The position numbers were made by a program, and so were the translations under genes. The notes beneath the pieces were generated by a model. It searched no databases and was not told the DNA's origin. It saw nothing but the letters and a program-made list of their open reading frames with translations. Positions 1-64,000 of a stretch of DNA of 64,000 nucleotides are shown one piece after another. Positions within the stretch are counted from its first letter, which is position 1; each line of letters opens with the position of its first letter. This stretch comes from Mugil cephalus. Taxonomy: Eukaryota; Chordata; Actinopteri; Mugiliformes; Mugilidae. The stretch lies in the NCBI RefSeq assembly GCF_022458985.1, contig NC_061777.1:13853668-13917667 (forward strand), written 5' to 3'.

Positions 1-236
1 GGAGGCTCGACGATCAGCAGGGAGACATGGGAGCCGGACTGCAAGCCGTAGTAGGACAAAGGTTTGTTGTCGTCACTGAGAGTTTTCGTCTGGCCGATTA
101 CAAACATCAGCTTCTGTTTGTGGACAGGCACCTTCAGTAGATTATGGATTTGTGTTTTCAGGGATCCAACAGTGTCCTGTGGGTTCACAATCAGCCTGTG
201 GGACATCCCATCCAGTGTTTTGATGATCAGTTCCAT
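1..236 (-). CDS. isg15: ISG15-like ubiquitin-like modifier, copy 1 (3' part outside window)
   Basis: This is the N-terminal part of an ISG15-type protein with tandem ubiquitin-like domains. The start codon is at 236 and the frame is open to the window edge, covering all of the first ubiquitin-like domain and the linker start. The protein begins MELIIKTLDG and reads VSLLIVE at the edge, as in the complete copies downstream. ISG15 is an interferon-induced modifier that acts inside cells by conjugation and outside them as a cytokine-like protein. Compared with other copies it has local changes (Ile for Asn after MFV, Lys in the QTKTLSDD loop). The upstream leader and promoter match the other copies. 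Whether its C-terminus ends in LRGG cannot be seen here. Confidence 0.9.
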   Translation of the reverse strand, partial: MELIIKTLDGMSHRLIVNPQDTVGSLKTQIHNLLKVPVHKQKLMFVIGQTKTLSDDNKPLSYYGLQSGSHVSLLIVEP

Positions 237-239
237 CTT

Positions 240-530
240 AACAGTCTGAAAGAGAATTCAAAATATAATTTAAGATGCAACAAAAAGACATCTCTGTTAA
301 TTGTCAAATGTTGCTTCATCATTGTTCATTTTATGAAGAGAGCTTCATACCTTGGGATGATTTCTTGTCTTCCTTTTTTTGTCAGGGATGCCACTTGTCA
401 CGATGCTCAATAGCTGTGTGAAAACTTTTAGCTCCTCTATTTATATACAGTCTGACCCAGCTAATCAAAACACCCTCACCTTCATTTAAGATTCGTTTTC
501 CCTCTCTGCTTTGATTATTTTCGGTTTCTA
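240..530 (-). promoter_or_regulatory. ISG15 copy 1 leader and promoter (TATA 438-448, ISRE 519-528)
   Basis: Reading on the minus strand, an ISRE of the form GAAACCGAAA lies at 519-528. A TATA-type TATATAAA lies near 438-448. A non-coding exon then ends at a GTATG donor, and a short intron ends just upstream of the start codon. A second IRF-like half site (GAAAACGAA) lies at 492-500. ISREs bind the ISGF3 and IRF factors, so interferon control is inferred. Confidence 0.75.
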
Positions 531-856
531 TTCTCCAAACATGACTCCACTATAAAATGCGTGTTTTGATTACGCAGCAATGCGTCACCACCTAACCGGT
601 TTATGAGGCAGGTGTTGCAGGTGTGGCGGAGGAGAAACAGCTGAGCTGGGACAAGGGACTTTTTTAACTAATCTGTTCAAGTGCAATCATGAACTGTGAT
701 TCCGTTTAGCTGTGTTAAGAACTTGTTTAGAGGGAAACAAAACCAAAGCAGAAAATATTAGCCATGACAAGTATTTCTAACAATGCAACAAGAAAAACAA
801 AAACATAGAGAAGTATACTGCAAATCAACAGTGGTGGAAGAGATCCTTTATTTACA

Positions 857-1165
857 CTGGTCAGTCATAACATTATGTCCACCTTGCTAATATTGTGTAT
901 AGGTCTCTTTTGTGCCTCCAAAACTGGGAAGCCCTCAGAGGGCCTGTGTCTGTTGTCTGGTTACTGGCCTTCTGAGGGTGTCCTGTGGGGTCTGGCAGCA
1001 AGATGTGAAATTGTGCTGTGGTGTTTTTCATGTTTTTTTGAGTTGTTCCTTAACTGTTTTTGTGTGTGTTCTTGTGTCAGGCTACATCCAGCTGGGGATA
1101 TTTGTTGCCTTCAAGGAGTGTCATTGCTATGGGGTGGGGGTTGCCTGGTCTGGTCTAGGTGGGTG
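857..1165. mobile_element. MITE-like repeat, copy a (in spacer 1)
   Basis: The left end resembles a dispersed family with terminal inverted repeats of the type CATAACATTATGACCACC...GGTTTTAATGTTGTGGCTG. Related copies are at 9106-9430, 23855-24375, 35549-35868, 38584-38750 and 48594-48860. This copy has lost its right terminus and was duplicated with the spacer. Confidence 0.6.
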
Positions 1166-1530
1166 GTACATAAGTACATAGGCCTGGCTCTTTATACAAA
1201 ACGTATAGCCATATAAAGCATTTTGCTTATGTTTTGGGGGTTGCATGCCGTAAGACTTTTCAGCGTCTTGTTTTACCTTTAAGGGCTGTATTTCTTAGAC
1301 AAAAAAATAAAATAAATAAATAAAAAATAGGGGGTAGTGCGGTGCCAGTAGTAGCACGAGGACGCTGTGACAACTGTCAACAGAGGAGAGTGATACATGC
1401 GCTGTTTATTACCTAGTATATACAGTCAATGTGTAATACCGGCTCTAGTATTCATTTGGTATTTGGTCTCGAGGGCAAAATGTAATTACACTGCGGACCA
1501 GAGTTTGACACCTACGGCATAGAAGGTATG

Positions 1531-1568
1531 CACGTGACGTCACAACTAGCCGAAGTCTCCATGGTTAC
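1531..1568 (+). promoter_or_regulatory. CRE/E-box and X-box-like cluster upstream of the THAP relic
   Basis: CACGTGACGTCAC (1531-1543) combines an E-box and a full CRE palindrome. GTCTCCATGGTTAC (1555-1568) resembles an RFX X-box on the opposite strand. Both lie about 110-140 bases upstream of a relic THAP start codon. The cluster recurs in spacers 2 (9786-9823, with the E-box mutated to GCGCGTG) and 3 (about 16508-16545). Confidence 0.45.
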
Positions 1569-1671
1569 GGAGCACTGTGTGGCAGAAAGTGACAGATGAA
1601 CATGGAGATGAACAGTATTAGTTTGAATCATAGCCTTTAATGGCGTCTAAGTTGCAAAACTGATTTAAAAA

Positions 1672-1809
1672 ATGACGAAGAGCTGTTGTGCGAGTGACTG
1701 AACCAACAGATTTGAAAAGTAGCCAGATTTACAGGCTCCTGGAAGCCGGAAGTAAATGGATCACTGCATTACGAAGAAACAACTGGAATCTAGGCATATT
1801 TAGTGTCAG
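1672..1809 (+). pseudogene. Relic first exon of a THAP zinc-finger gene, copy 1
   Basis: The reading frame starts MTKSCCASD, then a TGA at 1699-1701 stands where a zinc-ligand Cys is expected. TNRF follows, then a frame change, then KWITALRRNNWN and GIFSV up to a GT donor at 1810. The pattern of a C2CH start, KWI..LRR..W core and a splice after FSV matches first exons of THAP-domain genes, which are DNA-binding proteins related to P-element transposase. The nonsense codon and frameshift make it a pseudogene. Two other copies share the TGA (9926-10059 and 16649-16786), so the damage predates the duplication. I find no downstream THAP exons. Confidence 0.5.
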
Positions 1810-2127
1810 GTAATATTAATTCATGCTGTATTTTTGATGAAGTTATACCCTAGATTACTTCTTAAGTTACGTTCTGGAGGGCTGTTAGATAAGTTTATCG
1901 ACGTTGTTGTTTTGGCGTAGTTACGGCCAACAGTAACTATTTCAGTTCAATAAATAACCATAAAACAATAAATGGAATATGATCTAACCTAACTGAAATG
2001 ACCCAGAATTATCTTAAATTAACTGAAACTGAGGCTAATCCACTCTTCCAAATCCATGCTAGTTCGTAGGAATCATTGTTGAGCCCAGGCGGAAAAAGCT
2101 CCGAAAAAGCTGAACTTAACTTCCGGG

Positions 2128-2301
2128 TGAGCAGGGAGAAGCAATCGATCTCCCTCTCTATTCATCCAACGTCTAACCAATCAGGTGACGCTCCATTGGT
2201 CATTAGGCGACACCGGCACATAGGACAGATCAGCCATGGCCACCAACACGACTGGTGGATCTTCAGAGAGTACTATTTGCGTTCGTGAAATTGTGTCATA
2301 G
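2128..2301 (+). promoter_or_regulatory. CCAAT-box promoter-like module with a 21-codon open frame
   Basis: Two CCAAT boxes in opposite orientation (ACCAATCAG and CCATTGGTC) lie about 40-70 bases upstream of an ATG (2236) in good context. The frame MATNTTGGSSES... ends at TAG 2299-2301. I do not recognise the peptide. The module recurs at about 10377-10550 and, inverted, at about 3664-3828. It may be an orphan promoter and first exon carried by the duplication. Confidence 0.35.
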
Positions 2302-2368
2302 ATTTGAGCTGAGCTGAGGGTTTAGGCGGAGAAAATGAGAAGAGGCGTGTAAATTCACATCAAAGACT

Positions 2369-3084
2369 TTTATTTATATTTAATTTTTTACAATTTCTGG
2401 GTAACATGGATTTTTCAAAATAAAAGCATAACATTGATCTCCTGTGTGTATGGAATGACTTTGTTGTCAGCTAAACAAAACAAAGTTATTACGGCGGAAT
2501 TACACATCGTGGAATGCGTCGATAATTTATATTAAAAATACTAATAAAAATAAAAAAAAAAAAAAAGTATAAAGAATTAATTTCCTGGTGTGTCGCCCAC
2601 TATGTCCTCAGCCTCCTCTCAGTCGGAGGGTCATGTAGATGGTGCTGTGCGCCCTCACGTTGTAGTCCGACAGTTTTCCAGTTGTCATCTCCTTGCCTTC
2701 GTGAATGAACCTCCGCTGGCTCACCGGTACCCCCTCCCTCTGCTCCACTCTCCGCTTGAAGTCGTTCACCGTCTCGTTGGGTTTGATATCGTAGGTGCTC
2801 GTCTGCCCGTCCACGTTCCTGAGGAACACCTGGATGATAGGAGGCTCGACGATCAGCAGGGAGACATGGGAGCCGGACTGCAAGCCGTAGTAGCACACAG
2901 GTTTGGTGTCGTCACTGAGAGTTGTCGTTTTGCCGTTTACAAACATTAGCTTCTGTTCGTGGACAGGCACCTTCAGTAGATTATGGATTTGTGTTTTCAG
3001 GGATCCAACAGTGTCCTGTGGGTTCACAATCAGCCTGTGGGACGTCCCATCCAGTGTTTTGATAAAAAGTTCCATCTTAACAGT
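2369..3084 (-). CDS. isg15: ISG15-like ubiquitin-like modifier, copy 2 (CDS 2608-3075)
   Basis: The single coding exon encodes 155 residues: ubiquitin-like domain 1 (about 1-75), a short VEPPI linker, then ubiquitin-like domain 2 (about 82-155). It ends LRLRGG directly before TGA, so no C-terminal processing is needed for conjugation. The acceptor at 3084 joins a non-coding exon ending at 3190 (GTATG donor), so the coding region itself is intronless. An AATAAA poly(A) signal lies at 2369-2374 on the minus strand. The upstream neighbour on the plus strand is UNG-like gene A. Differences from the other copies include FIKTLDG at the N-terminus and HNLLKV. The gene looks intact. Confidence 0.95.
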
Positions 3085-3189
3085 CTGAAAGAGAATTCAA
3101 AATATAATTTAAGATGCAGCAAAAAGACATCTCTGTTAATTGTCAAATGTTGCTTCATTATTGTTCATTTTATGAAGAGAGCTTCATAC

Positions 3190-3366
3190 CTTGGGATGAT
3201 TTCTTGTCTTCCTTTTTTTGTCAGGAATGCCACTTGTCGCGATTCTCAATAGTTATGTGAAAACTTTTAGCTCCTTTATTTATATACAGTCTGACCCAGC
3301 TGATCAAAACACCCTCCCCTTCATTTAAGAATCATTTCCCTCTCTGCTTTGATAACTTTCGGTTTC
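3190..3366 (-). promoter_or_regulatory. ISG15 copy 2 leader exon, TATA (3278-3288) and ISRE (3357-3366)
   Basis: The minus strand shows GAAACCGAAA at 3357-3366, TATATAAA near 3280, and a non-coding exon of about 60 bases ending with CAAG/GTATG at 3190. The second upstream IRF-like site seen in copies 1, 5 and 6 is degenerate here. Confidence 0.8.
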
Positions 3367-3663
3367 TATTCTCCAAACATGACTCCGCTATACGATGCGT
3401 GTTTTGATCACGCAGCATTGCGTCACCACCTAACCGGTTTATTAGGCAGGTGTTGCAGGTGTGGCGGAGGAGAAACAACTGGGCTGGGACAAGGGACTTT
3501 CTTTTTTTAACTAATCTGTTCAAGTCCAAGCTACTTTAAGAAGTTGTTTAGAGGGAAACAAAACCAAAGCAGAAAATATTAGCCATGACAAGTATTTCTA
3601 ACAATGCCAAATGAAAAACAAAAACGCAGTGACGTATACTGCAAATTGTAGTAATCTTCAGAG

Positions 3664-3828
3664 AGTAACTGTAGTACTCTCTGAAGATCCACCAGTCGTG
3701 TTGGTGGCCATGGCTGATCTGTCCTATGTGCCGGTGTCGCCTAATGACCAATGGAGCGTCACCTGATTGGTTAGACGTTGGATGAATAGAGATGGGGATC
3801 GATTGCTTCCCCCTGCTCACCGGTAAAT
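3664..3828 (-). promoter_or_regulatory. Inverted copy of the CCAAT promoter-like module
   Basis: The minus strand repeats the sequence of 2128-2280 nearly base for base, including both CCAAT boxes and the ATG (at 3711). The frame diverges after SSEST and stops soon after. It is found only in the first array unit, between ISG15 copy 2 and UNG-like A. With 2128-2280 it forms a long inverted repeat flanking ISG15 copy 2. Confidence 0.5.
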
Positions 3829-3925
3829 GTTGGAGGTTGAAGGTTTGTGGTTGAAAATTGGAGGTTGAAGGTTTGTGGTTGAAACATGGAGGTTGAAGCT
3901 TAGAGGTTGAATTGTTTGACGTTGT
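3823..3925. repeat. Minisatellite, unit about 26 bp (GAGGTTGAAGGTTTGTGGTTGAA-like)
   Basis: Imperfect tandem repeats of a G/T-rich unit are visible, degrading to the right. The repeat abuts the inverted CCAAT module. Confidence 0.6.
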
Positions 3926-4367
3926 ATCTTCGAGGGGAAATTTTATTAGGCTGATTTTTTTATTGTTGAATTTTATGAGGTTGGACTTTTTTTTTATGTA
4001 ATCTACATTTACCTAGCAATTTATATTCAAACTGATGGCACAGAAATACTTATATAGGAAGTCACGATGGGTTTGCCCATAGTATATACAATAAAATGGA
4101 CAGAACACATTCTTTTTATGAGGACAATAAAAGTAAGGACAACGTCTGGAATGTAACCCCGCGGTATCGCGTACGTCCAGGATTTTCGCGTGATCTTGTG
4201 ATATGGCAAGATCGCAAGCCAGCGCTCCGCTGCCGTTCCGCGCCCGTGACGCGCCCGGTGGGTGTTGACGCCGAGCGGAGGACGGTCCAGGTGGATTTTC
4301 GGGTAAATCCAGTTTCGCATCCGGCTGTACGTTTCTTACCAGCTCTCAATACATTAAAGTAATACAG

Positions 4368-6931
4368 AAGAAGCTTAAGCCCTCTGCGACGGAGCCGGAG
4401 CCGCCGAGGCCGTCCCCTACGTTTCTGTCTCCGAAGCAGCTGGACAGGATCGCCCGCGACAGGTGAATCGCGATGGAGAGACTCGCTTCCGCACAGACCC
4501 CACCGGGGATCGGAGAGAGCTGGAGACAGGCGCTGTCTGCTGAGTTTGGGAAGCCTTATTTCAACAAGGTCAGGGTGCCAGTCAGTACGTTGCACATGGA
4601 GTGTGTGTATGTGTGTATGTGTGTGTGTGTGTGTGTGTTTTATTTGTTTTGTTTTGTTTGTTTTTACAAGTTTTAATGAGAGCACGTCTCTGTCACAGCT
4701 GATGAACTTTGTGTCTGAGGAGAGGCAACGTTACGTTGTGTACCCACCTGATGAACATATCTTTACCTGGACACAGACGTGTGACATCCGAGATGTAAGT
4801 TTTAATTGCGTTGTGCTGGGCGTTGCCTGACATGCGCAGACTTAGCAAAATGCTAGACAACACAAGTGACTGAAATGGGAGTTGTCAAATTAATAGAAAT
4901 GTGTATCAGTACAACACAATACAATTTAATGTTATACAAACCACAGCCTCCAGATGAAAACACATAATTATTTTTCTGAATACAATAACCTCCACAAAGA
5001 TGATATTTAGTGCAGGACTGTTATATTACAGTGCATTCATTTTCATTAGTGTACCTATTGAACTGGCAAGTGCGTGTTCAAAGCCTCTAATACAGTCATA
5101 TGTGTATGTAATATATAGTGTATAGTGTGTTATATTCAGTTTACAGACACAACAGAGCCTCTGTTACTGGCAGCAGGCCTGTCATTGTACATAATATGCT
5201 GTTTTTGCCCACTTTTGTGATTTTGTTTTTTACTCTTTTTGTTATTTTATTCTCTTGCTCTTAGTTTATGTACCCCTCTTCGCCTCCTAATTGCTCTTCG
5301 GGGATAAATAAAGTTTTTTCTGATTTTGATTCTAAATCAAGTAATTGAACAATTGACAAACCTTTTTTATTATTATTATTATTATTTAACATTTATTCCT
5401 TCACAAAACTTAAATATTACATCTCAAGTAATGCAGCAAGTAATGCATGTGATATTTTTGACACAGTAGAAACATTTGGAAAGAGTTTATATAGCCTGCG
5501 TATATTTCCTATACAGACAAAACCAGTTGTAGTTTTCAAACAACAACAGCGACGCTTAGTGGCAGGAGGTCATTTTTCACTTAATCTATGTATTGATGCG
5601 TCTATAGAGCATCGAGGAGACAAATTGGATTGTAACCACTGAAGAAATTTGGCACATTTTTACCAAAATACATACAGTCATTATCACTACTTTCATTACT
5701 AATTAAAATTGTGCGTCCTGTTTGTGCAAATTTATGCTGAGGGGTTCAGGATGGACAGATAGTTACCTGGATTTCCTTTTTTTTTTTTTTTCAACGATTA
5801 AAAGTGTGCTATGTAACGGTGTCCTTAAATCTTTAATTGTTAATTATTTGTCACTGTTTTCTCATCTAAAGATGTGTTTGTAATTCCAGGTCAAAGTGGT
5901 GATTCTTGGCCAGAATCCATACCATAATCCTGACGAGGCCCATGGGTTGTGTTTTAGTGTCAAATGGCCAACGCTTCCTCCACGCAGGTTTGAAGCCTTT
6001 TGAGTTTCTCAGATAGGAAACAACACATACCACTATTTTTTTTTATTCTTAGATTGTTTGACTTGACAAGATTAAAACTTCCAATTTGCGAAGTGAATAA
6101 CATTGAAGATAGTTTCCTGTTAACCTGGGTCCTGGCATTTATCTTTATGTTACTTTGATACGTTCCACCACCTGAACACCAAGAACACATGATCATACTT
6201 TGCATCTTGCATCCTGGTGCCAGATGTTCCCCAGAAGTGCAGGATAGACATACAGCAATCCAAATCTAATTGTGCTGTTAAGTCAGTATTTCGATTTAGT
6301 TTCTTCAATTTTTATGTTTCCAGTTTGCAGAATATATACACAGAGCTGGTCTCTGACATTGACGGCTTCCAGCCCCCTAAACATGGAGATCTGACTGGAT
6401 GGGCCAAACAAGGTACTTTTTAAATATAGTCTGCTGAACATTTACACACAGTTACACAACAAGGGAACTGTCTGACATTAACAAAGCGTCTCTTTTCTCA
6501 ATCTGTGACTCCGCTCACCAGGTGTGCTGTTGCTCAATGCTGCGCTGACCACCCGAAAAGGCAAGTCTAATACGCACAAAGACAAAGGCTGGGAGACCTT
6601 CACTGACGCTGTGGTGCAGTGGCTCAGCAACAACATGGAAGGCCTCGTCTTCATGCTGTGGGGAGTGGAAGCTAAGAGGAAAGGAGCTTCTATCGACACA
6701 GTGAGTCCATACAGTTGTGTTAATGCAAATTCTTTCAGCTGTGTTTATTATTTATGTTTTCATGCTCAGTTTTCACACTCTTTTTTACAGAATCGCCACC
6801 ACGTGCTGCAAGCTGCGCATCCATCTCCCCTGTCCGCTCGTCGGGGTTTTTTTGGGTGCCACCATTTCTCAAAGGCCAACGAGCTGCTCAAGAAATCTGG
6901 AAAGTCTCCCATTGACTGGAAGGCACTTTAA
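4368..6931 (+). CDS. UNG-like uracil-DNA glycosylase paralogue A, catalytic Asp replaced by Asn
   Basis: The exons I resolve are 4368-4568 (from an acceptor at 4367), 4699-4794, 5890-5987, 6324-6412, 6522-6700 and 6791-6931. From Met 4473 they join to a 232-residue frame. The product aligns along the whole vertebrate UNG catalytic domain: [46 protein letters not shown] and the C-terminal IDWKAL. The water-activating motif is GQNPYHN instead of GQDPYHG (Asp to Asn, Gly to Asn). The Gly-Ser loop reads WGVEA, with Ser lost. The HPSPLS minor-groove loop, the uracil-binding Asn and the thymine-excluding Tyr are kept. The 5' exon contains [12 protein letters not shown] followed by an in-frame TGA (4464-4466), exactly where UNG continues. 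Only an N-terminally shortened product from Met 4473 is possible on this transcript. It is either a recent pseudogene or a non-catalytic uracil-DNA binder. The plus-strand gene is flanked by minus-strand ISG15 genes. Confidence 0.85.
4600..4638. repeat. (GT)n microsatellite in UNG-like A intron
   Basis: A GT-rich run sits just after the 4568 splice donor. UNG-like B has a shortened version at 12050-12062. Confidence 0.8.
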
Positions 6932-7333
6932 CTTGTTATGTATGTTTGCTTTTCTAATATGTGTTGATTAACTACACACCAAAACCATAAGCTTTCTAAC
7001 TTCCTGTTTCAGCAATAGTATGTTATGTTCATCTTTTTTAAGTTGAAGAGTTTTGTTTTATACACTGCCTTTTCCTCGTTGTTCTTTTTTTTTTAAGCCT
7101 TTTTGTTCAGACTTGCTATTGGGATGTATTTTTGTATGATCTGCTGTTGGCAGCTCCATTGTTGTAAATATGTTTGTTTCCTTCTCTGTATTTACTGAAA
7201 TTTGGGGTCAATTAAAGTGGTTCCAAAAAGCGGTTGTTTTGATTTCTCTGAGTTCGATTATTTCCGTCTAATCTGAAACGTTGTGTATGAGGCAGTAAGA
7301 TCTTTTATCCTTAGTCCACTGCTGAAAATGATT

Positions 7334-7610
7334 TTTTTTTTTCTTACTGTGGTCCCGGATATATTGGTAAATTGATTAACATTTTATTTGTTTAATATTC
7401 AGTTGCTGTCTCTGTTCCCCAGTGCTGTGCTGATGTCACTTCCTCTAGTTACTGGAAACAGTTTAATGAAGAAATTGCAGATGCGCTCAAGTTTTAAAAG
7501 GAAGTCACACATCACCTGTAAAATGTTGGTCCTGATGAACGTCGAAGGTAAATGTGGGTGTGAGAGCAACTTGTGATCTGCTCCAGCACCACCCATTTCA
7601 AGGAGAATAT
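7334..7610 (+). repeat. Dispersed repeat, copy downstream of UNG-like A
   Basis: The segment ACTGTGGTCC...ATTCAGTTGCTGTC...TTTTAAAAGGAAGTCACACA recurs downstream of UNG-like B (about 14645-14900) and, reverse-complemented, in the PXMP2 intron (about 21080-21345). No coding potential is evident. Confidence 0.65.
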
Positions 7611-7751
7611 AACAATGTCAATTTTAAAGTCTCAACACTACAGTTGTCTTTTTGTTACATCTTCAGACCTGAAACAGTGCAGCTCCACCCACTGAGCTGA
7701 GGGTTTAGACACAGGAAATGAGAAGAGGCGTGTAAATTCACATCAAAGACT

Positions 7752-8482
7752 TTTATTTATATTTTATTTTTCACAATTTCTGGGTAACATGGATTTTTCA
7801 AAATAAAAGCATAACACTGAATCTTGTGTGTGTGGAATGACTTTGTTGTCGGCTAAACAAAACAAAGTTATTAAGGCGGAATTACACATTGTGGAATGCG
7901 TCGATGATTTATATTAAAACTACTAATAAATATAAAATAATTATAAAGAATTAATTTCCTGGTGCATCGTCCTCCATGTCCTCAGCCTCCTCTCAGTCGG
8001 AAGGTGAGGTAGATGGTGCTGTGCGCCCTCACGTTGTAGTCCGACAGCTTTCCAGCAGACATCTCCTTGCTTTCGTGAATGAGCCTCTGCTGGTTCACCG
8101 GTACCCTCTCCCTCTGCTCCACTCTCCGCTTGAAGTCATCCACCGTCTCGTTGGGTTTGATATCGTAGGTGCTCGTCTGCCCCTTCTCGTTCTTGAGGAA
8201 CACCTGGATGATAGGATTGATGGGAGAGTTGATGGGAGGAGGCTCGACGATCAGCAGGGAGACATAGGAGCCGGACTGCAAGCCGTAGTCGCACAAAAGT
8301 TTGGTCTCGTCACTGAGAGTTGTTTTTTTGCCGTTTACAAACACCAGCTTCTGTTTGTGGACAGGCACCTTCAGTAGTCTATGGATTTGTGTTTTCAGGG
8401 ATCCAACAGTGTCCTGTGGGTTCACAATCAGCGGGTGTAATGTCCCATCCATTGTTTTGATAATCAGTTCCATCTTAACAGT
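7752..8482 (-). CDS. isg15: ISG15-like ubiquitin-like modifier, copy 3 (CDS 7982-8473)
   Basis: The single coding exon encodes 163 residues and ends FRLRGG. It has the two ubiquitin-like domains of the family but a linker eight residues longer than copies 2, 4 and 6, made of the repeated NSPINPI-type motif (8210-8240). Copy 5 carries a similar expansion (PPINPP). A poly(A) signal is at 7752-7757 on the minus strand. The gene lies tail-to-tail with UNG-like A. It looks intact and conjugation-competent at its C-terminus. Confidence 0.95.
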
Positions 8483-8587
8483 CTGAAAGAGAATTCAAAA
8501 TATAATTTAAGATGCAGCAAAAAGACATCTCTGCTAATTGTCAAATGTTGCTTCATCATTGTTCATTTTATGAAGAGAGCTTCATAC

Positions 8588-8767
8588 CTTGGGATGATTT
8601 CTTGTCCTCCTTTTTTTTGTTCAGGGATGCCACTTGTCGCGATTCTCAATAGCTATGTGAAAACTTTTAGCTCCCCTGTTTATATACAGTCTGACCCAGC
8701 TGATCAAAACACCCTCCCCTTCACTTACGATTCATTTTCCCTATCTGCTTTGATTATTTTCGGTTTC
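8588..8767 (-). promoter_or_regulatory. ISG15 copy 3 leader, TATA (about 8679-8688) and ISRE (8758-8767)
   Basis: The minus strand has GAAACCGAAA at 8758-8767 and a TATATAAA-type TATA box. The leader exon donor (CAAG/GTATG) is at about 8588. The layout matches the other copies. Confidence 0.8.
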
Positions 8768-9105
8768 TATTCTCCAAACATGACTCCACTATAAGATGCG
8801 TGTTTTGATAACGCAGCAATGCGTCACCACCTAACCGGTTTATTAGGCAGGTGTTGCAGGTGTGGCGGAGGAGAAACAGCTGGGCTGGGACAAGGGACTT
8901 TCTTTTTTTTAACTAATCTGTTCAAGTCCAACCATGAACTGTGATTCCGTTTAGCTGCGTTAAGAACTTGTTTAGAGGGAAACAAAACCAAAGCAGAAAA
9001 TAGTAGCCATGACAAGTACTTCTAACAATGCAACAAGAAAAACAAAAACATAGAGAAGTATACTGCAAATCAACAGTGGTGGAAGAGATCCTTTATTTAC
9101 ACTGA

Positions 9106-9430
9106 TCAGTCATAACATTATTTCCACCTTGCTAATATTGTGTATAGGTCTCTTTTGTGCCTCCAAAACGACTGAGACAGTTGGGAAGCCCTCAGAGGGC
9201 CTGTGTCTGTTGTCTGGCCACCTGCCTTCTGAGGGTGTCCTGTGGGGTCTGGCAGCAAGATGTGAAATTGTGCTGTGGTGTTTTTCATGTTTTTTTGAGT
9301 TGTTCCTTAACTGTTTTTGTGTGTGTGCTTGTGTCAGGCTACATCCAGCTGGGGATGTCTGTTGCCTTCAAGGAGTGTCATTGCTATGAGGTGGGGGTGC
9401 CTGGTCTGGTCTAGGTGGGTGGTACATAAG
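9106..9430. mobile_element. MITE-like repeat, copy b (in spacer 2)
   Basis: This is a duplicate of the element at 857-1165 with the same truncated right side. It was carried by the array duplication rather than inserted independently. Confidence 0.6.
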
Positions 9431-9925
9431 TACATAGGCCTGGCTCTTTATACAAAAAGTATAGCCATATAAAGCATTTTGCTTATGTTTTGGGGGTTGC
9501 ATGCCGCAAGACTTTTCAGCGTCTTGTTTTACCTTTAAGGGCTGTATTTCTTAGACAAAAAAATAAAATAAATAAATAAAAAATAGGGGGTAGTGCGGTG
9601 CCAGTAGTATCACGAGGACGCTGTGACAACTGTCAACAGAGGAGAGCGATACATGCGCTGTTTAATACCTAGTATATACAGTCAATGTGTAATACCGGCT
9701 CTAGTACTCATTTGGTATTTGGTCTCGAGGGCCAAATGTAATTACACTGCGGACCAGAGTTTGACACCTACGGCATAGAAGGTATGCGCGTGACGTCACA
9801 ACTAGCCGAAGTCTCCATGGTTACGGAGCACTGTGTGGCAGAAAGTGACAGATGAACATGGAGATGAACAGTATTAGTTTGAATCATAGCCTTTAATGGC
9901 GTCTAAGTTGTAAAACTGATTTAAA

Positions 9926-10059
9926 AAAAGAGCTGTTGTACGAGTGACTGAACCAACAGATTTGAAAAGTAGCCAGATTTGCAGGCTCCTGGAAGCCGGA
10001 AGTAAATGGATCACTGCATTACGAAGAAACAACTGGAATCTAGGCATATTTAGTGTCAA
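9926..10059 (+). pseudogene. Relic THAP first exon, copy 2
   Basis: Same relic as 1672-1809, with the same Cys-to-TGA codon and frameshift. It has also lost its start codon through a short deletion, and the donor reads CAA/GTAATA instead of CAG/GTAATA. It is more decayed than copies 1 and 3. Confidence 0.45.
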
Positions 10060-10376
10060 GTAATATTAATTCATACTGTATTTTTGATGAAGTTATACCC
10101 TAGATTACTTCTTAAGTTACGTTCTGGAGGGCTGTTAGATAAGTTTATCGATGTGTTGTTTTGGCGTAGTTACGGCCAACAGTAACTATTTCAGTTCAAT
10201 AAATAACCATAAAACAATAAACGGAATATGACCTAACCTAACTGAAATGACCCAAAACTATCTTAAATTAACTGAAACTGAGGCGAATCCACTCTTCCAA
10301 ATCCATGCTAGTTCGTAGAAGTCATTGTTGAGCCCAGGCGGAAAAAGCTCCGAATAAGCTGGACTTAACTTCCGGG

Positions 10377-10550
10377 TGAGCAGGGAGAAGCAATCGATCT
10401 CCCTCTCTATTCATCCAACGTCTAACCAATCAGGTGACGCTCCATTGGTCATGAGGCGACACCGGCACATAGGACAGATCAGCCATGGCCACCAACACGA
10501 CTGGTGGATCTTCAGAGAGTACTATTTGCGTTCGTGAAATTGTGTCATAG
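10377..10550 (+). promoter_or_regulatory. CCAAT-box promoter-like module, copy 2
   Basis: Duplicate of 2128-2301, with both CCAAT boxes, the ATG (10485) and the 21-codon frame preserved to the TAG. Confidence 0.35.
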
Positions 10551-10852
10551 ATTTGAGCTGAGCTGAGGGTTTAGGCGGAGAAAATGCAAAGAGGCATGTA
10601 AATTCACATCGACTTTTATTTATATGACATTTTTTACAATATCTGGGTTCATGGATTTCATGGATTTTTCAAAATAAAAGCATAACACTGAATCTTGTGT
10701 GTATGGAATGGCTTTGTTGTTTGCTAAACAAAACAAAGTTATTAAGGCGGAATTACACATTGTGGAATGCGTTGATGATTTATATTAAAACTACTAATAA
10801 ATATAAAATAGGTGTAAAGAATTAATTTCCTGGTGCGTCGTCCACTATGTCC

Positions 10853-11329
10853 TCAGCCTGCTCTCAGTCGGAAGGTCAGGTAGATGGTGCTGTGCGCCCT
10901 CACGTTGTAGTCCGACAGCTTTCCAGCAGACATCTCCCTGTCTTCGTGAACAAGCCTCTGCTGGCTCACCGGTACCCCCTCCCTCTGCTCCACACTCCGC
11001 TTGAAGTCGTTCACCGTCTCGTTGGGTTTGATATCGTAGGTGCTCGTCTGCCCCTTCTCGTTCCTGAGGAACACTTGGATGATAGGAGGCTCGACGATCA
11101 GCAGGGAGACATGGGAGCCGGACTGCAAGCCGTAGTAGGACAAAGGTTTGGTGTCGTCGCTGAGAGTTGTCGTTTGGCCGTTTACAAACATCAGCTTCTG
11201 TTTGTGCACAGGCACCTTCAGTAGTCTATGGATTTGTGTTTTCAGGGATCCAACAGTGTCCTGTGGGTTCACAACCAGCCTGTGGGACGTCCCATCCAGT
11301 GTTTTGATGATTAGTTCCATCTTAACAGT
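10853..11329 (-). CDS. isg15: ISG15-like modifier, copy 4, C-terminus LRAG (CDS 10853-11320)
   Basis: The single coding exon encodes 155 residues and the two ubiquitin-like domains are intact. The terminal motif is RLRAG before TGA, whereas the other complete copies end RLRGG. A single base (GGA to GCA in the sense strand, near 10861-10863) explains it. In ISG15 and ubiquitin the terminal Gly-Gly is adenylated by the E1 enzyme and forms the isopeptide bond. The penultimate Gly is needed for efficient activation and deconjugation, so this copy may be poorly conjugated and act mainly unconjugated. It lies head-to-head with UNG-like B, whose first recognisable exon is only about 0.6 kb away. Confidence 0.93.
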   Translation of the reverse strand, partial: TVKMELIIKTLDGTSHRLVVNPQDTVGSLKTQIHRLLKVPVHKQKLMFVNGQTTTLSDDTKPLSYYGLQSGSHVSLLIVEPPIIQVFLRNEKGQTSTYDIKPNETVNDFKRSVEQREGVPVSQQRLVHEDREMSAGKLSDYNVRAHSTIYLTFRLRAG

Positions 11330-11435
11330 CTGAAAGAGAATTCAAAATATAATTTAAGATGCAGCAAAAAGACATCTCTGCTAATTGTCAAACGTTGCTT
11401 CATCATTGTTCATTTTATGAAGAGAGCTTCATACC

Positions 11436-11612
11436 TTGGGGTGATATCTTGTCTTCCTTTTTTGTTCAGAGATGCCACTTGTCACGATGCTCAATAGCTG
11501 TGTGAAAACTTTTAGCTCCTCTGTTTATATACAGTCTGACCCAGCTGATTTAAACACCCTCCCCTTCACTTACGATTCATTTTCCCTCTCTGCTTTGATT
11601 ATTTTCGGTTTC
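11436..11612 (-). promoter_or_regulatory. ISG15 copy 4 leader, TATA (11524-11531) and ISRE (11603-11612)
   Basis: The minus strand shows GAAACCGAAA at 11603-11612 and TATATAAA near 11524. UNG-like B begins about 340 bases further right in the opposite direction, so this is a possible shared divergent promoter. Confidence 0.75.
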
Positions 11613-11955
11613 TATTTTCCAAACATTACTCCACTATAAAATGCGTGTTTTGATCACGCAGCATTGCGTCACCACCTAACAGGTTTATTAGGCAGGTGTT
11701 GCAGGTGTGGCGGAGGAGAAACAGCTGGGCTGGGACAAGGGACTTTCTTTTTTTAACTAATCTGTTCAAGTCCAAGCTACTTTAAGAAGTTGTTTAGAGG
11801 GAAACAAAGCCAGACTTGTAGACTTTGCCGTTCCGCGCCCGTGACGCGCCCGGTGGGTGTTGACGCCGAGTGGAGGACGGTCCCGGTGGATTTTCGGGTA
11901 AATTCAATTTCGCATCCGGCTGTACGTTTCGTACCAGTTCTCAATACATTATCGG

Positions 11956-14344
11956 ATCGGAGAGAGCTGGAGACCGGCGCTGTCTGCTGAGTTTGGAGAG
12001 CCTTATTTCAAAGAGGTCAGGAGGCCAGTCAGTACGTTGCACATGGAGTGTGTGTGTGTGTTTTGTTTGTTTTGTTTGTTTTTACAAGTTTTAATGAGAG
12101 CACGTCTCTGTCACAGCTGATGAACTTTGTGTCTGAGGAGAGGGAACATCACGTTGTGTACCCACCTGATGAACATATCTTTACCTGGACACAGACGTGT
12201 GACATCCGAGATGTAAGTTTTAATTGCGTTGTGCTGGACGTTGCCTGACATGCGCAGACTTTGCAAAATGCTAGACAACACAAGTGACTGAAATGGGAGT
12301 TGTCAAATTAATAGAAATGTGTATCAGTACAACACAGTACAATTTAATGTTATATTAACCACAGCCTCCAGATGAAAACACACAATTATTTTTCTGAATA
12401 CAATAACCTCCACAAAGATGATATTTAGTGCAGGACTGTTATATTACAGTGCATTCATTTTCATTAATGTACCTATTGAACTGGCAAGTGAGTGTTCAAA
12501 GCCTCTAATACAGTCATATGTGTATGTAATATATAGTGTATAGTGTGTTATATTCAGTTTACCGACACAACAGAGCCTCTGTTACTGGCAGCAGGCCTGC
12601 CATTGTACATAATACGCTGTTTTTGCCCACTTTTGTGATTTTGTTTTTTACTCTTTTTGTTATTTTATTCTCTTGCTCTTAGTTTATGTACCGCTCTTCG
12701 CCTCCTAATTGCTCTTCGGGGATAAATAATTTTTTTTCTGATTTTGATTCTAAATCAAGTAATTTGACAATTGACAAATCTTTTTTTTTATTATTATTAT
12801 TATTTAACATTTATTCCTTCACAAAACTTAAATATTACATCTCAAGTAATGCAGCAAGTAATGCATATGATATTTTTGACACAGTAGAAACATTTGGAAA
12901 GAGTTTATATAGCCTGCGTACATTTCCTATACAGACAAAACCAGTTGTAGTTTTCAAACAACAACAGCGACGCTTAGTGGCAGGAGGTCATTTTTCACTT
13001 AATCTATGTATTGATGCGTCTATAGAGCCTCGAGGAGACAAATTGGATTGTAACCACTGAAGAAATTTGGCACATTTTTACCAAAATACATACAGTCATT
13101 ATCACTACTTAAATTACTAATTAAAATTGTGCGTCCTGTTTGTGCAAATTTATGCTGAGGGGTTCAGGATGGACAGATGGTTACCTGGATTTCCCTTTTT
13201 TTTTTTAAACGATTAAAAGTGTGCTATCTAACGATGTCCTTAAATTATTAATTGTTAATTATTTGTCACTGTTTTCTCATCTAAAGATGTGTTTGTAATT
13301 CCAGGTCAAAGTGGTGATTCTTGGCCAGAATCCATACCATAATCCTGACGAGGCCCATGGGTTGTGTTTTAGTGTCAAAAGGCCAGTGCCTCCTCCACGC
13401 AGGTTTGAAGCCTTTTGAGTTTCTCAGATAGGAAACAACACATACCACTATTTTTTTTTATTCTTAGATTGTTTGACTTGACAAGATTAAAACCTCCAAC
13501 TTGCGAAGTGAATAACATTGAAGATAGTTTCCTGTTAACCTGGGTCCTGGCATTTATCTTTGTTACTTTGATACGTTCCACCACCTGAACACCAAGAACA
13601 CATGATCATACTTTGCATCTTGCATCCTGGTGCCAGATGTTCCCCAGAAGTGCAGGATAGACACACAGCCATCCAAATCTAATTGTGCTGTTAAGTCAGT
13701 ATTTCGATTTAGTTTCTTCAATTTTTATGTTTCCAGTTTGCAGAATATATACAAAGAGCTGCTCTCTGACATTGACGGCTTCCAGCACCCTGGACATGGA
13801 GATCTGACTGGATGGGCCAATCAAGGTACTTATTAAATATAGTCTGCTGAACATTTACACACAGTTACACAACAAGGGAACTGTCTGACATTAACAAAGC
13901 GTCTCTTTTCTCAATCTGTGACTCCGCTCACCAGGTGTGTTGTTGCTCAATGCTGCGCTGACCACCCGGAAAGGCAAGTCTAATACGCACAAAGGCGAAG
14001 GCTGGGAGTCCTTCACTGACGCTGTGGTGCAGTGGCTCAGCAACAACATGGAAGGCCTCGTCTTCATGCTGTGGGGAGTGGAAGCTAAGAGGAAAGGAGC
14101 TTCTATCGACACAGTGAGTCCATACAGTTGTGTTAATGCAAATTCTTTCAGCTGTGTTTATTATTTATGTTTTCATGCTCAGTTTTCACACTCTGTTTTA
14201 CAGAATCGCCACCACGTGCTGCAAGCTGCGCATCCATCTCCCCTGTCCGCTCGTCGGGGTTTTTTTGGGTGCCAGCATTTCTCAAGGGCCAACGAGCTGC
14301 TCAAGAAATCTGGAAAGTCTCCCATTGACTGGAAGGCACTTTAA
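11956..14344 (+). CDS. UNG-like uracil-DNA glycosylase paralogue B, catalytic Asp replaced by Asn, 5' deleted
   Basis: Exons are about 11956-12015, 12117-12212, 13305-13402, 13737-13825, 13935-14113 and 14204-14344. All five introns keep GT-AG ends and frames. The protein carries the same GQNPYHN motif and WGVEA loop as paralogue A, and the same [15 protein letters not shown] and IDWKAL. Exon 3 ends KRPVPPPR, closer to canonical UNG than KWPTLPPR of paralogue A, and exon 4 has FQHPGHGDL. Relative to A, about 220 bases of the 5' exon are deleted, removing both the premature TGA and the usable ATG. No in-frame ATG precedes IGESW after the upstream TAA. The first in-frame Met is at 12120, giving at most 199 residues unless another 5' exon is used. 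The catalytic change was therefore present before duplication. Confidence 0.85.
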
Positions 14345-14644
14345 CTTGTTATGTATGTTTGCTTTTCTAATATGTGTTGATTAACTACACACCAAAATCC
14401 TAAGCTTTCTAACTTCCTGTTTCAGCAATCTGTATTTAAGTTGAAGAGTTTTTGTTTTATACACTGCCTTTTCCTTGTTCTTCTACTTTTTTAAGCCTTT
14501 TTGTTCAGACTTGCTGTTGGGATGTATTTTTGTATGATCTGCTGTTGGCAGTTCCATTGTTGTAAATATGTTTGTTTCCTTCTCTGTATTTACTGAAATT
14601 TGGGTTCAACTAAAGTGGTTCCAAAAAGCGGTTGTTTTGATTTC

Positions 14645-14900
14645 TCACATTTGTTTAATATTCGGTTCCTGTCTCTGTTCCTCAGTGCTCACTTCCTCTA
14701 GTAACTGGAAACAGTTTAATGAAGATATTGCAGATGCACTCAAGTTTTAAAAGGAAGTCACACAACACCTGTAATATGTTGGTCCGGATGAATGTTGATG
14801 GTTGACCCACGACCCAAGAAACAGAGTTTAAATATTGGTGCAGGAGCAACTTGTGATTTTTTACGAAGAACTTTATTTGGGATCTGCTCCAGCACCACCC
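14645..14900 (+). repeat. Dispersed repeat, copy downstream of UNG-like B
   Basis: Counterpart of 7334-7610, with an extra segment (about 14810-14880) not present in the first copy. Confidence 0.6.
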
Positions 14901-15302
14901 ATTTCAAGGAGAATATAACAATGTCAATTTTAAAGTCTCAACCCTACAGTTGTCTTTTTGTTACATCTTCAGACCTGAAACAGTGCAGCTCCACCCACTG
15001 AGCTGAGGGTTTAAGGCACAGGAAATGAGAAGAGGCGTGTAAATTCACATCAGAGACTTTTATTTATATTACATTTGTTACAATTTCTGGGTAACATGGA
15101 TTTTTTCACCATAAAAGCATAACATTGATCTCTTGTGTGTATGGAATGACTTTGTTGTCAGCTAAACAAGACACAAAGTTATTAAGACGGAATTACACAT
15201 TGTGGAATGACGATTTATATTAAAACTACGAATAAATATAAAATAAAACTAAATAAAAAAAAAGTATAAAGAATTAATCCTGGTGCGTCGTCCACTATGT
15301 CC

Positions 15303-15803
15303 TCAGCCTCCTCTCAGTCGGAGGGTCAGGTAGATGGTGCTGTGCGCCCTCACGTTGTAGTCCGACAGTTTTCCAGTTGTCATGTCCTTGCCTTCGTGAA
15401 CGAGCCTCTGCTGGTTCACCGGTACCCTCTCCCTCTGCTCCACACTCCGCTTGAAGTCGTTCACCGTCTCGTTGGGTTTGATATCGTAGGTGCTCGACTT
15501 CCCCTTCTCGTTTATGAGGAACACTTGGGTGGGAGGATTGATGGGAGGATTGATGGGAGGATGCTCGACGATCAGCAGGGAGACATAGGAACCGGACTGC
15601 AAGCCGTAGTCGCACAAAAGTTTGGTGTCGTCACTGAGAGTTGTCGTTTGGCCGTTTACAAACACCAACTTCTGTTTGTGGACAGGCACCTTCAGTAGTC
15701 TATGGATTTGTGTTTTCAGGGATCCAACAGTGTCCCGTGGGTTCACAATCAGTGGGTGTAATGTCCCATCCAGTGTTTTGATGATTAGTTCCATCTTAGC
15801 AGT
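15303..15803 (-). CDS. isg15: ISG15-like ubiquitin-like modifier, copy 5 (CDS 15303-15794)
   Basis: The single coding exon encodes 163 residues and ends LRLRGG. The linker is expanded by a duplicated NPPI-type unit; in DNA, the plus-strand motif ATTGATGGGAGG is repeated at about 15536-15560. It is the unit-2 counterpart of copy 3: same position after UNG-like B, same linker length and same HPLIVNP change. Substitutions such as FLINEKGKS in domain 2 distinguish it. It looks intact. Confidence 0.95.
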   Translation of the reverse strand, partial: TAKMELIIKTLDGTLHPLIVNPRDTVGSLKTQIHRLLKVPVHKQKLVFVNGQTTTLSDDTKLLCDYGLQSGSYVSLLIVEHPPINPPINPPTQVFLINEKGKSSTYDIKPNETVNDFKRSVEQRERVPVNQQRLVHEGKDMTTGKLSDYNVRAHSTIYLTLRLRGG

Positions 15804-15910
15804 CTGAAAGAAAATTCAAAATATAATTTAAGCATGCGGCAAAAAGACATCTCTGTTAATTGTCAAATGTTGCTTCATCATTGTTCATTTTATGAAGAGA
15901 GCTTCATACC

Positions 15911-16090
15911 TTGGGATGATTTCTTGTCTTCCTTTTTTTTTTGTCTGGGATACCACTTGTCGCGATGCTCAATAGTTATGTGAAAAGTTTTAGCTCCTCT
16001 GTTTATATACAGCCTGACCCAGCTGATCAAAACACCCTCCCCTTCGCTTAAGATTCGTTTTCCCTCTCTGCTTTGATAACTTTCGGTTTC
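15911..16090 (-). promoter_or_regulatory. ISG15 copy 5 leader, TATA (16002-16010) and ISRE (16081-16090)
   Basis: The minus strand shows GAAACCGAAA at 16081-16090. A second IRF-like GAAAACGAA is present about 25 bases further upstream or downstream, as in copies 1 and 6, and a TATATAAA element follows. The leader donor is near 15911. Confidence 0.75.
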
Positions 16091-16648
16091 TATTCTCCAA
16101 ACATGACTCCGCTATACGATGCGTGTTTTGATCACGCAGCATTGTAGGTGTGGCGGAGGAGAAACAGCTGGGCTGGGACAAGGGACTTTCTTTTTTTAAC
16201 TAATCTGTTCAAGTCCAACCATGAACTGTGACTGTGTTTAGCTACGTTAAGAACTTGTTTAGAGGGAAACAAAACCAAAGCAGAAAATATCAGCCATGAC
16301 AAGTATTTCTAACAATGCAACAAGAAAAAACAAAAACACAGTGACGTGTACTGCAAATAACCGGGGGGGTAACATGCCTTGTATAATACCTAGTATATAC
16401 AGTCAATGTGTAATACCGGCTCTAGTACTCATTTGGTATTTGGTCTCGAGGGCCAAATGTAATTACACTGCGGACCAGAGTTTGACACCTACGACATAGA
16501 AGGTATGCACGTGACGTCACAACTAGCCGAAGTCTCCATGGTTACGGAGCACTGTGTGGCAGAAAGTGACAGATGAACATGGAGATGAACAGCATTAGTT
16601 TGAATCATAGCCTTTAATGGCGTCTAAGTTGTAAAACTGATTTTAAAA

Positions 16649-16786
16649 ATGACGAAGAGCTGTTGTGCGAGTGACTGAACCAACAGATTTGAAAAGTAGC
16701 CAGATTTACAGGCTCCTGGAAGCCGGAAGTAAATGGATCACTGCATTACGAAGAAACAACTGGAATCTAGGCATATTTAGTGTCAG
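16649..16786 (+). pseudogene. Relic THAP first exon, copy 3 (partial third spacer)
   Basis: Same relic as 1672-1809, including ATG, the TGA at the zinc-ligand position, the KWITALRR core and the CAG/GTAATA donor. The spacer homology ends near 17035, marking the right edge of the array. Confidence 0.45.
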
Positions 16787-17180
16787 GTAATATTAATTCA
16801 TGCTGTATTTTTGATGAAGTTATACCCTAAGTTACTTCTTAAGTTACGTTCTGGAGGGCTGTTAGATAAGTTTATCGACGCTGTTGTTTTGGCGTAGTTA
16901 CGGCCAACAGTAACTATTTCAGTTCAATAAATAACCATAAAACAATAAACGGAATATGACCTAACCTAACTGAAATGACCCAAAACTAGCTTAAATTAAC
17001 TGAAGCTGAGGCGAATCCACTCTTCCAAATCCACACTTGTTCGTATCATTGACTGTATATACTGTATATACTATACAGTTCGTATGGATCATTGTCGAGT
17101 CCAATTCTGCTTAATTTGTCCAGGCGGCAGCGAAGTCAATGCATACCTGGGGAACATAATTATTGTGCGCCAGGTATGCA

Positions 17181-17188
17181 TTAATAAT

Positions 17189-17228
<40 letters not shown>
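17181..17228. repeat. (TAA)n microsatellite
   Basis: About 15 consecutive AAT/TAA units. Confidence 0.95.
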
Positions 17229-17231
<3 letters not shown>

Positions 17232-17753
17232 TTAAAAAAGGACAAGCTAACCCAAGGTTTGTGGAAATGTTTTTGAAATGGCAAACACAACCACCCCATA
17301 AACAGGACCTACAGTACATAAATAATGCCCACTTCTATCTGCTCTGTGAGAGATTTCACTAGTTTTGACTGAGCAATATGGCTCATGTACGCCTTGGAAT
17401 GCTATTAGTTGTAATAAGTATAAAGTTAAGTGTTTTCAATGTTATTATTCAGCGTTACATGCTGCAAGTTTCAAGTTAGAGAAAAATATGATGTTTTACA
17501 AATACTTTTATAGTCTTGAATGGTATAAAACTATTATCGTTATCATCATTATTACCTGTTTGTGCTCATTTGTGCTGTTTGACATTTACACATTTCAAAC
17601 TGACCCCGATAACGGTACAGTATTTGACCTCGACGCGGAGGCGTGGCTCCGTCGGCAACGTAATGACGTAACCAGGAAGAGTGGCGGGGTGACTTCGCCC
17701 CTGTCAGTTTACTTTGTGGAGCTAATATTTGTTCACTTTAACTATTGACAAAA

Positions 17754-20700
17754 ATGGCCGTGGAGAGTCTGCCCGTCCGGGACGCGTCCTTACATTTCCG
17801 TTTACTGCAGCAGTATCTGGTTCTTCTGAAGAAATACCCCATTCTGACAAAGTCTGTAACGAGGTTAGTAGCCCCGGTCATTGACTGCTTCTTCTTTCCT
17901 CAGTCTGACAGTCCAGCCTTTCTTATTTTCTTATTTAGCCATTGGCAAAGTAAATCTGTTGCAACTAAGTTTATTAGGTCGTTTGCTATGCAGGAACAAA
18001 TATAGAGTCGTTTTCAACTGTTCAGTTGTTGCCTTTTATCTATTTATTTATTTATTTTTTAAATAGAGCACTTTGTTTGCTCTGACCACAGACTGGTCCT
18101 TTGTCACCACACTGATTTCAACCAATCAGCATCTGCAGGGGGAACCACCCCTGACTAGTTGATGACACTGATTTTATATTTACAAGAGCACCTTTCTGTA
18201 AATGTGCCTGTTGCATATTGACAAATTTCTTTGTGCATCCTCTGTGTTTCCAGTGGGATCCTCTCAGCTTTAGGAAATCTTCTGTCTCAGATTTTGGAGG
18301 CAAGAAAAAAGGCCAAAAATGGAGCTGCTGTCAAAGAGATTGATGTGGCTGGAGCCTCACGCTACGCCATTTATGGGTGAGATTTAATCCATGAAGAAAA
18401 CTGAGCATCTGTGTTGGCTTTAAGGCTACAAGGCCATGGTTGTGATGTTGTGTTACAGTGAAACTATTGAATGATAGCAGAGACATACTGTTCTCTCTTA
18501 TTATCTTTGCGTCTTAACCTTGACCTGTCAAACACAAGGCTAAAACAAAGGCAAAGGGACTTGAAGAAAGTGCCTTGTAAGTGGCTTCTTTAGCTCTAAT
18601 GAAAACTCAAACTTTGGTGGGAGGTTAAGGTTTTTTATTGTTTATCATTATTTAAGTTTTCATTTCCATCAATTTCAATCTGTTTGTACTGGACATCCAG
18701 ACTACTGTAGCATGTGTACATATAATAATAAGTGTACAATAAATAGTTTAATGTATCAAGTTAAATGTTAAAATTTTTTTCCCCCAATATCTATATAGTC
18801 AAGTTAAAGTGCTATAGACTGAAAATCTTCACATCCTTAAACTTGATCTCTTCCATGCGCTCAACTAATTTAATGACATGTATCTATGTATTTGTGCTAG
18901 TTATAAGATCCCTTGTTGTTTGTTGCAGGTTACTTGTTACAGGACCGGTGAGCCATTTCTTTTACCAGCTGATGGAGGTGTGGATGCCCATCACAGACCC
19001 GTACTGTATAGTCAAACGTCTCCTACTGGACCGGCTTATTTTTGCTCCTGGCTTTTTGCTCATTTTCTACTTTGTTATGACCATCCTGGAGGTGGGTCTT
19101 CCCATGAACTACCTCTTCAGATTGATAGAGGGTATCACTAGCGTTAAGATTGCATGTGTTTTTTTTTTTAAATTGTCAGAAAAGGTGGAGCGAGGCTGAA
19201 ATAGCTTGATTTGACCCTTCTGACACACTTACTCATTTAAATCCTCACAACTAGGAAGTAACACATACATTTATGTAGTGAGGAAAAAAATGTAAACAAA
19301 ATATGTTTTATACTTATCTAGCAATCATTACTGTTTATCACTGCTTTGCACTATACTGGCAACATCTTTATTTACATAGTTATGGGAAAAACATCTGACA
19401 TATCAATGACTTAATCTCTGTTCAACATTGCCCATGATAAAAAAAAAAAAATAAAAATCACAACACAGTAAACCCGGATACGTTGAGGTTACCTATACAA
19501 TTGAGGAAACCAGTTGTCCTAAAAAAATTAAGTAATGTACTATGAAAACTTGAGTGCATTTAACTTAAAAAATTGAGTGGATTATATTGTTATTTTGAGT
19601 TCACTACACCTAATACCAAGTTTGTTTAACTTTAAAACATTAGTAAACATTAGTAATATCTATTTCTTTGCCCATTTATTTATTCCACTTAAAACTTAAA
19701 GCACTAACCTCCAAGTTGATTTAACTTAAAAATTCCACTTAGTATCTCGAGTAAAATAAAATCAATTTATTAAACATTTTAATACTACACATTTTAAATT
19801 AAGAAAATAAAAATCAAACCGCATTCTTTCCATGTTTTATTAAATGTGGGACACAGAAATGTTACATCTAACATTTTTAACAACAATGTCAGTCAGTAAT
19901 TATGGAGTTGTATCTGTGTCTTTGTCGTGTTATCAAACAGAATAGGTTTGAAATCAAAATATCGCATCACCAAATCAGAGCCAATACTATAAAATGTAGT
20001 TGGCAATAGGAATGGAACTAGATCAGTGCTAATAACATGAATCAGGATGGAATGAAATTGCAAAATCAGTGGCCGTACATAAAAACTTGCGTATCGAAAC
20101 ACAAGCAACATTAAACAGGGTATTGTACAAAATTACAAATAACCAAGCAGTCATATCCAGAGCAGTGGAGCAGGTATATCTATATATCTGTTTTAAACAG
20201 TTATAAACAGATAGTTTATTTTGGAAGGTGCTTTACATCAGTCCAAAAAGGACACAGAAGGCCTGTGGCAAGTTAGCCAGCTCCAGCATTAGCACACTCC
20301 CTTTCGATCCTCACTCTGAGCTGAGAAACACACAATGAGAGGACATTATGACGACACTTTAGGTAACGTTAAAAAAGCCCCAGCCAGGAGGCCCCTAACA
20401 AGTGAAAATATCTGTATTAATATTTCAAACAACATTTACACTGCTCACAAACAGCCACTAAAGCTATATATGTCTAATAGTTTAACTGGTTAATATGAAT
20501 TTACACTGCTCTGTAGCCAAAATGTGTCTAATATAAGCTTAGCTAACGAAAACAGATTTTTTTACAGCCCTAGGAGCTAGTGCTAACTTTAAATCAATAG
20601 CCGCCATTAAATGTCGCTCATTCACCAAATTCAGTTGTCTCCGTTTTCTCCACTTGAGGCAGGCTCATGTGGCAGGGCTTCGTTCGGTGATAAAAGTAGC

Positions 20701-22125
20701 TACAGGGAGCTACGGTAGTGGAACTACTGTTTCCACTGCCTATAAATTACTCCTCGCTAAATAAAAAAATAGTTATAAAAAGTTGTAAAATGTCTCTGAA
20801 CTCTTCAGCAGCGAATATGCAGCATGAATCATGCAGATTCTAATTATGTTGTGGCGGGAATTTAAGAGGCGTTTTCATGAGCAAAACTTCAACCTCCCCA
20901 CCTAATTCAACTTAAAAGTATCCATGTATGTCGTTACGTTCAAATGTAAGTATATTCTACTAATAATTAGTAGAGTGCACTTTCATTTGGCAGTTATACA
21001 ATCAAACGTAAATTATCTATGTGAATTGTAATTGATTGTTTGAGTAGAAATGAAACCCAGGCTAACAGTGAAGTTGCTCCCGCTCACATTTAAGCTCTTT
21101 TTATTGAGTCTAGTGCCAACGTTTCAGTCTATCGACCTTTATCAGGACCAACATTTTACAACTGTTATGTGACTTCTTTCTAAAACCTGAGTGCGTCTAT
21201 GCAATTACTAGATTAGGGAGTTTCCAGGTACTAGAGGAAGTGACCTCAGCCACAACACTGTCGAGCAGAGACAGGAACTGGATATTAAACAAAGAAAATG
21301 TTAATCAATTTAACAATATATTCAGGACCACAGTAAGAAAAGAAACTTTGTGGCAATCTAGAAGAAAATTATCAAATATAACTTAATCATCTCTGATATC
21401 TACATGTTGACTGAGCCTTGACGACCTTTTCCTTGATGCCATATTTTATTACATATTAATCGCCAAACAAAAAAAAAACACCCCATCTCAGCGCTTAATG
21501 TGACGACTTTAAATGTCCTGTTTTATTTAACACTCAAAACATTTCATTTCACTAACTAAATTTGAGGAAGAAGCACAGGAAATATTTTACTACATATTGC
21601 TCTGAAGAAATACCAAACATGAAACCAAACTTTGCAGAATTAATAATACTAACTATGCCTTGTGAACGGATTATGATGTGTAAAGTTAAACCTATTTAAC
21701 CTGGATGTTTACCATAGTACTTAGTCTATGTCCTTCATGTATCATCTGCAGCCATTAAGATTTTTACATGGATAAATATAAAAATCAATATAAATGTGGA
21801 CCTTTAATCATCTTAAACCATCCTCAGGCCAAAGGCTGGGCAGATTTCGAAAAGAAGATGAGAAGTAGTTACTGGACCGCTCTGAAGATGAACTGGAAAG
21901 TCTGGACTCCCTTCCAGTTCATAAATATCAACTTTGTGCCCGTTCAGGTACGTATTTAGCTGGTATGCTGCATTCAAAGCGAGACGAGTCACACACTGGC
22001 ACTTGTTTACCTCCCCCCCTCCCCCCGTGTCTTCCTGTATCTGTTCTTGCTTTCAGTTCAGAGTGCTGTTTGCCAACGTGATCGCCTTGTTTTGGTATGC
22101 CTACCTCGCATCTGTGAGAAAATGA
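17754..22125 (+). CDS. pxmp2: Peroxisomal membrane protein 2 (PXMP2/PMP22, Mpv17 family)
   Basis: Exons are 17754-17863, 18254-18376, 18929-19091, 21828-21947 and 22057-22125. They sum to 585 nt (194 residues plus TGA), with canonical splice sites throughout. Recognisable blocks are GILSALGNLLSQ in exon 2, TGPVSHFFYQLME and LLLDRLIFAP in exon 3, MNWKVWTPFQFININ in exon 4, and FRVLFANVIALFWYAYLAS at the C-terminus. The WTPFQ.IN..FVP stretch and four hydrophobic segments define the PXMP2/Mpv17/PMP22 family. PXMP2 is known as a channel-forming protein of the peroxisomal membrane that passes small solutes. The start follows a short leader (GACAAAAATGG context). The gene converges on ISG15 copy 6. 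Intron 3 (19092-21827) holds repeat-derived sequence. Confidence 0.96.
19430..21070. repeat. Probable decayed DNA-transposon sequence in PXMP2 intron 3
   Basis: This AT-rich stretch starts AACACAGTAAACCCGGATACG and is littered with TTAACTTAAAA and AAGTTGATTTAACTTAAA-type motifs. It shows no convincing coding frame. It looks like a non-autonomous transposon, but I cannot assign a family. Confidence 0.35.
21080..21345 (-). repeat. Dispersed repeat, inverted copy in PXMP2 intron 3
   Basis: The reverse complement matches 7334-7610 and 14645-14900. It includes GTTTCCAGGTACTAGAGGAAGTGA and GGACCACAGTAAGAAAA on the plus strand. It shows that the repeat also exists outside the array. Confidence 0.6.
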
Positions 22126-22430
22126 ACATTCCTTCCACGAAAATGAGCCTGGGGAAAATGCCTTTGGCGTGTTGGTGAACGCCTGAAAACTGAGATAGTA
22201 CCAATCTGTTAACTGTGCTGCTGTAAACCTGTTACTAATCTGGTTAATAATTTTCACATATACTGCTAGAGTTTATAACATGCTGCTGTAATATTTGAGA
22301 CACGTGACTGTGTTTGTAAGAATAACAGAAGAAATGCATTTTTACAGATCACTGCCAGAAGACTTCTTAGTAAACCTTGATGTACATGATCTGGACAGCT
22401 CCTTAAAAACATTTGAATAATGTCGGTTTT
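22126..22430. other. PXMP2 3' flank
   Basis: The stretch has stop codons in all frames I checked and no recognised element. From about 22410 on it becomes homologous to the sequence 3' of ISG15 copies 3 and 5, marking the left edge of the displaced ISG15 segment. Confidence 0.5.
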
Positions 22431-22808
22431 AAAGTCTCAATGCTAGTTATATTTTTGTTACATCTTCAGACCTGAAACAGTGCAGCTCCACCCACTGAGC
22501 AGAGGGTTTAGGCACAGGAAATGCGAAGAGGCGTGTAAATTCACATCAAAGACTTTTATTTTTATTTAATTTTTTACAATCTGATTACATGGATTTTCAA
22601 AATAAAAGCATAACACTGAATCTTGTGTGTATGGAATGGCTTTGTTGTCGGCTAAACAAAACAAAGTTATTACGGCGGAATTACACATTGTGGAATGAAT
22701 CGACCATTTATATTAAAACTACTAATAAATATAAAAAAAATTAAAAACATTTAAAAAAAAAAAAAAAGTATAGGGGGTTAATTCCCTGGTGCGTCGTCCA
22801 CTATGTCC

Positions 22809-23285
22809 TCAGCCTCCTCTCAGTCGGAGGGTCAGGAAGATGGTGCTGTGCGCCCTCACGTTGTAGTCCGACAGTTTTCCAGTTGTCATCTCCTTGCTTT
22901 CGTGAATGAGCCTCTGCTGGTTCACCGGTACCCCCTCCCTCTGCTCCACTCTCCGCTTGAAGTCGTCCACCGTGTCGTTGGTTTTGATGTCGTAGGTGCT
23001 CGTCTGCCCCTTCTCGTTCCTGAGGAAAACTTGCGTGGTAGGAGGCTCGACGATCAGCAGGGAGACATAGGAGCCGGACTGCAAGCCGTAGTAGCACAAA
23101 GGTTTGGTGTCGTCGCTGAGAGTTGTCGTTTGGCCGTTAACAAACACCAGCTTCTGTTTGTGCACAGGCACCTTCAGTAGTCTATGGATTTGTGTTTTCA
23201 GGAATCCAACAGTGTCCTGTGGGTTCACAACCAGCGGGTGTAATGTCCCATCCATTGTTTTGATGATCAGTTCCATCTTAATAGT
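22809..23285 (-). CDS. isg15: ISG15-like ubiquitin-like modifier, copy 6 (CDS 22809-23276)
   Basis: The single coding exon encodes 155 residues and ends LRLRGG. It is separated from the array by PXMP2 and is convergent with it. It lacks the linker expansion (EPPTTQVF) but shares HPLVVNP with copies 3 and 5. Private changes are DTVGFLKTQ (Phe for Ser) and DIKTNDTVDD. Upstream sequence with TATA and ISRE is preserved, so it moved as a complete gene with promoter, not as a retrocopy. A poly(A) signal lies near 22556. Confidence 0.95.
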   Translation of the reverse strand, partial: TIKMELIIKTMDGTLHPLVVNPQDTVGFLKTQIHRLLKVPVHKQKLVFVNGQTTTLSDDTKPLCYYGLQSGSYVSLLIVEPPTTQVFLRNEKGQTSTYDIKTNDTVDDFKRRVEQREGVPVNQQRLIHESKEMTTGKLSDYNVRAHSTIFLTLRLRGG

Positions 23286-23389
23286 CTGAAAGAGAATTCA
23301 AAATATAATTTAAGATGCAATAAAAAGACATCTCTGCTAATTATCAAATGTTGCTTCATCATTGTTCATTTTATGAAGAGAGTTTCATA

Positions 23390-23565
23390 CCTTTCTTGTC
23401 TTCCTTTTTGTTCAGGAGTGCCACTTGTCGCGATGTATAGCTGTGAATAGCTGTGTGAAAACTTTTAGCTCCTCTGTTTATATACAGTCTGACCCAGCTG
23501 ATCAAAACACCCTCCCCTTCGCTTAAGATTCGTTTTCCCTCTCTGCCTTGATAACTTTCGGTTTC
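23390..23565 (-). promoter_or_regulatory. ISG15 copy 6 leader, TATA (23477-23485) and ISRE (23556-23565)
   Basis: The minus strand shows GAAACCGAAA at 23556-23565 and an additional GAAAACGAA near 23530. A short deletion relative to other copies removes part of the leader exon near the donor at about 23392, so its splicing may differ. Confidence 0.65.
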
Positions 23566-23854
23566 TATTCTCCAAACATGACTCCGTTATAAAATGCGTG
23601 TTTTGATCACGCAGTAATGCAACACCACCTAACCGGTTTATTAGGCAGGTGTTGCAGGTGTGGCGGAGGAGAAACAGCTGGGCTGGGACAAGGGACTTTT
23701 TTTTTTTTAAACTAATCTGATCAAGTCCAGCCATAAACCCCGACTCTGTTTAGCTACGTTATAAGAACACGTTTACAGGGAAACAAAACCTAAACAGAAA
23801 ATATTAGCCATGAAAATAAAACGCACAGTAACTACGTAGCCCCTTTATTTACAC

Positions 23855-24375
23855 CGATAAGCCATAAAATTATGACCGTATGTTGTCCTAATAATGTGTA
23901 GGTCTCCCTTGTGCCTCCAAAACAGATGTGACTCATCAGAGAACTGGCACAGGCCTTCTGAGGGTGTACTGTGGTGTCTGGAAACACAGTTGTTAGTGGG
24001 GGTCTTTGGGTGCTATGGGTTGAGAGGAGGGCCTCTGTGGATCATCCCACAGATACTTGACCAGTTTGGGATGTAGAGAATTTCGAGGCCAGGTCAACAC
24101 CTTGTGCTATTTTTCATGTTTTCTGAGTTGTTCCTAAATTGTTTGTGCGTCTGTGTCAAGCTGCATGCTGCTGGGCATGGATGCTGCCCCCAAGAACTGT
24201 CATTGCTGTGGGGTGGGGGTGCCTGGTTTGGTTTAGGTGGGTGGTACATAAGTAGCATCCACATGAATGCCAGGTTCAAAAGTTTCCCAGCAGAACACTG
24301 AATTGTCACGTCATAAAATGGTTAACGTTATTTATGTCAGCCGCCATTGGTTTTAATGTTGTGGCTGATCGATGT
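23855..24375. mobile_element. MITE-like element, copy c (both termini present)
   Basis: It starts CCGATAAGCCATAAAATTATGACC and ends GGTTTTAATGTTGTGGCTGAT, inverted relative to each other. No transposase is encoded. It gives the best view of the family's ends. Confidence 0.65.
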
Positions 24376-25137
24376 AGCTAGAGAAAACAAAAATCCAAAA
24401 TGTCCCCTGTTGCAGATATTTACCGTCAGAAGTGTGGCAAATACATTTAAACTCAGTCCTAATATTTAATCCATGTAAACATTCCCTGTCTTAGTTTAGG
24501 ATTATTAACTTGTTATTTATATGTATAACATTTTATTGAAGCTTTTCCCACCTTCCCCACTGTTGACAGAGTTTAATACACTGATTTGGTAATATTGACC
24601 TTCTTTAATTTTTGACTTAGAGAATTACTCTTATTAAAAATGGACCGTTTGAGAACTTAAGAAGCAGAGGGCACTTTGTAGTGAAAATAAATACCTCATA
24701 CAAACACGAATCTTGCAAAATCTTAATGGTAAAATTTTTATTTGAAAGTGGAGTTGAAGTATAAAGAAGCACTAAATAAAAATACTTTGTGTATTCACTC
24801 ACCTTCCACCACTGCAAATCAAATAATGATGCAACTCTGCCCTGAATTGCCCTCATTACACAGACCATCAAAACTGCATATTGCTCAGCAACCGCTACAA
24901 GGAAACGATACAGAAACTGAAAAACAACATGGGTGCCAAACTCTGGATATGAAAAACAAAAACGTATGTAAAGCTTTTTATTTTTCCTGTTGCAGAACAT
25001 GAGAAGACAGAAAGATGAGCAGGAAAGAGACTAGATTTGGCTTCGATAAACAGATCTGACATATATTGTAGTTCTTGAAAGATGCATCCGGTATCCAAAT
25101 AAAAAAGTAATAAATATCAAGGACAAAGTCATAAACA
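24376..25137. other. GATC 3' flank
   Basis: No gene seen. Minus-strand AATAAA signals near 24737 and 25100 could serve GATC. Confidence 0.4.
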
Positions 25138-27894
25138 TCAGAACTCAGAGTGTTTGAGCATGGCGGCCCTCTCGTCCCTCTTAGGCAGAGGAATGTTTCC
25201 TGTGGTAAGAAAACATATACAATGAAAACTGTACATCATCAAATTATCATTGTAAAATTTGATCTCATGTTTTAAAATACATGTTTTTCATACCTGGTGG
25301 CGCCACAAAATATTCTTCAACTGTGTTCTTTGAGAGGTGAAGCAGTTCTTCAGCACAGTCACCTTCCGCCACTGCATCATCTCTCAAGTATAAAGCCCTG
25401 AATATGCAAAAATAAAACATATTATTAGCACTTTATCAAGAAAAGCTGCAACAAAGTTTAGAAAACCGAACTGCTCGTACCTGTCTTCTAGAACCGAGTC
25501 CATTGGTTCAACCTCTGACGTGTCAACAACATGAAGCTGATCTGCAAACCGGATGGCTTTCTCCAAACAAGCCAGTCCCTGTTTGGTGCGGAAATCAACC
25601 AAGGCCAGGCGCTCCAGTTTGTCCACCAGGTCAGCAGGGATTTGGGTAGGCTGTAAAAATAAATGTTGTATTGTTTAAGAATATATATGTGATAACGTCA
25701 TTTCCCCTTTCCTTACTTAAAAATACCTTTGACTGTGCGTAACCACTGAATTTATCCACAGGGAAAAAAATAAAACGTGAATTCACTTACACCGAAACTG
25801 ACCTTTTAATCACAGGAAGATGACTTCAAAAGGCAAACTGTTTCAGTGTGGCTGCTTAATTATTGTATTGTTAACAGACTATTTTTGCAGGTTAGCTAAG
25901 ATAGAGGTAATTTTTTTTTTACAACAGCATAATGACTAAATATATCCATCAGTTTATTAGTACAAATCAACCCCTGAACAACAGCAATGGACCTTGTGAA
26001 GTCACATGGAAACAAGCCCTTTACCTCCTGAGACCTGAGCTTTTGTTTGGTATGCATTTTTAATTTCTCATTTTTATTTTTAGCAGAACCCAAAGACTTT
26101 TAAAACTAAGCTTTGTCTTTGAACAGGAAGTATTTTTTTTGAAAAAACGGTGTCTTCATGTGATGACACAGGGATTAATGCACTATATATAGAACAGAAC
26201 AGAACAGAATAGAATAAAAATGCCCTTTACTGTCATTATACAGTGTACAAAGAGATTGGAGATCTTCTCCTGTTCAGTGCAAAAACACACAAGTAAGTAC
26301 AAAATAGTGCAAAGTAGGTATTATTTACAAGATATACAGCTAAAGCCATAGTTAAAAATACTTGAAAATACATAATATATTGAAAATATACAAAATTATA
26401 AAATAAAATATATATTGTTTTACTACAGCAGTGGAAAAAGTGTAGCAGCAGTGGTAAAGTGTAAACGTCTAAACATGTACTCCACGAAGTTTTTATAATA
26501 GACAGACATAATAGCAGCATAAAGAGTCCAAGTAGTTTCAAGTCTTATATTGCACATCGTATATTACGCAAACTGTTGCATGAGAGAATTCAGATGACGA
26601 TGGCTCTCAGAAAGGAACTGTTTTACAGTCTTGTCCATGATCTAATACATCTGTAGCGCCTCCTAGAGGGCAACAGCTCAAACATCTGAGAACCTGGAAT
26701 GAATTGTCCTTGATAATGATGTGAGCTCTGCTGAGGCACTGTGTGGTGTAGATGTCCATCAGAGAGGGGAGAGGCCTGTCAACAATCCTCTGGGCTGCCT
26801 TGACTGTCCTCTGATATATGGGCTTATATATTATAACAAAGCCAACAATATGTAACAAAATATAAAACTGTTAATTTTCATGTCTGAACATTGATGTGCA
26901 AAAGCAGAGTTGCAAATAATGAAGTCTCATTGTCCTCAATTAGGTACTTGCTAATTAGTGAAGTTATAGTTTGTCACTATTGATAGAATTTATGTGTCAT
27001 ATTAAACTAGAAAAGTTAATAAGAAAGTTTCAACTGTAAAATTTGATGAGGTTTTGTCCACTTTTGTTATGTAATCGGCTATAGAATGAATCCGCTGAAA
27101 TGCCCACTATCATGTTTTTACACCATCTAGTATCTAGTTAAGAGGATAAATGCAGAATAAGCTGCCACAAACCTAAAACCCATATGAGGATGCAGGATCT
27201 CAGTTTGACCATTATTATGTCTATAGAGGGAAAAAGGGGAAGCCCGCAGGCCTAAGACCACAATCCCAACTGTGAAGCATGGGGGTGGCAGCATCATGTT
27301 GTGGAAGCTCTTGGCAGCAGGGGGGACTGGTGCACTTCAGAAAACTTCTTTCAAACTGACAATGACCTCAGGCAAATGCTCCCAAAGTTTGGCCAACCAA
27401 AGAGATTAAAATAAATAAAATGAAATAAAACTGAGGCCTTCAATCTCGACTCTGTTAAACAAATTCTGTCAGGGGGAACGGGCTTAAACATTTGACCTAA
27501 ATCAAACTTATGTCCCACTAGGAATGTCATGAAGGAAATAGCTAAAAGTTGAAATGACTTACCGGGGGAAGTTGGTGTTCAGGTACAGGTTCCCATGTTG
27601 CAACCTTTGGTACCTGTACATAGGCAACAACATCAAGTCAATATTCTGTATGAGTTACAGATGTGTTGCATACCAATATATTTAACTTACCTTAGGGTTG
27701 TGTGGTCGGGAGCTGAACAGGCGCGTTACATTAGTGCTGTGGCTTTGAAAACAGCTTTTTCTTCGTCTTCTATGGAAGTTTTCCACGTTTGTTGTCGAGC
27801 ATCCATAGTTTGTTAACAGGTTAAACGAAGGTCGAGTGGTTTTCAGTGACACGCCACGACATGTGCGTGATGCAGCGAGGCTACACGCTGACAT
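25138..27894 (-). CDS. gatc: Mitochondrial glutamyl-tRNA(Gln) amidotransferase subunit C
   Basis: Exons on the minus strand are 27894-27691, 27613-27563, 25650-25481, 25397-25294 and 25199-25138. The total is 591 nt (196 residues plus stop), in frame across all four GT-AG introns. The core [43 protein letters not shown] and [16 protein letters not shown] is diagnostic of GATC. This is the small subunit of the GatCAB complex, which converts Glu-tRNA(Gln) to Gln-tRNA(Gln) in mitochondria. Exon 1 encodes an Arg/Ser-rich, acid-poor N-terminus consistent with mitochondrial import. Intron 2 carries non-LTR-tail and Tc1-like remnants. Confidence 0.96.
26190..26560 (-). mobile_element. Non-LTR-type retroelement tail in GATC intron
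   Basis: A run of AGAAC/AGAAT pentamers is followed by TGCCCTTTACTGTCATTATACAGT. This matches the tail of a common fish repeat (…GACAATAAAGG + TTCTA repeats) read on the minus strand. A related plus-strand tail is at 32330-32662. Homology may extend to about 26880. Confidence 0.5.
27180..27480 (+). mobile_element. Tc1/mariner transposase remnant in GATC intron
   Basis: A fragment translating near [15 protein letters not shown], followed by LLAAGGTG, resembles the conserved KHGGGSIM.W segment of Tc1-like transposases. The surrounding frame is broken. Confidence 0.6.
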
Positions 27895-28332
27895 ATCCAG
27901 GAAAGTTAGCTGATCATGTATATGTGATATGTAAAATAAAGTTCCACATTAATTAATATTTTCTCGGCAGGAAGGTATATGCTATGTGCTAAACTAGCTC
28001 CACAAGCTAGTGTTGCTAACGAACTGCTCTAGCTAACTCAGAGGAGGAAGGAGGACAAGAGTGTTCACGTCAACGTACTTCCTTGTTCGCTTTTATTCCT
28101 GGATGACAACTGACATTCGTTTTCACAAAATAAGAGTTTCTTTGAGGCATATTAATCAATAATTAAAAATTCATAGGGAATTATATCATGGTATTACGTC
28201 CTTAAAAGACACGGATATTATCGTTTGTGAATAAGAATATTGCCGGTGGCACAACCAACATACAGTATGTCTGTACAGTATGTCCGTACAGTAAAGAAAA
28301 AATTGGAAAATGGGTACGTCATGCTCCCGAGC
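27895..28332. other. Intergenic, GATC upstream region
   Basis: GATC promoter region; I see no TATA box and no other gene. Confidence 0.4.
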
Positions 28333-28405
28333 GCCCGGATAGCTCAGTCGGTAGAGCATCAGACTTTTAATCTGAGGGTCCAGGGTTCAAGTCCCTGTTC
28401 GGGCG
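28333..28405 (+). tRNA. trnK-UUU: tRNA-Lys (anticodon UUU)
   Basis: The 73-nt sequence folds as a cloverleaf. The acceptor GCCCGGA pairs with the 3' TTCGGGC arm plus discriminator G. The D-loop contains AGCTCAGTCGGTAGAGC, the anticodon loop is CTTTTAA (anticodon TTT), and the T-loop is GGTTCAAGTCC. The A box and B box of the internal Pol III promoter are visible. A T-rich run shortly downstream (TATTTTCTTTTT) can terminate Pol III. There is no intron. Confidence 0.97.
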
Positions 28406-28720
28406 TCAATATTTTCTTTTTACCTCCTCTTACAGTAACTTTTACCTTTTAAGTCAGTATGCTAATGTTTGTTTTACATGTTGTCATAAACCTCCTTCAG
28501 TACTCAGTGAATTAAAAATGTGATCTAACGAAGCCACTGACTTTTAATCTGAGGGTCCAGGGTTCAAGTCCCTGTTCGGGCGTAATTTTTTTTTTTTCCC
28601 TCCTCTTTCAGTGACTTTAACCTTTTAAGTCAGTATGCTAATTTTTGTTTTTACATGTTGTCATAAACCTCCTTCAGTACTCAGTGAATTAAAAATGTGA
28701 TCTAACGAAGCCACTAACTT
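28406..28720 (+). repeat. Tandem duplication of the tRNA-Lys 3' flank
   Basis: Two near-identical units, about 28406-28538 and 28583-28720, each contain CCTTTTAAGTCAGTATGCTAAT and TGTCATAAACCTCCTTCAGT. Confidence 0.85.
28539..28582 (+). pseudogene. Duplicated 3' half of tRNA-Lys(UUU)
   Basis: The sequence from the anticodon stem through the acceptor 3' strand is identical to the intact tRNA and is followed by a poly-T run. The 5' half is absent and replaced by flanking DNA. It arose from a tandem duplication of about 175 bp: the downstream flank (AGTCAGTATGCTAAT...ACGAAGCCACT) appears after both. It has a B box but no A box. Confidence 0.9.
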
Positions 28721-28739
28721 CGTGGCAAAACTGTTCCAT

Positions 28740-30314
28740 GAGTGTATAATCAAATTAGACTGAGATGGATTTTGACCAAAGCTTTCGTAAAACTAAAACA
28801 CAACATACTGATGTCTGTTACCTTCCAGGATGACATGTATTTCTTATTGGATTCAAAAAAAGGCACACCACAATGAGTTTTGGAAAAATAATGATTCCAT
28901 TTTTATTTTTATTATAAGAACATATACCCATTTAATATATATATATACATACTGTATTAACTATTAGTATATAATTTGATTGTTTTACAATACACATTTA
29001 AAACTGGCCACAAAATAAAAATATCAGCTTTACAAACAAAGCAGCATCTGAACGGGAAAATGAATGAATGAATAAATAAATAAATAAATACTTTGGCATA
29101 TAAATGTTACAATAAATTAAAATAGCTTTTCTGACAGCAGGTAGCATCCACAAAGAAACACTAATATCAAATGCGATTCATCTCACCACATTCATGAAAC
29201 AACACTTGCAGAAGGTTATGAATGATGAGTGTTGGTTTCACATATCCGCACAAACCCCAAATCTGTTGGCCTCGTGTTACATTTTGAATATTTGTCCTGC
29301 AGTATGTTTCATTTATCATTCACCTCTGTTGTTTACACCAGTCACACTAAAGAATATGAATAATGTTCACCAATAAAAGTCTTCATTTGGTCCATCTGAC
29401 TAAACCTGATCTCCCCTTTTCATGATCATATTCAAGCTAAACTCAACATCTGATTCGACAACCGGGCACCAGACAACACAGGACAATACAAAAAATCAAG
29501 GTGAGTAAACTGCACAATTTACAAAATATACAGTGTTTATAATGGATAATGAAAAATAACTTAAAGAGGATTATCAAATGGGGCTTGTTTCTTGATATAA
29601 ATCTTTGCCCAGACATCCATAAGTCACTTAAATATTCCACAACATAATTTGATTTAAAACACAATTGTTATCTCTCAGTACACCAGTAGTAGTTCACACG
29701 TGACAAATAAAGACATACTATTTGGCAGACAAGGCAGTTAAAGAACACTGAAAACACTGTTGGATGCTAATTCAATGACATGGAGCTAAAAGCAAATTTA
29801 TTCTAAACGCTGTGGAGTTTGGGTTTTAATTTTTTTTGGCCTGTAAGCCAGTATTCTGAATCGGTCGGAGAAAATGAATTAGAGTTGTAGTGTTGTACAT
29901 TAAGAGTATAAAGTAGACATTCTTTCCTTCATTAAGGGACAGGGATAGGAGGATAACTAGCAGATATAATTCTCTTTTTCATCTGGTAGACTATTAAAAT
30001 AATTAATATAAACTGTTATCACAATGTATTTTCTCATAAATATAGTCTCTGGGGAATTCAGCTCGTTTTTTTTTTTTGGTTTGAAATGTGCAACTAAGAC
30101 CATCTTTATCTCAAAATATTAAGTGCACTCAGATTAAGACTGACCAAAATATTTAGAAACATGTTTTTTTGTTTGTTTGTTTGTTTGTTAACCACTTTAA
30201 CATACTGACAAATATTAAGCGTAATATTCTCATACACCTGCTGACAACACAATGACATAGTGAACACAGTTAATAAGGCTCATAGCAGCAAACTGTGATT
30301 GTAAAGGCTTTGTG

Positions 30315-30379
<65 letters not shown>

Positions 30380-30457
30380 CTTTTGTGTGTATTTCGCTCT
30401 TGTGCCGCTACAGCCGTTCACACTTGACTTGGAAGGAATAGAAGACAAACAGTGAAG
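28740..30457 (-). other. SGSM1 3' untranslated region and flank
   Basis: No coding potential. Several minus-strand AATAAA-type sites lie at about 28895-28915. The region also holds the (GT)n at 30317-30375 close to the stop codon. The exact cleavage site cannot be fixed. Confidence 0.4.
30317..30375. repeat. (GT)n microsatellite
   Basis: About 29 GT dinucleotides, lying within the presumed SGSM1 3' UTR. Confidence 0.95.
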
Positions 30458-33400
30458 TCACTTGTTCTCTATCAGCATCTGCACCTTGCACACCAGATCT
30501 CTGGCCAGCGTCAGAATCTTCTTGATGTTGTGGTGTTCGGCCATTTCTGAAAGACAACAGACATTAGAGGTTAATCTTCTTTTTCTTTTTTTTTTTTAAC
30601 CAATACACAAACAAAAACAGCAACAAAAATCTTCACAATTCAATAGTTGAATCTATTTCCTTAAATATCTGGAGAATATATCAAATATAACAACTGTAGT
30701 TTTGTATTTTATTTAAGCGTAATTACAGACTCTTTCACAGTTTGAAACAATGTGATGTATTTTGAGGGGCGGGGCTTAACTGGAGGCAAAACATCTCAAA
30801 CACTATAGCCTGTAAACGCTGGTTAGCATATTTCAACAGACTATTTCAATAGGGGACTACATTCGCCGACCCCTACACTCTGACTCACTGAATGGACGAA
30901 CTCAGAGAGGTTGTATTTATCAAGTGAAGTCTCCCCTAGAAAGACATTATTAGAAGTAAGTGGAACCACTGTGGAGAGTAATGTAGCAAAGCAACTTCAG
31001 CTTGGACACCCCTGAAACACATTGTGTTAGCTAGAGGTTAGCATTAGCATTAAGACATAACAAGAATCCCCCAAATAATGATTAACTTAACATAATTTCA
31101 GCAACAATTTAGTGTAACCCATGTTATCCAGGCTGAACACGGTGATGCACTACATATTAATCTAGCCTGATATAAAGTGTGCACATTGTTGAGTGTTTCA
31201 CTCCGCTTCAATCCTTTCTTTTAATCACCAAAGCCAAACCAAAGTTGTCTATGACTGACAGTGGCTGGTATGTGAAAAAACTTCAAGTTATTTTTTTAGT
31301 GATAGTGATTTTTCGGGTTTGACAGACAAAAATACAGTAAGACGACATTTTCACAGTTGACAGTGCCAGTGTTCGCCTCAAGCTCCCATTTGTTTTGCCT
31401 CCGGCTAACGTTGTGACGCCACAGTGACGTAGGCCACGAAGAGGTCTATAGAAAGCAAATCACGTTGTACCTGAAGGTTTGTCCAGACATAGAGGAAAGT
31501 ACAACAGAACAAAATACGTGGCGTAAGAAAAATAATAAGTGTACACAACTACTTCTGATAATCCACTCAAAATCATGTTGTCATATTCAGTGAATTAAAA
31601 CCTGATCTAATGAAGGCACTAACTGCAAGAAAAAGAGTAAAAGTGTCTGGAGCTTTGGAGACACACCTCCTTGTGTGTGTGTTTTTTTATTATTAATTTA
31701 CTTGAACAAAGAGTTTTCAAATGTAGCCAGTAACAGATGCAAAACTGTGAAAACCAAAAACCTTGAGCTCTATCGATAAGAGACACTGGGGAGTGTTTTG
31801 AAACACAATACGCCGCCTTATCCTTATCAGCAGGTCAGAGTGAGATTTGACAAACTCCAGCAGGAGCATATTTTACCTCTGCCTTATTAAACTCGGAAAT
31901 TAGAGAGTGAATAAGCGCCTGATAACCTCCGCGGCCGAAAGTCAGTCAACACTGAGGTTATTAATTCAGTTCTATGTTTGACTGGAAACTTGACACAACC
32001 ACTGCTGTATCTACTGGAGTGAAAGTACCACTCTTGGTAACCTTTGAGAAATGACGCTACCCGAGATTTTATTTTTCGCTCTGGCGTAAGGAGGAGCTTT
32101 GGTGTAGAAGAGGTTAATGAGTTTAAAATGCTGTCACACACAAAAGAAAGCCCTCTATACAAATGACTTTCAGACGCAAATAAAAGGCCAATTATACGGC
32201 AGGGCTTATTGAATAGGCTATAATTTCATAATCCAAGTAGTACCGCTGTGGTCATTTGTTATTATTGTTCAGCATGTGTTTATAAATTAATTTCTCATAG
32301 CTTAAGTGCGGGAACTAGAAAACGCCCCATTTCATTCTGTCTGCTGGACTCTACATAACACTCTGAACTCTAAACCTTCTGACCTTTTGCACATTACTGG
32401 CTGTATTTTGCACGTCTACAAACCCTACCTCACACAGAAAAACGTGTGGACTTGCTATGCTTGCAGAAAGATTTTCTATGTCTACATATACACAGTGAAC
32501 TTCTTATTTTATCTTATTGCATTTTTGACATGTCTTCATTTGCTGTGCACTTTGGTTATTGTTTACCTTAGTGTTAGAATAATGTCTCTCTTTATCAGTT
32601 TTTTTGATTAATGTGCACGTCTGGTACATGTGAAGAAACTGACAATAAAGCTTTGACTTTGACATTTCTCTCACACCCCGTCTACCGATAAACTTTTTTC
32701 ATCAATTAAGGCCTGTGGCCTTTCTTCTATAAATCTGCAGCCCTTTCTCACACTTTTTCCTGATATTAAACATATTCTGTGTTGTGCTCACTGAGCCCGA
32801 ACGGAGCATCTCCCTGTCAGACCGACAGGGACAATCATCTTCTTGTGAGACAGAGCAAAAGACCCATAAAACCGCCACAAGTTTGTTGTCACTAGCAGCC
32901 AATGAATCAGTGAGAATTACCCCGTCAGGACAACTTTTATGCAGACTGATATATGCACAATAACCCTCTCTTGAAGAGGAAAGAGCAAACAAAATGTCAG
33001 GCTGAGTGATTTTGTGAAACAAACCCAGATTTATCGACTAAATAAGCTGCAAGAGTCAGATTTTTAATAAAAAATAAATAAATAAAAAAATGTAGCTGAG
33101 GTTGTTTGCACTGCAGGCATTTCATTATTTTTTATGCCACAGGAGACGAGACAAGTCCCGATGGCAGCCGTGTAGTTATTTTTGCATACTTGACAAAGTT
33201 GTGTCAGAACCACAGATGACATTATGCAGCTGTATTTAGCCTCAACAGGGCTCCCAAGATAACTAATGTTTAATCTTCTGCACCATGACGAAAACCGCAA
33301 ATACAAATCCAGATCAGGGAAATGCTAGAGTTGAATATTTATTTTGGAAAGCATCCTCGCTCGTTGTACCTATGGCTAACGCACAGCAATAATAGAGTAA

Positions 33401-36400
33401 TATATGTGAACATCGGCTGCAAGAGGAATGACTTCATTTTTACCATTGAAGAACTTAATGATGTCAGTGAAGTCCATGTTGTTCTCCAGGATGATGTCCC
33501 TGTACATCTCCACCAGTGCCAGGGCAATGAAGAGGACAAAGTGGCTGGAGGAGACGTACTTGGCTGCCCAGATGGTTTCCCATACTGCAAACACGTCATC
33601 GTACACCAGCTCTGGAAGACAGAAAACACAGAGGAATGGACGCTGGACTGCATCAGAGATCAGGAGAGGGGCAAAAAGAACATGTCACCCTCAAAGTGCA
33701 GCGTCTCTCTCTTTTTCAAGGTTACTATTAATCTTTTTAATAAAGTTTATAGATAAGGCCGCCTCAGTTGACCCTAAACAATACTGATACAGGTCCAGGC
33801 ATGGACCATCCACCTATCATGCACTGTTATTGTGCGGCTTGTTATTAACTATATGTCTCTGCCCCCCCTCCAACCTTTCTATGAGTGTCTCAGACCTGAC
33901 CAGCCTGTCCAGTGTCCATTACTTGAATGAACCGTCCCTACCTAAATATTATATATATATATATAAGTCTCCAACCTGCTTATAATACCTCATGTTTTAT
34001 TATATTGTGCCAGCCAACAGACCTGTATTATAACGACTATTGGCACCGATATGTGTTTTATGTCCATAGCATTTGGTATCATGTTTATTATTCAGATGCT
34101 CTGTCCTCCTCATACTCTCTTCTCATTTCTCTCTCATTCTGTCTCCAGCCGGCCGACCTATAGCAGATGGGTCCATCAATATGAGCTGGGTTCTGTTCAC
34201 GGTTTCTCTTGTTAAAAAAACAAAACATTTTTCCTTGCCACTGTCGTTAGTGCTCGCTTTTAGGGATTGTGGGTCTGGCCACGGTAAAAAAATGTCTTGA
34301 CACAATTTTGATATCACATTTTAATTTCATCTTAAGAATTTAAACTGAACTGATGTGACACATTTAATAAAAAAAATGAGCTTTACAATGATAGCCTATG
34401 GTTTAATTACAAAGCCGAAATTTAGTTCATATTAATCAGTTATTTCATTAGCCACTCCAGCAAATAGATTTTTCCAAAGATGTAACTGACTTCCAAATGC
34501 TTTCCGAGCCTTAATAACTGCATGTGTGGCTGACAAGCTGCCAAGTGGTTTGGCATGTTACCCACAAATGGAGCTCGAAGAGCGGAGTGAATCTCTCCTT
34601 CACCTAATTGGCACAAACAATTTCACACTGTGCCGTCACTTTACCTCGTTTGAAGTCTAGGAGGAACCAGCGGTAGCAGAAGTAGAAGTGGGTGTAGTCT
34701 CCGTTCTGGTGCATAAGCTCAAACAGCTCAGAGTCCAGGATCTAAACCAAGAAAGGATCAGGGGAGATTCAGGTGAGATGTAGATTTTACTTTTTTTTTA
34801 AAGTAATGAATGGATTAACGGTACGTGACCCCTAGAGTATGTGTAAAGGCTTTACTGGGGCTGTGTCACCTGGATTAGAGAGCGCATGTTTGCAAAGTGA
34901 GTATCCATAGCGCCTCCGTGTGGAAAGTTTTGATTCATTCTCTTCATGAGTTCAGTGAAACAGCTGAAAGCCAAAGCCTCTGAAAGGACGACAGAGAAGA
35001 GAGGGAGGTGGAGTGAGAATGAGAGTGGGCAAACTCTCGTTGTTGAGTCGACTGACTCGCTGTTCCATGTATAACGGTAAAAATACACTGTGGTTGGAAA
35101 TAAATAGTGACTCACCATCATCGAGAATGACTAGAAGCGGAGCCAGCAGGTCACACATGCCTTGAACGTAACCGATGTCAAGATGCCTCCAGATGTAGCT
35201 GCAAATATAGAGAGAAACAAAGTTAGATTCTCGAGGCTGCTCTTCTCCATGTGAAGTTATTTCCACATGTTTCTTCAACACAGAAGCTGCAGGAAGTAGT
35301 GAAGATGGGCTTTGAGATGTAAAGGTGCATCAGGGAGGACAAATAAGACAAAGTTTAATATTATTTAATGAAAAAAAAGTATTTGAGGATGAGGCTAGAT
35401 TAAAAAAAAAAAAAAAATCTCATTAGCAATAAATCCCATGAAAAGACCAAAATGAACATGTTAAATGTGCGTGTCTTTTATATCAGACAGTGGTGTTCAG
35501 CCCTACACCAATTAGTTCCCACTAACTGCTCATGATCACACAGATTAGTCACAACATTAAAACCACCTGCCTAATAATATGTCTCTCCTGTGACTTGTCT
35601 GGCACCAGGACGCTGGTAGTGGGAGCTTTTGCGTCCTGTGGGCTGAAGAGAGGGGCCTCTGCAGATACAATTTGAGATCTAGGGAACGTGGAGGCCTGAG
35701 CTGTTCCTGAACAGGTTTTATGGTACGCTAGACAGCAACATCCTCAAGGTGGCTAGTACCTGTCTAGGTAACATCCACATGAATACCAGGACCAAAGGTG
35801 TCTCTGCAGAATACTGCATCATAAGGAGATGCTCAGTGTCACTTCTCCTGTGTGTGGTTTTAATGTTAAAGATGAATGAGTTCTGAAGAACATCTGAAGA
35901 ACATGACGTGTTTTTTTTTTTACGTTTGACAAAATTAATGGAGCCCTGTGTAACAGAAGAATAAGATATAAAAGGCTTTGACTACAAAAGCACCAACTGT
36001 TGATAATCAATTAATTGTTAGTTTTATTTATTCTTAGGATTTTTTTAATAAACAAGATGAGGAGGGTACGGGAGTCAGATGGGTGGTGGGAAAATTTTCA
36101 TAACGCCAACAACAAGACGGGAAACAATGGGGAAATGATGTGTCTTTTGCCTTTTATCAGCTTTCATTACATTCCCGCCGCCGTCAGTCTTTTTACCTGC
36201 ACATGATGTTGCGCAGTTTCTCCAGGTTGGCAGGAGTGAAGTACCAGTAGTTTCTGTCGCAGCGCTGGACGTCCTTCTCAATGCGGTGCAGATTCAGTGT
36301 GTACAAGTCCAGAAGCTCTTGCTGAAACAAACAAAATGAGGACAATGAATGACGAACACTCGAAAGAGAGTGGATTTCCCTGAGAAAAAATGTACAAAAA

Positions 36401-39400
36401 AAAAATGTGTGCATACAGAGAAAGTACTCCCAGACGATTCTCGAGAGGTCTCTTTGTTCTTTGCACTTTCAGAATCTAAGGGAGGGTAGAGGCTCTCCAT
36501 CTCCGGCTCCTCCGACAGCATGGACTCGCTGCCCTCTGGGCTGAGCTTTGCCTGCTCCTCCTCCTGCCTGGGCACCGCGTGAGCGGCCGATTCTTCAGAG
36601 GAAGACGAGTTTTCGCAATGTCCCTTCCTGCTCCAAGGCACCATGGAAATTTTGGCTTTGGGGATCTCCTCCATCTCTATGGCTGAGGGAGACTCATCAG
36701 ACTCAGTCATGCCCTGAGCCTCATCCTTCTGAGAGGTACAGTATTTTCCTCCTGCTCGCTCTCCTGTGAAAGCGAGACTCTTTTCCACCTCTGGAGCCCC
36801 GGGAGCTTTGGGTGTTTTCACACCAGATTCTGAGTTGCCCATTTCCTTCATATTTTCCACGTTTGCTTCTTTGAGCTTTGACACATCCTCAACACTCTCA
36901 TCTCTTTGCTCACCTCTGGTTTGTGTGGCAGCCGTCATAGTATCCTCATCTGACACTTGTTTTCCTGTTTCCAAATGAGATTTTATTCCTTTAATGTCTG
37001 GGCTTTTTTCTTCAACCTTGGCTATCTCTGTTTTAACAGCTCCTGACTCCTCAATATTCTCCGTTGTTTCAGGAGGCAAACTTTTCTCTTTTTCTTCCCC
37101 GTTGCCATCTATCACCTCAGCCTTAGCGTTCTCTGCAGTTCTGGACACATCGTCTGGAGCTTTTTCCTTCCCTTCACCTTTCACCTTGCCGTCTCGTTCC
37201 TCTGTCAGACCATCACTCTCTCCCTCTGCGGGTTTGCTCTGAGATGCCTGAGGCACAGCTGCGGATCGTGGGGTTGCGTCGTGCGCAGCGCTGTCCTCCG
37301 TGCTGAAGGAGCCGTCCGACAGGCCCGAGGTGACAGAGAAGTTGCGGGAGGAAGGATGTCCGGAGTCGGGGGAGCTGGTCCCATTCTGCAGAGCTCCGTT
37401 GGGCATCTTTGGCAACTGTTTGGCCTCTTCGGTCTTGGGCTCCGTCTCAATCTGGTCCACCTCTTCCACAGACTCAAACACCTGAAAGAACAAGCCAAAG
37501 GGAAGCAGACTACTCCAGGGGAAGGGGTGGGAGGATGTGAAGAACTAGCAGGAGAGAGGAGCGCAGCAGTGGGGGAGTATCGACTCAAAATCGCGGGATG
37601 ACATGCATCGAAGTCATGAATTCTAAAATGTGGTTTAAAATATCAGTAACATGTATTTATGCAGGATGTAATGTTGTGAGGGTTTCACACCTGTGTGCTG
37701 CTGCTGGAATCACTCTGCAGGCGAGCCAGACTCTGCCTGTCTGAGCTCTGGGACGACTGGGACTGTACCAAAAAAGACATTCAAGATAATGATACATTTG
37801 TTTTATTCATACACCATACAAAGTGCATGAATGTTGCACATTAAATATGGTATTTCAGTGATTTGCTGTTTTGAACAGTTGCAGGTAATAAATAGTCAAA
37901 CTTAAAGCCTAAGACACAACAATCTGTCAAACTCATTGTTGCCATTTTCACGAGATGAGCTGGTTAAGTCCAGTAAGTAAAACCTCTTCCACCACAATAA
38001 GAGAACAAGAAAATCCCCCCATTATTATTTTTTTGTCGTTGTCAGGACAAATTGCTTGAGATGATGACTCATCTCTGTTCCTTTACACAGAGCTAATGTT
38101 GCTGTGGACAGTTTTAGTAAACCTGCTTTACCTCGTTGCTCACAGTGGAATCGTGATGGACCATCTTCTGACTGGGACTGTCCATGCTTGCCCCAGAGGA
38201 ACACTTGGCTAATGCTGCAGCATGCTGCTCCTTTTCCCGCTGGCGAACGATCTCCTCACAGCCGAGCCACTCGCGCATGGTCTGCTGGTAGCACACCCGC
38301 ACCTGGTCATCCACCTGGGACAAAGGTGAGAGATTGGGGGTTAGTGATTCAAGGGGTGGGGTGGAGGGGGGCTTTGAAAGCAAACGCATCATTGTGAAAA
38401 CAGCGAACCTCCTTCCTCTCGGACTCTGACATTCCAAACTGGTAATGACCCAGCAGGAAGGGCCACACCTCTTTACGCAGAGAGGGGTCCACGCCGCCGA
38501 AGTAGACCAGACGAAGCAGCTCATGCTCCTTGTAGGTCTGGACATACAAGACATCAGTCAACTCAGTCCTATGCACCAATCAGGGGAAACATTATGACCA
38601 CCTTCCTAATATTGTGTAGGTCTCCCTTGTTGTGACTGGTAATACAATGTTGTTAGTGGGGGCCTTTGGGTCCTATGGGTTGAGGGGAGGGGCCTCTGCG
38701 GATCAGGCCTGTTCCAGTCAGTGGTTTTAATGTTGTGGCTGATGGATGTATCATATTATTCGTTCTTGAACAGGCTCTCAATAAAGATCAAATCTTGCAC
38801 TGTCATGATTCACAAGGAACGTACCAGGGCTGCAAAATAAAGCATTTTTCATCCTTTATTCACAGTGACTCCCTGTTAATATAACTAATATCCAACTAAA
38901 CCATAGAAGTGGAGATTGACAGGACCATTAGTCACGCTCCACTGCTCTGAGACGAATGGTGTGAGCCGCATGATTAGCAGAGGATGAATATGGATGAGAC
39001 GAAAGGCTGTGTGCAGAGTGTGTCTGATGTGCGTGTGGAGACGACACCGTCTGCGGTGAATTTTTTAAAGTTTTGTTGCTGCGTACTGTGCAGTCCTGGA
39101 GGAACGTCCGCCACACGTCCGGGGTGAGCCCTCCGAAGGCGTCGCAGGGCGCGTCAGGGGCCACGATGGTGTGATTGACGAGAGCGGACAGGTGCGTGCG
39201 CACAGTGGACAGGTGACGGCAGTATGCGAGCCCTGAATGACAACGCAGTTAGTTATTTACCGCCTCCGCAGAATAAAGTGCTAATTCAAAGGAGAATGTT
39301 ATCTACGCCTTCCTCCGGCGCTTTTATTTGTGAATAAATATTAATATTTAAGTATACACAGGGAGCAATCACATACAGCCATAAAATGCCCTGGAGATGA

Positions 39401-42400
39401 TCTGGTTCTTCATGTTGTCACATAGCAGCTTCAAAGGAGTCCTGCAGGAAGATACAGCACAGATAATATTACTTATTTGGAGAAAATATTTTGACCTTTT
39501 ACGACTATGCTGCTCTATTTCTTAAAAATGCTATCATTAAACCAATCATCTAGTGCATGGTTGGTTATTCATAATATCCTCCATGCATCTAATGAAAGAC
39601 TTAGTGCTGTGTGTCTGATTTTATCAAATGATAAACTACTGCAGTGCTCCACTTAATCTGCTGTTCCTATCACCTAACTCTCCCAACACATTTAAATTCC
39701 AGTGAGTTAAATGTCATATAATTTGTCTTTCAGCTAATTGTTAGCATCTTGTACTCTTATTTCTCTTTGCTGTCCAGGGTGTCAGGTGAGTGGGTGTGTT
39801 TCCTCCTTCAAAGGCTTCTCTGTCATTATCTAGCTCAGTGTTCATCTCTCACCTCTCATGGTTGCACCCCTTGGGCGTCGCTCCTTCAGAGAAGCTCCCC
39901 TGAGAGCACAAGGAACACGACGACTTCCTGAGAGTGGGGTGCCACAACGTAGCTCCCTGATCCATCAGATCTGGAGGAGTGACTGCAGCACCCACACACA
40001 GAGAGACGCACATCGTTATCATCACCTCAAAGCTTCCATCGAGCTTTCAAGAAAAATCTCATTTGCATTCAGGTGATTTAGCAGCTGTGAAGATTTTTGG
40101 CATAAGCAGAATTGCGCTGATCAGATGCGAGTACATTTTATTTGCTCTCGATTCCTGTTAAACCGGAGATGATGCACGTAAACACTGAAGCAATCTGGAA
40201 TTGAATCTGAAAGCCATCATATTTGATTTCACTACGGAGAGAAAGCTCAACTTAGCAAGAGCTCTTCTCAGTTCAGGGGCCATATTTGATCAGTCAGTTG
40301 TCCGCCCACTGCTTGTTAAAAAGGTTGCTTGCAGTAAAAAAGGTGTGACACAATGCGGCTTTAATAAGGCGGCACGTCAATAAACTTTGCCAGAGGCGCA
40401 GGGCAGGCCAGGAGGAGGATATTAGAGGCAAGGAATTAAAGCAAGGCAAGCTGACAGATGGACAGACAAGGCAAGGTGTGACAGTTTTACAGCAGCTTCC
40501 TGTGAATGAGGGGGACTCATCGGGACAGCTGCAGGACCTCTTGGGTACAACCAGCATCCCTGTTTTGGAGGGGGACTGTCCACTCAGGTGAAGGGAGAGG
40601 GAGGAAGTCAGATGGGAAGGGTGGGTTACAGTCACTGTAACAAACAACCAGCAACATTTTTTTTTTTTTTTTTTTTTTATCATAATGCAACAATCTGGAC
40701 AAGGCCCGGGTTATTTGCTTCTCTGGATGGAAACTCACCAAACTCTGACTGGCTGTTTGGAAAGAGGATGCGGAAGACATAGTCTGTGGCCTCGTCCTCC
40801 TCCTTGTCCGAGACCGAGTCTGAGGATCCAGATCCCTGAGGAACCCTCTTCCGCAGCTTGGGGAACACCTTTCCCTGCAACGGGGAAATAAGTGCTTTCT
40901 ATCCACTGGAAAAACCCAGTTATGCCATGAAATGAAGATGATGAATGTCTGCACGATTAAGCCTATTAATAGTGGCCGTACACGCGTGGGCAGTGTTCAT
41001 TATTCAGTTTAGAGACACAAAAGGCATCCATTCATTTGAGCAGATACTTCTTGTGTGGTGGCGCAGAGAGAAAACCGAGTCACACATTCATCAGTATCTC
41101 TCCAAGCAATAATGTAATGAGGCAGTGCGCATACTTCCAAATCTAGATGTCTTTTTTATTGATTTATTGATCAGATTAGGCTGATTTAGCGTTTTAGCGT
41201 TGTTAAGAAAGTCCGTCCCTGCTCACCTTCCCCCTCTGGGACCATAGTGGAGGGTCCAGCTGGCCGTGGGGAAGCAAACCGTTCTCCAGGCAGGAGAGGA
41301 ACTGGAGCAGATGGCCTCCTCTGGGGAAGCGAAGTGGGGGTCTCTGGATCCCATCCTGACTGACCAGCACCACAGTGCCCCCACTGTCCACTACAGAAAA
41401 TGTACAGCAGACGATTTCTTTATTGCCTACATCACTGTAAAAATAATAACTATAACAGTGTTATAAGGTAAAGCACCCACCTTGTTGATGGCAGTGCAAA
41501 TACACTATCTCCTCTAGAGGGATTGTCATGGCGTAGTCCCAATAAACACTGAAAAGCATTTGTTGATTCACACGTTATCAGACTGCAAATCTCAATCGAC
41601 ATTAAGTTTAAGACAAACTAAAGAAGTGGTCGAGTCAAGAATGTGCACATACACAAGCAGATGACGTTGCCTAATGAGAGAGAAGCCGTGGACAGATGAC
41701 ACGATTCGCTAGTTTGAGGAAGGCCTGAACCACGTCTCAGTAAATAAACCATCAATTGGCTGCTGGTGCGTGGAAAAAATAATAATAAATAAATCAGCAG
41801 CATTTACTCAGCCTAGCACACCCTCAAACCAAATTACTCCAGTCACACAGGCAGCACAGAGAACAAGTAAAGAAATAACGGCGTGTTCAAACGTCTTTGT
41901 GGAGGCGCATTATTGGGTAGCTATTCTTGGCAGGAGAAGGATTGCTAATATCGTTCAATCCAGGCATGGCAGACACAATCACTATAATCATCATCCATTC
42001 GAAGGCGGTGATTTTGCACCTGCGCTCGTAGTCCAAATCTCCAACGGAGCCGTTCATGAGCTGATTGGGTGTCCATTTCAGTGTCATGAGATCAGCAGTC
42101 TGGTGCAGAGAGAGGTAACCTGGGATAGCCTCCATGTCGTCCCTCTGAAACAACCGCAACAACGGGAGATTTTATTGGAGGCAAGGAGGATGCGTCAGAA
42201 TTTGCAAGCCCCTGGGAGGCTGTGCTGAATCCGGAGAAGAAGTGAGGATGTTTTATCCCAGCATTAGCATTCATATCACATCAACAACTGTTTTGTTTTG
42301 CGAGTGGAAAAAAAAAAGAGGATGGAAGGAAAAGAAGATGCTCGCATCCACCACACATCATTTATTTCCATTTTAAGGAGGCAGGTTAAGTCTAGGACAC

Positions 42401-45400
42401 GTGAAGTTAGGTTATGTAAGCAAGCAATGTGCATTATGATTATTTAGTGAAAAAAAATCTCATTTAGGTGGAAAGCTATTGTTCTTAAGTGTAATTAAAG
42501 TGTCAAAACAATTTATAGCCGTTCGGTTCAGGGCTGTAACTTTCAATGCAATATTCCATCCATTTTTAATGACAGTTCCCAGGTGTTGGAGAGGAACCAG
42601 ACACTTACCGGTTGTACCAGCACATTGTTCTTGCCAAACAGCAGCGTCGCCCTGCTGTTTTGATGCAGCGACTCCACATATTCACGAGCCGACGGCGAGG
42701 GGGAAGGGCGCTCATCCATGCTGCTGCTGGAGTGCCGCTTCTGGATCTGCACGCATCAAATCAGATAACAGGCTCATGATCAGCATCTACTCAATCATGT
42801 GCACCAATGCGGCTTCGCTCGTTCCTCACGCCAAACACCGGCCTGCTAGTGCTCGGAGCGGACACGCAGAAATACACGTAACCACGCAGCTGTAAAGACT
42901 ATCTGGGTGTGGAAAATAGGCCTGGATGCCCTGATGACATGACGAGTGAATGAGTGTGAATGTCTCTGATATACAATGACTGTCTGTGTGCTTATGCACT
43001 CGCTGGCCACTTTATTAGGTACACCTGTTCAACTGCTTGTTAACACAAATAGCTAATCAGCCAATCAATATTTAGGCGTGTAGAGGTGAAAAAGACAACT
43101 TGCTGAAGTTCAAACCAAGCATCAGAATGGGAAAGAAAGGGGACTTAAGTGACTTTGAACGAGGTACAGTTGTTGGTGCCGGACGGGCTGCTGATCTACT
43201 GGGATTTTCACACACAACCATCTCTAGGGTTTACAGAGAAGGGTCCGAAAAAGAGGAAATATCCAGTGAGCAGCAGTTGTGCCTTGTTGATGTGACTGGT
43301 TGGAGATGATAGAAAGGCAACAGTAACTCAAATAACCACTCGTTACCACCAAGGAATGCAGAATACCACCTCTGAACGCACAACACGTCCAACCTATCAT
43401 GTCAATATGGACAAATATCTCCCAGGAATGTTTCCAACACCTTGCTGAAAGGCGCTCCAACCTTGGCCGGTGAGTGTATATGTCAGCTAATACACAGAAT
43501 AATGGCACAATTTATACACATTGCTAGCTTTAATACTTACACACAGGGCAGGCCTCTTGGTGGGAGAGTCCTGCCTGCAGTGGCCACTGTGGATGCGATG
43601 CCTTTGCACCAACTCGTCGGCAGATGGATCTGTCCAGAAGTGGTCCGCCGTCTTCATCTTTGTGTACTCCAGAGCACAAGGTCCAACTATCAACGACAAA
43701 AGAGCGCAGTTAGATTCTGTGCAGACACTGAATATACAGTCGAAGGACATGCTGCAGTTTCTGGTGCCTAAGGCACAAACAAAAATGGGAAAGAGATAGA
43801 GCCGTAAGGAACAACCTACAGTCTAACATCAAGCTTCAAAATGCAGTATCGCTGAATGAGTTTGAGCAGATGGTGAGTCCAGTCCGTCTGTGTGCAAAGG
43901 CTTTAATTGAGTTTTTCTTAGTTATGCAACTATGTGATTATACGTTGTGTTTTTGGGCTGTTTCCTCTGGAAACTGTGCTGCTGCCAGTTAAATAAAGGC
44001 GAAGTAATGTCCAAGTGGTTAAATTAAGCTGCAGTCCAAATCAGATCAGCTATCGTTGGGGGATGCACGCAGCAGATTTTGTACTAAAGGGTAGATTTTT
44101 CAAGGATGGGTAACAACAGAGAGCAGATGATCTGTCCTCTGATCCTCCACAAAGGTATAAAAGATTTTCATATCACAGGTGAGAGCTGTGGTTCCCAATC
44201 TTTCACTTGTGACCCCTGGCTACAGATAGCATGTTGAAGCCTACTCAGCCAGTTCAAAGAGTGAATTTAAATCCCTGGAAGTATTTTTTAAAATAACTTA
44301 TAAGACCTCGAACAGGCAAGATTGTCTTTTTGAGAGGGAAGGCAGCAGTAAAACTAGAATCTGCGACAAGTACACACTGTGAGAAAAATGGATGAGGTGC
44401 ACAAATAGCCTTTGGGAGAAAGAGTAGAGTAACATAATGTCCTCAAGCCAGGGTGCAGCACATGATGTTAGATGATAACAATAAATTATACAAAAGCTCA
44501 CAAGGTCTCATATCGTTACCTAACAGTGACGCAAGGATAGGTCCGTCTACAGGGTCCATTAGAACAGCCTCTTTCTCGTAGTACTTACTGGAAGACACAC
44601 GTGAAAAGGGGACTTTAGAGGGGACAGGGAAATGTTGTTACGCAGCTGAACATGATGTTATTTTCCCGCTCAACATACGTGCTGTTTTCCACCAGGTAGA
44701 GGACAATCTTGTCCAGCACCTTCTCAAACAGAGCCGTCCTGATCCACAGGTTCTTGACTCCCTGCGGGGAGAGGCTGGGCAGTCGGGGCATCTTGCGAAG
44801 GCTGTCTTGACTTTGGAGGCTCTGACTTCGTCTTCACGAGGAAAGAGACACAAGATTTTGTTAAAAATGGATTCTGATAACGGTTAAACTGCATTTGCAT
44901 CTATCTGGCAACACTAGAGATACACAATTCAAAAAGAGGCTTCTGAACATGAATTATTTAGAGGCTCCAGACAAACAGCCATTTGTTTCCAGGGCTTTCG
45001 CCGGTACAATCAAAATGGGCTTTGATACGAGCTTTGAAGTCGGCTGTCATGTGCGAGGACAAGCTGTTGATGCGCGCAGCCCCTCACTTTGTCTCGATGA
45101 TCTGCTCGAGCTCTTGGGCCTTCCTGCACAGCTCCTCGGCTGGGGCGAAGCTTTTCCCCACCTTCATGAAGAGGGCCGCTATCTTGTTGCTGCGCAGGAA
45201 GCCTGCCGCCCGCCGCTTCAGCCCGTGCAGAACACATGCCTCCACAGCAGCTGGAAAAAATACGTACTCTTTATTAATACTGTCCTCCAGGGCAACACAA
45301 CAACGGAGAAAATGCATCACAGTCACGAAATTGTGATTTTTTTTTTAAATGTTAGCAAAAAAAAAATAGTATACTTAGTATATAACAGTAACAACTTTAA

Positions 45401-48400
45401 TTTCTAACACTTGGCATAAACATTTTAAGCCAAATACTTGGCAGTGGCACACAATCGGCACCTAATGTGCTTCGTGACACAAACAATTATCCTATAAATG
45501 GTGAGTCATAAACCCACTTCAGCTGTTATTTCATCAAGATAGTCCAGTGCCAGCGCCAGTAGCCTTTTACAGGAATACTTTAACAATAAATTTTTGCACT
45601 GTTTAACTACATATTACAGCAATAGACTGCAGTGCAACGCATTTATATGTTTTCTACGTGAGCACGTGCTTGGGTTTTTTTGTTTGCACATTTTGACTGC
45701 GCATTTGCTGCAATTTCCTCTGGCTTCTGTAAATTTTTTAATTAAATCAAACTCTCACATAATCTTTTCCAGCTTATCCAGCACGCGGTAGTGAACGCAC
45801 GAGCCGACGACATGTTGACACTCTCGCACAGTCACTCGACTGCGGTGAAGAACAGACACCCTGCTTCCCTCTCAGGCCTACGTGGCAGTGCCTGGAGCCG
45901 TGTTGACATTTGAGTTCTCTTTCAGGACTAATCCTGTGGCTCCGTTCGCATGGGGTCAGGGGGAAGGCTGCGGTTGCCACGGCAACCCCTGTTGGCGGAG
46001 CGCTCAAGCTCTGGGAGAGATGAGCGGAGGGAGGGGCCACGACGACTCATCAGCATCTCCATCTTTCATCTTTCTCTTTGCCACGGCCCGCACTCCTTCA
46101 TACACGACTCCTCTTTCTCCTTCTGCTTTTTAGTGTTGTTACAACTACTTAAACGTGAGCACGGCACGGCATCGACGCAGTCAATAGATGTTTTTTGTCT
46201 TCTTCTCTGCACGTTTCCGTCCTACTTCCTCTCTTCCTGCATTTACGGCCCTCGTCTCTCACATCATTAAAAGAGCAAAGAACGTAAATGTCAGTACAAA
46301 GCGCTTCATTAAAAGGTCTCCATATACGGTTCATGCTCTTTACTCTCTCATCATTTCTGCTAACTAGTCTGCGCTCGCAAAAGTTCAAAGAGAGGAACCT
46401 TTACGCCTTTTGAAACCTACATAAGAAAATCCAGTGTGTCACGGTCTCTGCAGCGACATCAAAAAATGAAACCAACGTGCTACCTGATATATATTTTACA
46501 CATGGGAAATTATCGCTGCGGAGGACATATATAAATACACAAAGGACTCATTACGGGACTGAACTTATTTACTGAAATGAAAGGTTTCATCTGAGCTTCA
46601 AAGAAAAAGAGCACCGCGCCTGCAGGATCCGCCTTTGTACAGTCCCGCCTGGTGAAAACAGCTAACGCAGTAAATTGCTGCTAATCATCCTGTATCTGTG
46701 GCAACTGAGTGCATTAAGAGACTCACAGCACGCAGCTGACCGACACTTCACTCAGAGAAGCCAGAAGGCCTGAACAGAAGGTCTTTGTATGGACAATCTG
46801 CCAATAAGTCAGTAGGGTGAACCACAGAATTGATGACTCATTTCAACAATTTATCACTTATCTCCTGTTTGATTCTCAGTTTTTTGCTTCCAAGTGCAAA
46901 TTTTTATTGTCATCTAAACTTGAAAACACAGTAGAATAAACACACTTCCTGCCACACATGATGGTGAGTGCATGTGCATCGTTTGTGATCGATATACCAC
47001 AAGAAGGAGGGGTTTAACTCACAGGATCTGAAGGAAAACAGAAATAATTTGTGCATGGCTAAATCAAGGATTAACAGGTGATGATTAAAGCTTCTAGTCT
47101 AGTGTGCTCGACTGTGCTACTTGTCATTGTTTCTTAACACATTCCCTCCACAGCGTCCACATTACTGCCCAGGAAGCGATGGTGGAACTTAATTGCTCCC
47201 CGGTGAGCTGGCTGAGCCCCTCTCCCATCTCCATTTCCACACGCTCTCATCTCCAAACAGACCACAGCTGAAAGAGTACATGCAGTAACAAGAGCCACTA
47301 TGAGGATCACAAGGAGGAGTCAGGAGGCCGAAGACGAGCCTGGCAGATAATAATACAAAGGCGTTGAGAGGGTCATCCTGAGCTATCCATGGGGAGGGGC
47401 GCATGCATCGCAGTAGCAGAAGAGACAGACTGACCAGCAGCTGTTACAACAACAGGCTATTAGATGATCCAGCCGATAATGTCTACGCTGCAGGCCTTGG
47501 AATTACTTGACAGCATGGAAGTACTGAAGGGTAACTCAGGAAGCACATTTAGTTCTCACAATCCCGACCAAAATAATGACTTTCAGCCACAGCGTATTAA
47601 AAATCTGTGACTAATTGTTTTCATTAACACTGCAAGAGAAAATAAAACTATAAAACAGATTTGGGTTAAGCTGATTAGAGTGGTAATTTGATTTTCATTT
47701 TAAAATTCAAAAAGTAAAATCAATCGGGATAAGAATGGATCAATAAAACTTTAAAAACCGTTTCCAAAAACAAAAAATAAAATCGTTAGAAACAAAAAAA
47801 ACGCCCGGTTTTTTTTCATACCGTCAGGCCGAAAGTTGGCGTTTTCAAAGTAAGAGCACATATGACGATGGCGCTGTGTAACAGAAGTCGATGGACGTGG
47901 ATCAATACGTTGTTTTCAAAATAATAAGAGTGTCAGTGAAGGGGACATGACTGCAGAAAAATTAAGCCGCATGTTTAAGGTAAAAACTAACAATAACTAC
48001 ATACGTACGTACATACGTAATCAGGGAATAATTAGCTACTAGCTAACATTACCGTGATATGTGTGCAGAGGTGTCTGCAGATGACAAGCCTTGGTTCCAA
48101 AGACATGTTAGCCTGTGCTAGGGAAACCACAGGTAGAAGTCATATGTTTGGGCGTTCTTGCCATAAACACGGCACCGTCCTCATACGTGCTCTTACCTCG
48201 AAAACTTCCGGTTGCACAACATGAAAAAACGGCCGCTCTTTTGTTTATGTCTTCTAACGATTTATTTTTTTGTTGTATTTAGAAGCAGAATATGAAAATC
48301 AACCACTTTTGAAAATTTAGTTTATCCCTTCTCCACCCTGATGAAGAAAAATGCCTTAAATTTCCATTTTAATTTTTGAATTTTAAATTGAAAATCGAAC

Positions 48401-51400
48401 AACCGCTCATTTTTTGTTTCGTCGTTAACGGAAAATCCAATGACCAAAACACACACGAACGAACCTAAGGATGTTCAAGACCAGTCACATGCACTGGCTT
48501 CATAGGTTTTCAAGCTGCCCTTCAAGTGACTCTCACACTATGAAATTCAGACTTAATTCATTTGGAAATCATGAGGTTGTTATTGTACTGCACAGCGACA
48601 AGCCATAACATTATAACCATCTGCTGTTACCTGTCACCTGTGGGTGTCATTATGACCACCTTCCAAATATTCTGCATGTCTCCCTTGTGATGTCAAAACA
48701 GTTTGGTCTGGACACTGGTAGTGGGACCTTTTGGATGCTGTGGGATTTGAAGAGAGGGGCCTCTGTGGATCTGGCTTGTTCCAATTCAATCCACATAAAT
48801 AACAAGATCCAGAAGTTCATTACAGTAAAGAGATCTGGTGGTTTTAATGCTGTGGCTGGAACTGTTGGTGAAACTGCGGCTAATAAGCAGCTCAACTTTC
48901 CTTCCACAGCACATGGTGCTAAATGCAGCCATGTCTCCCATTGCCACGATACGTCGAGGAAATATACAGCAAGTGTGCAATTAGACTTTTACAACAAGAC
49001 CTGACAGGTCCTCCATATCTTCACTGCTGCATCTCCTTGCACTTATTCACAATGACAACGCCTCACTCGTGTTTTCCTCCATCGTAATGAGAGTCTCAGC
49101 CAAGGGAAGGATTTTCTGCAGTTCTCCGGTTCAAACAATAAATGTTCTGTTTTAAATTTTAATGGCTTTCCAAGACTTGAGAACAGTAAGTAATTTTCTG
49201 CACAAATGGCTTCTAACTAATAAAAATATCACATTTCCTGCTCCAAGCTGAGAGTCAATTTATTCACACTGAAATCCCCAAATATATCCCGTTGCTGATT
49301 GCAGCTCCGGCCTGAGCCAGACATCTGACGTGTGTGAGCGCCTGCATGTGGGCAGCGTGTTTTTCACAGTAATCACGCTGCAACCTCTTAGTGTGATTTC
49401 ATTGGCAATAACAATGACATTTGGTGAAGCACTGAACTTTAAATGCCTGGAAACTGGAAATTATTTTCTCGAGCAAAAGTTCGGTTTGTGATGTGGCTGC
49501 AGTTTGTTCTTAATGTAGGAGCTAAAACCCCAACTTCCTTCTCTGTTAAAGCTTTTTTTTATTTTTTCCTTTTTGAAGCAAATGTATTCTGGCTTGTCCG
49601 TATTATATACAAGTTAATCCAATAATAAAAACCACCAACTTTGCTCCAGTTTCTCTAATGGACTAACATTGGCGTTGCCAGGTAACGTAGACTAATGGAG
49701 AGTTTTGTGCATAATGTACCGCACATCTTGTTGTTGGTGCACAAGTGCATGAGTAATGTTTAGTAATTGTTAATAATTTGTGGTCAGTACAATACAGTTA
49801 GAACTGATTATGTTCATCTGTTGGTTTTGAAGACACAATTATAATGAGAAGTGAGAAGTTCAATCAGAAATCACGCTGCACCATTATCCTGACTCCACTG
49901 AGACATATTCCTGCTCAGCTCAATGAATACTTACCCCACTAAATGACAATCGGGTGATAGACACACACACACAAAAATTTCTTCAACTGTGCAAACTGTA
50001 TCAACTGAATGAATTTACGTCTCTCCTGAGTGAGTGTTTAACTTCAGAGTTAATCACTCACCATGAACCTACTGGCGTACCGATGTAAAGGTGAGATGTA
50101 AAAGGCTCATTGGTCAGTAACCAGCAAAGGAAGGAGGTCTGAGTTTGGATCAATGGAGCATTTCTGATTTATTCACAGTTCCTGCTTCCGTCATAACAAA
50201 ATCAATCAGCTAGGAGAAGAGGAGCCTTGATTGAAATGTTAACTTTACATTTAACTGGTGAGTAACCTTCTTATTATGAGATGTATAGTGGTAATGTAAT
50301 AAGTAGGGGCATAATAATACTACAATAATATATATATTTTTTATTTAGTTACCTACAAATAGGAGCACATTGTATGGTTAGAGATTCAGAGGTGGAGTTA
50401 AACATTCAAATTTCACTTTTATTAAATCACTCAACATCCTTTTTCAGTGTTGCAGACCCGTTCGACTGCAAGGTTACGAACAAGTAAAAGCTGCGTTCAA
50501 GATTCATTCAGTTACTCACCACAAAAGGACACGATGTGGCTGCTGTCTTCGTGAACAAATTTCCTGGTGACGGCTTCCTCCATAATCTGCTTCACCTGTC
50601 AATAACACGGCAGATGCTGGATGACTCACTCATTAATATGCCACAACTGGTACAAACAGTCTGTGAGGGTCTCGCCTGAGTGGGGTCTGACTGAGCGATA
50701 AACATATTTCAGGGAATGATTAAGAGGGCTCATACGTTCAGTGCAGGTCTGCGTATAAAAAAAAGGGGCAGCAGTGTGAAAGAGGGAGGTGGGAGTTGAA
50801 AAGTTAAGAGCGGGGGGGGACATTTAGGAAAGAGGAGTGCATGTTAAGTTGTGGAGGGTGAGTCACCAGCTCTCATCCCAAGGACTACTGGGAAATGGAG
50901 GTGGTGGCTCAGGTGGCCCTGCTTCTGAACAACTTATAACCCTCAGCGGGAGCACTTTATTCAGCTGCGTCGAATGCTGATGACGTCCAATTCGTGCACA
51001 GTCCAAACTTCTTTTATAGAAGGAAGAGACGGAGAAGGTCAGACCCGCGTGCTCTCAGGGTGACGCTCATTAGATTAGGTTTTGTCGTCACGGCGATGTG
51101 TCCTTCCACCCGCGGACCTGACAACAGCCACACGCCAATATTGGCGAATAAATCCCTCCGGTGGCTATGGAGACGTCCACCCCCCCTCCCGTATGGGCAC
51201 CGCTCTGCAATCTGCGCGGAGAATATCAACCTCCGGACACGGCCACACAGATAGCTGTAATTTCCTGCCGAAATGAGTCTGTCCACAGTGACCATATTAG
51301 TCTGCCAAGTTCGCCTTCTACACACAGATGTACACTCACCGACACACACATACACACACACAATCACGAGGCTATCTTCGTGAGGACGTTCATCACCGCG

Positions 51401-52549
51401 AAGTCAGGACAAAACTAAATATCCACAGTCTCAAGGTATGACACGCACACATACAGCTCCTCCGTTCCTGTGGCTGATTTTTAGACTTCTTCCCAATCCA
51501 ATGTGGATCTTACCCTTCGGTGGTATGAGACAATCTTTTCTTCTGTGGTTATAAAGCAATATAACAAAATGAGATTTCATGGTGTGAAATTTACAGCTAG
51601 ACCATAAAGTTTTTCAGTAAGTGTCGTCGTGTCTTCAGGCAGGAGATTTTCCACTGAAGCTCAATTTTATGGGTCAGTGATTTCAATGTTTAGTTTACTT
51701 GCTGTACACAGAGGGGTTATGACACTCACCCGGAGAGGAACTGTGCTCTTCAGTGAAACTCATATCAGAATTTTAATTTAATTCAAAGTATGACTTATTA
51801 TTTATAATTAGAGCAGCACCGCAAGTTTTTATGTTTTTACTAGAATACTATTGATAACTGCTTTTAAATGTTGTGATTGGTCAAAATTTATTGTCTTCTT
51901 TACTGTTTTAATTTAACATGAGACATTACACTGAGCTGATCCAGTGTTTTGCTTTAAAAGTTTGAATCTTAAGAAGCTGTCATAGGCTGCAGGTAAAGTT
52001 GAGAACAAGCATAATGCATCGTATAATAGATATAATCTAATACGTAAAAAGCTCCTTTAAAGTGTATTTTAGCAAAGGTTCCACATTCATATTGATGTAT
52101 CATGAATATCTCTCATAGATTTAGTCGTCATTGTTTGGTTAGTACAAATGGCCACACGTAAATGTCCATTTTTGGATCATGCAGATGTGAGTACCTTAAC
52201 AGAAAAAAAAAAAGCATCTTCATGGTAACCAAAACTGATGCTGTGTCACCGCTGAGAAAAATTCACCCACTTCAAATGGGGCTCTCACTGTTAATGCATG
52301 ACAACGGACTAAACTGACCAATCGCTACTGCTAAACACTTGGAAAACAAATGTGCCCAGAATCTTGGCCCCCTGAATGGATTTATACAAAAACACACTCA
52401 CTAATTAGACAGCAGTCATTACGCAGACTTGGCCTGTTGGCATCGGCAGCATTGTTCTCTTCAGCATCAACAGATATGATTCATGCTGCCAGCTCAACAG
52501 AGACAGTGGCAGTCTGAGGTGATGCACACCAGCTCCACTCATGATTGGA

Positions 52550-52603
<54 letters not shown>

Positions 52604-55600
52604 TATATATATAAAGGCTGCATTCACAAACACATGCACGCACACAGACACATAAAGCACAGGGGACTTATACCCGCCAGTTTTCCTGTCAAAGTGCACC
52701 TGACATACTGAAAGCTAACTGATTTGCTAACTTGAGGGAGCACACTCCGCCTCGTGTTTCCCCATCTCTCTCATCTGGGCTATGGATCAGTCCTCTGAGG
52801 ATTTTTTTTTTTTTTTATGGTAAAGTGTCTGAGCACAGACAATCTGCAGGTTTCTATGGAGACGGCACGCGTGGCGGATCACTTCCGGCTAAAAGACAAA
52901 TAAACAACATTCATTTACCTCTGAAATAGGCAAGAATGACTGCGGCTCCACGGCACTGAGCACACTGGTGAGATGCACTGTGTCATTTCACATATTATCC
53001 AGTTGTGTCCTCGTGTGCTGCTCTGGCACCAAGAAAGCAAAAACCATTGAGAGCAGCCGTTTCTCCTCAAAAGCCACCAATATTATTACTATATTTTCAT
53101 AGATAATCAATGTGTGTGATGTTACAAGTCACAGAGGAGCTCTGGGGCTCTATTGCAAAGCCTGATGAATCTAACTAACTAACTTGTAGCTCGAAGGCGA
53201 CAGCCAGCGTGACAAAAGATCTTCTGAGTATTCCAATTAACTCCTGAAACAGCAGAGCCGAGAAATAGGAGCCAGAGAGAAAGCACCATCCATTAACCTT
53301 TATTATTCATCCTCCCCGTGCTGGCTGATGAATGAAGGGAGCGCGCAATGAAACAAGCATCAAAAAGTCACGACTGTTATCCACGTTAATCTAACGCACA
53401 CACAGAGCTGCAGTTTCACCAGGAAGATACGGGGCTGAATCACGATCCCATTATTTCAATTACAAGTTAATAAGAATGAAAGGGCAGATCCACCACAAGC
53501 TCAGTGAAACCACAACACAACCTGAACAATGTGACAAGGAAACCTTTTTTTTTTTTTTCCTTCAGGCCACGTGATCATCTTAACCACTCAGCTGTGCTCA
53601 GATGTGGAACACTCCCATTTTTCTGAGCACTTTAAGCACCTTTTGTCCACGTTAGCTGAACCACGTGGTGAACTTGCAAGAAGAAGCTCCAAACCTTCAC
53701 TGACGCAGGTTGTTTAGGCTTCACCTCAACTGTGCCAGCACCACATTTAAGACTGATTTTATGGGGTGTAGCAGCAACGTGTGTCCCTCAGCACAGACAT
53801 GTAATCCTATCTCATTCGTTCCAAAACCTCATTATGAATACACTCTCTTAGAAAGCTGTATAATAGTGTTTGGTATAACAGTCTCTACCAGTGTCTATAA
53901 CAACATTTGTTCGAGCAGAATAAACCACTGCATCAACGTTTTCTAGCAATACACCACCGGGAATCAGAAAATCTCTATTTAGCATAAAACTCTGAATAAA
54001 ACGGATCGACCGAGACGTGGCTTTAAAATAAGAGACAGGAAAGGAAAGCCTCTCCTCGTCTCTCTCTCTCCTTTAGCAAACACAGGTGCGTACTCAACCA
54101 GGCAGACGCAGGAGCACGACCCAGAAGCACAGGGCTTCTGTATCAAAGCTGAGGCAAGTAACAGTTCTCATTCAGTCCCACTCTGTGCCAGGAGGTAATT
54201 CTGCTGTCACAGACGTTCTCCGCTCTCTGGATATAATGGCCCACATCCAGGTATATCTGAGCAGACTGGTGGCACGAAACCAGCTGGACAAGGACAGCGT
54301 GAGAACACAAAGCAGAGAGACACCTTATGGTGCAGCCCACACTGAGTAATAATAATCATAAACCAATGGGAAAAAATAAATAAATAAATAAAACAACCCT
54401 GACATCGAGATTTCTTTCAAGCGGAGTAGAAATGGACTAATAGCACATCGTACTGCTGACATTTTCAACATGCTTGAAAAAGCAAACATTCGATCCTCTT
54501 TGAAATGTTGCCTAAAGATGCAGATGGTAAACAAGGAAATGAGCTTTTTTGTTATAAAATAAAAAACATACTCAACAACAATATGTAATGTTAAAATGTA
54601 AAATAAGTAGAATAGCTAGCGTTGCCCATTTTCACAAACAACTCTTTAAGGTTGACTCATCCAGTTACCAGATATTTGAGAGGTTTCCTTTCATATAATC
54701 ATTAACACATTATAACAAAAGGCCTGGTGTTTGCTTACAGGTTCCCTGGAAGAATAAAGTTGGGCTCTAATGTTTTTTTGGAGAATTAAAAAGCCTCCTC
54801 TTGGGACGCCGTCTATTTCAGAACAGAAACACCAACAGCTCTGAGAGTTATCTGCAGATCTTGAGATGAGAAAAAAAAAACAAATCTTTTTGCCTTTGGT
54901 TTATTCTTCATGAGCCCACTAAATACCCACCGAGCTGTTCTATAATTAATATTTTGTCCATCCTTCTTACCAATCTTCACTGCATGTATGTTTTATCATC
55001 ATGGTATAATTCATCTTAAACAATTTTAAGATCTTTTAAAATCATTTACCATCATCCATACACAGTAGCAAAAAGAAAACCTGAGGCTTAATAAGATTTG
55101 TTCCACCCGTCACTTCATAAGAGGATTCGAATCACTGGAACTTAATGCGGAGTCAGTGATTCTCATTTTATGGATATGGAGGTAAACACGAGGCCATATT
55201 TGCATTTCCCATACGACTTAGCTGTTTCTTAATTCATTTTAAAAAAAGGAAATGGCAACAAAATGTTAATTTTACTTATCATTTTGAGGTTTGAGTAAAC
55301 TCACATTTGTCTGGGGCACCAAGGTTTAGCTTGTCCATATAAAAAAAAAAAAAAAAGCAAACCACCTTAAAGGACCTTCATTAAGTCCTAGATGAGGATG
55401 AGGTGGGCTTTCAGTAACAAACTACGAGCCACTGTGAATGAATCCCACTGACGGCCTACATCCACACAGAAGGCAGGTTTTATCGAGGGAAGGTCTGGCC
55501 TCCACAGATAAGACTGAAAACAGGGACTCGGGAGGAAAACAATCAGACCAAAGTCTGGACATTCTTCTCTTCACAAGATCCAGGATGTGATTATTAGGTT

Positions 55601-57509
55601 TTGCTGTTTGGCAGAAATAAAGTCTAGAAATTTGAGAGATGAGAGCAGAAAGGGAAGGCCCGCAGCAGTCTTAAAACTGATATTGAAATTGTAATTTAGA
55701 TTAAGAGAAAGTTTAATATGTAACAATCTGCTTATATAAAAGTGTGGTTTTAACTGATCAACAGGTGCAGAGTTTAGATTATGCTGGAAAGATTCTGGCC
55801 TTGACATGTTTACTGTAAATGTTTATTAAGTGTGGGCGATATTAAGGAAACCTTCCCTGAACAAACACTGGAAAGTAAAAACCTCAGCAGTAAAGTACAC
55901 ACAGCTGAAGGACAATGAAAATAAAAGAGTAACACAGACATCAATTTACTAATGGGACAAGCTGATATTCAGCTTTATTATTTATTCATGAATTACAGAT
56001 CACCTACACAATGGATGTATTACAGTTGGCAGTTTGGAGACGAATTGGTTCAGCGGTGAATATTTTAATCAAACTGCTGCGATTACTTGGAAATTTTTTT
56101 ATTTTTTATTATAAACTCTGGGAAGCTTACGTTTGCCAGTGGCACCAGCTGTTAGCGTAGCTGAGGAAAAAATATTTACCAAAATGAGATTTTAATGAAA
56201 CAGGTTTCACCACACGGACCAGTTCTTACACTGAATGTTTTGTCTGAATGTTTACCTGCAGTAACTGCTGTGTTAGTTAGCTGTGCAGTCAGCTGAGCCC
56301 ATATTTCAGATTATTACTTGTGTTAATGGTGCAGTCCGATTTAGTAAATTCCTCCTTTGAGCTTTGACATGAAGCATTTTGTAATGTCGTATAAAAATAA
56401 TGGGTTGATTTCTTCTTCCTCCCATTGGAGGCTCATGCGCCTTGAGCTTCTCATCATCAGCCCTAATTTGCTTCAAATAACTCCAAATAACGTTGACTTT
56501 GCCGAAGCATTACCAAATGCAGTTTTATCACCATTTTAGATCCAAAAAAGCAAAGGACTGACTTAAGTTTCATAAGAGGATGAGCCATCTGAGGACGAGA
56601 AGCCCTTTAAGGAGCCTCATCTGGGGTTTGAATGTCAGGAAGACTAAACGCTGGCCATGTTTCCTCTGATCTCTGCTGAACTCTGGTCTTCAGTGTTGCT
56701 GCAGTAACCTCAAATGATGATGAGCGACGTGATGTGGTGGAAAACACAGACCACTGGAGCTGCTGCCATTTCCATATAGTCTAACTCATTACACAAATCT
56801 CCCTCTCTCTCTCTCTCTCTCCGTCTCTGTCTGTTGCTCACACACACAACACATACAGACAGTTTGTGTCTAAATAACACCACCAAATGGTCTGGCAGAA
56901 GGCTGATAGTTTACTCTGCCATTAACACCACAAACACTGACTCCAGACAATCTGTTTCCTTCGTGCTGCTTCTCCTTAAGGATAATTACTGAGATGCAGC
57001 TCTATGTACTGAGAATAAAAAGTATCGCCTACAAAAAATAAACTATTAAACGAACTTTAAAGACAACTATTAGTATTCTAATATTTAACATAGGCTTAAA
57101 AAAAAAAAAAAAAAAAAAAAAGTATATAAATATATATATATGCAAAGATGTTGAGAAACATGAGAACCCAAAGTCTTACTAGGGATCATCTGAGCAGCCT
57201 GTGCGTGTTTGCAGTGTGAACTATACGGCTCCATAAGACCAACATGTTTGTTTTTCCGACTCGATAACTGAACTGCTGAGCTGAAAACACCCACCTCCTT
57301 CTTGACGGTGCGCAGCAGCCTCTGACGGGTCTCAGCTTCTAAAAAACACAAATAATCCGCACGGGTCATTTTCTTTTTTCATAAATACATCTCCAACACA
57401 GCAAGACGTATCACTCCGGCCTGTGCTAAAACACACACGCACACAGATAGGACTTAGAAATAGCAATTTAGGACATTTTTTTGCTCCCACCTGCCATGAT
57501 AGTTGCCAT
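30458..57509 (-). CDS. sgsm1: Small G protein signaling modulator 1 (RUN and TBC domains)
   Basis: I resolve 25 coding exons on the minus strand: 57509-57491, 57338-57295, 50595-50520, 45250-45088, 44825-44679, 44587-44520, 43686-43541, 42746-42609, 42144-42020, 41548-41481, 41390-41227, 40874-40739, 39982-39853, 39441-39377, 39232-39087, 38537-38409, 38314-38132, 37762-37691, 37481-36417, 36321-36197, 35198-35116, 34979-34870, 34741-34645, 33611-33444, 30546-30458. They total 3,756 nt (1,251 residues). The RUN domain spans roughly residues 22-190. The TBC domain starts near residue 546 ([13 protein letters not shown]) and resumes after a long insert with the RabGAP arginine finger IEKDVQR (Arg 1048) and glutamine finger YVQG (Gln 1082). 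SGSM1 acts on Rab/Rap-type small GTPases in trans-Golgi and endosomal traffic, mainly in neurons. The paralogue SGSM2 fits less well at the N-terminus. Confidence 0.95.
30547..33443. other. SGSM1 intron 24
   Basis: About 2.9 kb. It contains a non-LTR-type tail (32330-32662) and no exon I can support. Confidence 0.5.
32330..32662 (+). mobile_element. Non-LTR-type retroelement 3' tail
   Basis: Ends CTGACAATAAAGCTTTGACTTTGAC, a common fish retroelement terminus. The body (TTTTGCACATTACTGGCTGTATTTTGCAC) has the matching character. Confidence 0.5.
33840..34310 (+). mobile_element. Dispersed fish repeat in SGSM1 intron 23
   Basis: Contains TTTTTCCTTGCCACTGTCG, then GTGCTCGCTTTTAGGGATTG and a terminal AAAATGTCTTGACACAATTTTGA. 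This is the typical 3' end of an abundant teleost repeat. Family not assigned. Confidence 0.5.
35549..35868. mobile_element. MITE-like element, copy d (SGSM1 intron 20)
   Basis: Termini CACAACATTAAAACCACC and GTGGTTTTAATGTT form an inverted pair. The internal GCCTCTGCAGAT and TCCACATGAATACCAGG match copies c and a. Confidence 0.65.
36417..37481 (-). other. sgsm1: SGSM1 giant exon 19, acidic insert in TBC domain
   Basis: One 1,065-nt exon encodes residues 674-1028, rich in Glu, Lys, Ser and Thr and low in hydrophobics. It starts [10 protein letters not shown] and keeps short family anchors ([34 protein letters not shown]) at both ends, with a long lineage-specific middle between them. It is predicted to be disordered. 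Confidence 0.9.
38584..38750. mobile_element. MITE-like element, copy e (short)
   Basis: AACATTATGACCACCTTCC at the left and GTGGTTTTAATGTTGTGGCTGAT at the right are inverted. Internally deleted. It lies between SGSM1 exons 15 and 16. Confidence 0.65.
42995..43478 (+). mobile_element. Internally deleted Tc1/mariner-like element (SGSM1 intron 7)
   Basis: Left end TGCACTCGCTGGCCACTTTA and right end GGCCGGTGAGTGTA are imperfect inverted repeats flanked by TA, the Tc1/mariner target. Inside, a frame beginning [13 protein letters not shown] (43127 on) continues with [17 protein letters not shown], a helix-turn-helix of Tc1-like transposases. It then runs into broken sequence. The catalytic DDE part is missing, so it is non-autonomous. 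Confidence 0.8.
47690..48396. mobile_element. Element with long (about 180-200 bp) terminal inverted repeats
   Basis: The left arm GATTTTCATTTTAAAATTCA...GTAAGAGCACATATGACG is mirrored by the right arm CATACGTGCTCTTACC...GAATTTTAAATTGAAAATC. The arms share CGTTAGAA, CGCCCG/GCGGCC-like and GTAAGAGCAC blocks. The central 300 bases encode nothing obvious. It looks like a long-TIR (foldback-type) MITE. Family not assigned. Confidence 0.65.
48594..48860. mobile_element. MITE-like element, copy f
   Basis: CGACAAGCCATAACATTATAACC at the left and GTGGTTTTAATGCTGTGGCTGG at the right are inverted. The internal sequence matches copies c-e. Confidence 0.65.
52554..52612. repeat. (AT)n microsatellite
   Basis: Nearly uninterrupted TA dinucleotides with one A interruption. 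Confidence 0.95.
57091..57121. repeat. Poly(A) tract
   Basis: About 24 consecutive A, followed by a short TA run. Confidence 0.8.
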
Positions 57510-58434
57510 GGATCCTGTCTCCTGTCTGCGCGCTGCACCCCTCCCATCAGCTGAGTGCCGCTGTGCGCCGAGATGTGGCTCACGACTCCACCTCCTCCCA
57601 GCACACGCCTCTTAAAGACACACACCGTGCTTCTATTGGGTGGCCCAAAATAAATAAAATAAAATAAAATAACATAAAAGAATAAATAAATAAACTAGTT
57701 TTATATTCGCAATCATTTCTTGTTCTTTAATCTCGTTGTATTCTTTAATCATTTAATATTGATGCCTAGGGCCAGAGCGAAGTGTAACAAATGCCATTTG
57801 AACAAATAGAACTTAAAAGAAGTTTTCACTCAGTTTTAAGTTAATGCAATGTGGTCACCTTTACGACAGTAGTTTTAAGTTTTCTACATCAATTATTTAG
57901 ACGATTAAGCCGATTAAACGTACTCCTGAACTGAATTATAACAGAGGAACATAAAATGTGACATGGGAGGAAATGTTTTGTCTTTGCGCCATCTCGTGGT
58001 CGAGATGTGGAATGACCGGTCAGATAGATACTGCTCCTGTAAATCCAAATAAATTATTTTAAAATAAATTATGTTTTGACATTAATTTTCATCCCCAATC
58101 TGAATAAATGACCGTGCTGCTCTACTATTATTTCAAACCACATATTCATTTATTTTGATTTCAGTTTTCAAAATAAATAAATTATATTAGAATATTCGCT
58201 AAAGAAAAGCGCTAAACGGAGCCTTTAATCCTTTATTTTCCCATCTTCACTTTATTTTATTTTTTTACTAGTTATTATCACACCAACAACAGGTATGTGT
58301 TTAATATTCTCATCCTGTCCAGAAGGTGGCGACTGAGTTGTTTAATTTAGGCCCCAAACAAACCAGTAAATGTATATGGATTGCGTTTTTCAGTTTTAAT
58401 AAAACAAATAAATAAATAAAATCTTACAGCAGTT

Positions 58435-58575
58435 TTCACACTTACGTGAAGCATACGAGAGAGAACATCTCCAAGAAAGAGTAAGAACACCAACAGGAGG
58501 AGCTGGTAGGCTTCAGTGAACCAGGGTGGGACATCCTGGGGCCGTGGGTCCAGCTCCGCCCGGAGGCCTGAGCTG
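58435..58575 (-). other. Orphan exon-like open frame with one hydrophobic segment
   Basis: On the minus strand a CACCTGACAG acceptor precedes an open frame reading SGLRAELDPRPQDVPPWFTE. A hydrophobic stretch AYQLLLLVFLLFLGD and VLSRMLH follow, then a CAC/GTAAGT donor. The frame is compositionally coding-like and has one predicted membrane segment. I do not recognise the family. It could be an exon of an unlisted gene between SGSM1 and SLC6A4, or chance. Confidence 0.35.
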
Positions 58576-59418
58576 TCAGGTGAATCAGGTGGTGAACAGA
58601 TGGTGAGATAACATGAGATGACAGACTGAGATGAGAGGGAGTGGACCCCCTTCTTTCCTCTGTTTTCCTCTCTCAAACATCCTCGTTAACCCAAGGATTC
58701 CCTCGCTGATATGACTCACACCTTGCTGTGGCTTTAGATAATGCGAGGTAATAGCATGTCTCGTTAAATGTCATACCAGGACTTCTGCCTGAGTAAACAG
58801 CACACCAGAGCTCCTCGCCGGTTACCCGCTGCCCACTTGTCTGTCGGGAGAATCAGCATTTTAATGTTTGCTTGCCTGAGTGAGTCAGTTTAGAGCTCAC
58901 AAACGTCTACACAACAGTATTTATTTGCATCAGAATTTGAATCAGGGTTCTGCACAGACGTTTGGAGGGATTCTCTCATTACGCTCATTAATCTGAATAA
59001 TGATGAAGCATGAATCACTCAAACAATGTATAAAAGGTGTTTGTGAAATAGCTACAAATGATAGAAAACTGCAAGGTTTTCCAAATCAACTCCAGTTTTA
59101 GAAATCACAGTGCTGTGACATATCCATGTCTCTGGGCAGGGGCCGGCATGCACATGTCCCATGTCCATGTGTGATTGGAGTCGACGTGCTCTAACAGGCA
59201 CCAGGGCATGTGATAGAGGCTCCTGTCAGTCTGATGTTCTTCTGTCCGTGTGTGCCAATGCACACTGACAGGATTGTATGTTAGAGAAGGCCAGTGCTGT
59301 ATGGTTTGTTGTTGTGTTGTCATGACTTTGGCCCTCAGGGGCCCTCACACCTCAGCTGAGCAACCACAGCCTTTTCCCCCCAGCTGACTGTTCACCCTTC
59401 CCCATCCTAGAGAAGACC

Positions 59419-59560
<142 letters not shown>

Positions 59561-61461
59561 GTCTGTCTCAGTGTGTCTACTGTTCCAATCATCAGGTGAC
59601 GACGAGAGACATTGCATCACGTGACTCTGGTCTGGTCTGGCCCAGACAGCTTGGCAACAGTTTGACAGTTTTATAAGGATGTTCGATGTCCTATCGCTCC
59701 GTCATGTCCATTTCCCAAAGTAACTTCATTTGATGCACTCCATCCGCTCACCGACCTGCATGACTCTCTCTCTCCGAATATCTAGTTTTCAAACGGCTCA
59801 GTGCTAAAAGCGGTGGATTTGATTACAAAGTCTTTTTATTAGGTTTTCCAGATGAGTGCAGTTCAACCGCCATGATTGTATTTTGCTGTCTTCACCAAAC
59901 TGTATTAACGCGACAGATCAGGAAACCAGGATGGTTAAACGTGTGCAGCTTTGTGCATGACAATGTTGGGGAAGTTCGCATGGACTGACCGCATGCTGAC
60001 CCTCGTTTACTGCCTTTTCATTGTTTCCATTTCGTCACTGGCTTCACTGAGGCTTTTTGTGGGGTTTTAATTGAAGCCGGATTTACACATAAAGGCGTGT
60101 GGACCTCCTCATTAGATTGTTTTCTGACCACTACTGCCAACATGAATGAACAATTGCAAAACGTCTCTAAGATGAATAAATAATATGAACATCTACTAAA
60201 TCATCTCTGCCGTTGTATTTTCTCAGTCCCAGTCTGAGTTAGTTTTGTGTATTTTCAAATTGGTCTGCAATTAACTCTTAAGTCTTCAACTATTTTGTTA
60301 TTTTGTCATAAATCTTAATTTATGTTCATTATTAACTGAATTTAATTAATTCATTAATACTGTCAGGTCAGTGCTTGGCAGGCTGCAAAGGGGTCAGCAG
60401 GATGATTATCACGGTTTCTATATAATGCTGGTGTAATGTAAGAACTTAAACTGGTAATTTACCATTAAAATGCCCTAAGACCTCCTAAAAACCCTGTCTC
60501 GCACGATGCATTACAACTGGGTCAAAATAATACATCACAATGAAATGTTTTTAATTTAGAATCTACACAGCAAAAGTATAAATGCATTATTGTTACAAAT
60601 AACTTACTAGAACTAAAAGGTTGTGCTCTGCAGAAAATGGATCATAACTGTTTTTGTTTGTTTGTTTGTTTATTTTTAGGTGGATAATAATGAATCATTA
60701 GCCTATAAGCAGCCTTTTATTGCTGTAACTGATCAGATTGGAGCTTGTTTTTAACTACGAAAGTTTAATTACACACTTTATACAACTGCAGTCATGGTAA
60801 ACATAAAAAGTGATTCCTTCACAAGCACAATATTTTACTTCTGAAATGTAGTTAGTGTACAATAGAGTGAGTGTATAGTACCAGATGTGTGCATCTCTGA
60901 GTCCTGTGGAAATCACAGTCTTACTACACTTCATTTGTGTGAATCTAACTTTCAGTTATAAAGTCCATTTCAAACATGTCATCAAAGGATGATGAATATC
61001 ACAGGAACTGCCTCGGCTAATATCAAAGGACTACTTTACTGGAGCACCTGTTGCTTGGATGCCAGTGAACTGAACCTCAGTGGTTAGTTAAACTCTTTTA
61101 TTTTAACAGGTTAAGTGAAACCTCTGGAAACAGTCCAACAAATCCAAGCTGCTGCTAAACTCACTGGGTGGAAAATGCAAACCCCCTCAATTTGCTGCAC
61201 AACTGATATGCTTTTATAAAGAAATCCATCCATATTGATCAATTGTAGTGACGCAATCGATTTAGAGCTCCTAAATTGATCTGAACTTTAGTTGAAAGAG
61301 CGTTAAAAGCTGCTGTCGATGTATAAAAACACGACCTTCCTACGTGTTCCTCCACTAACAGGTATCCTCAAGTGTCCGCTGCTGCTCCACCAACTCCTCC
61401 CACTCGGTCCTGTCATCATTATAGGAGAACCATCCTCCTCCCGGTGGAGCTGGTACTCTGA

Positions 61462-63496
61462 ATGACTTTTCACAGTCCGGTGCCCCGACAGGACTCAGCG
61501 GTCATGGCAGGCAGTCTGACCCACCAAGGCTCCCCGAACCCCGGCTACAGCTCCAACAGCGCCGTCCCGGTGCCGGTCATCACACAGACGGACTCCAGGG
61601 ACAAATGGAGCAAAAAGATGGATTTTCTCCTGTCTGTCATTGGATTTGCGGTGGACCTGGGGAATGTTTGGAGATTTCCGTACATATGTTATCAAAACGG
61701 TGGCGGTGAGTGGTCTAATGATGTTTAAACCTATAATTAGTAGATAATGACATGAGCCAGAGTTAGAGCAACTTAAAATAACTGGAGACATTTATAAAAG
61801 AAAAAAAAGTGTCTTGTGGTCGATTATTTCGATTAACAAGCAAAAACTGTCCACGGTGCTGAATATCACTTAAATTTACATTAGAAAGTTTTCATACGAT
61901 TAAACATCTCTGTTTTATTTGATGCTGCAATGGCAAACTGTTTTCTACAGAAATTACACTGATTACATCAGAAGAAATAACTGTGTTGCATATTTTGATG
62001 GCAACATTTTGTCCATTAATCAATACTTTAAGTAACTAAGGGGAGGTTCATTACAGCAGCTGATTACATGGAGTTTACTGGACAAAACAAATAAAATATA
62101 TTAAAAAAAGGGGTAAAAATATATTTAAAAACACAATTACAGTTTTTTTAAAAAAAAAAGGTTGAGGAAAATGAATATGGTGAAGAGTGTAAACAAATTA
62201 ATAATTTTGATGTTTAATATAATATTTTGTGTGGTGACTGAGAATGAAGGCAGTTACAGTTAAAAAAATAACCTTTGAATTAAAATATAATGTAAGTGAC
62301 ACCGTTTTCTGACTTTATAAAAGTCCCCAGTGTGTCATTTTTCACATAAACCAGCTACTCGTCATGGCTTTCATGGTGTAGCCCTATGTGACGTGTACCC
62401 TGGCTCCTCTCCGTGCAGGTGCGTTCCTCATTCCCTACATTTTGATGGCCATCTTTGGTGGTGTGCCGCTCTTTTACATGGAGCTGGCGCTGGGACAGTT
62501 CCACAGGACCGGAGCCATATCCATATGGAAACACATCTGTCCCATTTTCAAAGGTGAGGCCTCAAACTGAGCTGCTCGGCAACACAGCTTTATGAAGAAA
62601 TGGGAAGTCTGAATGCACGATAACACTGTCCCCATTTAGTCTTCTATTTCTGTCTTGTCCGAAAGCAGCCAGATCACCATAAATGATAACAAAAAAAGCC
62701 AGTGAAACATCAAAGTGACATTTCATGGGTGACTTCTGTTGTTTGTTTTTTTTCCCAGGTATAGGATATGCCATATGTATCATCGCTTTGTACGTGTCCT
62801 TCTACTACAACACCATCATCGCCTGGGCCCTCTTCTACTTCTACTCCTCTTTCTCCAGCATCTTGCCGTGGACAAACTGCAACAATGTGTGGAATACCCC
62901 CAACTGCACCAACTATTTTGGCATAGACAACGTCACCTGGACGAATTCCTCCAGGTCTCCAGCAGAGGAATTTTACACGTAAGTGCATGTAAGTGTGAGT
63001 AACAGAAACCACATATATAAATAGCTTTACAGCAATACTCTACACAAATATAGTCGGCTTGTGAGTTTGTAGTGGAAAAGCCAGCGTCGTCTGCTGGAAA
63101 CCCGGTGATTTATCGGTTGTGTTTTTTAACAGGAGGAATGTTCTTGAGCTCCACAAGTCGTCAGGGCTGAGGGACGTCGGCGGCGTCCGCTGGCAGCTGC
63201 TGCTCTGCCTTTTCCTCATTTTCACCATAGTGTACTTTAGCCTCTGGAAGGGCGTCAAGACCTCAGGGAAGGTAGCACACCGCAGTTGTTTGATTACCGT
63301 AACACTGATGAGCTGTGGTTCCCTTATATCACCCTGAATGAATCTCTTTCCCCCACCCCAGGTAGTGTGGGTGACCGCCACCTTGCCCTACATCGTGCTT
63401 TTCATCCTGCTAATTCGAGGCGCCACCCTGCCAGGAGCCTGGAGAGGGGTCGTGTTTTACCTGAAACCGCAGTGGGATAAGCTGCTGGAGACCAGC
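61462..63496 (+). CDS. slc6a4: Serotonin transporter SLC6A4 (SERT), first five coding exons, partial
   Basis: Exons are 61462-61705, 62419-62553, 62759-62978, 63133-63271 and 63362-63496 (873 nt, 291 residues, in frame). The gene then continues outside the window. SERT is the sodium- and chloride-coupled plasma-membrane carrier that clears serotonin from synapses. TM1 reads [19 protein letters not shown], with the amine-binding Asp (residue 65, human 98) and sodium-site Asn. The extracellular loop keeps the disulfide cysteines (167 and 176) and two conserved N-glycosylation sites, plus an extra NSS. TM4-5 carry [17 protein letters not shown] and [11 protein letters not shown]. These features fit SERT, not the noradrenaline or dopamine transporters. 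Met 61462 is the first in-frame start; Met 61504 is an alternative. Phe replaces Tyr at human position 95, and Val replaces Ile at 172. Confidence 0.95.
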
Positions 63497-64000
63497 GTGA
63501 GTTGTGAAAAGTTGATCGATGGGTTAGAAAACGCCTCCGATGTGCTTCATATGTTTGACCCCAATCCATGTAAATTAACCCCTTTAAAAGCTGCATTGTA
63601 CTTAAAGAAATCTGTTACCTAAGTCCTCATCTCACGTGCAAATTGATCAATAAATAATAGTAATAATAAAGAAAAGGTTAAATATGTAAATGCATGCACA
63701 TGTTTCATTTTTTCCACATGTTGCATATAGATCGAATTAGTTGATGCAGCATGTTTTACAGTATAACAAGTTATTTTAAAGCATCATAGATACTCATCTT
63801 AAATCGAATGTTCTCTGTTTCATTGAGGGTGATCAAAAAAGACACATCATATTTTGGAGAAACGTGCGTTTTCAGTTGTTCGGTGAAATGAAACAACACA
63901 TCTGGCCGCGAGAGTTTAACAAATACATTCAACCCTGCGCTCTTGTCCCGTCAGAATCTGGATATATTTTTTTAAGACTGATGAAACGTTCTCGTCTTCA

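What the first reader, a model, noticed from the sequence alone, without database searches (positions are those of the whole stretch)
5890..5987. Catalytic aspartate of UNG replaced by Asn in both paralogues
Both copies read GQNPYHN where vertebrate UNG has GQDPYHG. This Asp (human 145) activates the attacking water, and its mutation severely impairs human and E. coli enzymes. The uracil-binding Asn (LLLNAALT), the Tyr excluding thymine and the HPSPLS loop are retained, while the Gly-Ser loop Ser is Val. The pattern fits a protein that binds uracil-DNA but cuts poorly. The change is shared, so it predates the duplication, and the frame stayed open afterwards.
Basis: partly seen in the sequence, partly recalled or inferred. 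Interest (0 to 1): 0.85.

Follow-up and report, generated by a model that had tools for sequence, protein, structure and literature searches.

The report
Altered duplicate of a DNA-repair enzyme
Next to the normal gene for a uracil-removing DNA-repair enzyme, this fish-like genome carries two shortened extra copies in which the key catalytic residue and much of the neighbouring DNA-contacting surface have changed; one could still make a protein, the other looks broken.

Summary
In detail: both window copies read GQNPYHN. A canonical ung (GQDPYHG, with nuclear PIP-box and mitochondrial starts) lies about 6 kb left of the window; the copies are tandem duplicates of it inside an ISG15-like array. 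Copy C (4473-6931) lacks the nuclear and mitochondrial first exons and has an in-frame TGA, then a CTG-to-ATG change that could start a 232-aa catalytic domain. Copy D has no in-frame ATG in its exon-1 remnant and is probably a relic. Pairwise dN/dS is near 1 (1.17, 0.95), which alone would say pseudogene. But 17 of 23 shared substitutions lie within three residues of Ugi/DNA-contact residues, exons have no indels, introns are less diverged than exons, and C and D each fit the UNG family better than all 1000 neutral simulations. Recombination among copies is shown, so divergent islands kept against gene conversion fit as well as fast adaptive change. C's own branch gives mixed evidence. Weak excision is likely; uracil-DNA binding is unproven because the contact face changed. 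Transcription and other fishes could not be tested.

The parts
4473..6931 (+). Copy C: exons 4473-4568, 4699-4794, 5890-5987, 6324-6412, 6522-6700, 6791-6931; possible 232-aa UNG catalytic domain from ATG 4473 (context GCGATGG), with an in-frame TGA four codons upstream
   Evidence: UDG domain PF03167 66.6 bits; ung equivalog TIGR00628 281.4 bits, cut-off 185.75
5890..5987 (+). Copy C exon with GQNPYHN (human D145 position)
11952..14344 (+). Copy D: exon-1 remnant 11952-12015 without in-frame ATG, exons 12117-12212, 13305-13402, 13737-13825, 13935-14113, 14204-14344
13305..13402 (+). Copy D exon with GQNPYHN
4140..4290 (+). Dispersed repeat abutting the 5' end of copy C; part of it (4231-4356, with exon-1 sequence) is shared with D
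   Evidence: 41 matches listed, of which 3 are the query itself and copies D and A, 38 elsewhere in the genome
2608..3075 (-). ISG15-like (two ubiquitin domains) gene, head-to-head with copy C
10853..11320 (-). ISG15-like gene head-to-head with copy D; C-terminus LRAG instead of LRGG
11603..11612 (-). ISRE-like GAAACCGAAA about 340 bp from the D exon-1 remnant (equivalent at 3357-3366, about 1.1 kb from the C start)
   Evidence: the motif count in the window, 8 against 5.24 expected, is not above chance (16 of 100 shuffles reach 8)

Best explanation
C and D descend from a 5'-truncated tandem duplicate of the neighbouring canonical ung, amplified together with ISG15-like genes. SHOWN: the duplication, the absence of the nuclear and mitochondrial first exons, the shared D145N, the concentration of shared substitutions beside the contact residues, recombination among copies. 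INFERRED: the ancestor of C and D was a working protein-coding gene whose selected difference from UNG is its contact face; that face either changed fast under selection or was kept as divergent islands while recombination with the canonical gene levelled introns and core. INFERRED, less sure: C still makes a catalytic-domain-only UNG-like protein without nuclear or mitochondrial targeting, which keeps the fold and the uracil pocket, excises uracil slowly or not at all, and acts by binding nucleic acid or a UNG-binding partner. D is a recently broken relic.
For: All D145N and pocket residues read from sequence. C and D score 318.8 and 319.7 against a UNG profile; 0 of 1000 neutral simulations each reach that. 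Shared changes alone: 1 of 1000; with BLOSUM62 2 of 400. 17 of 23 shared changes within 3 residues of 13 Ugi-contact residues (58 of 220 positions, p=5.6e-7); 3 of 220 sliding placements, the true one included, and 0 of 220 reflected ones do as well. No exon indels where introns predict 3.96 (A-C, P=0.019) and 3.7 (A-D, P=0.025). Nonsynonymous divergence above introns: A-C 48/539 against 56/1334, p=8e-5; C-D 23/514 against 41/1727, p=0.012. Between C and D the face changed less (2/133) than the core (20/379), p=0.046.
Against: No promoter or transcript shown; 5' truncation beside a dispersed repeat and an in-frame TGA before the putative ATG. Pairwise dN/dS of A-C and A-D near 1. C's own branch: 14 of 1000 by profile but 318 of 400 by BLOSUM62, i.e. 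no sign of constraint in the second test. With the A-D 3' flank (29/457) as yardstick, whole-gene nonsynonymous divergence is not raised (p=0.14) and the core is not significantly lowered (p=0.25). In strictly named loops only 4 of 23 changes fall (p=0.14), and shared changes are not depleted at sites over 90% conserved (5 of 23, simulation mean 0.284). Zebrafish ungb, also N-terminally short, shows no transcription (PMC12452583, passages).
Confidence: 0.45

Rival explanations
1. Both copies are pseudogenes that hitchhiked with the expanding ISG15-like array; Asp145 was lost like other residues once constraint fell.
For: Pairwise dN/dS 1.17 and 0.95; first exons missing, TGA in C, no start in D; B is a last-exon fragment; C-branch changes look random by BLOSUM62 (318 of 400); the ISG15-like genes are the repeated unit.
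Against: 0 of 1000 neutral simulations reach the C or D profile score; no exon indels; changes cluster beside contact residues.
Confidence: 0.35
2. C is a slow but real glycosylase with altered specificity, using Asn as TDG, MUG and SMUG1 do (recalled).
For: Pocket residues kept; GQNPYH also occurs in otherwise complete phage UNGs: 3 viral contigs, two of one phage type.
Against: Near-invariant residues beside Asp145 changed too (Q152E, P168R, V209T, S216T); human D145N is 1000-fold weaker; phage proteins are untested.
Confidence: 0.1
3. The clustered differences were imported by gene conversion from a diverged UNG donor now lost, without selection on the face.
For: Clusters hold synonymous changes too and codons with two or more hits; synonymous change in face codons 5/40 against 5/106 in core, not significant (p=0.10). 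Recombination among copies is shown by a switch near window 6900. Up to 12 shared changes in 36 aligned columns, against at most 10 in 5000 permutations.
Against: No other UNG gene was found at E up to 10, only two weak hits at 35-36% identity (that search scores only its best candidates). Islands lie beside the contact residues rather than at random.
Confidence: 0.07

Closest known systems
Family-1 uracil-DNA glycosylase UNG (human UNG 1akz, Atlantic cod UNG 1okb)
   Same: Whole catalytic domain; uracil-binding Asn204, Tyr147, Phe158, His268, Leu272 positions kept
   Different: Asp145 is Asn; 23 shared changes mostly beside the contact residues; no PIP box or mitochondrial start
Zebrafish ungb (PMC12452583, passages)
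   Same: A second UNG-like gene lacking the N-terminus (42 residues) on the same chromosome as the true ung
   Different: ungb is described as an Otocephala duplication, 65.6% identical and untranscribed; C and D are far more similar to A and lie in tandem in an ISG15-like array. Motif A of ungb was not seen here.
Phage UNGs with GQNPYH (L034, L036)
   Same: Asn at the catalytic Asp position with the remaining UNG motifs present
   Different: Phage genes; independent origin inferred; the other face changes are not shared
Vaccinia virus D4 (PMC4450493 and PMC1936997, abstract starts in the listing)
   Same: A UNG fold used for a catalysis-independent role
   Different: D4 is part of a viral polymerase complex; no such partner is known here
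TDG, MUG and SMUG1 (recalled)
   Same: Asn in motif A
   Different: Different motif (recalled as GINPG or GMNPG); C scores as ung

Membership tests
Family-1 UNG (sequence family) | Score above the curated cut-off of the ung equivalog model TIGR00628 (185.75) | tested here: met
   C 281.4, canonical A 306.4, D exons 2-6 262.5 bits
Family-1 UNG (active enzyme) | Catalytic Asp in motif A, GQDPYH | tested here: not met
   C and D read GQNPYH; A reads GQDPYH
Family-1 UNG (active enzyme) | Uracil-binding Asn (LLLN) and HPSPLS loop with His268 and Leu272 | tested here: met
   LLLNAALT and HPSPLS in C and D
Family-1 UNG (active enzyme) | Uracil excision activity | not testable with these tools
   Needs a bench assay
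Nuclear UNG2 / mitochondrial UNG1 | N-terminal PIP box or mitochondrial presequence | tested here: not met
   No match to A's 5' region (C8:13845000-13845559) in the window; C frame opens at ATG 4473 after a TGA
Processed or decayed pseudogene | Neutral pattern of change | tested here: inconclusive
   dN/dS near 1 for A-C and A-D, but 0 of 1000 simulations reach the profile score of C or D; C branch mixed. Introns are kept, so the copies are not processed
TDG/MUG/SMUG1-type UDG | Motif A as GINPG or GMNPG (recalled) | tested here: not met
   Motif is GQNPYH; the NCBIfam matches are uracil-DNA glycosylase models
Interferon-stimulated gene | Interferon-induced transcription | not testable with these tools
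   ISRE-like sites lie near neighbouring ISG15-like genes, but their number is not above chance

The most novel reading that the evidence does not exclude
An interferon-linked UNG derivative: a duplicated catalytic domain, placed head-to-head with ISG15-like genes bearing ISRE-like sites, has traded excision for a rebuilt contact face and serves in antiviral defence, as a decoy for viral UNG inhibitors or degraders or as a binder of viral uracil-DNA or RNA. Recombination levels the rest of the gene while selection keeps the face different.
Probability: 0.15. Interest if true: 0.8.

Novelty: new variant of a known kind. Interest (0 to 1): 0.5.

Why it matters
UNG is one of the most conserved repair enzymes. 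A vertebrate paralogue that keeps the fold but has lost the catalytic Asp and changed the contact face would be a natural test of what the UNG scaffold can do without catalysis, and a warning that automatic annotation (here an ung equivalog hit) would call it an active enzyme. If it is dead, it is still a clear case of a repair gene amplified and made mosaic inside an immune-gene array.

Tried and rejected
Rejected: no canonical ung in the genome (it is next door). Rejected as the whole story: neutral decay of C and D since duplication, though recent death remains possible. Weakened after a control: positive selection inferred from exon-above-intron divergence, because C has an A-like 3' flank (site patterns switch near window 6900) and the A-D 3' flank (29/457) is about as diverged as the average exon site (p=0.14). 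Weakened: the ISRE link, because the motif count is 8 against 5.24 expected (16 of 100 shuffles reach 8) and the copies are duplicates, not independent. Control on another gene of the same unit: the ISG15-like copies next to A and C have 15 nonsynonymous changes in 376.3 sites and 6 synonymous in 112.7, so the UNG excess (48 in 539) is not a feature of every gene in the unit.

Not used as evidence: conservation of residue 145, because the 166 profile sequences were picked by GQ[DN]PYH; the counts of sites over 90% conserved include that residue. My first face definition (44 positions, 17 of 23, p=3e-9) was drawn after I had seen the clusters and should be discounted; the figures from the published contact table and the sliding test replace it. 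The width of 3 residues was my choice; widths 0 to 4 are all (p=0.035, 1.6e-7, 2.2e-7, 5.6e-7, 8.9e-6). In the count of site patterns around window 6900 I dropped the last three 200-column blocks (from window 9017 on), where the alignment runs out.

Led nowhere: GQNPYH in papers (0 found), ISG15 with UNG in fish (listings only), UNG pseudoenzymes (listing only), Asn in TDG/SMUG1 motifs (0 found). No fish relatives are held, so age and conservation elsewhere were not tested, and the species was not identified. Structure prediction was not run: the protein is spliced and cannot be read letter for letter from the DNA.

Full report
What is there. The window lies on contig C8 of a 634.8-Mb genome in 24 contigs, taken here as a fish from the gene structure and the close match to cod UNG (inference, species not identified). 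Exon 5890-5987 reads [32 protein letters not shown], and the same motif recurs at 13323-13343. Searching the whole genome with the copy-C protein at E up to 10 gave 21 matches: 19 on C8, in four UNG copies, and two weak ones elsewhere (35% and 36% identity, E 0.175 and 1.05) (the tool scores only its best candidates).

The four copies. A, ending about 6 kb left of the window, is canonical: [18 protein letters not shown], the six exons compared open to the stop, a nuclear first exon with a PIP-box sequence (MIGQKTINSFF) and a possible mitochondrial start (MCVLLRRR...) (isoform roles recalled from human UNG). B, about 1.5 kb left of the window, is the last exon only. C and D are in the window. 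They are embedded in an array of genes on the other strand with two ubiquitin domains each (five window ORFs tested, five matched), called ISG15-like here from recall, and the whole region is a patchwork of repeated blocks. A's 5' region has no match in the window; C's exon 1 abuts a dispersed repeat. In C the old exon-1 frame meets TGA, then ATC GCG ATG, where A has CTG; that ATG, in the context GCGATGG, opens 232 codons to the normal stop. D has lost that stretch and has no in-frame ATG in what remains of exon 1. A model-based annotation would still call C a uracil-DNA glycosylase (TIGR00628 281.4 bits, cut-off 185.75).

Rates. Nei-Gojobori counts: A-C 48 nonsynonymous and 12 synonymous (dN/dS 1.17, 233 codons); A-D 43 and 13 (0.95, 222 codons); C-D 23 and 3 (2.25, 222 codons). 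Introns: A-C 56/1334, A-D 56/1332, C-D 41/1727. Nonsynonymous change exceeds introns for A-C (p=8e-5) and C-D (p=0.012), and so does synonymous change for A-C (p=0.047). Adding spacer and ISG15-like upstream DNA to the yardstick (97/3091) gives p=1.4e-8 and p=0.006, but that yardstick is unsafe: site patterns switch near window 6900 from C and D as sisters (76 sites against 19) to A and C as sisters (21 against 84; p=6e-18), leaving out the last three blocks where the alignment runs out. So C has an A-like 3' flank. With the A-D 3' flank instead (29/457), nonsynonymous divergence of the whole gene is not raised (43/515, p=0.14); only that of the contact face is (23/133, p=2e-4), and the core is not significantly lower (19/380, p=0.25).

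Where the changes fall. With A as reference, three codons set to the C/D state (two match cod and human, codon 58 matches human only), 23 amino-acid changes are shared by C and D over 220 codons. Human numbering is codon plus 72, an offset recalled from 1akz that puts the motif Asp at 145. The UNG-Ugi contact table of PMC4118823 (passages) names 144, 148, 152, 169, 214, 215, 218, 247, 250, 268, 271, 272 and 276; Ugi binds where DNA binds (same passages). Within 3 residues of these lie 58 of 220 positions and 17 of 23 changes (p=5.6e-7); at the contacts themselves 4 of 23 (p=0.035). Since the changes are clustered, I slid them along the protein: 3 of 220 placements, the true one included, and 0 of 220 reflected ones do as well. 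In the strictly named loops (144-148, 165-169, 246-247, 268-275) only 4 of 23 fall (p=0.14). So the changes sit beside the contacts more than in the named loops. After the C/D split the face changed little (2/133 nonsynonymous) and the core more (20/379) (p=0.046).

Constraint. A profile was built from 166 UNG sequences, picked by GQ[DN]PYHxxxxAHG in bacterial and viral contigs, plus cod and human. A scores 344.5, C 318.8, D 319.7. Of 1000 simulated coding sequences each, with as many amino-acid changes (36 for C, 33 for D) under neutral mutation without stops, 0 reach C (mean 276.1, maximum 304.1) and 0 reach D (mean 281.8, maximum 311.3). By branch: shared 1 of 1000, C 14 of 1000, D 7 of 1000; with BLOSUM62, shared 2 of 400, D 3 of 400, but C 318 of 400. 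Changes at sites over 90% conserved: C 5 of 36 (23 of 1000 simulations as low or lower), D 5 of 33, shared 5 of 23, simulation mean 0.284. No indel falls in exons, where introns predict 3.96 for A-C (P 0.019), 3.7 for A-D (P 0.025) and 0.74 for C-D (P 0.48); the A-C and A-D events are largely the same ones.

Reading. The shared ancestor of C and D was not drifting freely: it kept the UNG profile and the frame, and it changed beside the contact residues. Two histories fit. Either selection changed the face quickly, or C/D is an older gene whose introns and core were levelled by recombination with A while the face stayed apart. Raised synonymous change in face codons (5/40 against 5/106, p=0.10, not significant), codons with several hits and the shown recombination lean to the second. 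Both imply that the altered face once had a function. Whether C works today is open: its own branch gives mixed results and no promoter or transcript is known. Zebrafish ungb, also short of the N-terminus, shows no transcription (PMC12452583, passages).

Mechanism. D145N in human UNG2 is described as 1000-fold less active in vitro, still recruited to laser damage when full-length, and not when 94 N-terminal residues are removed (PMC3047565, passages). D145N with H268N serves as the dead control in base editors (PMC11162499, passages). C has D145N, lacks most of the N-terminus and has a changed face, so weak excision is likely and recruitment by the known route unlikely. TDG, MUG and SMUG1 are recalled to use Asn.

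Verdict. Most likely this is a UNG-derived paralogue with a functional past and weakened catalysis, possibly still made from C; D is broken. The ISG15-like neighbourhood and the ISRE-like sites (not above chance in number) make an interferon link worth an RNA experiment, no more than that yet.

Noticed in passing
L034:1685-2437 (-), L036:3322-4125 (+), L035 (same phage type as L036): Phage UNG genes that naturally read GQNPYH with the remaining UNG motifs in place; 3 viral contigs against 50 with GQDPYH under the same pattern. Possible natural slow or non-catalytic UNGs.
   Followed up: partly
window 1-240, 2608-3075, 7982-8473, 10853-11320, 15303-15794, 22809-23276 (all -), and further copies left of the window in L025: Tandem array of ISG15-like genes (two ubiquitin domains in each of the five window ORFs tested). 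The copy at 10853 and the one next to canonical ung end in LRAG instead of LRGG, so the conjugation tail may be lost.
   Followed up: partly
window about 6900: Recombination switch in copy C: upstream it is sister to D, downstream sister to the canonical unit.
   Followed up: yes
window 519, 3357, 8758, 11603, 16081, 23556 (-): Identical ISRE-like GAAACCGAAA roughly 280-290 bp upstream of the ISG15-like start codons; six duplicates, not independent, and the motif total is not above chance.
   Followed up: partly
window 4140-4290: Short dispersed GC-rich repeat with 38 listed matches elsewhere in the genome; not identified.
   Followed up: no
C8:13852173-13852325, about 1.5 kb left of the window: Copy B, a last-exon-only ung fragment that shares K259N with C and D but keeps V267 and H275 of the canonical gene, so it looks intermediate.
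   Followed up: partly
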